Below, one piece after another: positions 1-64,000 of a stretch of DNA of 64,000 nucleotides. A program made the translations under genes and the position numbers. Position 1 is the first letter of the stretch; each line of letters begins with the position of its first letter. The stretch lies in the NCBI RefSeq assembly GCF_000332275.1, contig NZ_CM001776.1:4710008-4774007 (forward strand). Reading direction: 5' to 3'. Origin of the DNA: Synechococcus sp. PCC 7336 (lineage in GTDB: Bacteria; Cyanobacteriota; Cyanobacteriia; Thermostichales; PCC-7336). The notes under the pieces are model-generated. The model worked only from the letters and a program-made list of their open reading frames with translations, did not search any database and had not been told where the DNA came from.

Positions 1-251
1 AATGCTGACTAAATCCTTTTTGTCACCGGCCAGCTAACACCTGAAAATTCGGACAACCGTCCCCCAGCGACGGAAATCCGTACGAAAGACTGCGATCGCC
101 CACTGGCCCGAGCTGCAAGCTCGAATGGAATCGCGATCGCTGTTGTCGGCGAACCGCCTAAGCCTTGAGAGACAACGCTTTCGCAAGAGCTAGAGTGTTA
201 CAATCGCCGCAGTGGTTAGCCCCATCGAGACTCAGCAATCCCCTATCCAAC

Positions 252-3074
252 ATGATCCAAGCGCTTCAGAAAATTTTGGGCGATCCGAACGAACGCAAAG
301 TTCGTCAATATCGACCCTCTGTCAAACTCATCAACTCTTTGGAGATCGAGATTGCGTCTCTGTCTGACGAACAGTTGAAAGCGAAAACCACCGAGTTCAG
401 GCAGCGCCTGGACAGTGGCGAGCCACTTGACGATTTGATGGTAGAAGCTTTTGCGGTCGTGCGGGAAGCTGGCAAGCGCGTTTTGGGCTTACGGCACTAC
501 GACGTCCAACTGATTGGCGGCATGGTGCTGCACAAGGGCGAAATTGCCGAGATGAAAACGGGGGAAGGGAAAACCCTGGTATCCACCCTGCCCGCCTATC
601 TGAACGGATTGACGGGGAAAGGCGTTCACATTGTGACGGTGAATGATTATTTGGCCCGCCGCGACGCCGAGTTAATGGGGCAAGTACACCGCTATTTGGG
701 CCTCTCTGTGGGTTTGATTCAAAACGGCATGCCCCCTAGCGAAAAGAAACGCAATTATGCCTGCGACATCACCTACTGCACCAATAGCGAGTTGGGCTTC
801 GACTATCTGCGCGACAATATGGCAACCACCATGCAGGAGGTGGTGCAGCGCCCCTTCAACTACTGCATCATTGACGAAGTAGACTCCATTTTGGTAGATG
901 AGGCCCGCACGCCCCTGATTATTTCCGGCCAGGTGGAGCGTCCCACAGAGAAATACATGCAAGCGGCTGAAATTGCCAGCCAGCTAGAGGACGAAGACGA
1001 TTACGAAGTTGACGAAAAAGCCCGCAATGTCATCTTGACGGACGAAGGTTTTGAGAAAGCCGAAGAGCTGTTGGGTGTGACCGACCTGTTCGATCCGAAA
1101 GATCCGTGGGCCCATTACATCTTTAATGCGGTGAAGGCAAAGGAGCTGTTTACCAAAGACGTCAACTACATCGTCCGCAATAAAGAAGTGGTGATTGTCG
1201 ATGAATTTACGGGTCGGGTAATGGCGGGACGCCGTTGGTCCGATGGCCTGCACCAGGCTTTGGAAGCGAAAGAGCACGTCCCTATCCAAAAGGAGACCCA
1301 GACCCTCGCCTCCATTACCTATCAAAATCTGTTCCTGCTCTATCCCAAGCTATCGGGTATGACGGGGACCGCGAAGACTGAAGAAGCAGAATTTGGCAAG
1401 ACTTATAACCTCGAAGTGACGGTCGTTCCCACCAACGAGCCGAATATCCGGCGAGATGCCCCCGATGTGGTCTATAAAAACGAGCAAGCCAAATGGATCG
1501 CGGTGGCGAACGAGATCGAGGACATGTACGAGCAGGGACGGCCCGTCTTGGTCGGTACCACCAGCGTGGAAAAGTCCGAGACGCTCTCGGCTATCCTGAC
1601 CCAAATGAAGATTCCCCACAATCTCCTCAATGCTAAGCCGGAGAACGTGGAGCGCGAGTCCGAGATTGTGGCGCAGGCGGGTCGTAAGGGGGGAGTAACG
1701 ATTTCCACCAATATGGCGGGACGGGGCACAGACATTATCTTGGGCGGTAATGCCGACTTTATGGCTCGTCTGAAGGTGCGCGAGCGGCTGATGCCCAAGT
1801 TAATCCAGCTCGACCCGAACGACCCGATGTCGGGCGCGGCTGGAGCCGGACGGGGTAAGAAGAAGGGGTTCAGCCCAGGCAAGAAGCCCAAAAATTGGAC
1901 GATCGCCCCCGAGTTTTACCCCTGCGAACTCTCCGATAAAGCCAGCCAGCAATTGGATCGGGCGGTAGAAGCCGCCGTGGCGAAATACGGTGCCAACCGC
2001 GTACCGGAACTGCAAGTAGAGGAGATTTTGGCGATCGCCTCCGAGAAAGCCCCCGTGAACGACCCGGTGGTGCTGCAATTGCGGGAAGCCTTCCAACAGA
2101 TTCGCAGCGATTACCAAGTCATTACCGATGCCGAGCACGAAGAGGTGGTGAATCTGGGCGGCTTACACGTCATTGGCACCGAGCGACACGAGTCGCGCCG
2201 AATTGACAATCAGCTGCGGGGCCGCTCCGCTCGCCAGGGAGACCCCGGTTCCACCCGCTTCTTCTTGGGCTTGGAAGACAATCTGTTGCGGATTTTTGGC
2301 GGCGATCGGATTGGCCGCTTGATGGACATGTTCCGGGTCGAGGATGACATGCCGATCGAACACCCCATGCTCACCGGTAGCTTGGAAAACGCTCAAAAGA
2401 AAGTCGAGACTTACTACTACGACATTCGCAAGCAGGTGTTCGAATATGACGAGGTGATGAACAATCAACGCAAGGCCATTTACGCCGAGCGCCGTCGCGC
2501 TCTGGAAGGGGACAACCTCAAACAGCAGATGCTGAAATACTGCCGCATGACAATGGAGGAGGTGGTGCGGGCCTATGTCAATCCCGAGTTACCCCCCGAA
2601 GAATGGGAGATGGACAAATTAGTCGGCAAGATAAAGGAGTTTGTGCCTCAGTTGAATCAGCTCAAAGCCAGCGACATCGAAGAGTTGGGCTTTGAAGATA
2701 TGAACGAGTATCTCGCGGAACAGATCCAGTTAGCCTATGAAGCCCAAGAGTCTTATGTGGATACTTTCCGGCCTGGTTTGATGCGGGATGCCGAACGCTT
2801 CTTCCTCCTGCAGCAGATCGATACCCTGTGGCGAGAGCACCTGCAGCAGATGGACGCACTGCGTGAATCTGTGGGGTTGCGCGGTTACGGCCAAAAAGAT
2901 CCGCTGATCGAGTATAAAAATGAGGGCTACCAACAGTTCTTGGACATGATGACCGACATTCGCCGCAATACGGTCTACAGTTTGTTCCAGTTCAAGCCTC
3001 AAGTTCCTGCTGCGGCCCAGCAGGCTGTGACGACTGCCGAGAGTGGCGTCATCGATGCAGAGTTTGCGGAGTAA
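252..3074 (+). CDS. secA: Preprotein translocase ATPase SecA
   Basis: SecA is the ATPase motor that pushes preproteins through SecYEG, at the plasma membrane and, in cyanobacteria, also at the thylakoid membrane. The sequence shows the Walker A stretch MKTGEGKT, the [18 protein letters not shown] helicase region, [15 protein letters not shown], and [10 protein letters not shown] in the second nucleotide-binding fold, followed by the helical scaffold and wing. The ATG at 252 gives 940 residues and begins [17 protein letters not shown], the usual SecA N-terminus. An in-frame TTG at 165 would add 29 residues that look non-coding. The C-terminus ends GVIDAEFAE and lacks the Cys-rich zinc tail found in many proteobacterial SecAs. 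pth follows after 27 bases and is probably cotranscribed. Confidence 0.97.
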
Positions 3075-3101
3075 GCTCTAGTTGCATGGCGATTGAGGTG
3101 A

Positions 3102-3680
3102 ATGGCGATTGAACTGATCGTAGGACTGGGCAATCCCGGCCCAAAATATACTGATACGCGCCATAACTGCGGGTTTATGGCGATCGATCGCCTCAGCGAT
3201 CGCTGGAAAATTCCCCTCAATCCAGAAAAGCGCTTTCAGGGAGATTATGGCGAAGGGGTGGGGCCGGCAGGCAAATTGCGCCTGCTCAAACCTAAAACCT
3301 ATATGAACCTGTCCGGCCAGTCGGTGCGGGCGGCGATCGATTGGTTTAAGCTCGATCCCGCATCGGTGCTAGTGGTTTACGACGATATGGATTTGCCCTT
3401 TGGGCGGCTGCGGTTGAGGCTGTCGGGCTCGGCGGGGGGGCACAACGGCATGAAGTCCATCATTCAACATTTGGGCCAGCAAAATTTTCCCCGTTTGCGG
3501 CTGGGGGTAGGGGCTCCCGATGGCGATCGCGATGCGATAGGACACGTGCTGGGTCGCTTCACCCCCGAGGAAAAAGCCCATTTGCCCGAGCTCATCGATA
3601 CCTCGGCAGATGCGATCGAATTGTGTCTGCGCCAAGATGTCCCGGCGGCCATGAACCGATATAATCCCAAAAGCAGCTAG
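3102..3680 (+). CDS. pth: Peptidyl-tRNA hydrolase
   Basis: Pth hydrolyses peptidyl-tRNA released by stalled ribosomes and so recycles tRNA in the cytosol. The 192-residue protein has the family opening IELIVGLGNPGPKYTDTRHN with the catalytic His at about residue 21. It also has the VVYDDMDLPFGRLRLR block and SGSAGGHNGMKSII. The length is typical of bacterial Pth. The ATG at 3102 places the conserved N-terminus correctly. It lies 27 bases after secA on the same strand. Confidence 0.96.
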   Translation: MAIELIVGLGNPGPKYTDTRHNCGFMAIDRLSDRWKIPLNPEKRFQGDYGEGVGPAGKLRLLKPKTYMNLSGQSVRAAIDWFKLDPASVLVVYDDMDLPFGRLRLRLSGSAGGHNGMKSIIQHLGQQNFPRLRLGVGAPDGDRDAIGHVLGRFTPEEKAHLPELIDTSADAIELCLRQDVPAAMNRYNPKSS

Positions 3681-3975
3681 AACGAGGGAGAGCCTCAGCC
3701 TCTCAAAATCATTTGCTAGACTGTATAGAACTTCGTCGAAATGTAAACAAAATCTATAGTTCTCAATCTATTTCCTCGGATTGAAGCCAATCTGTAATTG
3801 CATTTACAACGGTTTCAGCTTCCGTTGACTAAGATGAAGTTATTGCAAAGTTGTCGATCTGCCCCCGTATCGGGTATCGGGCTGAATTACTTTGCCAGTG
3901 CCCCCCCCCCAGCAGTATCCGTTTGAGAACTTGCTAGGTCGCCCCATTTGAATCTTTTTCTAGGGAGAACTCAAT

Positions 3976-4911
3976 ATGTCTACTCCTGCAGCCTGTGAGT
4001 TGAATACTTCTCCCAACCGGAATCGGGTTACGGTCAATGTCTCCTCCAAGATGTCGCGATCGCAGCGGTCCGAGCAGGATTCGGTCGGATTGTTCCTGCG
4101 GGAAATGGCGCGCTATCCATTGCTCACCGCCAGCCAAGAGGTGGAGTTAGCCCGCACGATCGTGCAGGGAGGCGAGGCCGCAGAGCAAGCAAAGCAGCGG
4201 TTGGTCCGGGCCAATCTGCGTCTGGTTGTCTCCATCGCTAAGAAGTATCTCAACCGTGGCGTGCCATTTTTAGACTTGATCCAAGAGGGGTCGATTGGCT
4301 TGATGCGGGCGGCAGAGAAGTTCGATTACGAACGCGGCTACAAGTTTTCTACTTACGCCTATTGGTGGATTCGACAGGGGATTACGCGGGCGATCGCCAG
4401 CCAATCTCGCACGGTGCGCCTGCCCGTCCATATGGTGGAAAAACTCAATCAGGTTAAAAAAGCTCGACGGGAGCTGGCCCAGCAATTCGGTCGCCGACCC
4501 ACCAAGGAAGAAATCGCTGCAGCACTGGATCTAACCCCCGATAAACTCGATGCGGTGATGGATGCGGGACGACGCACACTATCGCTGCACACGCGAGTGG
4601 GCAAAGAGGAAGACACAGAGTTGATGCAGTTGATTGAAGATCCTGACGAGTTACTGCCGGACGATCGCATCGATCTCAATCTGCTCTCGGAGCAGGTGGA
4701 CGATTTACTGGAGCATCTCTCTTCTCGCGAGCGAGACATTATTCGGTTGCGGTTTGGTCTGGCCGACGGTCGCAGCCACACCTTGGCAGAAATTGGCGAT
4801 CTCTACAGCCTTTCCCGCGAGCGGGTGCGGCAAATTCAGGCTAAAGCCATGCGCAAGCTGCGCCATCCCCGCCGACAGTCTCTATTGCGCGACTGGGCAG
4901 AGCTTGAGTGA
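3976..4911 (+). CDS. Group 2 RNA polymerase sigma factor (SigB/C/D/E-type)
   Basis: This is an RNA polymerase sigma-70 family factor of 311 residues. Region 1.2 ([17 protein letters not shown]) is followed by region 2 with [35 protein letters not shown] and the promoter-melting/-10 segment [13 protein letters not shown]. Region 3 comes next, then region 4.2 with [19 protein letters not shown]. It lacks the long N-terminal region 1.1 of the housekeeping factor and is too complete for an ECF factor, so it belongs to the non-essential group 2 factors used in cyanobacterial light, nitrogen and stress responses. The subgroup cannot be fixed by eye. The ATG at 3976 follows a GGGAGAA ribosome-binding site. 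The gene stands alone, with a run of ten C at 3901-3910 upstream. Confidence 0.93.
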
Positions 4912-5007
4912 TTGGGCTGGGCTCGATTTTGCGGGGAGTCGCTCTGCTAGCGAAAAGCTCGGTAGAGCGCTCTGAAATGAGAGCCCCAAACCTTTAGTCT
5001 ATACCCG

Positions 5008-5889
5008 ATGAGTCGAAATGAGTACGACATCAACCTGCGCAGTCTAGTCGGCGATTACAGCCAGGACTTTCTCCAATGGCTGCTGGACGATACGGCTGGG
5101 GTGGAGGAGATCGTCAATCCGGTATTTGCCTCTCGCGAGCGACGAGCAGATTTTGTTATACGCTATACCACTTCCGATGGGGGGAGCGGCATTCTCCACA
5201 TCGAATTTCAGCGTCGGCCTCTAGCAGAGATGCCGCTGCGCATGGCTGAATATTCGCTGTTTATCTTACTTAACTGTGGCAAAGCACCCACTCAGATCTT
5301 GATATTGCTGGAGGACAGCAAAGCGGCTCGGGAGATGCCCGATGTCTACGAATGTGGCGGGATGCGAGTGCAATTTCGGATTGTCAGGCTGTGGGAGCAA
5401 GATCCAGCGGCGATTTTAGCCAGCGATCGCCCCGGTCTTCTCCCTTTGGTACCCCTGATGGGACCGCCGAACAATCTGAAGCAGCGGCTTGAGGCTTGTG
5501 AAGCGGCAATTTCCGAGCGAGTAGAATTAAAGTCGAGACAACAGGATTTGCTCGCGGTGGCGGTGCTGTTGAGTTCGCTCCAGCCAAGCGGGCGGGGTGT
5601 AATTGAAGAATTCCTCAGGAGCAAAAAAATGTTGGATCTGATGGAGTCTCCCCTATTAAAGGATTGGCTGAGCGAAGCTGAGACTAGGGGCAAAGCTGAA
5701 GGTAAAGCTGAAGGTAAAGCTGAAGAGGGGCAGCGGATGCTCGTCCGACTCCTGTCCCGTCAATTTGGGCCGCTTCCTCAAGCCGTCTCGGCATCGCTAC
5801 AGGCGATCGACAATCCAGAACGACTAGAAGAACTTGTCGATGCTGCCTTGGACGCCACCAGCCTAGAAGATTTTCAAAAGCACCTCTAA
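5008..5889 (+). CDS. Rpn/PD-(D/E)XK-family nuclease-like protein
   Basis: This 293-residue protein resembles the Rpn (recombination-promoting nuclease / putative transposase) family that is numerous in cyanobacteria. It shows RRADFVIRY followed by GILHIEFQ, the expected D...ExQ form of a PD-(D/E)XK nuclease core, and then the RMAEYSLFILLN helix. A basic/acidic KAEGKAEGKAEE linker at about residues 229-241 is built from tandem 12-base repeats. The C-terminal segment (LVRLLSRQFGPLP...LVDAALDATSLEDF) looks like a DUF4351 domain. Members are often orphan genes of uncertain role in DNA rearrangement or phage interaction. No partner gene is visible. Confidence 0.75.
   Translation: MSRNEYDINLRSLVGDYSQDFLQWLLDDTAGVEEIVNPVFASRERRADFVIRYTTSDGGSGILHIEFQRRPLAEMPLRMAEYSLFILLNCGKAPTQILILLEDSKAAREMPDVYECGGMRVQFRIVRLWEQDPAAILASDRPGLLPLVPLMGPPNNLKQRLEACEAAISERVELKSRQQDLLAVAVLLSSLQPSGRGVIEEFLRSKKMLDLMESPLLKDWLSEAETRGKAEGKAEGKAEEGQRMLVRLLSRQFGPLPQAVSASLQAIDNPERLEELVDAALDATSLEDFQKHL
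5689..5724 (+). repeat. Tandem 12-bp in-frame repeat (x3)
   Basis: Three consecutive units of the form GGYAAAGCTGAA lie inside the Rpn-family gene and encode GKAE/GKAE/GKAE. The unit length is a multiple of three, so slippage would change linker length without a frameshift. Confidence 0.9.
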
Positions 5890-5979
5890 ACATCTTGTGC
5901 CCAACGGGGGCGGTCAGTGACTGGCTGAAGCTCCAACTACAATGGGAGAAGAGATTCGCAACTAGCAAGGAGAGCCGCT

Positions 5980-7287
5980 GTGGCTTCACCGCGCACAATG
6001 GTGATGGACGCTGTCGATCGACTGGATTGGCGCGTTACGGTTGGGGACGTGGCAGCAGAAACAGGACTGTCGCTGGCCGATACCCGTCAAGAACTACTCT
6101 CGCTTGCTCGCGATGCAGGCGGTCACCTACAGGTGGCTGAAAGCGGCGACATTGCCTACCGCTTCGATCGCCACTACCGCAACGAGCTGCAGCGCCGACA
6201 GCGGCAAAGCCAACTGGCTGCCCTCAAACGCAAGCTGTGGCAGGGATTCCTATATGGCTTGCGCCTCTCCTTCGGGATTGTGCTGGTGGTGTCGATCGCC
6301 CTGGCCGTCATTGTCATTACCATTCTGATTGCCTCCAGCCAAAAGGATGGCCGCAGAGACAGCCGCCGTCGCAGTGGCGGTGGTGGCTTTGTCTTTATCC
6401 CCAATCTGTGGATGGGCAACCCCTTCTTCTCCCCTCGCCCTTACCGATCGCCTCACCAGCGGCGCTCGCGCTCGCACCCTCGCGAAGACTCCAAACTGAA
6501 CTTTTTGGAAGCGGTCTATTCCTTCCTATTCGGCGACGGCAACCCCAACGAAGATCTAGAGGAGCGCCGCGATCGGGCGATCTCCAATCGCATTGCCCAT
6601 AACGGCGGTGTCATTACCGCCGAAGAAGTTTTACCCTACTCGGACGTATCCCCCCAGAACGAACAGGTGGTGGAAGACGAAGATTATATGCTGCCCGTGC
6701 TGATTAACTACGATGGTCAACCGGAAGTTAGCGATCGCGGCGACATCATTTATCGATTTCCAGAGTTGCAAAGTGCTGCCGCAGAACGGCAAGCGCAGAA
6801 CATACCGGCCTATTTGAAAGAATTTGACTGGAACTTTAGCTCGGCCACTTCCGGTCAACTGACACTCATTGGCAGCCTCGGCGGCGTCAACCTCCTGCTG
6901 TGGCTGGGGTTGCAAGGATACAGTTTCCAATTGGCCGATATTCTCAGTATTCCTCCGGGGCCAATCGTCCTGGTCTTTGCATTGCTGGCCCTCTACGGCT
7001 TGCTATTTCTCGCAACACCAACGATTCGTTGGTTTGCACTCAAGCACCGAAATCAAAAGGTCGAGGCTCGCAATCGCGATCGCCGCACTTGGCTCGAACA
7101 ACTGGAAACCCCTGACGAAGCCCTGCGCCACAAGATCGCCTTTGCCCGCCAGTTTGCCGGTACAGAGGTGTTTGCTGAAGACGAAGCCATTTATACCACC
7201 GAACGCGATCTGATCGAGCAACCCGACTACGAACTCAACAGCCCCGAATTCCGCGCGCTGGAGGAAGGCGAACCTCGGTCCAGGTAA
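5980..7287 (+). CDS. Conserved cyanobacterial membrane protein with duplicated winged-helix-like module
   Basis: This 435-residue protein of unknown function starts at GTG 5980, about six bases after an AAGGAGA ribosome-binding site. The N-terminal block, residues about 8-62, ends HLQVAESGDIAYRF. A second block starting near residue 205 ends GQPEVSDRGDIIYRF. The matching endings suggest an internal duplication of a small winged-helix-like fold. Between them lie a strong membrane segment at about residues 93-119, an Arg/Ser-rich stretch and an FLEAVYSFLFGDGNPNEDLEERR motif. Two further hydrophobic segments near residues 295-350 precede a charged tail. I recall similar proteins as widespread hypotheticals in cyanobacteria. 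The PetM-like small gene follows. Confidence 0.7.
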   Translation: MASPRTMVMDAVDRLDWRVTVGDVAAETGLSLADTRQELLSLARDAGGHLQVAESGDIAYRFDRHYRNELQRRQRQSQLAALKRKLWQGFLYGLRLSFGIVLVVSIALAVIVITILIASSQKDGRRDSRRRSGGGGFVFIPNLWMGNPFFSPRPYRSPHQRRSRSHPREDSKLNFLEAVYSFLFGDGNPNEDLEERRDRAISNRIAHNGGVITAEEVLPYSDVSPQNEQVVEDEDYMLPVLINYDGQPEVSDRGDIIYRFPELQSAAAERQAQNIPAYLKEFDWNFSSATSGQLTLIGSLGGVNLLLWLGLQGYSFQLADILSIPPGPIVLVFALLALYGLLFLATPTIRWFALKHRNQKVEARNRDRRTWLEQLETPDEALRHKIAFARQFAGTEVFAEDEAIYTTERDLIEQPDYELNSPEFRALEEGEPRSR

Positions 7288-7344
7288 ACGGGCAGGAAAC
7301 CCTTTATGCTGGTGTACGAATCGCATTCAAGGATCTTGACGTCA

Positions 7345-7464
7345 ATGGCTGGTGAAATCTTTTCGATTGCAGGCTTAGCATTCGCCCTGACCGTCGGCGG
7401 TATTGCTATCGGCTACGGCATTCTGTGGGTTTGGAACGGTGGCAGTTTTTCTGAAGAAGACTAG
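7345..7464 (+). CDS. Small single-membrane-span peptide, PetM-like (candidate cytochrome b6f subunit VII)
   Basis: This 39-codon ORF has an ATG preceded by AAGGAT and encodes one hydrophobic helix ([20 protein letters not shown]) followed by a short acidic tail, SFSEED. The pattern of a short GE-containing N-terminus, A-L-F-L-G-G spacing in the helix and a Gly-rich exit matches PetM, the seventh subunit of the cytochrome b6f complex. The usual KIQG after the helix is replaced by WVWNG. Codon use resembles its neighbours, and it lies 57 bases after the previous gene on the same strand. It could instead be another photosystem-type mini-protein. Confidence 0.5.
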
Positions 7465-7579
7465 AACCCCCATCCACAGCCCCAATCCTCGATCGCCTGC
7501 TGGCATCCCCCGCTCTGGGGGATTGTTTCGATACATTAGTCCTGCATAGGTGGAGATTCTGTCAACTTGAGGTGTGGAG

Positions 7580-8719
7580 ATGGCAGCGGTTCGATTGGAG
7601 GGCATCGAAAAGTCGTTTGGGGGCACTCCAGCGCTACACGCCATCGATCTGGAGATCCGCGATCGCGAGTTTATGGTATTGGTCGGTCCCTCGGGCTGCG
7701 GCAAAAGTACGCTGCTGCGCATTGTGGCCGGACTGGAATCGCCCACCCGAGGGGAAGTGACGATCGGCGATCGCCCCGTCACCCACCTGCCCCCCAAAGC
7801 CCGCGATATTGCCATGGTGTTTCAAAGTTATGCGCTGTATCCCCATTTGAACGTGTACGACAATTTGGCGTTCGGGCTGCGGCGACAGGGTCGGCGATCG
7901 CACAATCCCTTCTCCCCCGAGCGAAGCCATCAACATCGGGCCATCGACCTGCGCGTCCGCGATATTGCCAAGCAATTGCAAATCGATGCTCTGCTCCAGC
8001 GCAAGCCGAAAGAACTCTCGGGGGGACAAAAGCAGCGGGTGGCCCTCGGTCGCGCCATGGCTCGCAATCCACAGGTGTTTTTGTTAGACGAACCACTGTC
8101 GAATTTGGACGCGCAATTGCGGCTGGAAACGCGATCGCAGATTGTACGGCTGCAACGCCAATTAGAAACCACCGCCATTTATGTCACCCACGATCAAACT
8201 GAGGCCATGACGATGGGCGATCGCATTGCCGTGCTGCGCTCCGGCTATCTCCAACAGGTGGATACCCCGCTCAATCTCTACCGCCAACCGGCCAATCAAT
8301 TTGTGGCTCAGTTCATCGGTTCCCCCCCCATGAACTTCCTGCCCGTCACCCTCGATGCTAATGGAGAGCTGCGCGGTTCCGATTTGCGCCAGCCGTTGAG
8401 CTCGAACGAGCTCTGGAGTTCGCAGCTCCCCCCCCATACTCCCCTGACGTTAGGATTTCGACCGGAGCGAGCCATGCCCGCCATCCCAGAGGAGGCGCAT
8501 TTGATAGGTACTGTGCAGACTGTCGAAGTGCTGGGGGCACAAACAATTGTGGCAACCGAACTCGAAGCAGGGCGATCGATTCAAGTCATTGTCGCTCCAG
8601 AGCTGGGATATCGCCCGGGAGAGCGCGTAGGGTGGCGGCTGCAGGGCGATCGCCTCCATTTCTTCGAGCGCGAATCTGGTCGAGCTGTATCCCATCCAGA
8701 ACGGGCGGCGATCGTCTAG
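7580..8719 (+). CDS. ABC transporter ATP-binding protein, UgpC/MalK family
   Basis: This is the nucleotide-binding subunit of a carbohydrate-type ABC importer, about 380 residues. It has Walker A GPSGCGKST, the Q-loop VFQSYALYPH, the signature LSGGQKQRVALGRA, Walker B VFLLDEPLSNLDA and a switch His in VTHDQTEA. A C-terminal OB/TOBE region follows, as in MalK and UgpC. An insertion near RSHNPFSPERSHQH sits between the Q-loop and the signature. ATG 7580 is preferred; GTG 7574 is in frame two codons upstream. No permease or binding-protein gene is adjacent, so it may serve several importers, as shared MsiK-type ATPases do. Its stop overlaps the convergent toxin remnant. Confidence 0.9.
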   Translation: MAAVRLEGIEKSFGGTPALHAIDLEIRDREFMVLVGPSGCGKSTLLRIVAGLESPTRGEVTIGDRPVTHLPPKARDIAMVFQSYALYPHLNVYDNLAFGLRRQGRRSHNPFSPERSHQHRAIDLRVRDIAKQLQIDALLQRKPKELSGGQKQRVALGRAMARNPQVFLLDEPLSNLDAQLRLETRSQIVRLQRQLETTAIYVTHDQTEAMTMGDRIAVLRSGYLQQVDTPLNLYRQPANQFVAQFIGSPPMNFLPVTLDANGELRGSDLRQPLSSNELWSSQLPPHTPLTLGFRPERAMPAIPEEAHLIGTVQTVEVLGAQTIVATELEAGRSIQVIVAPELGYRPGERVGWRLQGDRLHFFERESGRAVSHPERAAIV

Positions 8720-8820
8720 AGTGCGAGTGCAGACAAGATATCTGCCCCCCGATTGCGTAGCGCCTGCAATAGGCGTTTACTCGTGGCATCCTCGTCCAAA
8801 TAAAAGCGAATAAACCTCAT
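8716..8820 (-). pseudogene. Truncated DUF5615 (PIN-like toxin) N-terminus
   Basis: On the minus strand an ATG-initiated 34-codon ORF reads MRFIRFYLDEDATSKRLL and continues QALRNRGADILSALAL before TAG. This is the characteristic start of DUF5615 PIN-like toxins (RFYLDED...L...LRxRGxDVxTAxE), whose full length is about 110 residues. The stop falls inside the end of the convergent ABC ATPase gene, so the remaining two thirds are missing. DUF5615 toxins are normally encoded directly after a DUF433 antitoxin. Here the DUF433 gene lies upstream, but a 280-bp repeat separates the two. The first codons may come from the repeat end rather than from the native gene. Confidence 0.6.
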
Positions 8821-9092
8821 CCATGTTAAGACCTGGAGTTTTCAGGCATTGCACTCGGCCCCCTAAATCCCCCACCAGTGGGGGACTTGTGAGAGTCTGT
8901 TGGCTTCGTTCTACAACTTGAATGACCGCGATTGGCCGGTTCGTCTTCCCAGTCTCCAAACCCTAGCTAGCACTGTCGTCAAGTCCCCCAGAATGGGGGA
9001 TTTAGGGGGCGAATGCAGTGGTTAACAGCGTTAGTGAGGGGGACTAAAAGGTGCCCCATTAAAACTACAGGTTTCTGACTAGACTTGGTTTA
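8814..9092 (+). repeat. Dispersed repeat R1, copy 1 (MITE-like)
   Basis: An element of about 280 bp is present again in inverted orientation at 57459-57738. Its core is bounded by imperfect inverted palindromic arms: CCCCCTAAATCCCCC with a nearby TGGGGGACTTG on one side, and CAAGTCCCCCA...GGGGGATTTAGGGGG on the other. Outer flanks shared by both copies run from CATCCATGTTAAG to CAGGTTTCTGACT. The centre has diverged more than the ends and no conserved ORF spans it. That suggests a non-autonomous mobile element. It sits exactly between the DUF433 gene and the DUF5615 remnant. Confidence 0.85.
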
Positions 9093-9108
9093 GCTGTCAT
9101 AGCAGGGT

Positions 9109-9390
9109 CTATGGAGCCTGAGATGCCAATCTGTCATACTCTGCAGACTCTTCCACTAAATCCTGCTCGATGACGGGTCGGTTGGCATAATAGTAGGCCA
9201 ATGCCGCATATACCTGGGCTAGCGTCAAATAGTCTTTGTCAGTCACGATTTCGTCTGGACTGTAGCCTTGCTTGTACAGAGCAACTATCCGTCCAAACGA
9301 AGTTCCCGTTCCGGCAATCATTGGGCGGCCTCCCTGAATATTGGGGGAAGCGGCAATCAAGCGACCCATATCAAACAGAGTTAGGGACAT
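9109..9390 (-). CDS. DUF433 domain protein (antitoxin-like)
   Basis: This protein of about 93 residues starts MSLTLFDMGRLIAASPNI. It contains the DUF433 signature GGRPMIAGTGTSFGRIVALYKQGYSPDEI followed by LTLAQVYAALAYYYANR. DUF433 proteins are small helix-turn-helix-like proteins, often the antitoxin (VapB-like) encoded just before a DUF5615 PIN-like toxin. The ATG at 9390 is chosen because the 11 upstream in-frame residues are unlike the family. The downstream toxin is reduced to 34 codons and separated by repeat R1, so this is probably an orphan antitoxin. Confidence 0.85.
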   Translation of the reverse strand: MSLTLFDMGRLIAASPNIQGGRPMIAGTGTSFGRIVALYKQGYSPDEIVTDKDYLTLAQVYAALAYYYANRPVIEQDLVEESAEYDRLASQAP

Positions 9391-9663
9391 GCGTTCTAAC
9401 TGAGGCGATAGCTTTGTCCGCAATATAGCGCTTCCGCGTTATCGAATTCACGCCTGTCACGCCCGCCAAATCGATCCTCAGCGACTGGATTTCCCCGTCT
9501 GTGGGTAATCTTCACTGTGATAGAACTTGCAGTCCCTCGTTGAAAGTCCCGAGCAAGAGCCAAGGGATCGGCGGCAGGAAGCACTAACCCGCCCATCCCT
9601 TGCAAAAAAGCCGATTCCGACTTCCCAAACCCCTTCCCGCAATCGAGCCGAGATCCATCCATC

Positions 9664-10356
9664 GTGAAATACGACATCCAATACAAACCCGCCTTTTCCA
9701 CCGTCTTTGTGACCCTGGACCCCGGCGAGAGCATTATGGCCGAAGCGGGAGCCATGGCCAGCATGGACTCTGCCCTCAGAGTCAAAGCGCAATGGTTTGG
9801 GGGTATTGGCTCGGCCTTTCTTAAGGCCTTTTTTGGCAAAGAATCTCTCTTTGCCAACACCTTCACCAACCCCACCGCCCTACCCCTCCAGGTGGTCCTC
9901 ACCCAATCCACCGTTGGGGACATTTCGCGCCTGCAACTCAACGGCAACTCCATCTGCCTGCAGCCCGGTGCCTACATCGCCCACACCACAGGCGTCAAGG
10001 TGGGGGTTCAATGGGCCGGATTCGCTAGTTGGATTGGTGGAGAAGGGTTATTCCGGCTCAAACTGAGCGGTCGCGGTCTTGTTTTCTTCGGCGCATATGG
10101 CGGTCTCACCCATCGCCGTATTGACGGCGAATTTATTGTGGATTCGGGGCATCTCGTTGCTTACGATCCCGGCATCAGATTGAGTCCCAAACTGGCTGGC
10201 GGTCTATTGAGCTCGCTCACATCTGGAGAAGGATTGGTCACTCGCTTGCGGGGGCGCGGCTCTATCTACTTGCAATCCCGCAGTACGAGCGGTTTATTGA
10301 AATTTCTGAGACCCAAAGTCAACATGACAAGCGGGAGACGCAGGCGATGGTGGTAG
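9664..10356 (+). CDS. AIM24 / TIGR00266 family protein (paralogue 1)
   Basis: This 230-residue member of the AIM24 (TIGR00266) family of beta-rich proteins starts at GTG 9664. Family marks are DPGESIMAEAGAMASMD near the N-terminus, FLKAFFGKESLFANTF, GLFRLKLSGRGLVFFGAYG and EFIVDSGHLVAYDPGI, followed by a SGEGLVTRLRGRGSIYLQSR closing block. The yeast relative AIM24 is mitochondrial; no biochemical activity is established for the bacterial proteins. The tail is very basic (SGRRRRWW). It is first of three tandem paralogues followed by an M48 protease gene, all on the same strand. Confidence 0.88.
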   Translation: MKYDIQYKPAFSTVFVTLDPGESIMAEAGAMASMDSALRVKAQWFGGIGSAFLKAFFGKESLFANTFTNPTALPLQVVLTQSTVGDISRLQLNGNSICLQPGAYIAHTTGVKVGVQWAGFASWIGGEGLFRLKLSGRGLVFFGAYGGLTHRRIDGEFIVDSGHLVAYDPGIRLSPKLAGGLLSSLTSGEGLVTRLRGRGSIYLQSRSTSGLLKFLRPKVNMTSGRRRRWW

Positions 10357-10440
10357 TCGGTCTTTTGTTATCGCTCTTTTGTCCTTGTCTTTATCCCCTG
10401 TACAATCCCGTCGATCGCATTTCCCTAGGAGAACGCATTT

Positions 10441-11118
10441 GTGAAGGTTGACGTTTTAAACCAGCCCGATAGCACCGTGGCCCACATCACATTCGATCGC
10501 AACGAGCAGATTGTGGCCGAAGCTGGAGCCATGATTGCCATGAGTGGCCATCTGGAAGCCAATACCACCTTGCTGCAGGGCAAAGGGGGCGGGCTGTGGG
10601 GAGGACTCAAGCGAGTCCTCGCGTTGGAATCTCTCTTTTTAAGTACCTTCAACACCACCAGCCAACCGGGGGAAATCTATCTAGCCCCCAAACTCCCTGG
10701 AGATATTGCTGCCTGCGAGTTAACGCCCGCAGGATTGGTGGTGCAGTCCAGTAGCTATTTAGCTAGCACCCCCTTTGTCAATATCGATGTGGGAGTGCGC
10801 GGGCTCAAGAATTTGTTCGCGGGCGAGTCGTTATTTTGGCTGAATGTCACCGGCAGTGGCGTAGTCCTACTTTCCAGCTTCGGAGCCATTTATGAGATGG
10901 AGGTGAACGGAGAGCACACGGTTGACTCGGGCCACATTGTCGCCTTCGAACCCAGCTTGAACTTCACCATTGGCAAGGTCAATTCCAGTTGGCTGGGGGC
11001 CTTTGCAGGCGGAGAAGGGTTCGTCTGCCATTTTGAAGGGCAGGGCCGCCTCTATTGCCAAACCCACAATCCTGGTGTCTTTGGCAGAACGATCGGCAGT
11101 CAACTTCCCCCCCGCTAA
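10441..11118 (+). CDS. AIM24 / TIGR00266 family protein (paralogue 2)
   Basis: The second tandem paralogue has 225 residues and starts at GTG 10441 after CTAGGAGAACGC. It keeps the family blocks: NEQIVAEAGAMIAMSG, ALESLFLSTF, GESLFWLNVTGSGVVLLSSFG, EHTVDSGHIVAFEPS and GEGFVCHFEGQGRLYCQT. It is clearly diverged from its neighbours, so the triplication is old rather than a recent tandem duplication. It lies 84 bases after paralogue 1 and 47 bases before paralogue 3. Confidence 0.88.
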   Translation: MKVDVLNQPDSTVAHITFDRNEQIVAEAGAMIAMSGHLEANTTLLQGKGGGLWGGLKRVLALESLFLSTFNTTSQPGEIYLAPKLPGDIAACELTPAGLVVQSSSYLASTPFVNIDVGVRGLKNLFAGESLFWLNVTGSGVVLLSSFGAIYEMEVNGEHTVDSGHIVAFEPSLNFTIGKVNSSWLGAFAGGEGFVCHFEGQGRLYCQTHNPGVFGRTIGSQLPPR

Positions 11119-11165
11119 TTTCCATTCTTCCCCCTGCTCTCGACCCAATCCCAAGGAGCGATCTC

Positions 11166-11858
11166 GTGTCTACCCCCTTCCAAGTGGAACACGCCCCCGC
11201 CTACGGCATGCTGCGCATGCAATTGGCAGCGAACCAAACTATGCTGGTGGAATCAGGTGCCATGGCAGCGATGGACCCCTGGATCGACATGAAGTCAAAG
11301 GTGCGCGGCGGATTATGGCAGGGGCTCGGGCGCGTGTTGGGGGGAGAATCGCTGTTTGTGAGCGAATTTAGTACAAAGCAGCGATCGGGCATGTTGTTTC
11401 TCTCGCCGGGGATACCGGGAGACATTCACCACTACAAGCTGGAAGGCAATGCTTTGATGGTGCAGTCATCGGGATTTGTGGCTTGCGACCCCACCATTGA
11501 ATTAGATACCAAATTTCAGGGAATGCGGGGGTTTTTTAGCGGCGAGTCCATCTTCTTAATTCGGGCTTGTGGCACGGGAGACTTTTGGTTTAGCTCTTAC
11601 GGAGCCATTTTGGAAATCCCCGTGGAGGGGGAATACGTGGTAGATACGGGCTATGTGGTGGCATTTGAAGACACGCTAGATTATTCCGTCGAGGTTTTGG
11701 GAGGTTTGTCGTTTAAAGGGTTGCGGACGGCAATATTTGGCGGAGAAGGCTTGGTCTGTCGCTTCCGAGGCCGAGGTCGATTGTGGGTGCAATCGCGCCA
11801 CTTAGGGTCTTTGATGAATTTCCTCTATCCATTCCGCCCGCAGAAAAATAATAATTAG
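11166..11858 (+). CDS. AIM24 / TIGR00266 family protein (paralogue 3)
   Basis: The third tandem paralogue has 230 residues. GTG 11166 follows CCAAGGAGCGATCTC, a good ribosome-binding site, and the protein starts STPFQVEHAPAYGMLR. The open frame extends upstream to 11055, but that part overlaps paralogue 2 and is not family-like. Conserved blocks are MLVESGAMAAMDPW, VLGGESLFVSEF, GESIFLIRACGTGDFWFSSYG and EYVVDTGYVVAFEDT, with FGGEGLVCRFRGRGRLWVQSR at the end. The M48 peptidase gene begins 12 bases downstream. Confidence 0.88.
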   Translation: MSTPFQVEHAPAYGMLRMQLAANQTMLVESGAMAAMDPWIDMKSKVRGGLWQGLGRVLGGESLFVSEFSTKQRSGMLFLSPGIPGDIHHYKLEGNALMVQSSGFVACDPTIELDTKFQGMRGFFSGESIFLIRACGTGDFWFSSYGAILEIPVEGEYVVDTGYVVAFEDTLDYSVEVLGGLSFKGLRTAIFGGEGLVCRFRGRGRLWVQSRHLGSLMNFLYPFRPQKNNN

Positions 11859-11870
11859 AGTTCGAGTCCT

Positions 11871-12725
11871 GTGAGCCTTCAACTTCCCCCCGGTACAGCC
11901 ACCTATCAGCCGAATCGCCACCCGCCCCCCAAGCTCAGACAGCTAGTGGGGGTAGTGGCGACAATCGGGTTGTCGATCGCCCTAGCGATCGCTTTGGTCG
12001 CGTGGCTGCTTTTGAGTAGTGCCGAGCGGCTCGCTCTAACAATCCCGCCGGAATGGGAAGCGCAGTTGGGCCAGGTCGTGACCCGATCTTTCAGGGCTGA
12101 GGCAGAGGGGGGACCGGTGCAAGCCTCCCTCAATCAATTGCTCGATCGCATGGAAGCGCAGTGGGTCGATCCCGAACGGCCGCAGCGAGATGTGGAGCTA
12201 CTGTTTATTCCCGATCGCGAGCTCGTCAATGCCCTTGCCGTTCCCGGCGACGTGGTAGTCATCTACGGCGGCCTATTGGAGACAGTGGCATCGGAAAACG
12301 AGCTGATGATGGTCTTGGGGCACGAATTGGGACATTTTGCCCATCGCGACCACCTGCGCCGTTTGGGGCGAGCAATGGCTTGGCAAGTTGCCCTGTCACT
12401 GGCATTGGGAAATCTCGATATTCTACAAGCTGAGGTGGGGCAGGCTGGAGCGGCGATCGCCCAAGCGCAGTTTTCGCAGGGGCAGGAGCGAGCTGCCGAT
12501 GAATTTGGCTTGCAACTGCTCCAGCAGGTATACGGTCACGCAGGGGGGGCAACTGACTTTTTCGAGGGCAGAAGCGATGCGCGCGCCCTAGCGTTTTTCT
12601 CCAGTCACCCCAGCAATCGCCGCCGCGTCGAGCGGCTCAATCGTCTCATCGCCGAGCGGAACTTTACAGTAGAGACGCTCGCGCCTCTGCCCGCTGCCCT
12701 AGAAACTTGGAGAGCAGCCCAGTAG
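11871..12725 (+). CDS. M48-family zinc metalloprotease, membrane anchored
   Basis: This 284-residue peptidase starts at GTG 11871. A single hydrophobic segment at about residues 24-50 (LVGVVATIGLSIALAIALVA) would anchor it with the catalytic part outside the cytoplasm. The zinc site HExxH is seen in VLGHELGHFAHRDH, and a third ligand Glu/Asp lies in QERAADEFGLQLL. SSHPSNRRRVERL is typical of the family C-terminus. M48B/C members (HtpX, BepA, LoiP, Oma1) act in membrane or envelope protein quality control. Placement 12 bases after three AIM24 genes suggests one operon and a shared envelope role; this is inference. Confidence 0.9.
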   Translation: MSLQLPPGTATYQPNRHPPPKLRQLVGVVATIGLSIALAIALVAWLLLSSAERLALTIPPEWEAQLGQVVTRSFRAEAEGGPVQASLNQLLDRMEAQWVDPERPQRDVELLFIPDRELVNALAVPGDVVVIYGGLLETVASENELMMVLGHELGHFAHRDHLRRLGRAMAWQVALSLALGNLDILQAEVGQAGAAIAQAQFSQGQERAADEFGLQLLQQVYGHAGGATDFFEGRSDARALAFFSSHPSNRRRVERLNRLIAERNFTVETLAPLPAALETWRAAQ

Positions 12726-12919
12726 GTGCCCTCCATGTGCCTGTTCAGTCCATTGATGTTTTTATGAAGTTGATATAAATTTTTCACAAAATAATTTGGC
12801 AAGATCGATCCAGCGGTCGGACATTAGTGTTGAATTTTTCCAGGAGGTGAAGTGTAGAGTGTGCCTATTACCCTGCTACCCAAGATCGATAGACGTAGTG
12901 TCCTGACAGCGAATTACCT

Positions 12920-15253
12920 GTGAAAATCCTGCTAGTCGAACGAGATGAAGTCCTTGCGAGTCGCTTAGAAGCGGCACTCGCTGGAGAGAACTATGCGATC
13001 GAACGCGCGACAGACGGACAGGAGGGCTTCAATCTGGTAGAAGCATTTGACTACGCCTTGGTATTAGCCGAAGTGGATTTGCCACGCCTAGATGGCATTC
13101 ACCTGTGCGAGAAGTTACGATCGCACGGCAACCAAACCCCCGTCATGTTGCTGTCGGAAGCAGGTGCCGATGACGGTCGCGTTGCGGCATTAGATGCAGG
13201 TGCCGATGATTGCGTCGCTAAACCCTGCGACATCCCGGAACTGCTAGCCCGCATCCGAGCCCTGCTGAGGCGGGGCAGTTCCACCCTCATGCCCGTGCTG
13301 GAATGGCGCAATCTCACCCTCGACACGGTCTCTTGCGAGGTGGCCTACAATCGCAAACCCATCTCCCTCACCCGTAAAGAATACGGCATCCTCGAACTGT
13401 TCATGCGCAACCAGCGTCGCATCTACAGCCAAAGCGCCATCCTCGATCTGCTCTGGTCGTTTGACGAACCCCCGGCAGAAAACACCGTGCGAGCCCACAT
13501 CAAAAGTTTGCGGCAAAAACTCAAAAAAGCGGGTGCCCCCGCCGATCTAATCGAAACGGTGTACGGTTTGGGCTACCGCTTCCGCCAGCCCCCCGACAAA
13601 GAAGAGCTGCCGCCGAGTCCCCCTGCGACACAAACAGTTGCAGAGGTGCCTGCCGAGCAAATTGATGGCGAGTTAGCCGATATTTGGGAGCAGGCAGAGG
13701 CTCAAATTCAGCAGCGATTGGCCAATGTGCAAATGGCGATCGCCGCGATTGCCAGTAACGTATGCGATCCGACTAGCCGACAAGCAGCCCAGCAAGAAGC
13801 TCATACCCTCGTCGGCTCCCTCGGAGCATTTGGTTTGAGTTACAGCTCTCAGTTGGCCCGCACCATCCAACAGGCCCTCACCCCCGATCGCCCCCTCGAC
13901 CCGAGCGCGATCGCCCAACTGGAAGGTTCTCTGGCACAGCTCAAGCAAGCCTTAGAACAATTGACTGTAGCTACCTCCAACTCCGCAACACCGATCGCCG
14001 AGCCCCCCAACCCCAAAATTGCCGAAACAGCAGGGGGCAATTTACCCAGTCTGTTGGTGGTGGATGACGACATTCATTTGGCCAGCCTCGTCCGACGCGA
14101 AGCTGCAGCCTGGGGGTTGCAGCCAGAGGTGGCCTCCAGCATTGCTGAGGCTCGAAAGGCGATCGCGCTCCAGCCTCCCGATGCCATCTTGCTCGATCTG
14201 GGCTTTCCCGATACCGCAGAAACTGGCTTTACGTTGCTAGAAGAGCTATCGACGCGAGAGACTGCTATCCCGGTGGTCGTGTTTACGGCTGAGGATGATT
14301 TTGCTGCTCGCGTCAAGGTGGCTCGCTTGGGGGGACAGGGATTTCTGCAAAAGCCTGTCGTACCCCGCCGCGTTTTAGAAACCGTCATCCAAGTGTTGCA
14401 AGACGCGAACACTGATGAGGCCAAGATTGTGGTGGTAGATGACGATCCTCAGGTGCTCGATACTGTTCGCACTCTGCTGCAGCCGTGGGGGTTCAAGCTC
14501 ATTCTGCTAGACGATCCGGCCCAGTTTTGGGATGTTTTAGTGAAAGCAGCCCCCAACCTGCTGATTTTGGATGTGGAGATGCCGAACCTGACAGGCATCG
14601 ATTTATGTCAGGTGGTGCGTAACGATCCTCAATGGGGCGATTTGCCCGTACTGTTCCTATCAGATAGCGTCACCCCCGCCGACATCCACGAACTGTTTGC
14701 AGTGGGCGGTGGCGACTACGTCCGCAAACCGATCTCCGAGCCGGAATTAGTGGCGCGGGTACTCTCGCAACTGGAGCGATCGCCCAATCGCGGCCTGCGC
14801 GGAGGGGTAGATAGTTTGACGGGGGGAATGAGTCGCCGCCGCTCCATTCGCGAATTGTCTCGCCTCTTGTATCTAGCCAGTCGCCATCGCCAACCCTTAA
14901 GTCTGGGAACCATCTCGATCGATCGCTTCGATCGCCTGCAACAGCGCCACGGGCGCGCCATCTGCTATCAGGTCTTGAAATATTTGACCGAAGGGTTGCA
15001 GCAGGGGTTGCGGCAGGAGGATATTGTGACTCGCTGGGAAGACGAAACGTTGGTGGTATGCACCTACGATATGAACCGTTCTGAGGGCCAACGCCGCCTA
15101 TCGGCTATTTTGCAAGACTTGCAGCAGCACGAGTTTACGGGCGCTGAGGGAAGACCTTTCCGAGTCAAATATCGCTGGGGCATGGCCGAATATGGCGAAG
15201 ACGGTCAGGATTTGTACAGTTTGTATAAAACCGCTACATCCCGAAAAGAGTAA
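12920..15253 (+). CDS. Multidomain response regulator: REC-OmpR wHTH-Hpt-REC-REC-degenerate GGDEF
   Basis: The protein has 777 residues and starts at GTG. In order: a receiver (1-118), an OmpR/PhoB winged helix (about 125-222, ending VYGLGYRF), an Hpt-like helical region with His295 in EAHTLVGSLG, a second receiver (about 376-495, Asp426, Lys478), a third receiver (about 502-620, Asp551, Lys603) and a GGDEF-type domain. In the first receiver the phosphoacceptor position is Glu51 (VLAEVDLP) and the acidic pair reads E7-R8, so normal phosphorylation is unlikely. The GGDEF signature is replaced by WEDET (706-710), so cyclase activity is unlikely. The DNA-binding domain suggests a transcription factor fed by a phosphorelay. 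No cognate kinase is adjacent. Confidence 0.88.
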   Translation: MKILLVERDEVLASRLEAALAGENYAIERATDGQEGFNLVEAFDYALVLAEVDLPRLDGIHLCEKLRSHGNQTPVMLLSEAGADDGRVAALDAGADDCVAKPCDIPELLARIRALLRRGSSTLMPVLEWRNLTLDTVSCEVAYNRKPISLTRKEYGILELFMRNQRRIYSQSAILDLLWSFDEPPAENTVRAHIKSLRQKLKKAGAPADLIETVYGLGYRFRQPPDKEELPPSPPATQTVAEVPAEQIDGELADIWEQAEAQIQQRLANVQMAIAAIASNVCDPTSRQAAQQEAHTLVGSLGAFGLSYSSQLARTIQQALTPDRPLDPSAIAQLEGSLAQLKQALEQLTVATSNSATPIAEPPNPKIAETAGGNLPSLLVVDDDIHLASLVRREAAAWGLQPEVASSIAEARKAIALQPPDAILLDLGFPDTAETGFTLLEELSTRETAIPVVVFTAEDDFAARVKVARLGGQGFLQKPVVPRRVLETVIQVLQDANTDEAKIVVVDDDPQVLDTVRTLLQPWGFKLILLDDPAQFWDVLVKAAPNLLILDVEMPNLTGIDLCQVVRNDPQWGDLPVLFLSDSVTPADIHELFAVGGGDYVRKPISEPELVARVLSQLERSPNRGLRGGVDSLTGGMSRRRSIRELSRLLYLASRHRQPLSLGTISIDRFDRLQQRHGRAICYQVLKYLTEGLQQGLRQEDIVTRWEDETLVVCTYDMNRSEGQRRLSAILQDLQQHEFTGAEGRPFRVKYRWGMAEYGEDGQDLYSLYKTATSRKE

Positions 15254-15364
15254 GCGCAATCGGCGGACGCTAAGTTTGGCACGGGTGAAAAGAAGTTCGT
15301 CAAGCTCGCACACACCGCTGCTACCCTGAAAAGAATTAACCTTTTATCGAGTCCTGTCAAACCC

Positions 15365-15562
15365 GTGAACGCAAAAAGTAGTCTCCTGCTCTTCGGAGCC
15401 TGTTTCTGTGGCGTCGGAGTCACCGGCTGCATCTTCGAACTCGCCTATGGAGCACCCAAATTTGGCACGCTGGCTAATTACGTCCTCTTAGCTTTAGGTA
15501 TCCCTGCCACAGCGGCCTTCTTCTTAAGCGCAGTCAAAGCAGCTAACGCTCAGGAGAAATAG
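15365..15562 (+). CDS. Small two-span membrane protein, hypothetical
   Basis: This 65-residue protein starts at GTG 15365. It contains two hydrophobic stretches, SSLLLFGACFCGVGVTGCIF and ANYVLLALGIPATAAFFLSA, joined by a short polar loop with YGAPKFGTL. I do not recognise a named family. It lies 111 bases after the response-regulator gene on the same strand and converges on the TerB-like gene. Confidence 0.55.
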   Translation: MNAKSSLLLFGACFCGVGVTGCIFELAYGAPKFGTLANYVLLALGIPATAAFFLSAVKAANAQEK

Positions 15563-15607
15563 TTCCCCTAACCGTATCGTTGCCAACTCGCCCCACGGGA
15601 ACGAGCC

Positions 15608-16090
15608 CTAGGCATAGTGGCGGGAGAACCCGTTTACCAACACTTCGAGTGGATCGGCTCCATTGTCCCCCAGCTCGGCTTTCGCCTCTTCCGACACCTC
15701 GTGTACCACATCGGCAGGTAAGTGCAAGAGCTCCGCTAGATGGTGAAATGCGTCTAACTCTTGCAGATTGACGGTGGGCTCCCCCTCAGTGCGGGCACTA
15801 GATTCGATGGTGAGATAGCCCAATTTGAGAATGAGGCGGCGATCGCTTTCCTCCGGCAGCAGGGGCAGTACTTCCTCTAATGGAATCTGCTGAGTGAAGT
15901 AATCCTGAATGCGCGTCGAGAGGGCGGCGCGATCCTCTGGACTGCTGGCGAAGGCAGCCGACAGTTTGTCGGCCATCGTGACAATTTCTTGGGACTCTAG
16001 CACTCCGTCAGCCCAAGCCATAGCTGTCACAGCTCGGAGAATGTTCATTTGTTTGGGAGAGATCGCGGGAGGGGGAGGAGTCGTCAGCAT
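15608..16090 (-). CDS. TerB-family (tellurite-resistance-like) protein
   Basis: This protein of about 160 residues starts MLTTPPPPAISPKQMNILRA. The all-helical sequence with AVTAMAWADGVLESQEIVTMADKL and YLTIESSARTEGEPTVNLQELDAFHHLAELL fits the TerB fold (two repeats with acidic metal-binding turns). TerB-like proteins are associated with envelope or stress functions rather than tellurite alone. ATG 16090 has AAGAGG eight bases upstream; a GTG at 16099 is in frame but too close to that site. The right end of a TnpB-type transposon scar lies 30 bases upstream, inside what should be its promoter region. Confidence 0.75.
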   Translation of the reverse strand: MLTTPPPPAISPKQMNILRAVTAMAWADGVLESQEIVTMADKLSAAFASSPEDRAALSTRIQDYFTQQIPLEEVLPLLPEESDRRLILKLGYLTIESSARTEGEPTVNLQELDAFHHLAELLHLPADVVHEVSEEAKAELGDNGADPLEVLVNGFSRHYA

Positions 16091-16119
16091 AGGTCTCACC
16101 TCTTGTAGCAGCTATTGCA

Positions 16120-16231
16120 TTGACGCTCTCCCACCAACCCTAAAGGGTATGGAGTGAGATTCCCGTTTCACAGACCCTTAACTAGAGCAGTCTAATGACT
16201 AACTCCCCGCCAGACCGTCTCCGCAGGCATT
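16120..16231 (-). pseudogene. TnpB (IS200/IS605-type) 3' end and right-end hairpin scar
   Basis: Reading the minus strand, the codons before the stop at 16199-16201 give NACGDGLAGS. The codons further upstream (PWTLN) are separated from it by one in-frame stop. TLNACGD is a frequent C-terminal motif of cyanobacterial TnpB proteins. About 30 bases further on, the minus strand reads GGGAATCTCACTCC, then a hairpin centred on ACCCTTTAGGGT, then GGGAG and GTCAA. That matches the usual right end of such elements, which is also the 3' scaffold of the TnpB guide (omega) RNA. No intact tnpB lies upstream, so this is a decayed element end. Confidence 0.45.
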
Positions 16232-16832
16232 TTAATTTAACGTCCACGGTGCGCCCCACCGCCGACGAAGAACCAGTACAAAACTGTATGTTCAACCTCT
16301 TGCGCACAAAGTTTTAGCCTCAGCACGATTTAGCTGAGGAACCCCATAGCTTGTTTTCAAGCTTCAGCAAGGGTTCGCCACCTCCCTATCAATCACGTTT
16401 CTGCTCTCGGAGTCCAGTTATGGATATCCTGCAAGGGCCGTCGCCGTGCGATAAAGCAATGTTAGCTTTGGCGGATTCCCATCGCAAGCCAAACTTTGCT
16501 CGGTGTGGGTCGCCCGCCGCTTCACCACCCCCCAAGCCTTCGGCTATGGGCGGAGCACTGCGACGGAATTTCAGTAGTTTACGAAGTTCGAGTGGGCTTG
16601 AAAAGCCATCCCTTTACAGGCCATTGTGGGGGAATCGTTCGGTGAGTGTATCGACGAACTACTGCAAAACCTTGATATAAAAGGGATTTCATGACTTCTG
16701 GTTTCGCAATCTGCTACCTAAAGCTCGAGATTGAGGCTCGATTCAGCCGCGATCGGAAGATTTGATTTTAAGGATCTTTTTACAGAAGGGCGATCGCTGG
16801 CAGGATCGGAGCAGTCGTCGAACTGCTGTCAG
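16232..16832. other. Gene-poor region between TnpB scar and VanX-like gene
   Basis: I see no convincing gene here. A plus-strand open frame (16351-16680) has no family resemblance and looks fortuitous. On the minus strand a run of about 48 open codons (about 16545-16400) has stops on both sides. The stretch most likely holds decayed mobile-element DNA plus the promoter of the VanX-like gene. Confidence 0.4.
16318..16339. other. Perfect 7-bp stem-loop
   Basis: CCTCAGC and GCTGAGG flank an 8-base loop. There is no T tract on either side, so it is not a clear terminator. It lies within the decayed transposon region and could be a subterminal hairpin of the element. Confidence 0.5.
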
Positions 16833-17558
16833 ATGAAAGCCCCAGCCTCCACCCCCACGCGCCCCTATCACGCGGTTCCGATTGAAGACTGCGGCGAGCC
16901 ACTGGTCGAATTACCCTCCCAGATACAGCGGCTGGAGCCCCATCCCTATCGGGCTCTGGGGGCAGATTATCAGGGGCGATCGCCTTTCCAACTGCGCTCG
17001 GGGGCGGTGCGTCGCTTGGAGCGAGCTCAATTGGAACTGCAGCGGCTTCAGCCCGGTTGGCAATTGCTGATTTTTGATACCTATCGTCCCATTGCCGTGC
17101 AGCGTTTCATGGTGGAATACAGCTATCGACAGTTGTTGCACGCTCGGCAGCTAGACCCCGAGGAACTTTCAGAGCAACAGCACCAGCAGCTTGTGGATGA
17201 AGTGTTGGCTCTATGGGCTTGGCCCAGTTCCAATCCTGCCACACCGCCTCCCCACAGTACGGGAGCGGCGGTGGATTTGAGCTTGGTCGATGGATCGGGC
17301 TGCGAAGTGGAGATGGGCTCGCCCATTGACGAACTCTCGGAGCGATCGCACCCCGCTCATTTTGAGGGTAGCTCCGACCCCGACAGTCAGCGCTACCATT
17401 GCCACCGGCAACTGCTGCATCAGGTAATGGCGATCGCCGGATTCCAGCGCCATCCCAAAGAATGGTGGCATTTTTCCTATGGCGATCAGATGTGGGCGTG
17501 GCTATCTCGGCGCGAGGGAAGGTCGGAGGCGATCGCGATCTACGGTCGCGTTGAGTAG
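16833..17558 (+). CDS. D-alanyl-D-alanine dipeptidase, VanX/DdpX-like (M15D)
   Basis: This zinc dipeptidase of about 241 residues is predicted to cleave D-Ala-D-Ala. It carries the M15 signatures PHSTGAAVDLSL (SxHxxGxAxD) and KEWWHFSYGD (ExWWH), plus LIFDTYRPIAVQRFM, in which the Arg of YRP is the usual oxyanion-type residue. ATG 16833 is preferred because the domain begins PYHAVPIEDCGEPLVEL shortly after. An in-frame ATG at 16731 would add 34 unlike residues. There are no vanHA genes nearby, so a role in wall turnover or D-Ala recycling is more likely than glycopeptide resistance. No signal peptide is evident. Confidence 0.88.
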   Translation: MKAPASTPTRPYHAVPIEDCGEPLVELPSQIQRLEPHPYRALGADYQGRSPFQLRSGAVRRLERAQLELQRLQPGWQLLIFDTYRPIAVQRFMVEYSYRQLLHARQLDPEELSEQQHQQLVDEVLALWAWPSSNPATPPPHSTGAAVDLSLVDGSGCEVEMGSPIDELSERSHPAHFEGSSDPDSQRYHCHRQLLHQVMAIAGFQRHPKEWWHFSYGDQMWAWLSRREGRSEAIAIYGRVE

Positions 17559-17699
17559 TCTTGCATCCCATTGCTGAGATCGAGCTTGTCTCTTAACGGA
17601 AGATGCAACTATCAGTGTCATCCTATGCCACCATAGGCACAGCAAGTTTTGCTTGAGTTGGAGGTTTTGGTATGTTCGAGTGCTGCTGCGATTGAGCCC

Positions 17700-18035
17700 A
17701 ACACCTAATTCAACCTGAGTTCGATGGCTCTGTATGGCCCTCACCCCCAGCCCCTCTCCCAAACTTGATACTGCTGGCCAATTTAACATTTAGAAATATT
17801 GGCATGGTGCAAGTCCTCTGCATGGCCCTCACCCCCGGCCCCTCTCCCAAGTTTGGGAGAGGGGAGAAACAGCCGAAAATCCTTACGGGGCCTTGTTCCC
17901 CTGCCCCCAAAGTTGGGGGTAGGGGTTAGGGGAAGGGGGCCACAGGCATCTAGACAAATGGCCAATGTTTCGGAATATGAATTTCGCCAGCAGCATCAAA
18001 CTTGGGGGAAGGGGTTAGGGGATGGGGGCCAGATA
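17700..18035. repeat. Cluster of G/C-rich dispersed repeats R2
   Basis: This stretch holds two copies of the unit GGCCCTCACCCCCRGCCCCTCTCCCAA (about 17733 and 17823) and a palindrome CCAAGTTTGGGAGAGGGGAG. It also holds two related runs of the type AAGTTGGGGGTAGGGGTTAGGGG, one near 17910 and a similar one at 18000. The sequence AACCTGAGTTCGATGGCTCTG beside the first unit recurs, in opposite orientation, at 29950-29980 and 37765-37790. No gene is recognisable. These look like REP-type or MITE-type repeats that have accumulated upstream of hicA. Confidence 0.75.
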
Positions 18036-18078
18036 CCTGTCGAACTGACGTTAATTCAGTAGCGGTCAACAATTAAAG

Positions 18079-18342
18079 GTGTTTTCTGTGGGACTGAATG
18101 CAAAGCAGCGCAAAACTCCGATCGCAATTTATGCAACGCCAACCCCTTCGGATGTGAAGTGGAGCGACATTGAGAAATTACTCTTGGCTTTAGGGGCTGA
18201 AATGGCGGAAGGACGAGGCTCGCGAGTTCGATATGCCCTGAATGGCAAGCGAGCTGTCTTTCACAGACCTCATCCACAACCAACAACTGACAAAGGAGCG
18301 CTGCGTTCTGTTCGACAGTTTTTATCGAATGCTGGGATTTAG
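18079..18342 (+). CDS. hicA: HicA-family mRNA interferase toxin (no HicB visible)
   Basis: This 87-residue protein matches the HicA double-stranded RNA-binding-like toxin fold. It has SDVKWSDIEKLLLALGAEM, then GRGSRVRYALNGKRAVFHRPHPQPTTDKGALRSVRQFLSNAGI, with the catalytic His expected in the FHRPHP strand. HicA toxins cleave mRNA and are neutralised by HicB, normally encoded next to them. No HicB-like frame occurs on either side. Upstream lies the R2 repeat cluster, and downstream an inverted-repeat-bounded segment starts at the stop codon. GTG 18079 is the upstream-most plausible start; GTG 18088 is an alternative. Confidence 0.85.
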   Translation: MFSVGLNAKQRKTPIAIYATPTPSDVKWSDIEKLLLALGAEMAEGRGSRVRYALNGKRAVFHRPHPQPTTDKGALRSVRQFLSNAGI

Positions 18343-18479
18343 GCACTGGTTCCGTTGGATGTGATGAATAGCTCCAAACGGTTGCTATCAAAGGATCTTA
18401 GCGTTTTTGGTGGTGAATAGCTGTAATCCTTGCTCTAAAGGCGTTTGATTGATTTTCCCTGTCAAGCTGAACCAGTGCC
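18342..18479. repeat. 138-bp segment bounded by 11-bp perfect inverted repeats
   Basis: GGCACTGGTTC at 18342-18352 is repeated in inverse (GAACCAGTGCC) at 18469-18479. The interior has no ORF of note but contains GAATAGCT twice. It begins at the last base of the hicA stop codon. The size and ends fit a small non-autonomous element or an excision scar. Confidence 0.6.
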
Positions 18480-18498
18480 CTGGAGACTGGAGCTGGGA

Positions 18499-19368
18499 TT
18501 AATCCACCGGACCAATCACGATATCGAGGCGGCGACCTTCAATTAAAATGCCGCCATCGCCTACTAGCATGACCGAAATCCACTTCGAACCGGGGCGGAT
18601 GGGGGCATCGGCACGGCGGAAAATGCCGCCTGCTTGAAGGGGCTGCAGGGGAAGGGGAGGGCTATCGAGATAAGTCTCTGGAGTAATCGGCTCTTCGAGC
18701 GCAGCTCCCAACATCAAGCTGTCCCCCAACGGTTCTTCAATAATCGCCTCTACGTCGAATACCGAGCCCACCGACACCTTCGCAGGAATGTTGAGCGTTG
18801 CATGGGGAGGGGCATCGCCTGCGGTCAAAGTGGTAGATTCGGCCAAAACGTCCTGTTTGACTAACAAGAGGCGATCGGGCTGGTCGGGATCGGGCTGAAA
18901 GAAATTGCGAACCGTGTTGCTGCCCTGCAAGTGGAAATCGCCGCGCTCGGAGGCTTGAGTGCCTCTCAAGACCGTCACAATGGTGGCCTCAATGCCATCA
19001 TCCACAGCTTTCCAGTCCGAAATAGTCGCTGCGTAGGTCAGACCGGGATGAGTATCCCAAAAATTCGTCAGTACCGTCTCGATCGCCTCTAGCGTCAAAC
19101 CATCCCCATGGGTGAAATTGGGGCTGTAGAGGGACATCACCCTCTCCAAATCGCGATTGTTAGCCGCCTCCAATAGGGTGTCGAGGGCCTGTTGCAATTC
19201 TGCAGGAACATCGCTCGCAGCTTCTACCGCAGCCTCCAAGGAAACAGGGGGGACGCTCTCTGCCAGAGCGGGAGAGGACACCAGCGGCAGCAGACAGGCT
19301 AAACCAGTGGCGATCGCCAAAGCGCGCAGGGAATGGCTGAAAGACGTTGCGGGTGTAGACGATTGCAA
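18499..19368 (-). CDS. Secreted NTF2-like/SnoaL-like protein, hypothetical
   Basis: This 289-residue protein has a clear signal peptide (ALAIATGLACLLPLVSSPALA, cleavage near residue 36). An NTF2-like domain follows: LQQALDTLLEAANNRDLERVMSLYSPNFTHGDGLTLEAIE and then TYAATISDWKAVDDGIEAT. The C-terminal half (TLNIPAKVSVGSVFDVEAIIEEPLGD) looks like a beta-sandwich. Such proteins occur in many cyanobacteria without assigned function. It is transcribed divergently from murG, with 163 bases between the two starts. Confidence 0.7.
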   Translation of the reverse strand: MQSSTPATSFSHSLRALAIATGLACLLPLVSSPALAESVPPVSLEAAVEAASDVPAELQQALDTLLEAANNRDLERVMSLYSPNFTHGDGLTLEAIETVLTNFWDTHPGLTYAATISDWKAVDDGIEATIVTVLRGTQASERGDFHLQGSNTVRNFFQPDPDQPDRLLLVKQDVLAESTTLTAGDAPPHATLNIPAKVSVGSVFDVEAIIEEPLGDSLMLGAALEEPITPETYLDSPPLPLQPLQAGGIFRRADAPIRPGSKWISVMLVGDGGILIEGRRLDIVIGPVD

Positions 19369-19531
19369 AGGCTCACCTCTCTATTTCTCTGAATGCATCT
19401 TAGCAACCTCAACCACTGGACGATATGGTGCAATTGTGAAAGCCATACCGCACCGGCATGACAATTCTGCTCGTCGATCCGATCCCGAGGGAATGTTTGC
19501 CCTGCTGGAGTTGTTCGAGGTTGTATCGATA

Positions 19532-20644
19532 ATGCCCGCAGCCCCCCCATCTCAACCGCATCTCGCGATCGCCGCCAGCGGCACTGGCGGTCACGTCTTT
19601 CCCGCACTTGCCGTGGCGGAATGTCTGCCAGATTGGGAGATCTCGTGGTTGGGCGTACCCGATCGCCTCGAAAGGCAATTAATTGGAGATCGCTATCCCC
19701 TCCACACGATCGCGATGTCGGGCTTGCAAGGACGACCGGGATTGAGCTGGCTCAAAGCCCTCTGGCAATTGGGGGGCGCAGTTCTAGACCTGCGTCGGCT
19801 ATTGCGACAGGGGCAGTTTGCCGGGGTATTTACCACAGGCGGCTATATTGCCGCTCCCGCCATCTTGGCAGCACGATCGCTGGGGCTACCGGTGATTCTG
19901 CACGAATCCAACGCCCTTCCCGGCAAAGTCACCCGCTGGCTCGCCCCTTGGTGTACGTCGGTGGCATTGGGGGTACCAGAAGCAGAACACTATCTGCCCA
20001 AAAGTGTCACAAAGGTCGTGGGCAATCCGGTGCGCGATCGGTTTCGCCAACCTCAACCGCTCGATTTACCCATTCCCGACAACGCTCCTTTGATTGTGGT
20101 GACTGGCGGCAGCCAGGGGGCGCGCGGGCTCAATCGGTTAGTGGTGGAAGCAGCGCCTGCGTGGATCGAGCGGGGAGCTTGGATCGTCCATCAAACTGGG
20201 GAATTGGATGCGACAGCCATTGCTGAATTGGCACCCCAATCGTCTCAATATCTGCACTTTCCGTTTTGGCAAGACATGGCAGCCCTCTATCAGCGAGCCA
20301 CATTTGCTATCTGCCGCGCGGGGGCCATGACCTTAGCCGAACTGGGGGCAACCCAGACTCCGGCCATCTTGGTGCCCTATCCCTACGCAGCCGAAGATCA
20401 TCAGTATGTGAATGCGATCGCCTTTGCCCGCAGCGGTGCTGCCGTCGTCCGCCGCGAAGCCGACCTCACCCCCCAAACACTGGCAGATCTAGGCTCTCAA
20501 TGGTTGAAGAAGCCCGCAGAGATCGCCGCCATGAGGAAAATGCTAAAGTTCGAGGGCGATCGCAGTGCCAGTGCAGCCACAGCCCAGTTGATTCGCGAGA
20601 CAATGGCAGGCAGCTCAGATCGTGGGAAAAGCTCCACAGCATGA
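19532..20644 (+). CDS. murG: UDP-GlcNAc-undecaprenoyl-pyrophosphoryl-MurNAc-pentapeptide transferase MurG
   Basis: MurG converts lipid I to lipid II on the cytoplasmic face of the membrane, the last intracellular step of peptidoglycan precursor synthesis. The 370-residue protein starts MPAAPPSQPHLAIAASGTGGH, with the GTGGHVFPALAVAE glycine loop. Further marks are HESNALPGKVTRWLAPW, the second loop VVTGGSQGARGLNRLV, and ICRAGAMTLAELGATQTPAILVPYPYAAEDHQ for UDP-GlcNAc binding. The frame is open upstream to 19157, but that part overlaps the divergent gene and is not MurG-like. menB follows after 52 bases. Confidence 0.95.
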   Translation: MPAAPPSQPHLAIAASGTGGHVFPALAVAECLPDWEISWLGVPDRLERQLIGDRYPLHTIAMSGLQGRPGLSWLKALWQLGGAVLDLRRLLRQGQFAGVFTTGGYIAAPAILAARSLGLPVILHESNALPGKVTRWLAPWCTSVALGVPEAEHYLPKSVTKVVGNPVRDRFRQPQPLDLPIPDNAPLIVVTGGSQGARGLNRLVVEAAPAWIERGAWIVHQTGELDATAIAELAPQSSQYLHFPFWQDMAALYQRATFAICRAGAMTLAELGATQTPAILVPYPYAAEDHQYVNAIAFARSGAAVVRREADLTPQTLADLGSQWLKKPAEIAAMRKMLKFEGDRSASAATAQLIRETMAGSSDRGKSSTA

Positions 20645-20696
20645 GTCCGATCGAATCCCGCGATAAGATTCTAGAATTCAACCCCAGCGATCGCCC

Positions 20697-21533
20697 ATGA
20701 AGCAAGTGGACTGGCAACCCGGCAAACCCTATGACGACATCCTGTATCACAAGGCTGATGGCATGGCGAAAGTCACCATCAACCGTCCCCACAAGCGCAA
20801 TGCTTTTACCCCCAAAACGGTCTTCGAGATGTACGATGCCTTCTGCGATGCGCGGGAAGATCGCAGCATTGGCGTTATTTTTCTCACGGGAGCAGGACCC
20901 CATACCGACGGCAAATACGCCTTTTGTTCGGGGGGCGATCAGAGCGTGCGGGGTAAAGCGGGCTACGTGGGGGATGACGGCGTACCCCGTTTGAACGTAT
21001 TGGATTTGCAGCGGTTAATTCGGTCAATGCCGAAAGTGACGATCGCGTTAGTGGCGGGATACGCGATCGGGGGCGGACACGTGTTGCACTTGCTCTGCGA
21101 TCTCACCATCGCTGCCGATAACGCCATCTTCGGCCAAACGGGTCCCAAAGTCGGTAGTTTTGACGGCGGCTTTGGGGCCAGCTACCTCGCCCGCATTGTC
21201 GGTCAGAAAAAAGCCCGCGAAATCTGGTTTCTCTGTCGTCAATACAGTGCCGAACAGGCGTTGCAAATGGGGTTAGTCAATACGGTCGTACCGGTCGAGC
21301 AACTGGAAGCGGAAGGAATTCAATGGGCGCAGGAAATCTTGAATAAGAGTCCGCTGGCAATCCGCTGTTTGAAAGCTGCACTGAATGCCGACTGCGACGG
21401 TCAGGCAGGACTTCAGGAGCTAGCAGGTAATGCCACGCTGCTCTATTACATGAATGAAGAAGGCAGCGAGGGCAAGCAAGCCTTTCTGGAAAAGCGCCCG
21501 CCCGATTTCCGCCAATTTCCCTGGTTGCCCTGA
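20697..21533 (+). CDS. menB: 1,4-dihydroxy-2-naphthoyl-CoA synthase MenB
   Basis: MenB closes the second ring of the naphthoquinone by a Dieckmann-type condensation of o-succinylbenzoyl-CoA. In cyanobacteria it serves phylloquinone synthesis for photosystem I. The 278-residue crotonase-fold protein has [18 protein letters not shown], the oxyanion-hole region [65 protein letters not shown] and the conserved end [14 protein letters not shown] hairpin with a 9-bp stem follows the stop codon. Confidence 0.96.
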
Positions 21534-21536
21534 CAG

Positions 21537-21567
21537 TAGAACGGTAAATATTCTCTTGACCGTTCTA
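21537..21567 (+). terminator. Stem-loop after menB
   Basis: TAGAACGGT and ACCGTTCTA form a perfect 9-bp stem with a 13-base loop, starting three bases after the menB stop codon. There is no T run after it, so it may act as a weak terminator or a 3'-end stabiliser. Confidence 0.55.
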
Positions 21568-21670
21568 AATCTCCGAATTAGAGTTGGTATTATTAATGCA
21601 CTAACGTTGCAACGATCGCCTCAGGTCAATCCGTGAACAATTTTCGATTTAACTTTTGGTTTGTGGAGGG

Positions 21671-21742
21671 CACCTGAGCTAAGTTGCTGCAATCAGTCAT
21701 GCTTCAGGTGGACCCAACGCACATTTGCTTGGGTCTTTTCAG
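21671..21742 (+). promoter_or_regulatory. Two adjacent hairpins, the second terminator-like, upstream of the aroF leader
   Basis: Hairpin A pairs CACCTGA (21671-21677) with TCAGGTG (21704-21710). Hairpin B starts at the very next base and pairs GACCCAA (21711-21717) with TTGGGTC (21729-21735), followed by TTTTCAGTTTTT. This could end a small RNA or act as a first termination point ahead of the aroF attenuator. Only 22 bases separate it from the leader-peptide start, so any aroF leader transcript beginning upstream must pass through it. I do not recognise a known riboswitch consensus. Confidence 0.5.
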
Positions 21743-21764
21743 TTTTTAAGAGAGGGAATTCTCC

Positions 21765-21854
21765 GTGACTTCAGCCGATACGACAAACATTCGAGACGGC
21801 GATCGCCGATTTTTTAGCGGCTTCTGCTTTTGGTTCGGACACAGGTCCGGGTAG
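21765..21854 (+). CDS. Aromatic-rich leader peptide of the aroF attenuator
   Basis: GTG 21765 is preceded by AGAGAGGGAATTCTCC and opens a 29-residue ORF ending with TAG at 21852-21854. The peptide starts MTSADTTNIRDGDRR and continues FFSGFCFWF at residues 16-24: five Phe and one Trp codon in nine. The concentration of aromatic codons immediately before alternative hairpins is the mark of a regulatory leader peptide that senses charged tRNA-Phe and perhaps tRNA-Trp. The downstream gene makes the first enzyme of aromatic amino acid synthesis, which fits that role. Confidence 0.75.
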   Translation: MTSADTTNIRDGDRRFFSGFCFWFGHRSG

Positions 21855-21907
21855 ACAGTCGCACGCTTGCACCCACTGCCCGGACCCCTGCGGTACCGGG
21901 CTTTTTT
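21836..21907 (+). promoter_or_regulatory. Transcription attenuator of aroF (three mutually exclusive hairpins)
   Basis: Segment 1 CGGAC (21836-21840) pairs with GTCCG (21845-21849). Segment 2 GGTCCGGG (21844-21851) can instead pair perfectly with segment 3 CCCGGACC (21879-21886), giving the antiterminator. Segment 3, as GCCCGG (21878-21883), can pair with segment 4 CCGGGC (21896-21901), followed by six T (21902-21907), giving the intrinsic terminator. A ribosome stalled on the early Phe codons would cover segment 1 and free segment 2 to sequester segment 3. A ribosome reaching the stop codon would cover segment 2 and allow termination. The aroF ATG lies 47 bases beyond the T tract. Confidence 0.78.
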
Positions 21908-21953
21908 ATTGCTAAACCTGCAGATTCACCATCCAATATCCAGAGGCTTTACC

Positions 21954-22808
21954 ATGAAAGACGCTCGATTGACCCGCAAACAAACCCCCAGCCACACCTC
22001 CGCGATCGCCATTACCGATCGCCTCGCCATCGGCACAGAAGCCATCACCCTCATTGCCGGTCCCTGCGCGATCGAAAGTCGCGAGCAAATGGAGGCTGTC
22101 GCCGCCCACCTAGCTCCCAGCCCGATCCAAATGCTGCGGGGGGGAGCCTTCAAGCCCCGCACTTCGCCCTATAGCTTCCAAGGCTTGGGGCGAGCGGGCT
22201 TAGAGATTATGCGCGATGTAGGACGAGCCTACGACATGCCGGTGGTGACCGAGGTGATGGCGGTCGAACAGGTGGAGGCGATCGCCGATTGTGCCGATAT
22301 GCTGCAAATTGGCAGCCGCAATATGCAAAATTTCGACTTGCTTAAGGCGGTGGGCCAGATCGAGAAACCGGTGCTGCTCAAACGCGGTCTGGCCGCCACG
22401 CTAGAAGAATTTGTCATGGCCGCCGAATATATTATGAGCAGCGGCAACCCCAATGTTGTCCTGTGCGAACGAGGCATCCGCAGTTTCGATACCTATACTC
22501 GCAATGTTTTAGACCTCGGGGCTGTGGTTGCCCTCAAACAACTCACTCACCTGCCCGTCATTGCCGATCCCTCCCATGCCGCCGGTCGTCGCGAGCTGGT
22601 GGCCTCCCTCTCCAAAGCGGCGATCGCCTGTGGAGCCGACGGCCTGATCGTAGAATGCCACCCCGAGCCCGATCGCTCTGTCTCCGATGCTCGCCAAGCC
22701 CTATCTCTCGATGCTATGACTGCCCTGGCTGACAGTTTGCCTGCGATCGCTGCTGCTGTTGGCAGAACCTTACCGGCTACTTCTGCTCCCTTGCCCGTGG
22801 CCGTTTGA
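21954..22808 (+). CDS. aroF: 3-deoxy-7-phosphoheptulonate (DAHP) synthase, AroF/type I-beta
   Basis: The enzyme condenses phosphoenolpyruvate and erythrose 4-phosphate to DAHP, the committed step of the shikimate pathway. The 284-residue protein has LIAGPCAIESREQM, LRGGAFKPRTSPYSFQG, VVTEVMAVEQVEAIADCADMLQIGSRNMQNF, PVLLKRGLAATLEEF, LCERGIRSFDTYTRNVLD and PVIADPSHAAGRRELV. These are the core metal and substrate residues of the microbial I-beta group. ATG 21954 starts MKDARLTRKQTPS; the open frame upstream runs through the attenuator and is not coding. No fused chorismate mutase or ACT domain is present, so end-product control may rest largely on the leader attenuator. Confidence 0.95.
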   Translation: MKDARLTRKQTPSHTSAIAITDRLAIGTEAITLIAGPCAIESREQMEAVAAHLAPSPIQMLRGGAFKPRTSPYSFQGLGRAGLEIMRDVGRAYDMPVVTEVMAVEQVEAIADCADMLQIGSRNMQNFDLLKAVGQIEKPVLLKRGLAATLEEFVMAAEYIMSSGNPNVVLCERGIRSFDTYTRNVLDLGAVVALKQLTHLPVIADPSHAAGRRELVASLSKAAIACGADGLIVECHPEPDRSVSDARQALSLDAMTALADSLPAIAAAVGRTLPATSAPLPVAV

Positions 22809-22870
22809 TGCCACCAGCCAGGTAATCTCAATTAAACTCGAAAAAATTATTCAGTAATATTACGGAGTCT

Positions 22871-22899
22871 TTGACATTTCCTTACACCATCTTTATAGT
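22871..22899 (+). promoter_or_regulatory. Consensus-like sigma-70 promoter
   Basis: TTGACA (22871-22876) and TATAGT (22894-22899) are separated by exactly 17 bases, in the gap after aroF. It would drive the two small ORFs at 22956 and 23070. Confidence 0.65.
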
Positions 22900-22955
22900 G
22901 GTTACCACGGTTCTATGTCAGGCGTATAGAAGGAGCGCGCAGGAGTAACCTCTAG

Positions 22956-23024
22956 ATGGGAACAACTGCTTTACTCGAACTTCAAGAATCTTATGCGCGT
23001 ACACGTAGATCCGCCCCTAAATAG
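22956..23024 (+). CDS. Possible 22-residue peptide (leader-type ORF)
   Basis: An ATG ten bases after GCAGGAG opens MGTTALLELQESYARTRRSAPK. It lies about 57 bases beyond a consensus promoter. Its end overlaps a stem-loop (GCCCCT/AGGGGGC, about 23013-23031), and a 54-residue ORF begins 45 bases later. It could be a leader peptide or a short genuine protein. Evidence is limited to the ribosome-binding site, promoter and placement. Confidence 0.35.
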   Translation: MGTTALLELQESYARTRRSAPK

Positions 23025-23069
23025 AGGGGGCATAATCTACCCATTGCCACTCATTGGAGTTAAACAGCT

Positions 23070-23234
23070 ATGGACTTCGATCTCATCAAAGCAGTTGTGC
23101 AATACGCCCTCGGCTCTGAGTCTTTGGCCCCTTCTGAGGCCGCTGCCGTCAGGGCTGCCATTCAGTCTGACTCCAACAAGCAGCGGGCAGACCTCCTGGT
23201 AGAAATGCTGAACCTGAACTCTCAATTACACTAA
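23070..23234 (+). CDS. Small helical protein, 54 residues, hypothetical
   Basis: ATG 23070 follows ATTGGAGTTAAACAGCT, a good ribosome-binding site. The protein begins MDFDLIKAVVQYALGSESL, continues APSEAAAVRAAIQSDSNKQ and ends LVEMLNLNSQLH. It is predicted to be two or three amphipathic helices with no membrane span. Codon use looks real and Cys is absent. I do not recognise the family. It is probably transcribed from the promoter at 22871-22899. Confidence 0.6.
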   Translation: MDFDLIKAVVQYALGSESLAPSEAAAVRAAIQSDSNKQRADLLVEMLNLNSQLH

Positions 23235-23447
23235 ATCTGTCAATATTCAATTTTAACTCGTGTCGATCGAGTGGTTGCTCGGCCCGTCTTCAAAGATTTA
23301 ACTGAATCGATGCGTCTGGCGTTGTCCGCTGCTGTTATTGAGTAGCGGGCATTGTTCTTTCAGAGCGATCGCCCCGCCACAGTTCGAGATCTATCTCGTC
23401 CTGTCTGGTGGCGATTAGACTGGGACTGGTGCGTTTGAGAGGTTGTG

Positions 23448-23963
23448 ATGGTATTGATTGATAATCGAGGGCGATTGTTCGGCAAGGTCAGCATTATCGA
23501 TCTTGGGGCTGTTCTCATCGTGGCGATCGCGGTGGCAGCCGTGTTTCTGTTTCCGGGCAATCAGGCTGCGTCGGTAGTATCGGGAAACCGATCCACTCAG
23601 GCGGTAGAGGTGGATATAATGGCCCGCCGGGTGAGCTTGCGATCGATGGATATCTTCGAGCCGGGGAGTAGGGCCAATCTGATTATTCGCAATCAGCCCT
23701 ATGGCCAAGTGGAGGTGATGGGGGTGGAAGATGTCAGCCGCAAAGTGCCGGTGGTGTTGCCCAATGGCGAGATTCAGCGGTTGGCAGAGGAAGCCTATAG
23801 TGCGGATATTGTACTGACGATAGCGGGCAATGCTTCCATTACCGATGATGGCGTGGTGTTGGGCAATAGCAAGGTGAAGGTTGGCGTGCCGATTGAAATT
23901 GAAACGTTTGACTATTTGGTTCGAGGCAGCGTCATGGACGTGCGCATTTTAGACGCTAGTTAG
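23448..23963 (+). CDS. DUF4330 family membrane-anchored protein
   Basis: This protein of about 171 residues starts MVLIDNRGRLFGKVSIIDLGAVL, with one membrane segment (GAVLIVAIAVAAVFLF, residues about 19-36) and an extracytoplasmic beta-rich domain. DUF4330 is a conserved family found mainly in cyanobacteria and Firmicutes, without known function. A GTG one codon upstream (23445) is an alternative start. Its last four bases overlap the convergent gene. Confidence 0.75.
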   Translation: MVLIDNRGRLFGKVSIIDLGAVLIVAIAVAAVFLFPGNQAASVVSGNRSTQAVEVDIMARRVSLRSMDIFEPGSRANLIIRNQPYGQVEVMGVEDVSRKVPVVLPNGEIQRLAEEAYSADIVLTIAGNASITDDGVVLGNSKVKVGVPIEIETFDYLVRGSVMDVRILDAS

Positions 23964-24451
23964 CGGCAGACTTCTCGAACGAGGGCACTGCTGATGCTGG
24001 GAAAGAGCGAATTGAGTTCTTGCGGGGTCAGTGCCCCATTGCAAACATTATTGCGAATGTGCCAGCGATCGAGGGCTGCTTGCGAGAGTTGACCGCTGCC
24101 AGAGGGGGTTGTGCCACCTGGGCTTGCGGGTGGCAGGGGTTCGAAGTCAATTGCGAGATCGTCAGTTTCTATCGGGGCTTCGGGGACGATGGGGGGTAAT
24201 TCTTCCTCGGCTGTTGGAGCTGTGCGGGTGATGGGGGTTGATGCTTCTTCTACCGGAGGGGATGCGGCTGGTGGAGTGGAGACTGGGGGCGCGGAGGGAG
24301 CCAAGCGTCCGGGGTCGTCGGTTGGGATGTTGCGAGAGCGCCGGATTATCTCTGCTCGGGCGGCGGGCAGGGTGAAAAGGGCGATCGCGCCTCCCACTAG
24401 CAAGGCTTTGAACAATTGGCTTCTGACTGGCCTACTCATCAACTCCAACAT
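23960..24451 (-). CDS. Secreted proline-rich protein, hypothetical
   Basis: This 163-residue protein has an N-terminal signal-like segment (LFKALLVGGAIALFTLPAARA). A low-complexity Pro/Ser/Thr/Glu linker follows (about residues 45-120). A conserved-looking C-terminal part, LDRWHIRNNVCNGALTPQELNSLFPSISSALVREVCR, contains two Cys that could form a disulfide. ATG at 24439 (MSRPVRSQLFK) is an alternative start. It overlaps DUF4330 tail to tail by four bases. The family is not recognised. Confidence 0.6.
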   Translation of the reverse strand: MLELMSRPVRSQLFKALLVGGAIALFTLPAARAEIIRRSRNIPTDDPGRLAPSAPPVSTPPAASPPVEEASTPITRTAPTAEEELPPIVPEAPIETDDLAIDFEPLPPASPGGTTPSGSGQLSQAALDRWHIRNNVCNGALTPQELNSLFPSISSALVREVCR

Positions 24452-24836
24452 TTAAACATCCTCGCAACCATCTCAATTATTCCCCACACCTTAGCGCTTG
24501 CCCAGTTAGGGTTGGTGGCGATCGGTAAACGCGAGGGATCTGAGGGCGATCGTTACGAAGTTTGTTTTTTGAGCAATTTTAAAGTTGAGAAATCTCAGCA
24601 CAAGTGTTACCGAACAAGTCTGAGCTTCAGATATCTGAGTATTTTTACATAAAAGCATTAGCTCATTGCTAAAAAGCAAACATCGCTCCGTATTCCTAAT
24701 GATGCTACTACGATCGCATGAGTGATATTTTCGGTCTAATGTCCTGACTTCCTGTCAAAAAATATCATCAATCCAGGGGCAAGTAATTTTTTCTGGACTT
24801 CATTAGATTGCCACAATCAATAGAGCGCGAACCATC
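24452..24836. other. AT-rich intergenic region upstream of the RTX gene
   Basis: No gene is seen. A perfect 12-base palindrome TCAGATATCTGA (24627-24638) is followed by GTATTTTTAC and could be an operator or a weak terminator. HIP1 sites become scarce here and base composition shifts toward AT, as in the RTX gene that follows. The region presumably holds the RTX promoter. Confidence 0.4.
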
Positions 24837-27800
24837 ATGCCTTCCAATCAAACCTTTCTCTCTATAAACACAAGCGTCGATACCTCTGTGAGCAATGGAG
24901 GTATTTTCTTTCCAAGTGGCGACCCAATCGAATTCGAGCTGGAACCAGCATTAGACGGAAGATTAGTTTTTGATTTTGATGCTATTGAAGTCACTAACGT
25001 TGGAGGGCCTATTTCAATCAGTGCCGTCTCGCTTAACAGTCAGTTTTTTCCCGATAGAACAGGCTTAGTCATTCTTCGTGGCGGTACTGCAAACGACACT
25101 TTAACTGGCTCTTTAGAAGTTCCTACTCTATTAGTAGGAGGTCAAGGTGATGATGTATTGTCGAACGGCAATGGTGAGGTTTTTCTCAACGGCTCTGTAA
25201 TCATAACTGATGGCTCAGTTACTGATGGTATAGAGACTGATACTCTTTCCAATGTGACTGTGATTCTTGTTACGACATCTGACAGTGCAGATAATACTCA
25301 TAGTGCATCTGGCGTTACTGCAGAGCTTGAAACCTTAATTACAGACAATGGTGGTGGAAATGATGAATTTTTAGGATCGCCTAATAGTGACGCATTTTTT
25401 GCTGGCGATGGCAATGACACTCTAAAGGGGGAAGGTGGAAACGATAACTTGCAAGGCCAAGGCGGTGCAGACCTCCTTGTGGGTGGAGAAGGAAATGACT
25501 TCTTTCGAGGTGGAAGTGAAAATGACACACTGGACGGAGGAGATGGCAATGACTTTATCGTTGGGGAAGAAGGTGACGACAGCATTATTGGTGGTGATGG
25601 TGACGACGATATCTTTGGAGAAAGTGGCAGTGATAGAATTTTTGGAGGTCTAGGAAAAGACAGTATATCAGCTGGTGAAGGCGATAACTATGTTGATGTT
25701 GGTGAAGGGAATAATGATGACGATGTCTTTGCCCTTGATGGTAATGATACTGTTTTAGGCAATCACGGTAACAATCGAATTTTTGTTAACGGTGGTGATA
25801 ATCTAGTTGAAGGTCGTGATGGAAAGGATGATATTTTTGCTAGTGGTGTAGGCCAAAACACGCTGATTGGAGGCAATGGTAGTGACTTTATCGTTGCATT
25901 TGATGGTGACGATATGCTTTTTGGAGACAGTCAGTTTGGGGAAACTAGTGACGATGGTGACGATTCAATCAGAGCAAATGGTGGAAATGATACCATCAAA
26001 ACTGGAGGAGGAAATGATGATGTTCTTGCAGGTGATGGAGACGATCGTATCGATCTGGGAAGTGGAGACGATACTGTTACCTTAGATCGAGGTAATGACA
26101 CAGTATTTGGTGGCAGTGGAGACGATCTTCTTTTTGCTAGTCTTTCGTTTGAAGGGGATCGCGACAGATTCTTTGCAGGCGATGGCAACGATACAGTCTT
26201 TGCCGGTGTTGGATCTGAAATTATTCGAGGTAATGGAGGAGACGACTCACTAAGAGGAAGAGGAGGAGAAGATCGAATTTTTGGTGGTAGTGGAAACGAT
26301 ACGATTGAAGGATTCGATCGCGATCTCATTCTCGATGGCGGCAGGGGAAACGACGAAATTAGCACCTCAGGAGGTTCCGAAGAGATTCGAGGCGGATCTG
26401 GGAACGATACGCTCGTCGTTGACGAGGAATTTATTCGTTATGAATTGACCGATGATGTACTAGCATTGACGACTATATCGGGTGAAATTCTAACCAGTGA
26501 TTTGTCGGGAGTTGAAAATGCTCGTCTGACTCTCAGCCAATTTGCTGCAATCAACGGAACCTTCGATATTTCGCAATTTAGTGGCGAAGTCACGTTAATT
26601 GGTAGTTCTGGAGATGATGTCTTTACAGATGGGGAAGGTAGCGATGTACTCGATGGTGGAGGTGGCATCGATCTGCTTTACCACGAGTCAAATGAGAATC
26701 AGTATCTCCTTGATGGGGAATTGATTAGTGGGGATACAATCAACCAACTGATCGATATCGAACAGGTTCAGTTGTCGGGTGGCGCAAGAGGGAATCTTTT
26801 AGACGCTTCTGAATTTACTGTCTCAGGTGTAACCCTCAGTGGCGGAGGGGGAGCTGACACGCTAGTAGGAAGTAGTCAAGACGATCGCCTAGAAGGAGGC
26901 GAAGGTAGAGACTACCTAGAAGTTTCTGGCACTACAGATTTTGTCCTGACTGATGATGCTTTAGCGATAGGAGTTGTAGAGCCTATCGAGAACCTACTCG
27001 ATCTGAGAGAACTTCCTGAGGCAACTCCACTGGCAACGATCGCCGAACGGGACGAGCTGGAGAGTATCGAACGAATTCGGATTACTATAGATAGTGAAGC
27101 GGATAGCGACACAGGCGACGAGCCTGGTTCGATTGTTAATGCCTCTGCATTCACTACCGGCAACGTGACGATTGAGGGCGGTCTCGGTCGAGATTTACTC
27201 ATTGGTGGCCAGCGGGCTGATAACTTGAGCGGCGGTGCAAATAACGACACATTGAGCGGAGGATTGGGGGCTGACATAATCAATGGTGGCGAAGGTATAG
27301 ATCGCGTTATTGAGGAGGCCGACGTCAATTTCCATTTGTTTAGTGATGCAGTTGATGGCTTCTTGATAGGAGTTGGCCGCGACAGACTCATCGGAGTTGA
27401 AGAAGTCTATCTAACTGGTGGCGAAAGTAATAATCGCCTTTTTGCCAGAGCCTTTAGCGGCAGAGTTTCTTTAAATGGTCTCGAAGGAAATGACACTCTA
27501 AGCGGTACAGTTAACAACGATGAATTATTTGGCGGAGAGGGTGAAGATCTTTTATTCGGTAATGGTGGAAACGATACCATTGAGGGAGGGGATAATGACG
27601 ATATCATCCGGGGAGGTGGAGGTCTAGATACTATCTTTGGAGATGATGGAAATGACGTAATTGATGGCGGGGCTGACCTCGATATCATTTTTGGTGGCGA
27701 TGGAAACGACGAAATTTCTGGTGGTTCTCACGCAGATAGGATCTTTGGCGATCGCACTGGAGGCATGGGCTTAGGAGATGACGAATCTGAAGCTGGCGCT

Positions 27801-28883
27801 GGTGAAGACCTTCTAAGAGGTGAAAGTGGAGACGACTTTATCTTCGGTGGTCAATTAAATGATGAAATCATTGGGGGCCTTGGCGTAGATATTATCGATG
27901 GAGGTACTGGTAACGATCTATTATTTGTCGAATCTAGGCTTGGATTTAATGCAGAACTTCTCGACACTCAATTCACATTCTCACTTACCTTTGACCAGAT
28001 AGTTGGTGGTATTTTAACTACTTTCCGTAACACAGCATATGGAGGAGATGGTAGTGACACCATCGTCGGTGGAGGTGGCAATGATACTCTATTTGGCGAT
28101 CGCAATTATTTAGATGACCAAACCGAAGATACACTCGAAGAAGGATCTGGGCGAGATTTTCTTTTCGGCGGAGTTGGTAACGATAGTCTAATTGGTGGAA
28201 ATGATGCAGATTTTCTATATGGAGAAATAGGTAGAGATACCTTAATCGGAGGCTCAGGAAGAGACACTTTGATTGGTGGAAGTAATGACGACTTCCTTGT
28301 TGGAGGCTCCCATAGTGACACCCTTATTGGAGGGGGTGGGATGGATATCCTACAAGGTGATGATGGAAATGACTTATTAATCAATGGGAATTTCTTTGGA
28401 AACGATCCTTTAAACGATAGCAATATCATACATGGAGGCAAGGGCGAAGATACACTCCGAGCAATTGGTAGAAGTTTTATAATGGATCGTCCATTGGAGG
28501 CGTTTGTCGATATCCTTGTAGGAGGTGAGGATGGAGATACTTTTGAATTAATAGAGTCTTCTTCAGTTGAAGGTCGTTTATACGATCAATCAAGAACTGC
28601 AATCATACAAGATTTTAATCCTGCTGAGGGAGATAGAATTCAATTATCGGGCTCTAAAGGATCGTTTGCATTAGATCCATTCACGAATGGGGATGGAAGT
28701 CTATCAGGGGTTGATATTCTATACGAGACAAATTTGTTTGGATCTATCTCCCTGCCAGCAATATTTGAGATCGACAATGGTATTCCTACAGGCCATGTTT
28801 TAGTTGCTCGACTCTTTAATTTAGATGGAGTGCTTGATGATTTTTCACTACAGAGTAGTGCATTGACATTTGTCGGTGTGTGA
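24837..28883 (+). CDS. RTX / hemolysin-type calcium-binding repeat protein
   Basis: This 1348-residue acidic protein is built largely from GGxGxDxLxGGxGxD-type nonapeptide repeats (for example GGSENDTLDGGDGNDFI), which fold into calcium-loaded beta-rolls. Blocks occur at about residues 185-520, 580-620, 670-690, 780-815, 860-1030 and 1075-1210, separated by non-repeat spacers. There is no N-terminal signal peptide; the end (DDFSLQSSALTFVGV) is of the type seen in proteins exported by type I secretion. No protease, lipase or adhesin domain is recognised, so a surface-layer or extracellular matrix role is possible. No ABC/HlyD/TolC export genes are nearby. The DNA is markedly AT-rich and poor in HIP1. 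Confidence 0.93.
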   Translation: MPSNQTFLSINTSVDTSVSNGGIFFPSGDPIEFELEPALDGRLVFDFDAIEVTNVGGPISISAVSLNSQFFPDRTGLVILRGGTANDTLTGSLEVPTLLVGGQGDDVLSNGNGEVFLNGSVIITDGSVTDGIETDTLSNVTVILVTTSDSADNTHSASGVTAELETLITDNGGGNDEFLGSPNSDAFFAGDGNDTLKGEGGNDNLQGQGGADLLVGGEGNDFFRGGSENDTLDGGDGNDFIVGEEGDDSIIGGDGDDDIFGESGSDRIFGGLGKDSISAGEGDNYVDVGEGNNDDDVFALDGNDTVLGNHGNNRIFVNGGDNLVEGRDGKDDIFASGVGQNTLIGGNGSDFIVAFDGDDMLFGDSQFGETSDDGDDSIRANGGNDTIKTGGGNDDVLAGDGDDRIDLGSGDDTVTLDRGNDTVFGGSGDDLLFASLSFEGDRDRFFAGDGNDTVFAGVGSEIIRGNGGDDSLRGRGGEDRIFGGSGNDTIEGFDRDLILDGGRGNDEISTSGGSEEIRGGSGNDTLVVDEEFIRYELTDDVLALTTISGEILTSDLSGVENARLTLSQFAAINGTFDISQFSGEVTLIGSSGDDVFTDGEGSDVLDGGGGIDLLYHESNENQYLLDGELISGDTINQLIDIEQVQLSGGARGNLLDASEFTVSGVTLSGGGGADTLVGSSQDDRLEGGEGRDYLEVSGTTDFVLTDDALAIGVVEPIENLLDLRELPEATPLATIAERDELESIERIRITIDSEADSDTGDEPGSIVNASAFTTGNVTIEGGLGRDLLIGGQRADNLSGGANNDTLSGGLGADIINGGEGIDRVIEEADVNFHLFSDAVDGFLIGVGRDRLIGVEEVYLTGGESNNRLFARAFSGRVSLNGLEGNDTLSGTVNNDELFGGEGEDLLFGNGGNDTIEGGDNDDIIRGGGGLDTIFGDDGNDVIDGGADLDIIFGGDGNDEISGGSHADRIFGDRTGGMGLGDDESEAGAGEDLLRGESGDDFIFGGQLNDEIIGGLGVDIIDGGTGNDLLFVESRLGFNAELLDTQFTFSLTFDQIVGGILTTFRNTAYGGDGSDTIVGGGGNDTLFGDRNYLDDQTEDTLEEGSGRDFLFGGVGNDSLIGGNDADFLYGEIGRDTLIGGSGRDTLIGGSNDDFLVGGSHSDTLIGGGGMDILQGDDGNDLLINGNFFGNDPLNDSNIIHGGKGEDTLRAIGRSFIMDRPLEAFVDILVGGEDGDTFELIESSSVEGRLYDQSRTAIIQDFNPAEGDRIQLSGSKGSFALDPFTNGDGSLSGVDILYETNLFGSISLPAIFEIDNGIPTGHVLVARLFNLDGVLDDFSLQSSALTFVGV

Positions 28884-29723
28884 TTATAGTCCAGTAAAAA
28901 GAGGGGCTACTTCACGGTTGTATTTCGATAAATACTCTCGATAATTAGTCCCCCCCGTCCCTGTATCTACTCCCACTTTCGACAGTTGCTGTACGGCCAG
29001 TCCCAAATGTCCCTGGTGAAAGCGACGCTTTTGCTCATCGTAATCAGCCAATTGCTCTAACAAGGGCTTGGCAAATCCGTGACGTTTGAGAGCCTCAATT
29101 CGCTCCGTCCGAGTCTCTCCAGCAGCGCGATCGCATAATTGCTCGAAAAAATACACCAGATTGTAGTCGCGATAGCGCTCGAACCACTCCCCCACCCGAT
29201 CGCCATAGCGACGCTCGAACTCCAGCTCAGCCGGATGCAAATTCCCCGCGCGATCGCGAGTGCCGCCCCGCCAATAAGGCTCCCCCACCCCACTCATAAT
29301 TTCGAGGCGGCGAAATTGGACCGATTGAAAGCCGCTGGTGGGGCCAATGCTAGACCGAAATTCCACAAAAGCGCGCATCGTGCCCAGAGTAGGCATAGCC
29401 CGATTGGCAATGGCGTAGAGGTCGAGGACGCGACGAAAAAAATAGCAAGCTTCAGTCGTATCGCTGATAATTGGATCGCCCGAATCTTGCAGAGCAGCAG
29501 CGATCGCCTCTAAAGTCCGCTCCAAATCCAGAATCGCTTGGTGAAAAGCCAACTCGCAAATCTGATGAACCGCGATAAATAGATCTTCATCCCGCGATGC
29601 CGTCACCGGCTGCTTGCACTGCAGCAAGCGATCGAGACCGTGATAGCTCCAATAATGGTTTTGGCTGATATCCCGCTCGGGGTCGATGGGAGGTAGTGGC
29701 TGGAAACTCTGTGGAATTGGCAT
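28884..29723 (-). CDS. kynA: Tryptophan 2,3-dioxygenase
   Basis: This heme enzyme of about 279 residues opens the indole ring of L-Trp to N-formylkynurenine. Family marks are EDLFIAVHQICELAFHQAILDLE, RRVLDLYAI, FRSSIGPTSGFQSVQFRRLEIMSG (substrate-binding Arg and SGFQS) and KRRFHQGHLGLAVQQL, containing the likely proximal heme His. VDTGTGGTNYREYLSKY is the TDO glycine loop. ATG 29723 (MPIPQSFQP) is preferred; GTG 29744 would add seven residues. Its stop codon begins at the base after the RTX stop, leaving no terminator between convergent genes. No kynureninase or formamidase gene is visible in the window. Confidence 0.9.
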   Translation of the reverse strand: MPIPQSFQPLPPIDPERDISQNHYWSYHGLDRLLQCKQPVTASRDEDLFIAVHQICELAFHQAILDLERTLEAIAAALQDSGDPIISDTTEACYFFRRVLDLYAIANRAMPTLGTMRAFVEFRSSIGPTSGFQSVQFRRLEIMSGVGEPYWRGGTRDRAGNLHPAELEFERRYGDRVGEWFERYRDYNLVYFFEQLCDRAAGETRTERIEALKRHGFAKPLLEQLADYDEQKRRFHQGHLGLAVQQLSKVGVDTGTGGTNYREYLSKYNREVAPLFTGL

Positions 29724-29819
29724 ATGGAAAGCGAAGAAAGGCACGCTGACATTCTAGCGATCGCCCTCTCCACCCCGAACGATACAGCCAGGTCAAACCT
29801 AGAACATGTCAGTTCGACA

Positions 29820-29980
29820 AGTGCTTGCCCTTCATTCCCAAGCCCCCTCGCAAAGCGTGGCATCAGCCGTAACTTGAGGCTCAAAACCCAGCAAGCAGCA
29901 TTTGCGGCTGTTTCTCCCCTCTCCCTGGGGAGAGGGGCCGGGGGTGAGGGCAATGCAGAGCTCTCGAACTCAGGTTAGAC
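29820..29980. repeat. Dispersed repeat R2, copy
   Basis: GGCTGTTTCTCCCCTCTCCC and its palindromic partner GGGAGAGGGG lie before GCCGGGGGTGAGGGCAATGC and AGAGCTCTCGAACTCAGGT. The same unit recurs nearly base for base at 37713-37790, and inverted in the 17.7-18.0 kb cluster. No coding potential. Confidence 0.8.
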
Positions 29981-30053
29981 CCCTTCAATTTCCCGGCCGC
30001 CCCAGCCAAAACAGAGATATGATGGCGAGCAAATTGTTAGCGATACAAAACTG

Positions 30054-30278
30054 ATGGCTGCAGTCTTAGAATTCACCGTGCCGAAACTAGCTTGCGCGGT
30101 GTGCGTAGAAAACATCACTCAGGCGATCGCCGCTCTCGATGCCGGAGCGTCGGTAGACGCCGATCCGAAAACCAAGCAGGTCAAAATCGCCCTCTCGGCA
30201 GACTTTGCCGCCCCAGAGCAAGCAGAACTCTCAGTCCGTCAGACCCTCTCTGCCGCAGGCTATCCGCCTGCTGAATAG
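30054..30278 (+). CDS. Heavy-metal-associated (HMA) domain protein, copper-chaperone-like
   Basis: This single HMA domain of 74 residues begins LEFTVPKLACAVCVENITQAI. The metal-binding CxxC is Cys-Ala-Val-Cys, preceded by Leu-Ala rather than the canonical Gly-Met, and VDADPKTKQVKIAL and SAAGYPPAE complete the fold. Such proteins carry Cu(I) or similar soft metals to P-type ATPases; cyanobacterial Atx1 serves thylakoid copper supply. The altered residues before CxxC and the lack of a neighbouring P-type ATPase leave the metal uncertain. Confidence 0.85.
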   Translation: MAAVLEFTVPKLACAVCVENITQAIAALDAGASVDADPKTKQVKIALSADFAAPEQAELSVRQTLSAAGYPPAE

Positions 30279-30296
30279 CCCTTTAGCGCAGCTCCC

Positions 30297-30503
30297 CTAA
30301 TGGCGCTCGTCCTCGTCGTCGAATTGGCGCTCGGGATCGTACTCACGACCGATGTCTAACTGAGGTCGAACATCGAACATCTCTTGTGGAGAGAGCCTGA
30401 TTTCGTCCCAATCTCCAACGCTAGTCGGAGTACCGTACCAATGGCGAGGAGCATTGGCGGGGGTAGGGTGGTGGCGAGAAGGATGGTGAAGGGAAGTACT
30501 CAT
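30297..30503 (-). CDS. Small His/Asp-rich hypothetical protein
   Basis: This 68-residue protein from ATG 30503, with GGAGGCAAC just upstream, starts MSTSLHHPSRHHPTPANAPR. The middle part GDWDEIRLSPQEMFDVRPQLDIGREYD looks folded, and the tail is acidic (QFDDEDERH). It converges on the HMA gene with an 18-base gap. The His-rich start could bind metal, which would fit the neighbour, but this is speculation. Confidence 0.55.
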   Translation of the reverse strand: MSTSLHHPSRHHPTPANAPRHWYGTPTSVGDWDEIRLSPQEMFDVRPQLDIGREYDPERQFDDEDERH

Positions 30504-30813
30504 GTTGCCTCCTTTCAAATCATTGGCAGCGACTCAGAGGTGCAATGCGATCGCGTCAGGATATCCTGTTGAGTCCTGCGCATCTTTAGTATCTCCGATC
30601 CGAGCTCTCTTCGCGGGCTGTCGATCGTCAGAATGCAACTCAATGACGGGCATTCTCAGGCTGCCATTGCCTCAGGTTTATCTTCTCGCAGCTCTCCAAA
30701 GAATCTTTAAAGCTGCGGGATGGAGCAGCCTAGATTGGGCAAGGCGATCGCACAATAGAAATAGAGTGGGAGTGTCTGTCTGCAAGAGTTGTGTTGATTG
30801 GGAGCTTCAAGCC

Positions 30814-31341
30814 ATGTTTCAGCGATCGTTGACCCTCGGCATCGTGGCAGCCGTCCTGATGGTACTTCCCGTTCGCGCTAACGAAGCCTCTAGAGCACTG
30901 CTGGAGCAGGCGGTGGTGCGGCAAGATTGGGACTATGCCATCGGCATGGTCGATCGGATCGCCGAAGAGGAAGGACCGACGCTATCCCTATTGGAGTATC
31001 GCGTGCATTTGGAACTGCTGCGGGCTCATGCCGAGCTCGATCGGCGAGAAGAGGATTTAGATCGGCGGGAAGCACAATTGGCACAGCAAGAGCAGCAGTT
31101 ACAGACTCAGAACTCCACCGATTTGGCTCGTCTGGAGTTTCAAGCCTCCATTCAGGAACGGCGCGATCGCCTAGAGGAGAGACAGGAACGGCGCAATCGC
31201 CAGCGATTGCAGTTGGCTGAAGAAGATTTTTTGCGGGCACTGACACTGGAATCGCGCTCTAGGGCGGGTGCGTTCAGTCGGTCGGGCTTCCCCTTCAGAA
31301 GATGTTTTGGCCTGTCTTGTTCTCGGTTCCGCAGCTTTTGA
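30814..31341 (+). CDS. Secreted coiled-coil protein, hypothetical
   Basis: This 175-residue protein from ATG 30814 has a signal peptide (SLTLGIVAAVLMVLPVRANE). A helical segment, ASRALLEQAVVRQDWDYAIGMVDRI, precedes a long charged coiled coil at about residues 70-140 with repeated LDRREEDLDRREAQLAQQEQ-like heptads. The last 30 residues (SRSRAGAFSRSGFPFRRCFG) are unlike the rest and may reflect a frameshifted end. The open frame upstream to 30502 overlaps the promoter of the preceding divergent gene and is not used. Confidence 0.55.
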   Translation: MFQRSLTLGIVAAVLMVLPVRANEASRALLEQAVVRQDWDYAIGMVDRIAEEEGPTLSLLEYRVHLELLRAHAELDRREEDLDRREAQLAQQEQQLQTQNSTDLARLEFQASIQERRDRLEERQERRNRQRLQLAEEDFLRALTLESRSRAGAFSRSGFPFRRCFGLSCSRFRSF

Positions 31342-31378
31342 CGAGGTGTTGTGGTGTCGTAGAGGTTCGACGCAATTG

Positions 31379-32014
31379 CTACGAGCGCCAGCCCAGGCGA
31401 ACGGCAGACAAACCGAGCAAAAGGGCGATCGCCACCAGACTGAGGGTGTCGGTGAAGGTTTGAACCAAAAACACAACTGACATACCCAGCAAAATACTGC
31501 CCCCCAATAGCAAGACTTTTTGAGCGAAGAGGCGACCGCTGCGATCGAGTTCCCGTTTGAGGGGCGTGAAGCCGAAGGCTAGTCCCAGGGCAAGGATCGA
31601 GGGAATTAGATTGATGGGAGTTGGGTCGAAGACATAGAGGCCGACGGCCAAAATGCCAAGGGCAATGAGGATAATGCGAAAGGTGATAAAGTCTTGCCGC
31701 AGCAGCTCGCGACGGTTGGAGAACTCATCATCGTCAATGCCTTCGTAAGAAAACGATGCGAGCCAGTTGGGCTCCCCATCGCGATCGCGCAGGGGTTGGG
31801 CATAGAGATTGACTTTGCGAATATCGGGGGCAAAGGCTGCATCTAGAGCGGCATGCACGATTTCGGCGAGCTGTTGGCTGTTGAGGGTTTCCCCGGGGAT
31901 GTGCCGCACGAGCACTTCTAAGATAGGGCCTTTTTGCTGCACGCGTGCGAGACAGTGCAGCGCATCGAGCTGCTGGTTGAGGATGTGTTCTAACTGTCGC
32001 AGGTGGCGCTTCAT
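31379..32014 (-). CDS. Conserved membrane protein, hypothetical
   Basis: This 211-residue protein has a soluble N-terminal half (QLEHILNQQLDALHCLARVQ...IRKVNLYAQPLRDRDGEPNW). It then has four hydrophobic segments: FRIILIALGILAVGLYVF, LIPSILALGLAFGF, LLLGGSILLGMSVVFLV and LSLVAIALLLGLSAV. I do not recognise a named family; similar proteins occur in cyanobacteria. It lies 87 bases downstream of the histidine kinase gene in reading direction and may be cotranscribed with it. Confidence 0.6.
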   Translation of the reverse strand: MKRHLRQLEHILNQQLDALHCLARVQQKGPILEVLVRHIPGETLNSQQLAEIVHAALDAAFAPDIRKVNLYAQPLRDRDGEPNWLASFSYEGIDDDEFSNRRELLRQDFITFRIILIALGILAVGLYVFDPTPINLIPSILALGLAFGFTPLKRELDRSGRLFAQKVLLLGGSILLGMSVVFLVQTFTDTLSLVAIALLLGLSAVRLGWRS

Positions 32015-32101
32015 CAGCCTCAGTTGCCCAGTTGAGCTAAGCTTGCCTCAGTCTAGCGAATCCCCTGCAGCAGGAACCACTCCGCTGCGTCGGCTCGCCA
32101 G

Positions 32102-34402
32102 TCATGGGTCGAGGGCCGAGCCTGCTGCTGCGATCGGCTGTATTTTTGGCAGCTCGAGTACGAACGTAATCCATCCCCCTGCACTCTGGGCTGCGATGCT
32201 GCCGTGCAATTGTGTTGCCATTTGCTCGACTAGCGCCAAACCGAGCCCCGTGCCGCCGTGCTGCCAGCGATCGCTGTCGCGTACGCGATAAAACTTTTCA
32301 AACAGGCGGGGTAAGGCTTCTGCAGGCAGTTCGCCCCCATTGCGCACTGCAAAAGAGACGCGATCGTTCGTTTCTGTGACCGTCAAGTCAATCTCCCCCT
32401 CAGGAGGGGCGTACTTGACCGCATTGTGTAACAGTTCCCGCAGCATGCGAGCCAGACAGGCGCGATCGCAGTCCAAAAAAATCTCCGGCACATTCGCAAT
32501 CAAGCGCTGAGTATTGCTGCCAGCCTCAACCTCGATCGCCAGCAGCATCTCCTCCAGCCAAGGCTGAAGCTCGATCGATTCAATCTGAAAGGCATAGCGA
32601 TAGGCTTCCAATCGCTGTAAATCGAGCAGATCGCCCACCAGTTCGAGCTGGCGGTTGCATTCGCTCAAAGCCAAGGCGTAATACTGCTCTCGCTTTTTCT
32701 CAGACCGAATCGTGCGCATCATGGTCAGGGCCATGTGTACGTTGGCAATCGGCGATCGCAATTCGTGAGATACGGTACTGACGAAGTCATCCTTCAAGCG
32801 ATTGAGTTCTTCGAGTTCGTCGCTGCGGTGACAGACCGCTTGGTAGAGACGGGATTGACGTACCGCGATCGCGCATTGGTCGGCCACCTGCGCCACCAAA
32901 TGCTGCTCCAATTCACTAAACGCTTCTCCAGCAGCGCGGATAGCCCAAAAATCGCCAATCACCTCCCGCTCGTCGGCGATCGGGTAGGCCAATTTCGCGA
33001 TCGCTGGCGGGCCGCCATTCACCGGCAGCGGGCAGTATTGAAACGACTGCCCCTGTAATAATTGATCGTAAATCTCGGGACAAGAATCCATGTCAATGCG
33101 GCGATCGCGGTAGGAATAGGAGGAAGTGGAAAACTCGTAAGTCACCTGGGCGCGGCGTTGCTGTAAGTCGTACAGCCCCGCATAGCAGTTTTGCACTCCT
33201 AACACCTGCGCGACCTCTTGCACGGCGGTTTGGACAATCTGCGTTTGGTCCAGACTGTTGCGCATCTTATTGGCAATTGTCGATCGAGCGGTCTCGAAAC
33301 GCAAAGCCTGCTGAAATTGCTGCGCGAGGGTTTCAGCCTTCTGTTCTAGACTGGTATTGAGCTGAACCTCTCGGGCATACAACTCCGCCTGTTGAATGGC
33401 GATCGATAGGCGATCGGACAGCGCTTCGGCCAGTTCCACATCCGCTTTCGGCCAGACTGAAGGCCCCACTTCTCGCATCAAAGCCAAACTCCCCCAAACT
33501 CCTGCCCCGCTCTGTAGCGGCAACAATAGCCAAGCCCCCGGAAACTGCTGGGCTAGAGGCTGGCTAACCAGCTTTCGGCAGCGGCTCCCATTGCGAATGT
33601 ACACTCTTTGCAACTGCTTGAGCTTCTCGGTTGCAGGATTGCTTTCGTCAGGGATCTCGAAACCGGCGGGAGTTGAGGAATCGCGATCGCGGCGGTAGCC
33701 GCCCAATCCGCGCCAGAGGCTTTCCTGGGGCCGATATTGCGCAATCTCCACCCGCTCCAACTGCAATCGCTGGCCAATCTCCGTAGCGGCAGTGGCGCAA
33801 ATCTCTGACAGGTCGAGGGACTGGTGCATGACGCGCACGACTCGGTTGAGGATGCGTTCCCGTTCGACTTGGGCTTGGAGCTGACTGGTGCGCTGCCAGA
33901 CTCGCTCCTCCGAGCGAGACTTGAGGGAATGCAGCTCGGCCCTAGCCTCGCGCAAGTCCAATTGGTGGCGAATGCGAGCCAACGCCTCCTCGAGCTGAAC
34001 TGGTTGGGCAATGTAGTCAGCGCCTCCGACTGCAAACGCGCGCGCGGTGTCGAAGGATTCTACCGAACTGCTGAGAAAAATGACTGGAATCTCTCGGGTG
34101 GAGGGAGAAGCTTTGAGTTGTTGGCAGACCTCGTAACCATCTATATCCGGCAGCTCGATGCCGAGCAAAATCAGATCGGGCGGAGCGGATCGCGATACCC
34201 CGAGTACCATCTCTCCGCTGGTTGCCTTGCGAATCTCATAACCTGTGGCCGCAAGTTGGACGGAGAGGAAAGGCAAATTTTCTGGTCCGCCATCCACAAT
34301 CAGGATACTGCCCTTCGGCGAGGGAAGGGGTAAAGCGGTTGTCATGGAAGCATTGCTCGACGAAATCGACAATTTTTTCGCTGCTGAAAGTTTTCGCTGC
34401 AT
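32102..34402 (-). CDS. Sensor histidine kinase with N-terminal pseudo-receiver and two GAF-like domains
   Basis: The protein has 766 residues: a receiver-like domain (about 30-150), a coiled linker, two GAF-like domains (about 195-345 and 375-520), HisKA with His546 in STVSHELRSP, and HATPase_c with N box ELLHNAVKYAPPEGE and G2 box GGTGLGLA. The receiver has lost its phosphorylation chemistry. The phosphoacceptor is Gly81 (LILLGIELP), the acidic pair reads D37-G38, and the conserved Lys is Gln133. The ATP-lid G1 motif reads RNGGEL, with Asn688 in place of Asp, so ATP binding may be weakened. An alternative start is ATG 34345. No response regulator is adjacent. Confidence 0.85.
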   Translation of the reverse strand: MQRKLSAAKKLSISSSNASMTTALPLPSPKGSILIVDGGPENLPFLSVQLAATGYEIRKATSGEMVLGVSRSAPPDLILLGIELPDIDGYEVCQQLKASPSTREIPVIFLSSSVESFDTARAFAVGGADYIAQPVQLEEALARIRHQLDLREARAELHSLKSRSEERVWQRTSQLQAQVERERILNRVVRVMHQSLDLSEICATAATEIGQRLQLERVEIAQYRPQESLWRGLGGYRRDRDSSTPAGFEIPDESNPATEKLKQLQRVYIRNGSRCRKLVSQPLAQQFPGAWLLLPLQSGAGVWGSLALMREVGPSVWPKADVELAEALSDRLSIAIQQAELYAREVQLNTSLEQKAETLAQQFQQALRFETARSTIANKMRNSLDQTQIVQTAVQEVAQVLGVQNCYAGLYDLQQRRAQVTYEFSTSSYSYRDRRIDMDSCPEIYDQLLQGQSFQYCPLPVNGGPPAIAKLAYPIADEREVIGDFWAIRAAGEAFSELEQHLVAQVADQCAIAVRQSRLYQAVCHRSDELEELNRLKDDFVSTVSHELRSPIANVHMALTMMRTIRSEKKREQYYALALSECNRQLELVGDLLDLQRLEAYRYAFQIESIELQPWLEEMLLAIEVEAGSNTQRLIANVPEIFLDCDRACLARMLRELLHNAVKYAPPEGEIDLTVTETNDRVSFAVRNGGELPAEALPRLFEKFYRVRDSDRWQHGGTGLGLALVEQMATQLHGSIAAQSAGGWITFVLELPKIQPIAAAGSALDP

Positions 34403-34794
34403 CAGTCAGGATACTGAATTGTATACTACAGCACAGTCACAATGCAGTTAAAAACACAGCTTCTCGATTAGCAGCACCGAAAGTAACGTGAACTCTTTGG
34501 CATTGCGTACAATCGAAAACGCCTCTGGAGCGAGTAATTTATGACATAGTCAGTCTCCTGGCAAGCGATTGAAAGTACCCAGTGCAAATGCTCGATATTG
34601 TCCCTCAGATATCTATCTCGGAGGAGCATGTGGCCGTGAAAATTTTCTCAATTGGCTGAGGAGATTATCGAAGGTATATTACTCACAATTGCCGCTTAGA
34701 GCAGTCATCGAGGTTACAATTTGTCGCTCGCGCCGCTATCCTCCCAGCAGGGACGAGTCAGCACAGAGCAGCGATCGCCGCTCGGTCCGGGTGT
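34403..34794. other. Intergenic region between sat and the histidine kinase
   Basis: The 392 bases hold no credible gene; short open frames on the plus strand have no family features. The region contains the promoter of the minus-strand kinase and the 3' flank of sat. No strong hairpin or T tract was found. Confidence 0.4.
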
Positions 34795-35973
34795 CTAAGC
34801 TTCCCGAGCCGACATCACCTCGGCCAGTAACTGAGCCACTTCGGGACGAGAAAACTCTGGAGGAGGGGTCTTGCCGTCTCGCAGCAGGGCTCTCACTTTG
34901 GTGCCGGACAAATGCACGCGATCTTCGGGACCGCTGGGGCTGGTCTTGCTGGTGGCCATCGTACCCGTCTTTTTGCAGAAGAAGGCATGCTCGAACTTGA
35001 GGGGGATAATGCCCAATTCGTCCGGCTGGAACTCGTCGAAGATATGTTGGGCGTCGTAGGTGCCGTAGTAGTCGCCTACGCCTGCGTGATCGCGACCGAC
35101 GATGAAGTGGGTGCAGCCGTAATTTTTGCGGATGAGGGCGTGGAAGATGGCTTCGCGAGGACCGGCATAGCGCATAGCCGAGGGATTAATCGCCAAAATG
35201 ACGCGGTCTTGGGGGAAGTAGTGCTGCATCATGATTTCGTAGCACTGCATCCTCACGTCAGCAGGAATATCGTCTTTCTTGGTGGCTCCCACCAGAGGAT
35301 GCAGGAAGAGACCGTCGACAATTTCTAGAGCGCATTTTTGAATGTATTCGTGGGCGCGGTGGATGGGGTTACGGGTTTGGAAACCCACAACGGTTTCCCA
35401 GCCCTTTTCTGTAAAGGCGGCACGAGAGGCGGCAGGATCGACTTGATAGCTGGGAAAGAGGGGATGGGGATCCCGTTGCAAGAGGGTGACGGGACCGGCC
35501 AAATTGACGTTGCCCTGTTCGTAAATCACCTTAACGCCAGGGTGCTTCTCTTCCTTAGTGCGGTAGACGTAAAAGGCTTCTTTTTCTTTGTCGGGCGTGA
35601 ATTTTTCGCTCAGTTCCATGGTGCCGAGCAGGCGACCGGTCGCGTCTTGCAGGCCGATGGTTTGACCGATGCTGAGGCTGTCGGCGATCGCTTCTGTGAC
35701 GGGCAAGACAACGGGGATAGACCAGACGTTACCGTCACTCAAGTGCATGTCGGTGACGACGGAGAGGTAATCCGCTTGGCCCATAAAGCCGGTAATAGGG
35801 CTGAAGCCACCGATCGCGATCATCTCTAAATCCGACTGGGCACGGGCATCGAGGGTCACGCGCGGCAAGGAGTCCGCCCGAGCGAGAATTTCGGCCCGCT
35901 GCTCGGAGCTGGCAATGCGATTGACCAACGTACCGCCATGGGGGGCGATAGTCTCGGGGGACTGTACGCTCAT
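34795..35973 (-). CDS. sat: Sulfate adenylyltransferase (ATP sulfurylase)
   Basis: Sat activates sulfate with ATP to adenosine 5'-phosphosulfate, the entry to assimilatory sulfate reduction. The 392-residue protein shows the active-site strings [16 protein letters not shown] and [14 protein letters not shown], then [47 protein letters not shown] and [23 protein letters not shown]. It has no fused APS-kinase domain, as expected for the cyanobacterial/bacterial homo-oligomeric form. The ATG has GGAGGACC a few bases upstream on the minus strand. It stands alone. Confidence 0.96.
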
Positions 35974-36103
35974 CGGTGAGGTCCTCCTGCTACGAATCGT
36001 GAAGAAAGTTTACAACAACAGGGTAACCTGCTCGGGGCTTTTTCTCTCACCGAGATTTCGGGCGGGGCAGTAGGTTATTTCCCAGGCAGGGCAAGGGTTG
36101 TCT

Positions 36104-37390
36104 TTACTGTACTGCGGCCAGTTCTACTGCCGTCAGCACCTCGCTCGTCTCTGGCGTTTCAAACAGGGCTCGCACTGCGGCAGCATATTGGGTATCGGAG
36201 GGGGTGGCGATGGCGGCGCGATCGCGGGCCAACTGCAGCCGAGCAGAATCGGACAGTTCGATTTCTAAATCGGGGATCAGTCCCTGTTGGTGGATGTCGC
36301 GACCGTCTGGCGTGCGATAGCGGGCGGAGGTAACCGTCAAACAGGAGCCATCGGATAGGAGGTACATCATTTGAACAATGCCTTTACCAAAGGTGGGGGT
36401 TCCCACAATTGTGGCCCGGTCGGCAGCTTGGAGTGCTCCCGCCAAGACTTCGCTAGAACTGGCAGAACCGCGATCGACCAGGACTGCTAGGGGCTTATCG
36501 GTCAGGGGCTCGCGGCGATCGACAATCCGACGGACGCGATCGCGATTTTCTAGCGTCACAATCGTGCCGCCATCGAGAAACATCTCGGCAATGTCGGTAC
36601 TAGCCTCCAGCATTCCCCCCGGATTGGAGCGCAGGTCCAAGAGGTATGCGTCTACCTGCTGGGCTTCGAGGGTGTCGATCGCCTCTTGCATGTCGGCAGC
36701 AGTTCGGTCGGTAAACTTGGTCAGTCGGATATAGCCAATCTCGCGATCCCCCTGGCGGTGGAGTTCGTAACTCACGGCAGGTCGCTGCCAAGCCTCCCGC
36801 TGCATCTCTACGACTAAGCGATCGCCTCCTTGCCGTTCCACTTCGAGGGTGACTGCGGTGCCGCGATGGCCGCGAATGCGACGTAGCGTTTCGTAAACAG
36901 TCAGGTCCGCAGTACTGCGGTCGTTCACAGCCAAGATAATGTCGTATTGCTGCAGCCCCGAGGCAAACGCGGGGGAATCGATTGGGGGAGGGGAGGCGAG
37001 CGTTGGACGTCCCCGCTCGTCAAGCTTCAAGCTCAAGCCCACCGTTGCCAGATCCCCTCGGCTGGCCATCCGCATGTGTTGGAAATGCTCGGGTTCGAGA
37101 AAGTAGGTGTAGGGGTCTGCAAAAGATTGGAGAGCAGAGTGAATGGCGGCATAAGCTTGCTCGGAGGTGGCATAGTCTCGCGATAGCAAGGTTCGCCGCT
37201 GTTGTGCCCAAGCGCTATCGCTGGCGCGAGCACTGAGATGGTCGGCATCCACGATGTCTGCCACCTCCGCCACCAGTTCCGTTGGGGAAAGGGGGGGACT
37301 GGCCCAACTGCGGGCGGTGAAGGGGACGGTCAGTAAGACGGTGGCGATCGCGGAGAGCGTGCTAGAGAGCAAAAAGTCGGTCAATCTCAT
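36104..37390 (-). CDS. C-terminal processing protease, CtpA/B/C family (S41)
   Basis: This S41 serine protease has about 428 residues from ATG 37390 (MRLTDFLLSSTLSAIATV), which places a signal peptide (AIATVLLTVPFTARSWA) at the N-terminus. A PDZ domain follows (VGLSLKLDERGRPTLASPPPIDSPA...LQQYDIILAVNDRST). The catalytic core has LDLRSNPGGMLEAS, the Ser in RGSASSSEVLAGAL and the Lys in TPTFGKGIVQ. Cyanobacteria have several Ctp paralogues: CtpA matures the D1 protein of photosystem II in the lumen, and others have envelope roles. Which paralogue this is cannot be settled by eye. GTG/ATG-type starts further upstream lack the signal. Confidence 0.92.
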   Translation of the reverse strand: MRLTDFLLSSTLSAIATVLLTVPFTARSWASPPLSPTELVAEVADIVDADHLSARASDSAWAQQRRTLLSRDYATSEQAYAAIHSALQSFADPYTYFLEPEHFQHMRMASRGDLATVGLSLKLDERGRPTLASPPPIDSPAFASGLQQYDIILAVNDRSTADLTVYETLRRIRGHRGTAVTLEVERQGGDRLVVEMQREAWQRPAVSYELHRQGDREIGYIRLTKFTDRTAADMQEAIDTLEAQQVDAYLLDLRSNPGGMLEASTDIAEMFLDGGTIVTLENRDRVRRIVDRREPLTDKPLAVLVDRGSASSSEVLAGALQAADRATIVGTPTFGKGIVQMMYLLSDGSCLTVTSARYRTPDGRDIHQQGLIPDLEIELSDSARLQLARDRAAIATPSDTQYAAAVRALFETPETSEVLTAVELAAVQ

Positions 37391-37712
37391 AGGGGTGGGA
37401 GTTCGAAGGGATGGGAATCGCCGATCCAGTTGCAAAGATAATCTCAGTGCTGCTGCGATCGCCCGACCGCGAAGTGACAGTTGGGCTGCGAGTGGAGAGA
37501 TAAATAGTTTGTTCTTACTGAGAAGGAAGTATCACGCAACGGCCACCTTAAGAAGTATTGAAAACTACATGAGAGTGCGCTGAATCTACTCTGCCCAGAA
37601 ATGCACAGATTTTGACCGGTAAAACATTACTTAAATCGATACTTAAATCGATCGCTTGGCTCGGGACATCGAACAGTCAAGTCTTTGGAGGAATTGAACG
37701 GTAGGTTGAGGG

Positions 37713-37790
37713 TTTGAGGCTATTTCTCCCCTCTCCCTCGGGAGAGGGGCCGGGGGTGAGGGCAATGCAGAGCTATCGAACTCAGGTCAA
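37713..37790. repeat. Dispersed repeat R2, copy
   Basis: TTGAGGCTATTTCTCCCCTC, CCTCGGGAGAGGGGCCGG and GGGTGAGGGCAATGCAGAGC run into TATCGAACTCAGGT, matching the copy at 29820-29980 in the same orientation and the 17.7 kb cluster in the opposite one. It contains the perfect palindrome CCCCTCTCCC-TC-GGGAGAGGGG. Confidence 0.8.
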
Positions 37791-37806
37791 TTGGGGATTT
37801 CACACT

Positions 37807-37836
37807 AAAAAATCCTCCCGATCGTGTCGGAAGGAT
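37807..37836 (-). terminator. Rho-independent terminator of the saccharopine-dehydrogenase-like gene
   Basis: On the minus strand ATCCTTCCGA and TCGGGAGGAT form a near-perfect stem with a CACGA loop, followed directly by TTTTTTAG. It lies 23 bases after the stop codon of the gene at 37859. Confidence 0.85.
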
Positions 37837-37858
37837 GTCAGCTAGGGATAGAAGGTGC

Positions 37859-38872
37859 TTAAGCGGTGACGCTGGCTAGTGCTTGCAGTTGAGGCAGCTT
37901 AGTCGCCACGACGGGGCTGTATTGGGGCATCACCTGAGCGGCATGGAAGCAGCCGTAGAGATGGCGATCGTGCAGCCACTGGGCTGTTTTCAAATACCCG
38001 AGCGCGGGACCGTTGACATTGGCGGCCATGCTGGTTTCGTTGCCCAAGGTAAAGGTATGGGTGCTGACCTTGCCCTCAAAGGTAATGCCTTTGATTTGCA
38101 CGTTGGTTTGCAAGGGTTTGCGGGAATTGCGAGTATCCATAATGCCGCCGACGGTGACGCGATCGCGGGGGCAAATGCCTGCCAACTCTAGCATCAGATC
38201 GTCGGCATGTTCCATGTTAGACAGGTACAGCTTGCCGTCGGTTTTATCCAGCAGTGCTTTCACTTCTTCATCCGAGAGGGCACGGGCGGATTCCACATCG
38301 AAGCCGTCCATGTGGGCGATGTCTTCGCGGATGGTGGCGCGATATTGGTCCCAATTGGCAATGCCGACGCCAAATTCGATCTCCACTGAGAGGATTTCGA
38401 CATAGCTTTGGGCGGCGATCGCCGCTGCAGCCGTCAGCAGGCCGGGGGTCGCTCCCGCTCCCGCGATATAGGTGATTTCTGCCTGCTGCAATGCTTTGGA
38501 GCGCTCTAGCACCATTGCCATCGCCGACGTGCGCTTGAGGGCATCGGCGACAACCCCTTTGTAGCCGGAGGCGATGATGCGATCGATGACTGACGGGATG
38601 AAGTGATTGGGCAGGTTGGGCAAGGCAAGGAAAATGGCATCGATCCGATCGCCGCGATCGCTGAGAATTTGGTCGATGGCGCGATCGCACAACTGACCGT
38701 CGGGGTGCAGAGCGCAGCCGGCAAAGTCAGCAGCAAGGGGAGCAATTCCTGCGGGGTTAAACACATATCCCGATCGATCCAAAATCGCTACCGCCCGCAT
38801 CCCTTGCTTGTACTGCACGAGATCCAGCATCGAGCGACCCAAACCGCCTGCGCCAAAAATAGCCAATCTCAC
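37859..38872 (-). CDS. Saccharopine-dehydrogenase-like NAD(P)-dependent oxidoreductase
   Basis: This 337-residue Rossmann-fold protein has the dinucleotide motif IFGAGGLGRSMLDLV at the N-terminus, YIAGAGATPGLLTAAAAIAA in the middle and a second catalytic-type domain containing VGGIMDTRNSRKPLQTNVQIKG. It resembles proteins annotated in cyanobacteria as saccharopine dehydrogenase-like oxidoreductases; the true substrate is not known. It is a single-gene unit with its own terminator. Confidence 0.75.
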   Translation of the reverse strand: MRLAIFGAGGLGRSMLDLVQYKQGMRAVAILDRSGYVFNPAGIAPLAADFAGCALHPDGQLCDRAIDQILSDRGDRIDAIFLALPNLPNHFIPSVIDRIIASGYKGVVADALKRTSAMAMVLERSKALQQAEITYIAGAGATPGLLTAAAAIAAQSYVEILSVEIEFGVGIANWDQYRATIREDIAHMDGFDVESARALSDEEVKALLDKTDGKLYLSNMEHADDLMLELAGICPRDRVTVGGIMDTRNSRKPLQTNVQIKGITFEGKVSTHTFTLGNETSMAANVNGPALGYLKTAQWLHDRHLYGCFHAAQVMPQYSPVVATKLPQLQALASVTA

Positions 38873-38974
38873 AATCGATACCCCGCAATGTCATTCGACT
38901 CTTTGGGTGTCAATTTTACTCCTGCCCTTCACCCCTCACAATGGGCAGGGGCGATCGGCATCTGTCGCCAGTAC

Positions 38975-39847
38975 TCATACCCTCGAAATCGAGATTTGCG
39001 TGTGCAGGGTAGAGGACAGTAATTGCCGATCGCCCCTCAGACCCGAAGCGGGATTGACTGCACCAGAAACTGGCGCAGTATATTTAGGCAAGGCAGAAGC
39101 AGCCACAGCAATATGGCGATCGCAAACCGCCAAACCATGCGTGGGATCGTATCCGCGCCATCCGGCCCCTGGCAGATAAACTTCAACCCAGGCATGTAAA
39201 TCTCCGTCATCGAGATCGAGATCGCCTTCTTGGTAGCCACTAATAAACCGAGTGGCCAAACCAGCAGCTCGACAAATATCCATAAACAGAACGGCAAAAT
39301 CGCGACAGGAACCTTGCTTTTTTTTCCACGTCAGCCCAGCAGGCCAAGGTTGTCCAGTTTCTCGAGTAATATAATCGCAATTTGCATAAATCTTTTGGTT
39401 GATGCTTGCGAGAAAACTCAGCACATCTTCTCGTGCTTCATGTACGAGATCTCGAGCTAACTCTAAGACAGAAGCATCGGGCATGGGGCTATAAGGTTGC
39501 AAGTAAGCCTGCAGTTGCTTCAGCATAGAACTTGGATAATCAAAGGGTATTGTTGTTGCCCAAGGTTCTACAAGGTAATCAAATGGATTGGTTTCCAGAG
39601 TTTCTACTTTAGCAAGAACCTGTAAGGCGAGTTGCTTGGTTGATCGATCGAACCAAATTTTAGTTAAGTTATTTCCATCGAGATCGATGAATTCCGAGCA
39701 TCCTTGGGGCTGAGGAGCGATCGACAAGGAAAAATCGTGTAGTCTTTGCCAACTATCAGAGCGGGGGCGCAGTCGGATGAGGTGTGGGCTTAAGCTGACA
39801 GATTGGCTATAGGTGTAAGAGGTTTGATGACTAATTTGGTACAACAT
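38975..39847 (-). CDS. Transglutaminase-like cysteine peptidase (ATP-grasp/alpha-E operon partner)
   Basis: This 290-residue protein has an N-terminal beta-domain (HQTSYTYSQSVSLSPHLIRLRP) typical of bacterial transglutaminase-like proteins. The catalytic triad lies in KKKQGSCRDFAVLFMDICRAAG (Cys), DGDLHAWVEVYLPGAGW (His) and YDPTHGLAV (Asp). The family is often encoded beside alpha-E and circularly permuted ATP-grasp proteins, as here. It probably cleaves or forms a peptide or isopeptide bond related to the product of the ATP-grasp enzyme. It is the last of three same-strand genes. Confidence 0.9.
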   Translation of the reverse strand: MLYQISHQTSYTYSQSVSLSPHLIRLRPRSDSWQRLHDFSLSIAPQPQGCSEFIDLDGNNLTKIWFDRSTKQLALQVLAKVETLETNPFDYLVEPWATTIPFDYPSSMLKQLQAYLQPYSPMPDASVLELARDLVHEAREDVLSFLASINQKIYANCDYITRETGQPWPAGLTWKKKQGSCRDFAVLFMDICRAAGLATRFISGYQEGDLDLDDGDLHAWVEVYLPGAGWRGYDPTHGLAVCDRHIAVAASALPKYTAPVSGAVNPASGLRGDRQLLSSTLHTQISISRV

Positions 39848-39933
39848 TGAATGGAGGCGAACAGATCGAAGAGAATATGAAGAATAAGTTCTACCAATAG
39901 AATTGGCTGTATTTTTGCAATCATAATCTTGAC

Positions 39934-40890
39934 TTAACTTAGAACTTTATTCTCCACAGTCAGAAAGGTGGTATAGATCCGATCGCCTACACTATTGATT
40001 TCACTTTGCATCTCATCTAAAAACTCATGCAAACCAGATTCAATCACATCGTCTACTGTAGTATATCCCAAGCGAGCACATAATTTGCCTAGAGATCTTT
40101 CTGCTCGGTTGCACCAAGTTCCGATGGGAGTATCTGTGATTGCATGCAGGCATTGTTCGGATTGATGGAGACAGAAATAGATCGAGCGCGGAAACTGGCG
40201 ATTGAGAACCAAAAACTCTACAACACTACTGGGAATAATGCGATGTTGGAATTTTCGGTACATTTCGTAAGCACTCGCTGATTTCAGCAATGAAATCCAC
40301 TGAATTCGATCTAAAGGTGTACCCACCCATTCGACAGAAGGGAGCAAAAGAAAGTACTTAACATCTAGAAGTCGAGTGGTTTTATCTGCCCGTTCTAGAA
40401 ATCTTCCCATTTGTCCGAACTGCCACCCTTCATTATGAGCCATGGTTGCATCCATGACCCCAGCAAAACTGTGGCTGGCCAACTTGACTTGACTTAAAAA
40501 GCTCGGCAGATCGTCCAAGGGTTGCTCTGGCGCTGCTTCTTTGACCATGAGGTAAAACGAGTTGACTTCCTCCCACATTTCGGAGGAAATGGTCTCGCGA
40601 CACGAGCGAGCATTCTCTCTAGCTCCTTTTAAACAGGAGATGATTGAATTGGGATAGTCCTCATCAAAGGTTAAGAAGCGGATGACATTGCGAGCATTAG
40701 CTTCTTCGTAGTATTTGTTAAAGTGTTCTACATCTCCTGTGATAGAGACTAAAGGATCCCATTGATGATCGATATCTGATGGCAAATCGAGCATCAGGTT
40801 GAGGTTTACATCCACAAAACGGGATACATTCTCAGCTCGCTCTATATAACGGTTTAACCAGAAAATCGAATCGGCTACTCTACTTAACAT
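39934..40890 (-). CDS. Alpha-E domain protein (DUF403)
   Basis: This 318-residue all-helical protein opens MLSRVADSIFWLNRYIERAE, the hallmark of the alpha-E (DUF403) family. Conserved helices include ARENARSCRETISSEMWEEVN, GWQFGQMGRFLERADKTTRLLD and LNRQFPRSIYFCLHQSEQCL. The family contains a conserved acidic and Arg set of unknown catalytic role and is linked to permuted ATP-grasp enzymes in predicted peptide-synthesis systems. It lies 57 bases after the ATP-grasp gene and 86 bases before the transglutaminase gene. Confidence 0.92.
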   Translation of the reverse strand: MLSRVADSIFWLNRYIERAENVSRFVDVNLNLMLDLPSDIDHQWDPLVSITGDVEHFNKYYEEANARNVIRFLTFDEDYPNSIISCLKGARENARSCRETISSEMWEEVNSFYLMVKEAAPEQPLDDLPSFLSQVKLASHSFAGVMDATMAHNEGWQFGQMGRFLERADKTTRLLDVKYFLLLPSVEWVGTPLDRIQWISLLKSASAYEMYRKFQHRIIPSSVVEFLVLNRQFPRSIYFCLHQSEQCLHAITDTPIGTWCNRAERSLGKLCARLGYTTVDDVIESGLHEFLDEMQSEINSVGDRIYTTFLTVENKVLS

Positions 40891-40947
40891 TGGTTTTGCA
40901 TTGTTGATTGTTTGATGTTCTGCTGTCGATCGTTATACTTTCTATCC

Positions 40948-42384
40948 CTAGTGAGTGAGTACCCAAGTATCTTTACTGCCGCCACCCTGGGAAGAATTGA
41001 CAACAAGAGAGCCTTTTTTAAGGGCAACGCGGGTTAATCCCCCTGGGTGAACGTAAACTTCGTTGCCGCGATTGAGAACGTACGGCCGCAGATCGACGTG
41101 CCGTCCCTCGACCACACCCTCAATTAATGTGGGAACTCTGGATAAACTGAGTGTCGGCTGGGCAATGTAGTTGCGCGGACTAGCAATAATCTTTTGGGCA
41201 AATTCTGCCCTTTGTGCTTCTGTTGCTTGCGTTCCGATTAGCATGCCATACCCTCCGGCTTCATTGGCTGCTTTCACAACCAGTCGATCTAAGTTTTTGA
41301 GCACGTGGTCTCTATCTTTGTCCTGCCAGCAAAGATAGGTAGGGACGTTGTCTAAGATCGGTTCTTCTCCCAAGTAATAGCGAATCATCTCGGGAACGTA
41401 AGCATAAATCACTTTATCATCCGCCACTCCTGTGCCTGGCGCATTCGCGATCGCCACTCGGCCTTGTCGGAACACCTCCATTAAACCGGGAACCCCTAAC
41501 AGAGAGTCCGATCGAAATACCTTGGGGTCTAAAAATTCATCGTCAACTCTGCGGTAGATGACATCAACTCGGCGCAAACCTTGGGTGGTCAGCATCTGCA
41601 CGTAACCATCCACTACCACTAAATCTCTTCCTTCCACCAGCTCTATTCCCATTTGCTGTGCGAGGAAAGAATGTTCGTAGTAGGCTGAATTATAAATTCC
41701 GGGCGTCAAAACCACCACGGCAGGATCGGGTAAGTGGGCAGGAGCCAATCCCAATAAGGTCTCTAGTAAATAGCTGGGATATTCATCAATTGCTTGAATT
41801 GCCATAGTTTGAAAAATTTCGGGAAAGGTGCTTTTCATCACCCGGCGATTCTCTAATACATAGGAAATTCCCGAGGGCACTCTGAGATTATCTTCCAAAA
41901 CATACCAACGCCCATCACTATCTCGCACTAGGTCAGTTCCGACAATATGACACCACGTATCGCTAGGAGGTTTAATACCAACACAAGGCTGGCAAAAACC
42001 AGAAGCCGTACGGATCGGCTCAGCCGGTATTTTCCCATCTTGGACGATCTTCTGCTCGTCGTAAATGTCACTTAGAAAAAGATTGAGGGCTTTAATTCGC
42101 TGTTGCAGCCCCCCCTCTAGCCACTGCCATTCTTGGGCGGAAATAATGCGTGGAATAATATCGAATGGAAAAACCTTTTCGACACCGCGATTGTCGCCAT
42201 AGACATTAAAAGTGACACCCATTTTAAGTAGGGCAATCTCCGCTGTTTTTCGCTGCCGCTCCAAGCGATCGACACCTAACTTCTGCATCCACTCAATTAA
42301 AGATTTTGCTTGAGGTCGTGCTACACCTTTGGCAACAAATAGTTCATCATAAAAATCTTCTGGATCGTATTCTCTTAACCACAT
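40948..42384 (-). CDS. Circularly permuted ATP-grasp type 2 protein
   Basis: This 478-residue protein is of the DUF404/DUF407 type (circularly permuted ATP-grasp type 2). Marks are [106 protein letters not shown] and [18 protein letters not shown]-grasp enzymes make carbon-nitrogen bonds through acyl phosphates; here peptide or glutathione-like amide formation is inferred from the family. It is the first gene of the three-gene operon with the alpha-E and transglutaminase proteins. Confidence 0.92.
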
Positions 42385-42574
42385 AATTTCATCTCTACAC
42401 GGTATCAGTCATAGTGCGATGGAGAACTGAACCCTATTCCCATGGTTGTCTAGCGACTGACTTGGTTTGCACAGTTACATGCCTGCAGCTGGCAAAGCTG
42501 TAGCATACACTACAATTTAGCGCTCCTGCCCAATTTGATGGATTGCGAATTCCTAGGGCCTGTCATCAGTTAAG

Positions 42575-42660
42575 TCAGATAACCAAAGCAGCTCAATAAA
42601 TGGCTCCGAGGAAGTTACGAGCGGTTTTATCGTAACGAGTCGCAGTCAATAGGCAAAGTA
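42575..42660 (-). pseudogene. IS5-type transposase C-terminal remnant
   Basis: The minus strand reads TATRYDKTARNFLGAIY, then a stop, then AALVI and another stop. RYDK(T/L)...NFLGAIxLAAxxIWL is the usual C-terminus of IS5-family DDE transposases common in cyanobacteria. Only about 25 codons are recognisable and they are interrupted, so this is an inactive fragment. The rest of the 42385-42773 gap shows no gene. Confidence 0.6.
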
Positions 42661-42773
42661 TGGGCCATAAACGAGCTATGCAGAGCTAAAGAATCGTTGA
42701 AATTTATGGTGAGGTCTTAGCCCAGGAGGCAGCAATGAGAGAGGGGGACTGTGAGCCTTTACGTTCCTCTCGC

Positions 42774-43106
42774 CTATTCCTCTTCATCTGCGCGGTACGG
42801 GCCGACTGTATCCTCGCGGTAGGTCTGGGTGTTGTACTTTTTCATGGCCCTGAAGTTATAGACGTGAGGGGGAGTCCGATCCCTGCCTCGATTCGCACGA
42901 ACAGTCTGCCGGGGCCGATTCGCCTCCGTTTCAGTGTCCGTTTCAGTGGGAGAACTAGCGGCCTCCGAAGTACGGCTGCTGGGTGGGTCCGAAGGAGCAG
43001 AGTTTTGAGCGATCGCCGGCATGCCGAGTAGCAATGAGAGCACTCCAATCGTGGCGATCGCAACACAGAGAATTCGCGACAGATATCTTAGAAGACCTTT
43101 CATCAT
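42774..43106 (-). CDS. Small secreted hypothetical protein
   Basis: This 110-residue protein has a signal peptide (ILCVAIATIGVLSLLLGMPAIAQ). A Ser/Thr/Glu/Pro-rich linker follows (about residues 36-70), then a Tyr-rich, charged end (HVYNFRAMKKYNTQTYREDT...ADEEE). It starts MMKGLLRYLSRIL. The long plus-strand frame over it is its shadow. The family is not recognised. Confidence 0.5.
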   Translation of the reverse strand: MMKGLLRYLSRILCVAIATIGVLSLLLGMPAIAQNSAPSDPPSSRTSEAASSPTETDTETEANRPRQTVRANRGRDRTPPHVYNFRAMKKYNTQTYREDTVGPYRADEEE

Positions 43107-43278
43107 TCAGCCTGAGTAAGTGATATGCAATTCTGTCTCCAACATAACGAGCAAAAATCCCATTTTTCTAGAACTTAGCAATTTTTATTCAACTATTTCT
43201 GAAAAAACAAGTATTTGGCAAAAATCCTGACTGGACTATGGCTAGAATGGGAGGGGAAATTTTCTTAAAGAGTAAACA

Positions 43279-43428
43279 ATGGCAGCTAAAATCGTCATTT
43301 TTTATCTCTTGAGCTTGATTCCATTTGCGATCGCAGAATCGGTTTGGCCTCGGGAGATTGGGTTCGACTCAGTCATAGCGTTGCTCCGATACCCGACATT
43401 TGCGTATCTTGGCCCGCGCTCCACATAG
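43279..43428 (+). CDS. Possible 49-residue exported or membrane peptide
   Basis: The ATG is preceded by TAAAGAGTAAACA. The peptide begins MAAKIVIFYLLSLIPFAIAE, a signal-like hydrophobic segment, and continues with VWPREIGFDSVIALLRYP. It lies 41 bases upstream of ppx on the same strand. There is no family evidence; base composition is coding-like. Confidence 0.35.
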   Translation: MAAKIVIFYLLSLIPFAIAESVWPREIGFDSVIALLRYPTFAYLGPRST

Positions 43429-43469
43429 CACGGTAAGATTCACTCAATTCCATCACAACACCATTCGCT

Positions 43470-45125
43470 ATGGTTACCGACACGAGCTTGGTTAGCTTGC
43501 CGACATTGACGACTCTCACCATTCAAGAGCAGCGGGTGATGGCGGCGATCGATGTGGGCACCAACTCCATCCATACCCTCATCGTTAAAGTCGATCCCGC
43601 GATTCCCAGCTTTATGACGATTGCCAAAGACAAGGCCACCATCAGACTGGGGGAAACAGACCCAGAAACGGGATGCCTGACCCCAGAAGCTATGCAACGG
43701 GGATTTGACGCCCTAGAGCGATCTCGAGCATTAGCCCAGTCTTATCGAGCTGAGGCGATCGTGGCGGTGGCCACCAGTGCCGTTCGGGAGGCCCCCAACG
43801 GTCACGTCTTTCTAGAACGAGTGCTGCGGGAGCTGGGCATCGAGATCGACCTGATCTCCGGTCGAGAAGAAGCTCGACGCATTTATTTGGGAGTCTTGTC
43901 TGCTGTTGCCTTAAACGATCGCCCCCACGTCATCATCGATATTGGTGGTGGCTCGACCGAACTCATTCTCGGCACGGGGGAAGAGCCCCTCTTCCTGCGC
44001 AGCCTCAAGCTGGGGGCAGTGCGCCTGACGCAGCAATTTATCTCTGGCGATCCTCCTAGCAGTAAAGACTTCCATCACTTGCAAGGATATGTCCGAGGCA
44101 AAGCAGAGCTGCCAGCGGAAGGGATTCGCGACCTGCTCCACAAACTTGCGCCCGGAGAACCCGTCCGCGTTATTGGTACCTCGGGCACGATCGAAGCCTT
44201 GGCGATGGTGAGCGGATACATGCACGAGGGGCCCCCCGCCAGCTTGCAAGGTTACAGTTTTGAGCTTGACGACCTGCGTAAAGCGATCGCCCAAATGCGC
44301 AAGATGACTGTGGCAGAACGGAGTAAGATGCCCGGATTGAGCGAACGTCGGGCAGAAATTATTGTGGCCGGTGCGGCGGTGCTCCTGGAGATTTTGGAAC
44401 GGCTCGGAGCTAGCGAAATCTCTGTCTGCGAGCGGGCCTTGCGGGAAGGGCTGATTGTGGACTGGATGTTGAACCACGATCTGATCGAAGATCGCCTGCA
44501 ATACCAAAGTCAGGTGCGACAGCGGCACATCTACCGGTTGGCTAAAAAATATCGGGTCGATATTCTGTTTGCCGAACGGGTGGCCGATCTCGCCCTCAGT
44601 CTGTTCGACCAGATGGGTCGGGCTAAACTGCACCAGTGGGGCGCTCGCGCTCGGGAGCTATTGTGGGCGGCTGCCATATTGCACAGTTGCGGCCATTTCG
44701 TCAGCCATTCGGCCCACCACAAACATACCTACTACCTGATTCGGAACGGCGAACTCTTGGGGTTTACCGAAGAGGAAATCGAGACCATCGCCAATTTGGC
44801 CCGCTACCATCGCAAATCTACTCCCAAGAAGAGGCACGAAGGGTTTCAAAATTTGCCCGATGACAACCATCGCCAGATGGTCTCCGAACTGAGTCCTCTA
44901 TTGCGTCTTGCCACCGCCCTGCACCGTCGCCCCACCCCTGCCATTCTGTCGGTGGATGTCGAGGTGGACGATCGCGCAAAGGAGGTGGACCTACGACTGA
45001 CTCCCATTCGCTCGAACGACGATTGCAGCTTGGAATTATGGGCCTTGGATTTTAAAAAGTCGGTTTTCGAACAACAATTTGGCTATCGTTTATCCGCCAC
45101 CCTCTTAAAGAAGCGATCTCGATAA
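43470..45125 (+). CDS. ppx: Exopolyphosphatase / guanosine pentaphosphatase (Ppx/GppA) with HD-like C-terminus
   Basis: This 551-residue enzyme releases phosphate from polyphosphate ends, and some members hydrolyse pppGpp. The actin-like ATPase fold is shown by MAAIDVGTNSIHTLIVKVD, IVAVATSAVREAPNG, VIIDIGGGSTELILG and VIGTSGTIEALAMV. The C-terminal helical region, HQWGARARELLWAAAILHSCGHFVSHSAHHKHTYYL, is the HD-type domain found in the long Ppx form. RLATALHRRPTPA follows. It stands alone between small genes and Uma2. Confidence 0.93.
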   Translation: MVTDTSLVSLPTLTTLTIQEQRVMAAIDVGTNSIHTLIVKVDPAIPSFMTIAKDKATIRLGETDPETGCLTPEAMQRGFDALERSRALAQSYRAEAIVAVATSAVREAPNGHVFLERVLRELGIEIDLISGREEARRIYLGVLSAVALNDRPHVIIDIGGGSTELILGTGEEPLFLRSLKLGAVRLTQQFISGDPPSSKDFHHLQGYVRGKAELPAEGIRDLLHKLAPGEPVRVIGTSGTIEALAMVSGYMHEGPPASLQGYSFELDDLRKAIAQMRKMTVAERSKMPGLSERRAEIIVAGAAVLLEILERLGASEISVCERALREGLIVDWMLNHDLIEDRLQYQSQVRQRHIYRLAKKYRVDILFAERVADLALSLFDQMGRAKLHQWGARARELLWAAAILHSCGHFVSHSAHHKHTYYLIRNGELLGFTEEEIETIANLARYHRKSTPKKRHEGFQNLPDDNHRQMVSELSPLLRLATALHRRPTPAILSVDVEVDDRAKEVDLRLTPIRSNDDCSLELWALDFKKSVFEQQFGYRLSATLLKKRSR

Positions 45126-45201
45126 ATCTGCCACAATTGAATTTGAAGGGGTATGTTGGCGATCGCCACTCGCCAGCCCTTGTCGCTGGAGGCGTCACTT
45201 C

Positions 45202-45882
45202 ATGGTTGTGACTAGACCCGTCAGTCAGATCGAGCTGGAGCCAGGGAGCAAAATTCGCATCCCCAATATCACTTGGCCGGAGTTCGAGGCCATCTTGGCC
45301 GAGCTGGGAGATCGTCGCAACATCCGCATGGCCTATAGCCACAACACCCTAGAACTGATGTCTCCCCTCCCAGCCCACGAACGCCCCAACCGCATGATTG
45401 GATATATTGCAACCGCACTGTTAGATGCCCAGGAACGGGATTGGGAGGATTTCGGCGCAACTACATTCAAGCGCAGAGATATGGCTGTGGGGCTAGAGCC
45501 CGATACCTGTTTTTATATTGACAACGCTGCCAGAGTTCGAGACTGCGATCGCATCAATCTCGATATCGATCCTCCTCCCGATCTCGCGATCGAAACTGAT
45601 GTAACCTCCATCACCACACTAGAGGCCTACGTGGGGCTACAGGTTCCTGAAGTGTGGATTTACGCGAATCGAAAGCTGGCGATCTACGTTCTCGAAGACA
45701 ATCGCTATATTGAGACAAACTGCAGTCCCACATTTGGCAACCTTGCGATCGCAGACTGGATTCCTGCGTTAGTGGAACGGGCCTTGCAGGTGGGCAGTGC
45801 CAAGGTTCTCAGACAACTCAGGCAACAAGTGAGCCAAATGGATTGGGCGCGTCAGCCTCGCCTGCCCGATTGGGAAGATTAG
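45202..45882 (+). CDS. Uma2-family (DUF820) putative endonuclease
   Basis: This 226-residue protein is from the Uma2/DUF820 PD-(D/E)XK-like family that is greatly expanded in cyanobacteria. Marks are TWPEFEAILAELGD, RMAYSHNTLELMSPLPAHE, GLEPDTCFYI, PPPDLAIETDVTS and LQVPEVWIYANRKLAIYVL. The function of these proteins is unsettled; they are usually solitary. The C-terminal QQVSQMDWARQPRLPDWED is typical of longer members. Confidence 0.88.
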   Translation: MVVTRPVSQIELEPGSKIRIPNITWPEFEAILAELGDRRNIRMAYSHNTLELMSPLPAHERPNRMIGYIATALLDAQERDWEDFGATTFKRRDMAVGLEPDTCFYIDNAARVRDCDRINLDIDPPPDLAIETDVTSITTLEAYVGLQVPEVWIYANRKLAIYVLEDNRYIETNCSPTFGNLAIADWIPALVERALQVGSAKVLRQLRQQVSQMDWARQPRLPDWED

Positions 45883-45894
45883 CCCTTTAGATCG

Positions 45895-46548
45895 CTAACT
45901 GGCCTTGCGCGACACGGGGGGGCTCGCCGTTTCGCCTCGATCTAAAGTAGAAATCTCAACGTTTTCGGCAATCTCCACCCGCTGTTGCCACTGCTCGAAA
46001 CTGACAGGCAATTGCCGACACAGCGATCGCTCGATCGCCGTCAACACGCTGCGGGTAATCGTATTGCCCACCGTGCGCACGATTGCTTGGGGAGTGAACT
46101 GCAGCAAAGGGGGGACGCCAATGTGAACCCTGAGGTTGGCATTGCCTGCCAGCCGAATGCGATTGGCGGTGCTGACCTTTAAATCGGGACTCAAGCTTCC
46201 CTCAAACTCCAAATCGAAATTGCGATCGACCCAATCATTGCCTCGAATGCAACAGCCCACCGCCGATAAATTCACCCGCGAGGATGGGTCTGTGAAGATT
46301 TGTAACTCGACCACCGGCTGAATTTGCGTGCCGAGTGCCTGAATGGGAGCCATCGAAACCTGAAAGTGGCGATCGTCGAGCTGTTTGACGCGATCGCTTT
46401 CGAGCAATGCATCCACCAAATTGCTGGGGTTGCTCAAAAACGCACGCACTTGCGATCGCGTTCCGGCTAAATGAACTGCCGTTTGTTGTTCGGCCCGAAA
46501 GGAGTAGCGCACAGCTGAAGGAAACACTGAATTATCATCATGAAGCAT
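45895..46548 (-). CDS. DUF1997 family protein
   Basis: This protein of about 217 residues starts MLHDDNSVFPSAVRYSFRAE. The START/SRPBCC-like beta-rich domain (QQTAVHLAGTRSQVRAFLSNPSNLVDALL...HFQVSMAPIQALGTQIQPVVELQIF) and VHIGVPPLLQFTPQAIVRTVGNTI match DUF1997, which is conserved in cyanobacteria and plastids and has no settled function. The frame continues open to 46776, but those 76 residues look non-coding and overlap a set of hairpins; ATG 46548 has AAGAGCT just upstream. Confidence 0.8.
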   Translation of the reverse strand: MLHDDNSVFPSAVRYSFRAEQQTAVHLAGTRSQVRAFLSNPSNLVDALLESDRVKQLDDRHFQVSMAPIQALGTQIQPVVELQIFTDPSSRVNLSAVGCCIRGNDWVDRNFDLEFEGSLSPDLKVSTANRIRLAGNANLRVHIGVPPLLQFTPQAIVRTVGNTITRSVLTAIERSLCRQLPVSFEQWQQRVEIAENVEISTLDRGETASPPVSRKAS

Positions 46549-46579
46549 AGCTCTTGCAGGGGATATTCGAGAAAATGCG

Positions 46580-46816
46580 GATGAAATTTGTAAACAAATC
46601 TGCATCCCACAAGCTCGCCCGGTAGGCGACGAGCTTTCAAACAGCCCTAAATATCTAGATCGATGCCTCTTTACATACCCTTGTAACAGATTATTGCGAT
46701 CGTGAGAGTGCTCGTTCAGTCCCGATCGGTCCAATCTCCCCGTCCTCAAACTCTCAAAAAGATTGGACTTGAGCAAAGTTTAGCAGAGTCCCCCTACCTA
46801 TAGGGGTTATTTTTTG
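46580..46816. promoter_or_regulatory. Structured intergenic segment with several hairpins and a plus-strand terminator-like end
   Basis: Four stem-loops lie between the divergent DUF1997 and TamB genes. They are ATTTGT-aa-ACAAAT (near 46585); AAGCTCG with CGAGCTT (near 46611-46636); GTCCAATC (46729-46736) with GATTGGAC (46761-46768); and CCCCTA (46791-46796) with TAGGGG (46801-46806). The last is followed by TTATTTTTTG. The final hairpin would terminate plus-strand transcription, yet no plus-strand protein gene precedes it. The first two could also fold in the DUF1997 5' leader on the minus strand. Confidence 0.4.
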
Positions 46817-46937
46817 ATATTACGCTATATATGGAGTCTACTCGAAAGTCTCCCCTCGACTTTATCTCCCAGCCTCCCAAGTTGCACGACTCGGCGGAGG
46901 GGATCGGTCGGTTTACTCGGCGGGAAGGTGGTGAACG

Positions 46938-49900
46938 TTGAAGCGATGGCATAAAGCAGTGGGGGCGGCGGGCAAATTGCTATCCAATGGCTGCCAGATT
47001 GTTCGACAGCATGGGGGGCGTTTGTCCTGCCTCGGTGCGGGGGGCTTGGTGGGGGTGAGCGCAGTCTGCGTGGGGGGCTCGCTTGGGGCTCGCTCCTACG
47101 TGGAGCGTACGGTCGTGCCTCAGGTGGAGCAAGCACTGGAGACTTCGCTGCAGCGGCAGGTTGCTCTGGGGGAGCTGCAGTGGGTTTTGCCTTGGCAGGT
47201 GACTGTCGGAGAAAGCCAAATCGAAAATTTGGCCTCGATTCGCAGTATCGACATTCGGGTAGATGTCTGGCGCTGGCTGTGGCGGCGGGAATTGGCGATC
47301 GCCCTACAACTCAATCAGCCCAATATCCTCATTGCGGAAAGCCTCGATCGCGGTTGGATGGATTTCGATCTCGATCTAAACGGAGCGGAGCAGGGGCTGC
47401 CTCTCTCTGAAGTGGCTATTGAGGTCGAGGGAGGACAGGTAACCTTGCTGTCGCTGGGGGGGAACTCCTATCCGTTCGATCGCCTTCGCGCGCGGGTATT
47501 GCTGCCCTTAGGGGAGCCTAAAGATCCTGCGATCTCGTTGGATGTTGACGCGAAATTCGAGGGTCGCCCAGTGGGAATAGACGGTGACGTTCGCCTGCAA
47601 TCTCGCGAAGTCCAGCTAACGCTAAAGGGCGATCGCTTGCCCGTTACGCTGCTTTCAGTCTTGCCGATCGAGCATGTCTTCCAACTGCATGGGGGAACCG
47701 CTCAGTTCAATGTAGAGATCGGTTGGCAGCCCGGACAGCCCTTTGATTTGGGCGGCTGGGTGGATGTAGCAAACGCGAGCTTTTCGGTCACTTCAGTCCC
47801 GCAATGGTTGCAATCGATCGATGGCCGCTTAAACTTTAGCGATCGCCAGACTCTCTCCTTGCAAGCGGTTACCGGTCGGTACGGCCAGGTTCCCTTTGCC
47901 GCCAGCGGCACCGTCACAATCCCCCAACCTCTGACGCCCCAACAGATCGAAACTCAGTTGGCCGCAGCAGAATTTCACCTACAGGGCCATTCCGATCGCC
48001 TTACACTATCGCAATTGCAGAATACCTTCGCTTTGGAGCTACCTTTCCCGGTGGCAGGCTCTTTGGAGGGCGAGGCCGAGCTGACCGGTCCTGTCGTCAA
48101 TCCGAGGTTATCCGGTCATTTCAAGCAGCGATCGCCTGCCAGCATCGATCGTCTTTCTGTCGCCACCTACAGGGGTAACTTTGCGGTCGAGGGCGACGCT
48201 GTTGCCTTTACCGACATGGTGGGGCAGTTAGAGGGGGGAGGCACAGTTCGAGCCAGGGGCACGATACCGCTCTCGACCTCGCAACCCGCCCGTTTCCCCT
48301 TTCAACTGACCGGCATAGATATCGGGTCTGTGGCGGCGAGCTACGAGTTGCCAGAGTTGCCAAAGTCCCTCGGGACACTTGCGTCGCAAGGAATACTGAC
48401 CGTCGCCGACCAACCGGCGATCGCGGCAGACTGGCAGGCACGCGGCGGCGAGATCGAAGGGACGGGGCGTCTGGACTGGCAGAACGACACCACTACAATT
48501 CCGCAGGCGGAGCTGGAATTGGCAGGAGGAACAGCGACGCTGTCGGCGGTGGTGATGCCGCTGACCGGGGAGGGGCGGGCCTTCAGCGCTCGGGTGATGC
48601 CGCAGGGGGTGGCTCTCGACTTCTTTGTACCGGAGCAGCCGGGAACTGTGCGGGGCGATTTCAGCCTGCGCGGGTCCAGCGCTCGGCTCGATTTAGCCGG
48701 CCTAGAACTGGAAGGGACGATGGAACTGCCAGATGGCATCGATCGCCTTGCCGGTGCCGTCTCCGCCCGAGTGGCCTGGGATGGTTCCACCCTCGCGGTG
48801 TCGGACGGTCTCTGGTTGGAGGCTGTTACGGTTGAGGGGACGATTCCCTTCGATGCCCAAACGCAACAAGTCGGGGCGATCGATCTCGCCCTCTCCGCGC
48901 AGAATTTGCCACTGGCCAGCCTGCCCCTATTCCCGGCAGGATTTCCGCTAGAAGGAACCGCAAGCTTGCAAGGCAAAGCTACAGGCAGGCCGGATGAACT
49001 GCAGTGGGTGGGGCAGCTCGGTCTGGAGAATTTGCAAGCGGCGGGGTTGCAGTTTGCGTCGCTGCAGGGGCCATTGCAATGGCAACCGGGTAGCGCAGGC
49101 GTGCTGTTGGACCTACGTGACAGTCGAGCCCCTGCAGACGAGAGTGGCGATCGGATTGCGCTACAGTTGGATGCTGACTGGGCACCTCAGTCGTTTGTGT
49201 TGCGGCGGGGGATAACGACTGCCGCAGGGCAACGCAATGGCGATCGGTTTGACGCGACCCTGAATCGCTTTCCCCTCGGGCTCCTGAATGGGGTGATGCT
49301 AGAAGGCTGGGGGGGCACCCTCGACAGTCAGTTTGTGGTGGATTTGGCAGCCAGAACGGTGGTGGGGAGTGCTAGTGCCAACCATCCCAGTTGGCGAGGC
49401 ATTCAGGCCAATCGCCTGGAGGGCGAGTTTACCTTTGCCGACGGGACGCTGGCGATCGCCAACGGTCAGATGGGCTTGCTGGATAGTCTGTATACCCTCA
49501 ATGGTTCTGTCCGTCTGCCCGCCGACGGTGAAGTTGTCATCCGCAGCGGTCGCCGACAGCAATTGGCCGATATCCCGCTGCAGGTGGATCTCGCCATTGC
49601 GACTGAGAATGGCAAGGTAGAGAATGTCTTAACCGCCTTGCGCTGGCAGGAGTGGACGGATGCGATCTCCGGTTTACCCAGTGCCGACTTGGGGTCTGCC
49701 AGCTCGTTAGTCGTCCCCGGAATCGAGCTAGCCGCGAGATCGCTGCTCGAGCGTCTCGAATCTTATACCGCGATCGCCAGCCAACATGCTGCTCGCCTCG
49801 CCGCTCTAGAGAATCGACAAATTCCCGATCTGTCTCAATTGCAGGGAGATTTTCAGGGCACCGTCCGCATGACAGGCTCTCTCGACAACCCTGCCATCCA

Positions 49901-51803
49901 ATTCGATCTGAACGGACAAGAGTGGCACTTAGCCGAGTTTCAGCTAGACCGCCTTGCCGCCCGAGGGCGCTACCGACAAGGGGAACTGGAGCTGAACGCT
50001 TTCAATGCCCGTGCTGCCGATCGGGTGGTCTCTCTAGAGGGTCAATTTGGCGACGATCGCCAACAGGGATATTTAACGGTACGCAATTTCCCCCTCGCGC
50101 TGGCGAATCGTTTCTTCCCAGGCGATTACAGCTTCAGTGGCGAACTGGACGCCGTCGCCAATATTAGTGGCACCCTCGCCAATCCGGCTGCCAGCGGTCA
50201 ATTTGACCTAGAAAGTGTGGAGATCGACAACAAATCCATCCACGCTGCAGGGGGCAGGTTTGAATACCGCCAAGGCATGTTGCATCTCGATGGAGCGATC
50301 GTCGCGTCGGCAGACTTTCCCATTGCCGATCCGACCGCCAGCCACATTGCAGCGGCTGCAGACGTTCCCATCGCCATCCCCTCCCCCCCTGCAGTCACCG
50401 CGATCGGAACTCTGCCCGCCCCTCTGCCCTTTACAGATATCGAACCCGTCTCGCAGGAAATTTCCCTTGCCATCTCGGCCCGCGACGAACAGTTGGGGTT
50501 GGTCAATTTCTTCACGGACGCGATCGCTTGGCAATCGGGACGGGGAGAGTTAGATATCCGGGTGGGAGGCACCCTGCAAGACCCCACCGTGCGGGGCAAA
50601 CTCGAACTGGATGATGCCACTGTGGCCCTCAGCGCCCTGCCCGAGCCCATTCAGCACTTGCAAGCGGCGATCGCGTTTAACTCCAATCGCCTCAACGTGC
50701 AATCCTTCAGCGGCAGTTTGAGCGACGGCCGAGTGTCTGCCAGCGGTCTGCTCGCCATCAATCGACACGGCGCCTTACAAGTCCACGAAGCCCCCCTATC
50801 CGTCACTTTGGAGCAACTCGAGCTGGACCTACCGGACCTATATAAAGGAGAGGTGAATGGCCTGCTGGCGATTGGCGGCACCCTAACCGCGCCAGAACTG
50901 GGCGGTGAAATTACCCTCCGCGACGGTACCATTTCAATTCCATCGGGCTCGAATCGCTCCGAAGAGCCAGCCCTACCCTGGACCCCTCGCTTCAACCAGT
51001 TAGCCCTGACCTTGGACGATCGGGTTCAGGTGGCCCGCATTCCACTATTTGCCTTCAGTGCTCGTGGAGACTTAATTCTGAATGGCACCCCGGACGACGT
51101 GCAGCCGGAAGGAACGATTGATATTCGGCAGGGGTATGTCAACTTAGGCATTACTAACCTGCGGGTCGATCGCGGTCGCACCAACACCGTTGTTTTCGAT
51201 CGTGCTGGAGGCATCGATCCTTTGCTCGATCTGCGGGTCTTCACCGAAGTGCGGGAAATGCAGGAACGGGTGGTGACGCGATCGCTCGGCAGCAGCGATA
51301 CTAGCGTTCCCAATAATTTGACCGAACAGGACACCATTCAAATCCGGGCCGATCTTCAGGGGCGAGCCAGCGAACTCGCTGGCAACGATGCTGCTAACCG
51401 CAACATCATTCAACTGAGTAGCTCCCCCAATCGCACTCCCGACGAAATTGTCGCCTTGCTGGGCGGAGCCAGTTTGGGGGGCATCGGTCAGGGCGGTATT
51501 GCGGGTTTTGCTCTCTCTACCTTTGTGTTTGGGGCCCAGAATGCGATAGGCAACCTGATTGGTCTCGACGAGCTGCGGGTGGCTCCGTTTACGGGGGAAA
51601 GCGGCAGTTTGGAGGTGGGGTTAGAAGCAGCTAAGGATTTGGGGGCGGGGGTGTCTGTTTCAGTTCAGCAGAGTCTCACCGACACGCAAGAAGCGCTGCG
51701 GTTCAATACGAGATTCCGCCTCAACGATCGCCTGCTGCTGCGATCGGGGACGGATTTTGAGGGTAACGATCGCCTGTCGTTGGAGTTCGAGACGAAGTTT
51801 TGA
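46938..51803 (+). CDS. tamB: TamB/DUF490-type envelope biogenesis protein
   Basis: This 1621-residue protein starts at TTG 46938 a few bases after GGAAGGTGG. An N-terminal membrane anchor (GAGGLVGVSAVCVGGSLGA) is followed by a very long repetitive beta-strand-rich region (AsmA-like; lipid-transport-type beta-taco architecture). The C-terminal DUF490/TamB domain has GTIDIRQGYVNLGITNLRVDRG, IRADLQGRASELAGND, PDEIVALLGGASLGG and TRFRLNDRLLLRSGTDFEGNDRLSLEFETKF. TamB-like proteins bridge inner and outer membranes and are implicated in phospholipid movement and outer-membrane protein assembly. No Omp85/TamA gene is adjacent in the window. Confidence 0.9.
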   Translation: MKRWHKAVGAAGKLLSNGCQIVRQHGGRLSCLGAGGLVGVSAVCVGGSLGARSYVERTVVPQVEQALETSLQRQVALGELQWVLPWQVTVGESQIENLASIRSIDIRVDVWRWLWRRELAIALQLNQPNILIAESLDRGWMDFDLDLNGAEQGLPLSEVAIEVEGGQVTLLSLGGNSYPFDRLRARVLLPLGEPKDPAISLDVDAKFEGRPVGIDGDVRLQSREVQLTLKGDRLPVTLLSVLPIEHVFQLHGGTAQFNVEIGWQPGQPFDLGGWVDVANASFSVTSVPQWLQSIDGRLNFSDRQTLSLQAVTGRYGQVPFAASGTVTIPQPLTPQQIETQLAAAEFHLQGHSDRLTLSQLQNTFALELPFPVAGSLEGEAELTGPVVNPRLSGHFKQRSPASIDRLSVATYRGNFAVEGDAVAFTDMVGQLEGGGTVRARGTIPLSTSQPARFPFQLTGIDIGSVAASYELPELPKSLGTLASQGILTVADQPAIAADWQARGGEIEGTGRLDWQNDTTTIPQAELELAGGTATLSAVVMPLTGEGRAFSARVMPQGVALDFFVPEQPGTVRGDFSLRGSSARLDLAGLELEGTMELPDGIDRLAGAVSARVAWDGSTLAVSDGLWLEAVTVEGTIPFDAQTQQVGAIDLALSAQNLPLASLPLFPAGFPLEGTASLQGKATGRPDELQWVGQLGLENLQAAGLQFASLQGPLQWQPGSAGVLLDLRDSRAPADESGDRIALQLDADWAPQSFVLRRGITTAAGQRNGDRFDATLNRFPLGLLNGVMLEGWGGTLDSQFVVDLAARTVVGSASANHPSWRGIQANRLEGEFTFADGTLAIANGQMGLLDSLYTLNGSVRLPADGEVVIRSGRRQQLADIPLQVDLAIATENGKVENVLTALRWQEWTDAISGLPSADLGSASSLVVPGIELAARSLLERLESYTAIASQHAARLAALENRQIPDLSQLQGDFQGTVRMTGSLDNPAIQFDLNGQEWHLAEFQLDRLAARGRYRQGELELNAFNARAADRVVSLEGQFGDDRQQGYLTVRNFPLALANRFFPGDYSFSGELDAVANISGTLANPAASGQFDLESVEIDNKSIHAAGGRFEYRQGMLHLDGAIVASADFPIADPTASHIAAAADVPIAIPSPPAVTAIGTLPAPLPFTDIEPVSQEISLAISARDEQLGLVNFFTDAIAWQSGRGELDIRVGGTLQDPTVRGKLELDDATVALSALPEPIQHLQAAIAFNSNRLNVQSFSGSLSDGRVSASGLLAINRHGALQVHEAPLSVTLEQLELDLPDLYKGEVNGLLAIGGTLTAPELGGEITLRDGTISIPSGSNRSEEPALPWTPRFNQLALTLDDRVQVARIPLFAFSARGDLILNGTPDDVQPEGTIDIRQGYVNLGITNLRVDRGRTNTVVFDRAGGIDPLLDLRVFTEVREMQERVVTRSLGSSDTSVPNNLTEQDTIQIRADLQGRASELAGNDAANRNIIQLSSSPNRTPDEIVALLGGASLGGIGQGGIAGFALSTFVFGAQNAIGNLIGLDELRVAPFTGESGSLEVGLEAAKDLGAGVSVSVQQSLTDTQEALRFNTRFRLNDRLLLRSGTDFEGNDRLSLEFETKF

Positions 51804-51914
51804 CAGAGCGAAGCGCTGTGCCACGCGCGATCGCTCCACAAGATCGCGCTTGCAGCTCGAGAGGCTATGGTAAAACACGTTCCCCAGTGCCCCAGACATA
51901 AAGCTCCTCAGCAT

Positions 51915-53120
51915 ATGCAGCCCCTCAGCGTTACAGAACTCAATCAGGCGATCGCCGCGATCTTGACCGATGCAGTCGGGACTGTTCGAGTCACGGGCGA
52001 AATCTCCAATTTTAAGCGGGCCAGTTCGGGTCACCGCTACTTCACCCTGAAAGACGAAGGCGGTCAGGTGGCTTGCACCCTCTGGCGCGGTCGACCGCTC
52101 AACTTCTTACCCGGCGACGGCATGCAGGTTATTGTTACGGGAGATCTCGCCATCTATTCTCCCCGAGGTCAATATCAACTTGACTGCCAGCATCTCACCC
52201 CTCTCGGACAAGGGGAACTCTATCTTGCCTTCGAAGCCCTCAAACGAGATCTTGCCGATAGAGGTTACTTCGATCGCGATCGCAAACGCCCGCTCCCCTC
52301 GCTGCCGTTAACGATTGGCGTGGCCACCTCCCCCACCGGAGCCGCCATCCGAGACATTCTCAGCACCCTCAACCGCCGCTTCTCCGCCTGCCACATTAAC
52401 TTTGTCGGTACTGCTGTCCAAGGCGATCGCGCTCCCCTCGAAATCGCTCGCGCCATTACTGCCCTCGACCGACAGGGGAGCAACGAGCTGATTATTGTCG
52501 GGCGCGGCGGCGGGTCGCTCGAAGATCTCTGGGCCTTTAACACCCCCGCTGTCGCTGAAGCCATTTATCTCGCCCAAACCCCAATCATATCGGGAGTGGG
52601 GCACGAAACCGACTACACCATCGCCGACTTTGTTGCGGATGCCCGCGCAGCCACTCCTACCGCCGCCGCCGAACTGGCTACCCCCTATCCCCAAACCGAT
52701 CTTCTCCAGCAACTCGACAGCCTCCAGCAGCACTTCGCCCATCGCGTCGCCGTTACCCTAGAACGCCATCGAGATCGCCTCGCAACCCTGACCCGCAGTT
52801 ACGGCTTCCGCTCCATTGGCGATCGCCTCCACACCGCTCAACAACAGCTCGACGAAGCCAAACTTCAATTAGATGCTGCGATCCACCTCGGCCTGACGCG
52901 AAAACGCCAACAACTCGATACTGGAGCGCTTCGCCTCCAGACTCTAAATCCTCTAGCCCCCTTGCAAAGGGGCTTCGCTCTCTTGCGCAGTAACGGTCAG
53001 TGGCTTGCCCCCGATCGTCGACTCGCCAGTGGCGATCGCCTCGAAATCTTGCGCGCCAACCAAACTGCTCGCGCTACGATTGACGAGATTGCCAACCCCG
53101 AATTCAAAATCCTTGAATAG
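51915..53120 (+). CDS. xseA: Exodeoxyribonuclease VII large subunit
   Basis: XseA is the catalytic subunit of ExoVII, which degrades single-stranded DNA from both ends. The protein has about 401 residues from ATG 51915 (MQPLSVTELNQAIAAILTD), an N-terminal OB fold (VRVTGEISNFKRASSGHRYFTLKDEGGQVACTLWRG) and a core with IGVATSPTGAAIRDIL, ELIIVGRGGGSLEDLWAFN, and GVGHETDYTIADFVADARAATPTAAAEL. A helical C-terminus follows. The open frame begins at 51867, but the first 16 residues are not conserved-looking. xseB overlaps its end. Confidence 0.95.
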   Translation: MQPLSVTELNQAIAAILTDAVGTVRVTGEISNFKRASSGHRYFTLKDEGGQVACTLWRGRPLNFLPGDGMQVIVTGDLAIYSPRGQYQLDCQHLTPLGQGELYLAFEALKRDLADRGYFDRDRKRPLPSLPLTIGVATSPTGAAIRDILSTLNRRFSACHINFVGTAVQGDRAPLEIARAITALDRQGSNELIIVGRGGGSLEDLWAFNTPAVAEAIYLAQTPIISGVGHETDYTIADFVADARAATPTAAAELATPYPQTDLLQQLDSLQQHFAHRVAVTLERHRDRLATLTRSYGFRSIGDRLHTAQQQLDEAKLQLDAAIHLGLTRKRQQLDTGALRLQTLNPLAPLQRGFALLRSNGQWLAPDRRLASGDRLEILRANQTARATIDEIANPEFKILE

Positions 53121-53388
53121 CTCTACTCCCCCTTCCTTTGAAGAGCAACTGGCTCGTCTAGAAAAAATCGCCACCTTGTTGGAGCGAGGCACGCTCCCTT
53201 TAGCCGAGTTGCTACAGCTCTATGAAGAAGGGATGCACTTAGCAGAGCAATGCCGCCATTTTTTGGTTACCGCCGAGCAAAGCGTGACTGAAATTCAACT
53301 GAAAGGCGATCGGGGGCTTCCCTGCGAATCCCCGGACTCGCTAGATGCTACGGATGCAGAGGAGCTAACAGCCGATTTAGACTTTTGA
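53113..53388 (+). CDS. xseB: Exodeoxyribonuclease VII small subunit
   Basis: This protein of about 91 residues contains SFEEQLARLEKIATLLERGTLPLAELLQLYEEGMHLAEQCRHFL, the XseB signature. A TTG at 53113 overlaps the xseA stop codon (53118-53120) and gives NSSTPPSFEEQLARLE, consistent with translational coupling. No ATG exists between the upstream open frame (53005) and the domain. The acidic tail LDATDAEELTADLDF is longer than in many XseB proteins. Confidence 0.9.
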   Translation: MNSSTPPSFEEQLARLEKIATLLERGTLPLAELLQLYEEGMHLAEQCRHFLVTAEQSVTEIQLKGDRGLPCESPDSLDATDAEELTADLDF

Positions 53389-53708
53389 GCGATCGGGCGA
53401 TCGGGCTGCCTGCGATCGTGGCTCAGTCGAGAAGGAGCGCGATCGCGTGATGTTTCCATAAACTTACGGAGAATAACTAAAACCTGTATGAAGATCTCAT
53501 ATCTTTTCAGTGGAAGAACTGAGCAGGGAATCAGAGCAATCCGTATATCATAGTACGCATAAGTTACTTTAAAGCTCATAGAAATTAACGCAACAGAGTA
53601 ACTTTATAGCCTGATATGGGTATCCTCCCCGCAATAGTGTCATTTATCGCCTGTTGCCTTGAGGACTATCTAATGTTGGTTTGAAGTGTGATTTTCAGGT
53701 GCAGCGGC
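53389..53708. other. Intergenic region upstream of the minor pilin operon
   Basis: No gene or clear hairpin is seen. The first 60 bases are HIP1-rich like xseAB; after about 53455 the sequence turns AT-rich, matching the pilin genes. It presumably holds the operon promoter. Confidence 0.4.
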
Positions 53709-54260
53709 ATGAATGTGTATCTCAACTGGTTTTGGCAGAAGAAAGTTTCGAGAGTTGGTAAAAGTCTGCCTCGTCAGAGGGGATTTACCATGCTGGAATT
53801 AGCGGTGTTGGCTGTCTTAGGGGCAACTCTATCGACAGTGGTTTTCGCAGGGTGGAATTCTGGTCGCGATCGCTTGGCATTAGACAATGCTGCTAGCCAA
53901 CTGAGTGGAGTTCTCCAGGCAGGCCGATTTCAAGCTATCAGGCGCAATCAACCTGTGGCTGTCTACCTTTCGCCTGGAACAAATAGGGTCATAACTGAAG
54001 TCGTTAATTCAACCACACCGATTTGTAATAACCCAGCTAACCCTATCATCGATCGACTCGATCTGGATGATTCTATTGACGGACTGACAGTAATTTGGAA
54101 CACTTCAGGCACTAGCACAGATGGCGTAGTTTGGCAGGCTAATGGTTTGGCTGCATCGTGTGGGGGCGGATTGGCAAATCAAAGCATCAATCTTAACTTT
54201 AATGGAAATGCTGAGCAACTCACTATTAGTGGAACTGCTGGGAGGGTACAAAAGCAATGA
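53709..54260 (+). CDS. FimT/GspH-family minor pseudopilin
   Basis: This protein of about 183 residues has a type IV prepilin leader. The basic stretch KSLPRQRG is cut before FTMLELAVLAVLGATLSTVV, with the conserved Glu at mature position +5. FASTA-like GspH features follow: ALDNAASQLSGVLQAGRFQAIRRNQPVAVYL. Such minor pilins prime pilus assembly, and FimT homologues bind DNA during natural transformation. A GTG at 53688 is an alternative start. It overlaps the next gene by four bases. Confidence 0.85.
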   Translation: MNVYLNWFWQKKVSRVGKSLPRQRGFTMLELAVLAVLGATLSTVVFAGWNSGRDRLALDNAASQLSGVLQAGRFQAIRRNQPVAVYLSPGTNRVITEVVNSTTPICNNPANPIIDRLDLDDSIDGLTVIWNTSGTSTDGVVWQANGLAASCGGGLANQSINLNFNGNAEQLTISGTAGRVQKQ

Positions 54261-54634
54261 TATTGTCTAATCGAAATCGATCGACCCAAGGATTTTCGTT
54301 TACCGAAGTGATGGCCTCAATAGTGATTTTATCCCTCGGAATCTTGGCTGCAACAAGAATGCAGGCGACAGCTTTGAGTGCTAATCTCGCTCCAGTAAAT
54401 TCTCAAGAGGCTGCCATCATTGCAAGAGAAACTATAGAAGTTTTGGCATCTGGCCAAGCCCCTAATCCAACCGTGAATGGCTATATCGTGAATGCCACTC
54501 GAACCGGCTGCCAGTTTGGAGCTACTTTGGTTTGTGCAGGTGCCGGCACTGATTTAGAGCAGTTAACCGTTACAGTGACTGACCCAAATGGCTCTATAGA
54601 GCCTTACACCGTTTCTACGTTAAGAGTTCCTTAG
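54257..54634 (+). CDS. PilV-like type IV pilus minor pilin
   Basis: This 125-residue prepilin is cleaved at QG before FSFTEVMASIVILSLGILAATRMQ, the class III signal with Glu at +5. The GILAATRMQATALSANLAPVNSQEAAIIARETIEVL stretch is typical of PilV. Two Cys (CQFGATLVC) could form a disulfide loop. The ATGA overlap with the FimT-like gene implies translational coupling. Confidence 0.85.
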   Translation: MILSNRNRSTQGFSFTEVMASIVILSLGILAATRMQATALSANLAPVNSQEAAIIARETIEVLASGQAPNPTVNGYIVNATRTGCQFGATLVCAGAGTDLEQLTVTVTDPNGSIEPYTVSTLRVP

Positions 54635-54740
54635 CAACTCGCAGTTATATACCGAGTTTGCCTGCCTTTTCATCTGTCCGACTGCCGCGATCTCGCTCAT
54701 GCGATCGCTTGTTTGAAAGCCTTGAACATGATTTGTTGAA

Positions 54741-55688
54741 ATGTCTGCGGGAGCTTCCCCAATGTACGTGAATCGTCCGCGTCTAAAACTTGCGCTTCTA
54801 GCAACGGCACGAGGTTTTACTTTAGCTGAAGCATTGGTAGCCACGATTATGTCGGGCTTTGTGTTGGCCTCTTTAGGGGTATTGTTTTCCTCGGGAGTTA
54901 CTAGCTATCGCACGAACGAACAGATTGTTTCAGTCACCCAGAGTACTGAAGTCGCCACTGCCTTACTCCAAAGCGATGTTCGATTGGCGGGCTACTTGGG
55001 TAACGGAGTTGGTAATTTGCCCGGAAGTGCCAATCCAGTTGTCTTGCAAAACAATATTGAAGAGCTCTTCAATGCAGGTGGCTGGCCCTTCCACACTGGC
55101 AATCCGGCAAATCCACTCCCGACAGTCACTCGATTGGCTGCTGGTGCTGCAGCAGATGATGGAGGAACCTGTTCGAGTAATGCAATGGGCAGTGGATGCA
55201 TCCAAATTATTTCACTGAATGAGATCTTTCCCACAACTTTTACTATTGATTACGTTCGCTACTGGATTACAGGCGCAACAGCCACTGGTCGTCCCACTTT
55301 AATGAGGGCAAATAATACTTATACCTGTACCAGTTCAGATGCTATGGTGGCTGCTCCAGCAGATCCCTTTGAATGCACGATCGACAATCCAGCAGGAGCA
55401 GGTCAAGTAGCTGAAGGCATCGAAGATTTTCGCCTGTATTGGTCTAATGGTTCCAACTGGTTTGATTGGGAGACATCTACTATGACGCCAGGCTCCAATC
55501 GCCGTGTCGGTATCTATTTAAGAGGTCGATCGGTACAGCCAGAACTAGACCGTCAGTATCCATATGATTCTGTAGACATTGATTTACCTGCCGGAGTCGC
55601 TCCTGATGTCTCTGGTGGAACATTTGACCCCAGATTCCGACGTATCGAGAAGTGGCTAGATATTGTACTGTTTAACCCTCAGGTTTGA
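54741..55688 (+). CDS. PilW-family type IV pilus minor pilin
   Basis: This 315-residue prepilin-like protein has ARG before FTLAEALVATIMSGFVLASLGVLF, with the +5 Glu present, then VTQSTEVATALLQSDVRLAGYLG, the PilW-type second helix. The C-terminal half is a globular beta-rich domain containing four Cys. ATG 54741 gives a 25-residue leader; ATG 54762 is an alternative. It is third of the four same-strand minor-pilin genes. Confidence 0.85.
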   Translation: MSAGASPMYVNRPRLKLALLATARGFTLAEALVATIMSGFVLASLGVLFSSGVTSYRTNEQIVSVTQSTEVATALLQSDVRLAGYLGNGVGNLPGSANPVVLQNNIEELFNAGGWPFHTGNPANPLPTVTRLAAGAAADDGGTCSSNAMGSGCIQIISLNEIFPTTFTIDYVRYWITGATATGRPTLMRANNTYTCTSSDAMVAAPADPFECTIDNPAGAGQVAEGIEDFRLYWSNGSNWFDWETSTMTPGSNRRVGIYLRGRSVQPELDRQYPYDSVDIDLPAGVAPDVSGGTFDPRFRRIEKWLDIVLFNPQV

Positions 55689-55767
55689 TTGATATGTGTT
55701 CGATCTACTAGACTTTGTCGATATTTTCTAGACTTGAGACACTTTCACAATTGGAGCTAGACATCTC

Positions 55768-57243
55768 ATGTACTCTAAACAATTTCTGCCTAAACTCGGT
55801 TCTCGCCCCAACTTACGTGGCTATTTATTGGTGACCTCGCTCTTGATCATGGCAGTGCTTCTTGTTCTAGGGGCCGGAGCTAGTTCGTTAGTGGTTTCAA
55901 ATGCGAACATTGCTCGTAACATTTCAGCTAATACCCAAGCCAAATACCTAGCAGATTCAGGGATTGATGCAGCGCTTGCATTTGTGGATAGCCCTGGAAC
56001 ATACGATACAGAAGTAGCTATTGTTGCTGCCATTAACGCGATGCCCGCGATCCCAGTTCCATCCAACGTGGGTAGCGGACAGATTCAGGTGGCTGCTGCT
56101 GCCGTAAGTACACCACTGGCAACTTTGGTCGATGGTGATACTACATTTATACGCATTACATCAACCTATACAGAAGGGATTACGAGCTCTCAAAGCGATG
56201 CGACAGTTCAATTGACTGTAGATACAGATTCTACGCCGGAATTTTCAGATGAAATCATCAGCGAGAAAGTTATCACTCTAGATGGTGGTGGAATGCTTAC
56301 GGTAGGAGTTCACGGCAATAACGGATTCAATCTTAAAAATGGCGAATTTCGAATGAATGATGCTCTCGATCCTTTTGAGGCCATCGATATTACAGCAGGA
56401 GTTGATGCAACAAATTGTAATGTAGATGTTAGATCGGTAGAGTACTGCAGAAGTTCAGCCGACATTGGAGATGGTACCGGCAGGACGGATAATGGCCCTC
56501 GTGTTCGAGTTGATGATATTGATGTTGTCGTACCAACTCACGCTGAAGTGACCACGAACCTTTTGCCAGATGGTGTCACCCAAGTGACTGTTTCTAGAAA
56601 TGAGTTTACTGGCAACAACACATTAGACACCCAAAATAGTGCTACTCAATTTGAGACCGCGATAAGCAACTTGAATTGTTCTGCTAATGAGGTGATATTC
56701 CTCGATTTTAGTGGCCTTCCAGTCCCCTCAGGAGCAACAATCGAAAATTGTATGATTGAGCTTAGAGGTGGTGACATAAATTTTAATGATGTGACTTTAA
56801 TAAATTCTACAGTCATCACTAACAACGGTGGAATCACCTTCGATGGGGTGTCTACCTTTGATGGTTCCAATGTTATTTCAGACAAAACAATAAGTCTAAA
56901 TGGCAATTTTAATGCCTCAGGTGAATTAGTTTTTGCAAGCAATAGGGGCGATATCAACATAAGCGGAAGTATAATTGTCGATCCCAATGAAGACTTAGTT
57001 AATACAGTTTTTGCCTCCCAAAGCACTGTTACCGTTGCAAATGGAGTAAGTATTGAAGCTGCAATTCTTTCAAAGGGGGGCATAAACTTGCAGTCCAATT
57101 CATCACTCTCTGGAATTGCTCACACTGAAGGAGACCTGAATGCTAGTGGGGGTATTGATGCCAATCCAAATGTTAATTTTGATCCAATCTTTGGTATATC
57201 GCCTCCCTCCTTCATAGACCCAACAGTAGTTAGTCGGCAATAG
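55768..57243 (+). CDS. PilX-like minor pilin with long beta-rich C-terminus
   Basis: This 491-residue protein has a PilX-type N-terminus: RPNLRGYLLVTSLLIMAVLLVLGAGASSLVVSNANIARNISANTQAKYLADSGIDAAL. The remaining 400 residues are Asn/Thr/Ser-rich with strand-turn repeats such as NGGITFDGVSTFDGSNVIS and SIIVDPNEDLVNTVFASQ, suggesting a beta-helix or polymer-like passenger. Typical PilX is about 200 residues, so this one carries an extra module that may sit at the pilus tip. No PilY1 adhesin gene is adjacent. The region is AT-rich and HIP1-poor. Confidence 0.75.
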   Translation: MYSKQFLPKLGSRPNLRGYLLVTSLLIMAVLLVLGAGASSLVVSNANIARNISANTQAKYLADSGIDAALAFVDSPGTYDTEVAIVAAINAMPAIPVPSNVGSGQIQVAAAAVSTPLATLVDGDTTFIRITSTYTEGITSSQSDATVQLTVDTDSTPEFSDEIISEKVITLDGGGMLTVGVHGNNGFNLKNGEFRMNDALDPFEAIDITAGVDATNCNVDVRSVEYCRSSADIGDGTGRTDNGPRVRVDDIDVVVPTHAEVTTNLLPDGVTQVTVSRNEFTGNNTLDTQNSATQFETAISNLNCSANEVIFLDFSGLPVPSGATIENCMIELRGGDINFNDVTLINSTVITNNGGITFDGVSTFDGSNVISDKTISLNGNFNASGELVFASNRGDINISGSIIVDPNEDLVNTVFASQSTVTVANGVSIEAAILSKGGINLQSNSSLSGIAHTEGDLNASGGIDANPNVNFDPIFGISPPSFIDPTVVSRQ

Positions 57244-57298
57244 TTTGATAGGGTAAGGGTTTCATTTTATGTTTTTCATTAAAAAGTGTATTGATCTG

Positions 57299-57422
57299 AT
57301 ACCAATCTTATATGAAGCTACGCTTAATAATTCGTCACTAGATCGCCCGAAAACTTGCCACAATAGGCTAGTCACTGTAATAATCCAGGAAAATTAAGTG
57401 CAAGGTTACATAGGAATGGTAT
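57299..57422. repeat. 124-bp segment bounded by imperfect inverted repeats
   Basis: ATACCAATCTTATATG at the left end is mirrored by CATAGGAATGGTAT at the right end, with mismatches. No ORF lies inside. It resembles the end sequences of a small non-autonomous element and is followed 36 bases later by repeat R1 copy 2. Confidence 0.4.
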
Positions 57423-57458
57423 GAGATTGCCATCATAACGAACTCTCTAGGATATATA

Positions 57459-57738
57459 TAAACCAAACCCAGTCAGAAACCTGTAGTTTTAATGAGGCAC
57501 CTTTTAGTCCCCCTCACTAACGCTGTTAACCACTGCATTCGCCCCCTAAATCCCCCATTCTGGGGGACTTGAGCACAGTACTAGCTGGGGTTTTGAGACA
57601 AGGAAGACGACCCTGTGAATCGTGGACATTAAAGGCGTAGAGCGAAGCCAACAGACTCTCACAAGTCCCCCACTGGTGGGGGATTTAGGGGGCCGAGTGC
57701 AATGCCTGAAAACTCCAGATCTTAACATGGATGAGTTT
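57459..57738 (-). repeat. Dispersed repeat R1, copy 2
   Basis: This is the reverse-complement counterpart of the element at 8814-9092. It shares the outer flanks, both CCCCCTAAATCCCCC-type arms and most of the interior; about 100 bases at the centre differ substantially. It sits between the pilin operon and the 3' end of ftsY. Confidence 0.85.
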
Positions 57739-57775
57739 TAAGTACCTCTACTTAAGAGCCTTAACCCAACCCTTT

Positions 57776-59410
57776 TTAATACTCACTGACTAAAGCTTCG
57801 ACAAACTCATAGCTGGAAAAGGGGCGTAGGTCTTCCAGCCCTTCACCCACACCAATAAAGCGAATGGGCAACTTCATTTCATTAGCAACAGCCAGCGCCA
57901 CCCCCCCCTTAGCCGTGCCATCCAGCTTAGTCAGCACGACACCGCTGAGGTTGGCAGCTTCAGAGAAAACTTGGGCTTGGCGCAGACCATTTTGGCCGAG
58001 GGTGGCATCGAGCACTAAAAGGGACTCTACTTTAGCGTCGGGGGCTTTTTTATCCACAATGCGGCGGATTTTGGTCAACTCATCCATCAGATTCTTCTTG
58101 TTTTGCAGGCGTCCGGCAGTATCCACCAACAGCAGATCGACATTGCGAGATCTAGCAGCCGCGATCGCATCAAACACCACCGCCGCCGGATCGGTATTTT
58201 GGCCGGGATTGGCGATCGCCTCCACACCCGCCCGCTCGCACCACACCTTGACCTGCTCCACCGCAGCAGCACGGAAAGTATCCGCAGCAGCCACCAAAAC
58301 CTTATAACCGGACTTTTGAGCCAGATTGGCAATTTTGCCGAGGGTGGTGGTTTTGCCTGCACCGTTGACCCCCACCATCAACCAAATATTGAGTCCATCT
58401 TCTTGAGGAGCAAAGCTGGGCTCGCCCACAGAGAGAATCTCCCGCAGCAATTGCTTGAGGTAGGAGACAGCTTCTTCGGGGGGAAGTACTTCGTCGCGCA
58501 TGCGATTTTGCAGGGCTTCCACAATTCGATCCGTAGCGGAAATGCCTACATCTGCTTGCAATAGCAGGGCTTCAATTTCCTCGACCGCTTCGTCGTTGAT
58601 GGGGCCTTTACCCACCAGACCTTTCAGTTGGTTAATCAGCGACAGACGAGTTTTGCCCAGACCGCGCCGCAGTTTCTGCAGCCAAGTGATTTCCTCAACC
58701 GTGATTTCCTCAATGCCGCGACCCTGAGAAGCAAGCACTTCGGCAGACCAAACAAAACCATCGTCAAAGTCGGGCACATAAGTTGTGGCTGCTGGAGCTT
58801 GCAGGCTGGGCTCGGGGGCCTCAACTGCGGGCTCGGGTTCTTCGAGAGCTTCTGCCTCCAACACCTCCAACCGTTCGGAGGCTTTGGGGGCCATTTCGAA
58901 GAAGGCTTTAGGAGCGGAGGGTTCTGCAGATGCGGTGGCAGTGGCAGCCAGTTCGGTCAGTTGCTCTGTGGTGGGTTCGGGGGCGATCGCAGATTCTTGG
59001 GCAGCAACAGGTTCGGGGGCGATCGCCTCTGGAGAGTCAACTGTTGCAATCTCTGGATTGAGTTCGTCTGTCTCGGGCGCGGGATCTACAGCAGCAGGTG
59101 CTTCAGCAACGGGTTCGGGGCTCTCGGCAACTTTGGGGGTGGCGGGCAGCTCGGGCAGGCTGGGGGGCGCAACTGCAGGTGAAGGAGCTGGCGCAGAAGG
59201 AGCGACAGTGGTGGCTTCTTTGGTTTTGAGATTGGCGTAGGCGGCTTTCGCGAAGGCTAAGTAATCTTCGCTGCTAGCTGGAGCCGGAGTCGCTTGGGTT
59301 TCAGGTTCGCGCGCAGGCTGAGTTTTGCTCGATGGTGCGACATCGGGCGCTTTTTGGGATTCTTGTTCGGGCTCGGCTTTTTTTTTGCGTCGGAACCAAT
59401 CGAAGGCCAT
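57776..59410 (-). CDS. ftsY: Signal recognition particle receptor FtsY
   Basis: FtsY is the membrane-associated GTPase that receives SRP-ribosome complexes. The protein has 544 residues from ATG 59410, where AAAGGAG lies just upstream. It starts MAFDWFRRKKKAEPEQ and has a long acidic Ala/Pro/Glu-rich A domain (about residues 15-220). The NG domain follows, with VGVNGAGKTTTLGKIANLA (G1), LVAAADTFRAAAVEQVKVW, VDTAGRLQNKKNLMDEL (G3), LTKLDGTAKGGVAL (G4) and FIGVGEGLEDLRPF. The A domain is longer than in E. coli but normal for cyanobacteria. Confidence 0.95.
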   Translation of the reverse strand: MAFDWFRRKKKAEPEQESQKAPDVAPSSKTQPAREPETQATPAPASSEDYLAFAKAAYANLKTKEATTVAPSAPAPSPAVAPPSLPELPATPKVAESPEPVAEAPAAVDPAPETDELNPEIATVDSPEAIAPEPVAAQESAIAPEPTTEQLTELAATATASAEPSAPKAFFEMAPKASERLEVLEAEALEEPEPAVEAPEPSLQAPAATTYVPDFDDGFVWSAEVLASQGRGIEEITVEEITWLQKLRRGLGKTRLSLINQLKGLVGKGPINDEAVEEIEALLLQADVGISATDRIVEALQNRMRDEVLPPEEAVSYLKQLLREILSVGEPSFAPQEDGLNIWLMVGVNGAGKTTTLGKIANLAQKSGYKVLVAAADTFRAAAVEQVKVWCERAGVEAIANPGQNTDPAAVVFDAIAAARSRNVDLLLVDTAGRLQNKKNLMDELTKIRRIVDKKAPDAKVESLLVLDATLGQNGLRQAQVFSEAANLSGVVLTKLDGTAKGGVALAVANEMKLPIRFIGVGEGLEDLRPFSSYEFVEALVSEY

Positions 59411-59483
59411 CGGCACCTCTCCTTTAGGTTCCCTCCAGCATAATGCCGGCAGGCATTAGCCGTAAGGCTAGCGATCGCGACTT

Positions 59484-60359
59484 CTAAGCTCTGACATACT
59501 CTTGTCGCTGCTCTGAAGACAAAACTCGGTTCAATTTACCACTGCGATAGCCTTCTAAATCGAGGGCAACGTAGGCGAAACCAGCCGCCTTAAACGCCTG
59601 CACGAGGGCATCGAGATCGGTGGATGTCACAAATTCTCCAATTCGTTCGGGTGGCAGCTCGATCCGAGCCGTCTCCTGCTCCGATCTCACCCGCACCTGA
59701 CGCCAGCCCAGATTGCGCAAATATCGTTCCGCAGCAGCCACTCGTGCCAGCTTTTCCAGCGTAATCGACTCGCCATACGGAAACCGCGAACTCAAGCAGG
59801 GCTGAGCGGGCTTATCCCACCACGACAGTCCGAGAGATTGCGACAATTGCCGCACTTCCAGTTTGGTAATACCCACTTCAGCGAGGGGCGATCGCGCTCC
59901 CCGCTCCTTGGCTGCCTGCACCCCCGGTCGATAATCCTGCAAATCGTCAGCATTGACCCCATCTACCACATAGGGATATCCTCGCTCTTTGGCCAACGGT
60001 TTGAGGGTGTCGTGCAACTCGCTTTTGCAGAAGTAACAGCGATTGACGGGGTTGCTGGCGTAGTTGGGGTTCTCCATTTCGTGGGTGTTCGCCAGCTCGT
60101 GGGTCAATCCCATGAATTGCGCTTGGGCGATCGCCTCGTCCAAATCCTCCGGCATCAAGGAAGGAGAAACTGCCGTAATGGCTAATACATCGTCCCCCAA
60201 CATATCCAGTGCCACCTTGGCCACTAGCGTGCTGTCGATCCCGCCCGAATAGGCCACCAGCACGCGGTCCATGTCAGTAAAGATAGCTCTGAGGCGATCG
60301 AGTTTGGCTTGCAAATCGGCATCGATGGCCAGCTGGGGGGCAGTCGGGGTCTCAGTCAT
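59484..60359 (-). CDS. larE: LarE-family ATP-dependent sacrificial sulfur transferase
   Basis: This PP-loop enzyme of about 291 residues starts MTETPTAPQLAIDADLQ. The ATP site is VAYSGGIDSTLVAK. A CxxC-type pair lies in NRCYFCKSEL. The sacrificial-Cys region is KPAQPCLSSRFPYG, matching the position where Lactobacillus LarE gives up a Cys sulfur while building the nickel-pincer nucleotide. LarB and LarC partners are not in the window, and cyanobacterial LarE-like proteins may serve another thiolation. An in-frame TTG at 60368 is an alternative start. Confidence 0.88.
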   Translation of the reverse strand: MTETPTAPQLAIDADLQAKLDRLRAIFTDMDRVLVAYSGGIDSTLVAKVALDMLGDDVLAITAVSPSLMPEDLDEAIAQAQFMGLTHELANTHEMENPNYASNPVNRCYFCKSELHDTLKPLAKERGYPYVVDGVNADDLQDYRPGVQAAKERGARSPLAEVGITKLEVRQLSQSLGLSWWDKPAQPCLSSRFPYGESITLEKLARVAAAERYLRNLGWRQVRVRSEQETARIELPPERIGEFVTSTDLDALVQAFKAAGFAYVALDLEGYRSGKLNRVLSSEQRQEYVRA

Positions 60360-60518
60360 GGCAGGCAAGAGATTGAAGGGGAAGACAAAGATATCTGGAG
60401 CAAGTCTTGTCAGAGACGATACGGTAGAGAGCGCAGTGGCAGACTTAGCCTCGTCACTCTAGACTCACTGTAGCGCTTCTATTCCAGTCCATCGGTTTAT
60501 CGCGATTCTCTATCCACA

Positions 60519-62129
60519 ATGTTGCCTCTCTTTCTCGCCCAAGCTGCCCCAGACGTTCTAGAATCTGCCACCGAAATCACGGTCGAACGGGGGTTAGAGC
60601 GCTTTCTGCTGGTCCTGACAGTATCGTTAAGCGTTGCGACGATATCTCGATTTTCCAATTGGCTGCGGCAGGTGCCTTACACCCTATTGCTGGTGATTGT
60701 GGGCTTGTGTCTGGCCTTTTTGGACGTGCGGCTAGTGGATCTGTCCCCCGAGCTGATTTTGTTAATCTTTCTCCCTCCCCTGCTGTTCGAGGCGGCTTGG
60801 AATTTGGAATGGAAAGCACTCAGGCAAGATTGGGTACCCATCCTGCTGTATGCGATCTTCGGAGTCGTGATTTCGGTGCTGGGGATCGGATTGGGCCTGA
60901 ATCGCTGGGCGGCCTTGCCGCTACCCATTGCCCTGCTGATTGGAGCCAGTCTCTCGGCTACAGACCCCGTATCGGTGATTGCACTGTTTCGAGAGCTGGG
61001 GGCCAGCAAGCGTCTAACAGTCTTGATGGAAGGGGAAAGCCTGTTTAATGACGGCGTTGCGGTTGTAGCCTTTGGCCTGCTGGTGGGCATCCCCCTCGGA
61101 CAGGGGGAATTTACGGTGGCGTCGGCGATCTCCGGTTTTCTGGTGGTGGTTGGAGTTGGGGTGGGGCTTGGGGCCGTGGTGGGATTTGGCATTTCCTATC
61201 TCACTCAACGGTTCGATTTGCCCATGGTGGAACAGTCACTCACATTGGTGGCAGCCTACGGGACGTATCTGCTGGTGGAGGAGTTGGGGGGCTCGGGGGT
61301 GATTGGAGTGGTCACCGTCGGGATCGTTTTGGGCAACTTTGGCTCCCGCATTGGCATGAACCCGCGCACGCGGCTGGTGGTGACGGAGTTTTGGGATTTT
61401 GTTGCCTTTTTTGTCAACTCGATTGTGTTTTTGCTGATTGGCGATCGCATTAGCTTTAGCGGTTTGGCAGAGAATATCGTTCCCATCGCCGTGGCGATCG
61501 CCGCTGCCTTGGCCTCCCGCGCGATCTCCACCTATGGATTGGGGGCCATCAGTAATGGCATTGCCAAGTCAAACATTCCGCTCGCCGAACAAACGGTGTT
61601 GTGGTGGGGGGGATTGAGGGGATCGGTATCGATCGCCCTAGCCCTGAGTGTGCCAGCAGTCATTCCCCAACAAGAAACGATTTTCGCGATCGTGTTCGGT
61701 GTGGTTTTGTTCACATTGCTAGTGGAGGGCCTGACCGTGAAGCCCCTGCTAGATCGATTGAATCTCTTGGGAGATGGACCATTACAGTCTCAATACACTG
61801 AAAATCTGGCTCGGCTGGTGGCCCTCAATCGCGTCTTGGACTACTTGCAAGCAGCCCGCAACCGACAGGACATCGACACTGAAGTTTGCCGCTATCAGAC
61901 CTCTTTGGTGAAGGGACAAATTGAAGCAATCGAGGCTACTCTGAACACCTTGCGGCAGGAATATCCCTCATTGCGGGAGTTAGCGAACGAGCGGTTTAAA
62001 GAGGAGTTGATAGCGGTAGAAGCTGAGACTTACGCCCAGTTAGTTCGTGTCGGTCGTCTCAATGTCGAACTCTCGCCTGTATTGGAATTCGAGTCTTTAG
62101 AGAAGTCTGCCGACCCCGAGTTGGCTTAG
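60519..62129 (+). CDS. Na+/H+ antiporter, CPA1 (NhaP/NhaS-like) family
   Basis: This 536-residue membrane protein has about 12 hydrophobic segments between residues 30 and 415. CPA1 motifs are GASLSATDPVSVIALF and GESLFNDGVAVVAFGL, where the ND pair is the ion-binding centre. WWGGLRGSVSIALALSVP is present too. The soluble C-terminal tail of about 120 residues (about 415-536) is helical and charged and probably regulatory. Such exchangers set cytoplasmic pH and sodium levels in cyanobacteria. It is a single gene flanked by minus-strand genes. Confidence 0.92.
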   Translation: MLPLFLAQAAPDVLESATEITVERGLERFLLVLTVSLSVATISRFSNWLRQVPYTLLLVIVGLCLAFLDVRLVDLSPELILLIFLPPLLFEAAWNLEWKALRQDWVPILLYAIFGVVISVLGIGLGLNRWAALPLPIALLIGASLSATDPVSVIALFRELGASKRLTVLMEGESLFNDGVAVVAFGLLVGIPLGQGEFTVASAISGFLVVVGVGVGLGAVVGFGISYLTQRFDLPMVEQSLTLVAAYGTYLLVEELGGSGVIGVVTVGIVLGNFGSRIGMNPRTRLVVTEFWDFVAFFVNSIVFLLIGDRISFSGLAENIVPIAVAIAAALASRAISTYGLGAISNGIAKSNIPLAEQTVLWWGGLRGSVSIALALSVPAVIPQQETIFAIVFGVVLFTLLVEGLTVKPLLDRLNLLGDGPLQSQYTENLARLVALNRVLDYLQAARNRQDIDTEVCRYQTSLVKGQIEAIEATLNTLRQEYPSLRELANERFKEELIAVEAETYAQLVRVGRLNVELSPVLEFESLEKSADPELA

Positions 62130-62167
62130 GCGATCGCTCTCCACGCTAACTGATTCACTGACAAGCC

Positions 62168-63142
62168 CTAAGTTGATGTAGAGTGACTCAAATCTGCCAA
62201 ATGAAATAAACCATCTCCCTGGTTTGTTAGGGGGTTCTGTGCGTGACCAATCACTAATCCGTGCAAAGAAGCACGGATCTTGACATTTTTTTCGCCAAAG
62301 GCGTCGGAAATAAATCCTAAAGTTTGCCCCTTGGCGACTGTCTGACCCAGCTCTACTTCTCTGTGGAAAATACCGCCGCGAGAAGCCCGAATCCATTTTG
62401 TTTGGGTCACTTCCAGAGGAGGTTTAGATAACTCATTCAAGTCTGACTCGTACATTCCCAGTACTGACATCACCCGAAAAATGCCTTCTACTCCGGCCCG
62501 AATCGCTTTGGCATCGAAGCGGAGAGCTTCTCCTCCCTCGTAGAGCAAAATAGAATTGCCGCGATGGGCTGCTGCCTGACGGAGGGAACCATCCCTCGTC
62601 GCGGCGTGAATAATGACGGGAGTTCCAAAGGCTCGGGCGCAACGATAGGTCTCTGGATCTTGTAAGTCAGCCCGCAGTTGAGGCAAGTTGGTGCGGTGAT
62701 GGGATGCTGTATGTAAATCGATGCCGTGGGTACAGTGGCTGACCACTTCTTGCAAGAACAAGTGTGCGAGGCGAGAGCCTAGCGATCCTCTGGCCGAGCC
62801 TGGAAACAAACGGTTCAGATCGCGCCGATCTGGCAGATAGCGAGATTGTTCGATAAATCCGAACACGTTCACAATCGGAACGGCAATCAGGGCACCCCTC
62901 AGTCGTTTGGGCTTAATGCGAGCTAAAACCTGTCGAATAATCTCGACACCATTGATTTCATCGCCATGAATGGCGGCACTCAGCCACAGTCGAGGCCCCT
63001 CGTAGCGGCCATTGATCGCTGTCACGGGCAAAGACAGCATCGTCTGGGTTGGCAGGCGGGCAACAGGAATTTCGAAGCGCTGCTGGGTGCCAGGAGTCAC
63101 GGTCACTCCAGCAATTTCAAATATGGGGGCAGGGGCTTTCAT
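62168..63142 (-). CDS. Succinylglutamate desuccinylase/aspartoacylase-family (M14-like) protein
   Basis: This protein of about 324 residues starts MKAPAPIFEIAGVTVTPGTQ. The zinc-hydrolase motifs are LWLSAAIHGDEINGVEI (HxxE), IVNVFGFIEQSRYLPDRRDLNRLFPG and CTHGIDLHTASHHRTNLPQLRADL (second His), with ILLYEGGEALRFD as the catalytic Glu region. The family deacylates N-acyl amino acids. It is encoded 11 bases after rimK in reading direction, a common pairing, which suggests it acts on a RimK-made amide or on an N-acyl amino acid intermediate. Confidence 0.9.
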   Translation of the reverse strand: MKAPAPIFEIAGVTVTPGTQQRFEIPVARLPTQTMLSLPVTAINGRYEGPRLWLSAAIHGDEINGVEIIRQVLARIKPKRLRGALIAVPIVNVFGFIEQSRYLPDRRDLNRLFPGSARGSLGSRLAHLFLQEVVSHCTHGIDLHTASHHRTNLPQLRADLQDPETYRCARAFGTPVIIHAATRDGSLRQAAAHRGNSILLYEGGEALRFDAKAIRAGVEGIFRVMSVLGMYESDLNELSKPPLEVTQTKWIRASRGGIFHREVELGQTVAKGQTLGFISDAFGEKNVKIRASLHGLVIGHAQNPLTNQGDGLFHLADLSHSTST

Positions 63143-63153
63143 CAACTCACGCC

Positions 63154-64000
63154 TCAGTATTGGACGCGATCGCGCTTGTTCCCCGGAGCGGCATTTTTCT
63201 CAATAAATGCAACGATCTTGCCCGCAACATCTACCCCCGTTGCAGCCTCGATCCCTTCCAATCCAGGGGAAGAATTGACCTCCATAATCACAGGGCCGTG
63301 GTTGGAGCGCAGCAGATCCACTCCAGCAACTTGCAGTCCCATCGCTTTGGCAGCCCGAACTGCCGTGCTGCGTTCTTCTGGGGTGAGCTTGATGGCAGAA
63401 GCCGAGCCCCCGCGATGGATGTTCGAGCGAAATTCTCCTGGAGCACCCTGACGCTGCATAGAAGCGATTACCTTTTCCCCCACCACAAAGCAGCGGAGAT
63501 CGGCTCCTCCTGCCTCTTTAATAAACTCTTGTACCAAAATATTGGCATCTAAGCCCCGAAAGGCTTCAATTACTGACTTAGCTGCCGATCTCGTTTCTGC
63601 CAGCACGACTCCAATGCCCTGCGTTCCCTCCAGCAGTTTAATCACTAGTGGAGCTCCACCCACTGTATCGATCAAACCCTCGATATCTTTGGTGGAGTGG
63701 GCAAATCCAGTCACGGGCAAGCCAATTCCCTGGCGAGTTAGGATTTGCAAACAGCGTAGTTTATCTCTCGAACGGGCGATCGCTTGAGAGCTATTGGCTA
63801 CAAAAACTTCCATGACTTCAAATTGCCGAACCACCGCCGTTCCATAAAAGGTTTGAGAGGCTCCAATGCGGGGAATAATTGCATCAAAATCTTCTAAAGG
63901 TTCGCCTTGATAAATAATTTTAGGGTTATGGGCAGTAATATTCATATAGCAGCGCAAGTAGTCAATTACTTTGACTGTATGTCCGCGCTCTTCACTAGCT
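63154..64000 (-). CDS. rimK: RimK-family alpha-L-glutamate ligase (5' end outside window)
   Basis: This ATP-grasp ligase adds glutamate residues, classically to the C-terminus of ribosomal protein S6. The visible 282 codons run into the window edge with [19 protein letters not shown], the expected family continuation, so the start lies beyond 64000. Motifs are [79 protein letters not shown] and [21 protein letters not shown] with the metal-binding Glu and Asn. The aspartoacylase-family gene follows after 11 bases. Confidence 0.93.

Follow-up and report, generated by a model that had tools for sequence, protein, structure and literature searches.

Transcription of aroF in the cyanobacterium Synechococcus sp. 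PCC 7336 is very likely gated by two ribosome-mediated attenuators of the trp/pheA type arranged in tandem, a reading to which we assign a probability of roughly 0.88 on the strength of sequence comparison. The gene (21954-22808, forward strand, in the 64,000-nucleotide stretch analysed here, termed the window) encodes a short class I-beta 3-deoxy-7-phosphoheptulonate (DAHP) synthase of 284 aa (TIGR01361, NF006421). A preliminary description of this DNA had proposed one attenuator, reading aromatic codons and controlling the DAHP synthase gene. Comparative evidence strongly supports ribosome-mediated attenuation by aromatic codons, and the proposed element is present. It is not single, however, but the second of a pair: another leader ORF (21633-21677) with its own terminator lies upstream, most likely on the same transcript. 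The control region begins at about 21556 and holds two attenuators, and the interval first listed (21765-21953) is thus incomplete. Sequence and comparison between genomes support the leader ORFs, the promoter, the alternative helices, their conservation and their link to aroF.

The downstream element (attenuator 2) reads exactly as first described with respect to its ORF, stems and T-tract. Leader ORF 2 (21765-21854) has a GTG start and 29 codons (MTSADTTNIRDGDRRFFSGFCFWFGHRSG), carries FFSGFCFWF at residues 16-24 and ends with TAG at 21852-21854, ahead of the aroF ATG at 21954; in relatives, it has the form M...SWFYGFYFWxRxSSG before the stop codon. Arm 1 (CGGAC, 21836-21840) could pair with GTCCG (21845-21849) in a proposed 1:2 protector hairpin. 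Arm 2 (GGTCCGGG, 21844-21851) consists of the final ORF2 codons and is complementary to CCCGGACC (21879-21886) within arm 3 (GCCCGGACC, 21878-21886), which can pair either with arm 2 or with arm 4. The 3:4 pairing forms an intrinsic terminator (21878-21907) composed of GCCCGG (21878-21883), CCGGGC (21896-21901) and T6 (21902-21907). Even when the window is excluded from its construction, the covariance model of attenuator 2 matches positions 21810-21923 with 69.6 bits (E=1.1e-11), and the folding of the region beats all 200 shuffles (z -2.96). Among relatives, the 2:3 helix is 90.7% paired with 26 double-changed cells compared to 9.3 in shuffles, and the 3:4 helix is 92.5% paired with 20 compared to 9.5, counts that are partly inherited and do not all represent independent events. 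The 1:2 stem folds in the window (-8.2 kcal/mol) and is foldable in 99% of ORF2 leaders, yet it shows no covariation across relatives, being 69% paired versus 67% when slid by one column and hardly above shuffles. Hence, of the three stems taken to be mutually exclusive, the 2:3 and 3:4 helices are supported and the 1:2 stem is not. In the folding models of the window, a ribosome stalled at any codon up to W23 of ORF2 leaves the antiterminator (-28.0 kcal/mol), and a ribosome at the stop codon leaves the terminator (-16.4 kcal/mol). Modelled in this way, attenuator 2 of the window behaves as the trp model demands.

The upstream element (attenuator 1) is built on leader ORF 1 (21633-21677; GTG start, VNNFRFNFWFVEGT, stop TGA at 21675-21677), which contains 5 aromatic codons within 9 and is homologous in position and register to leaders of the type M...YFYFWFSEVHLE, directly followed by the stop, in 53 other loci. 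Arm 2 (GGGCACCTGA, 21668-21677; GGTTCACCTGGAG is its counterpart in relatives) overlaps the ORF1 end and stop. The antiterminator side of arm 3 (TCAGGTGGACCC, 21704-21715) pairs with CACCTGA (21671-21677) and, beyond an internal loop, continues the pairing with arm 2 by GG:CC. An intrinsic terminator (21711-21739) follows, in which GACCCAA (21711-21717) pairs with TTGGGTC (21729-21735) ahead of T4 (21736-21739); its predicted stability in the window is -14.7 kcal/mol (z -3.8). In 53 aligned loci, the 2:3 helix is 92.3% paired, has double changes in 8 of 12 pairs and 63 double-changed cells compared to 19.6 in shuffles (again in part inherited), and slid pairing reaches at most 54%. The terminator helix is 99.2% paired in 53 sequences and has five double-changed pairs. 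Thus, the alignment of upstream regions that the preliminary description had suggested reveals covarying antiterminators and terminators together with conserved aromatic codons, and no covariation of the 1:2 stem.

Two further features of attenuator 1 were observed in relatives. At the end of their ORF1, arm 2 and the stop codon form a local hairpin, TTCAC/GTGA(A/G), with 93% of cells paired and columns that hardly vary; it might be a pause or protector hairpin of attenuator 1. The terminator pairs GCAG/CTGC are near-invariant (49 to 52 of 53 per pair; alignment A1 columns 95-98 and 110-113) even though they are paired in only one of the alternative structures. An exception is the window, where the corresponding positions (about 21713-21717 and 21729-21733) have changed in a compensatory manner. 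As this near-invariance exceeds what pairing demands, a protein or small molecule might bind the conserved arms, as in a riboswitch or with an antiterminator protein, and the aromatic peptides would then be secondary. We consider such an arrangement very improbable, given that the arms are separated by non-conserved RNA, while the in-frame aromatic codons are strongly conserved and the spacing to the stop is fixed. Moreover, at the gathering score no T-box, riboswitch or other cis-regulatory family of Rfam matches the window, and the best match of the leader at a permissive threshold scores 15.2 bits against a cut-off of 42.5.

Both elements most likely belong to one transcript. A sigma70-type promoter, TTGACC-N17-TAGAGT (-35 at 21556-21561, -10 at 21579-21584, forward strand, expected transcription start near 21591), is the sole promoter-like match between 21500 and 22000. 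Of 96 distinct cyanobacterial leaders, 88 have the pattern TTGACn-N16-18-TAnnnT no more than 180 nt 5' of the stop codon of ORF1, as opposed to 0.8% of shuffles, and a second promoter between the two leaders was found in 0 of 87 loci. The position of the promoter before ORF1 and the lack of one between the leaders suggest the single transcript. Relatives thus have the arrangement of a trp/pheA-type system, with a promoter upstream and a gene of the same pathway downstream.

Directly 5' of the aroF control region lies menB (20697-21533; 1,4-dihydroxy-2-naphthoyl-CoA synthase, NF005637). Since menB ends just upstream and T-rich stretches yield Phe codons by chance, the hairpins could in principle be ordinary terminators that insulate aroF from menB, accompanied by chance ORFs. 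This explanation is hardly credible, because menB is separated from both terminators by the promoter, aromatic codons are 2.5 to 4 times as frequent in frame as in the other frames, the antiterminator helices covary and attenuator 1 is linked to 142 of 144 aroF genes. The comparative data contradict it in the main.

The coding content of the leaders points to selection on codons. In the leader cores, Phe, Tyr and Trp account for 69% of in-frame codons in ORF1 (96 distinct leaders) and 65% in ORF2 (91 distinct leaders), compared to 16-27% in the other two frames (26% and 16% for ORF2). Clusters of such codons occur in both ORFs of the window as well as in these 96 and 91 leaders. Codons with T in the first position nearly all encode Phe, Tyr or Trp, with Leu and Cys almost absent, and single core positions alternate between Tyr and Phe (40 versus 38, or 49 versus 39). 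This pattern reflects selection on the aromatic class of codons and not on a particular peptide. Within the core, Phe is mostly encoded by TTT (TTT:TTC is 249:18 in ORF1 and 277:36 in ORF2), a bias that might tune ribosome speed or avoid structure. Among ORFs of 8-45 codons on both strands of the window, only ORF2 reaches 6 aromatic residues in 9. Five ORFs of this length have at least 5 in 9, two of which (ORF2 and the ORF at 21633) lie directly 5' of aroF.

Phe, Tyr and Trp codons are present in both leaders of nearly all relatives, which argues against the two leaders sensing different signals. The window leaders have lost their Tyr codons and contain Phe and Trp codons only, with Asn and Cys at the Tyr positions of relatives. 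The preliminary description had stalling on Phe codons, but relatives read Phe, Tyr and Trp and not Phe alone. The interchange of F, Y and W also bears on the idea that the leader peptides act in trans, as peTrpL does in Sinorhizobium (PMC7298713), or that the leader ORFs mainly aid aroF translation by reinitiation. Roles of this kind are possible for leader genes elsewhere, and the peptides are conserved across families. However, it is the aromatic class that is conserved and not residue identity, which suits codon sensing better than a function of the peptide, and the 102 nt between the ORF2 stop and the aroF start greatly exceed the short distances considered for reinitiation (PMC4833913). 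Either role is therefore very improbable as the main one.

The tandem arrangement is common among cyanobacteria. In a sample of 390 genomes of the class, 144 contain a short aroF (defined at about 62% identity or more), and attenuator 1 is adjacent to it, upstream and on the same strand, in 142 of these. Attenuator 2 was found in 134 of the 144 genomes, and both models match in 132, in line with a leader RNA that contains a serial pair. The elements are spread over 17 families of the sample. By inspection, the two genomes in which attenuator 1 is missing have retained ORF2 with its aromatic codons and its terminator, immediately preceded by a promoter. Loss of the ORF and stems in relatives that retain aroF had been named at the outset as an observation that would refute the proposal; checked against these genomes, it did not refute it. 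In three Pseudanabaena-like loci examined (L019, L020 and L061), attenuator 2 is absent and leader 1 is kept. Conversely, 142 of 148 matches to attenuator 1 lie at aroF. Three of the other six are at or near contig ends, where short aroF was not recovered, and the remaining ones comprise one before an aroF pseudogene, one degraded relic and one chance-like match. Genes for more divergent DAHP synthases (about 58% identity, or the long form) are without attenuator 1. With respect to an origin by duplication, the models of attenuators 1 and 2 cross-match weakly, with 20 bits at best. Two acidobacterial loci (L062 and L063; Chloracidobacterium, Blastocatellia) with an aroF of 60-62% identity contain one conserved aromatic ORF, MHAR(S/N)FTFSGYWYW..., and then a strong terminator-like hairpin about 200 nt 5' of aroF. 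This element is perhaps an independent or an ancestral single attenuator.

Folding across relatives is consistent with a competition between the 2:3 and 3:4 helices. When arm 2 is accessible and arm 4 has yet to be transcribed, the 2:3 helix is preferred (P>=0.5) in 95 of 96 attenuator 1 leaders and 86 of 91 attenuator 2 leaders, compared to just 32 and 35, respectively, with shuffled tails. Placing a ribosome at the stop codon leads to formation of the terminator base (P>=0.7) in 91 of 96 and 89 of 91. Arm 2 lies in the last codons of the ORF, and the last aromatic codon of the core precedes the stop by a median of 21 nt in either leader; by geometry, a ribosome finishing the ORF would thus mask arm 2. 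At equilibrium, once the full RNA has been made, the terminator side is mostly still paired even if arm 2 is free, which means that the switch model depends on the order of synthesis. Equilibrium folding was uninformative as a switch test, and folding before arm 4 synthesis was used instead.

In the window itself, the competition is clear for attenuator 2, and attenuator 1 belongs to the control system with lower certainty. The window copy of attenuator 1 is among the most divergent: it escapes a default search with a model from which the window was left out, the same model with filters off places it in the right register at 10.2 bits (E=0.1), and even a model that includes it gives 6.0e-9. 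Furthermore, its antiterminator and terminator overlap only in the GG:CC continuation, so that 2:3 and 3:4 can coexist (-28.3 versus -23.6 kcal/mol with arm 4 held free). Given these deviations and the single attenuator losses known among relatives, attenuator 2 might be the only working switch in this genome, with attenuator 1 reduced by decay to a terminator that is weak or constitutive and just lowers transcription. Such a decay is a real but rather unlikely possibility. The ORF, its 5 in-register aromatic codons and the position of arm 2 at the stop are all kept, the terminator has changed in a compensatory manner (GACCCAA/TTGGGTC replacing ACCGCAG/CTGCGGT), and 2:3 is favoured (P=0.77) before arm 4 is synthesised. 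Against the model as a whole, we count that both window leaders start with GTG.

For the tandem attenuators, we infer leader translation, ribosome stalling, readthrough upon starvation and an effect of having two elements, which would act as follows. The single promoter at about 21556-21584 would give rise to a leader RNA about 360 nt long that carries both ribosome-mediated attenuators, one after the other. A ribosome that passes the aromatic codons and reaches the stop would mask arm 2, so that arms 3 and 4 pair and the polymerase terminates. If Phe or Trp codons (or Tyr codons, in relatives) slow the ribosome, it would sit about 21 nt or more before the stop and leave arm 2 free to pair with arm 3 ahead of arm 4 synthesis, and the polymerase would continue. 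Since aroF is reached only by reading through both terminators, it would be turned on when aromatic tRNAs are poorly charged, and two serial terminators might be expected to repress more tightly than one. Since the double switch is common to nearly all relatives, AroF is probably made only under Phe/Trp shortage.

In agreement with the preliminary description, which had noted the absence of ACT and chorismate mutase domains, a domain search finds PF00793 alone in AroF; PF18152 is absent, and the protein is without an N-terminal regulatory domain. A paralogue elsewhere in the genome combines PF00793 with the ferredoxin-like regulatory domain PF18152 and has no aromatic leader upstream. It is a reasonable assumption that, of the two DAHP synthases, the one with no regulatory domain has come under RNA control. 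Because the second DAHP synthase carries its own regulatory domain and no such leader, the suggestion that the attenuator could be a main feedback point was too strong. Three chorismate-binding enzyme genes and the prephenate dehydratase gene of the same genome have no convincing similar leader. Downstream of aroF, a 22-codon ORF (MGTTALLELQESYARTRRSAPK, 22956-23024) precedes the next small ORF (23070), and the ORF list contains a 1348-codon ORF (24837-28883) whose numerous GGxGxDxL-type repeats are characteristic of RTX-like calcium-binding proteins.

According to a survey of leader genes published in 2016, reliable data on attenuation were lacking for cyanobacteria (PMC4833913). Our full-text literature search, with subscription journals outside its reach, returned no description of the aroF element and no later report of attenuation in the phylum. 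Cyanobacteria probably do use classical ribosome-mediated attenuation, in the form of an old and widely kept serial double gate that reads Phe, Tyr and Trp and acts on a DAHP synthase without a regulatory domain. If it works as proposed, it points to close transcription-translation coupling in Cyanobacteria and amounts to a natural device for sensing how far aromatic tRNAs are charged. It would also account for the control of an isozyme that has no regulatory domain of its own, and could be exploited in engineering the production of aromatic compounds from CO2.

The cyanobacterial leaders share with the E. coli trp and pheA attenuators (trpL, pheL; PMC11802643) an ORF rich in pathway-product codons upstream of a biosynthetic gene and an antiterminator that competes with an intrinsic terminator. 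In contrast to E. coli, two attenuators lie in series on one transcript, Phe, Tyr and Trp codons all occur in the leaders of relatives, control falls on DAHP synthase as the shared first step and the 1:2 helix is unsupported. The aroR-aroF system of Corynebacterium glutamicum reportedly also has an aromatic leader (Phe-Tyr-Phe) and an attenuated DAHP synthase operon, but with a single leader and three aromatic codons (Neshat 2014, via PMC11802643; PMC4046766). Tyr availability is described there as without effect (PMC11802643; PMC4046766), which cautions against reading the sensed amino acid off the leader codons. The proposed uORFC-13-1 motif upstream of Acholeplasma aroF, likewise found by comparative analysis, combines a Phe-codon uORF with a promoter and a terminator; it differs in having one uORF with at least one Phe residue, another structure and an occurrence limited to Acholeplasma and environmental sequences (PMC8632094). 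Two short ORFs and two serial attenuators in one leader RNA are known from Salmonella mgtCBR, where the signals are distinct (ATP and proline; PMC3641672). The leaders of cyanobacterial aroF, in contrast to mgtCBR a biosynthetic gene, both carry the same kind of aromatic codon, and this doubling raises the testable question of what two like gates gain over one.
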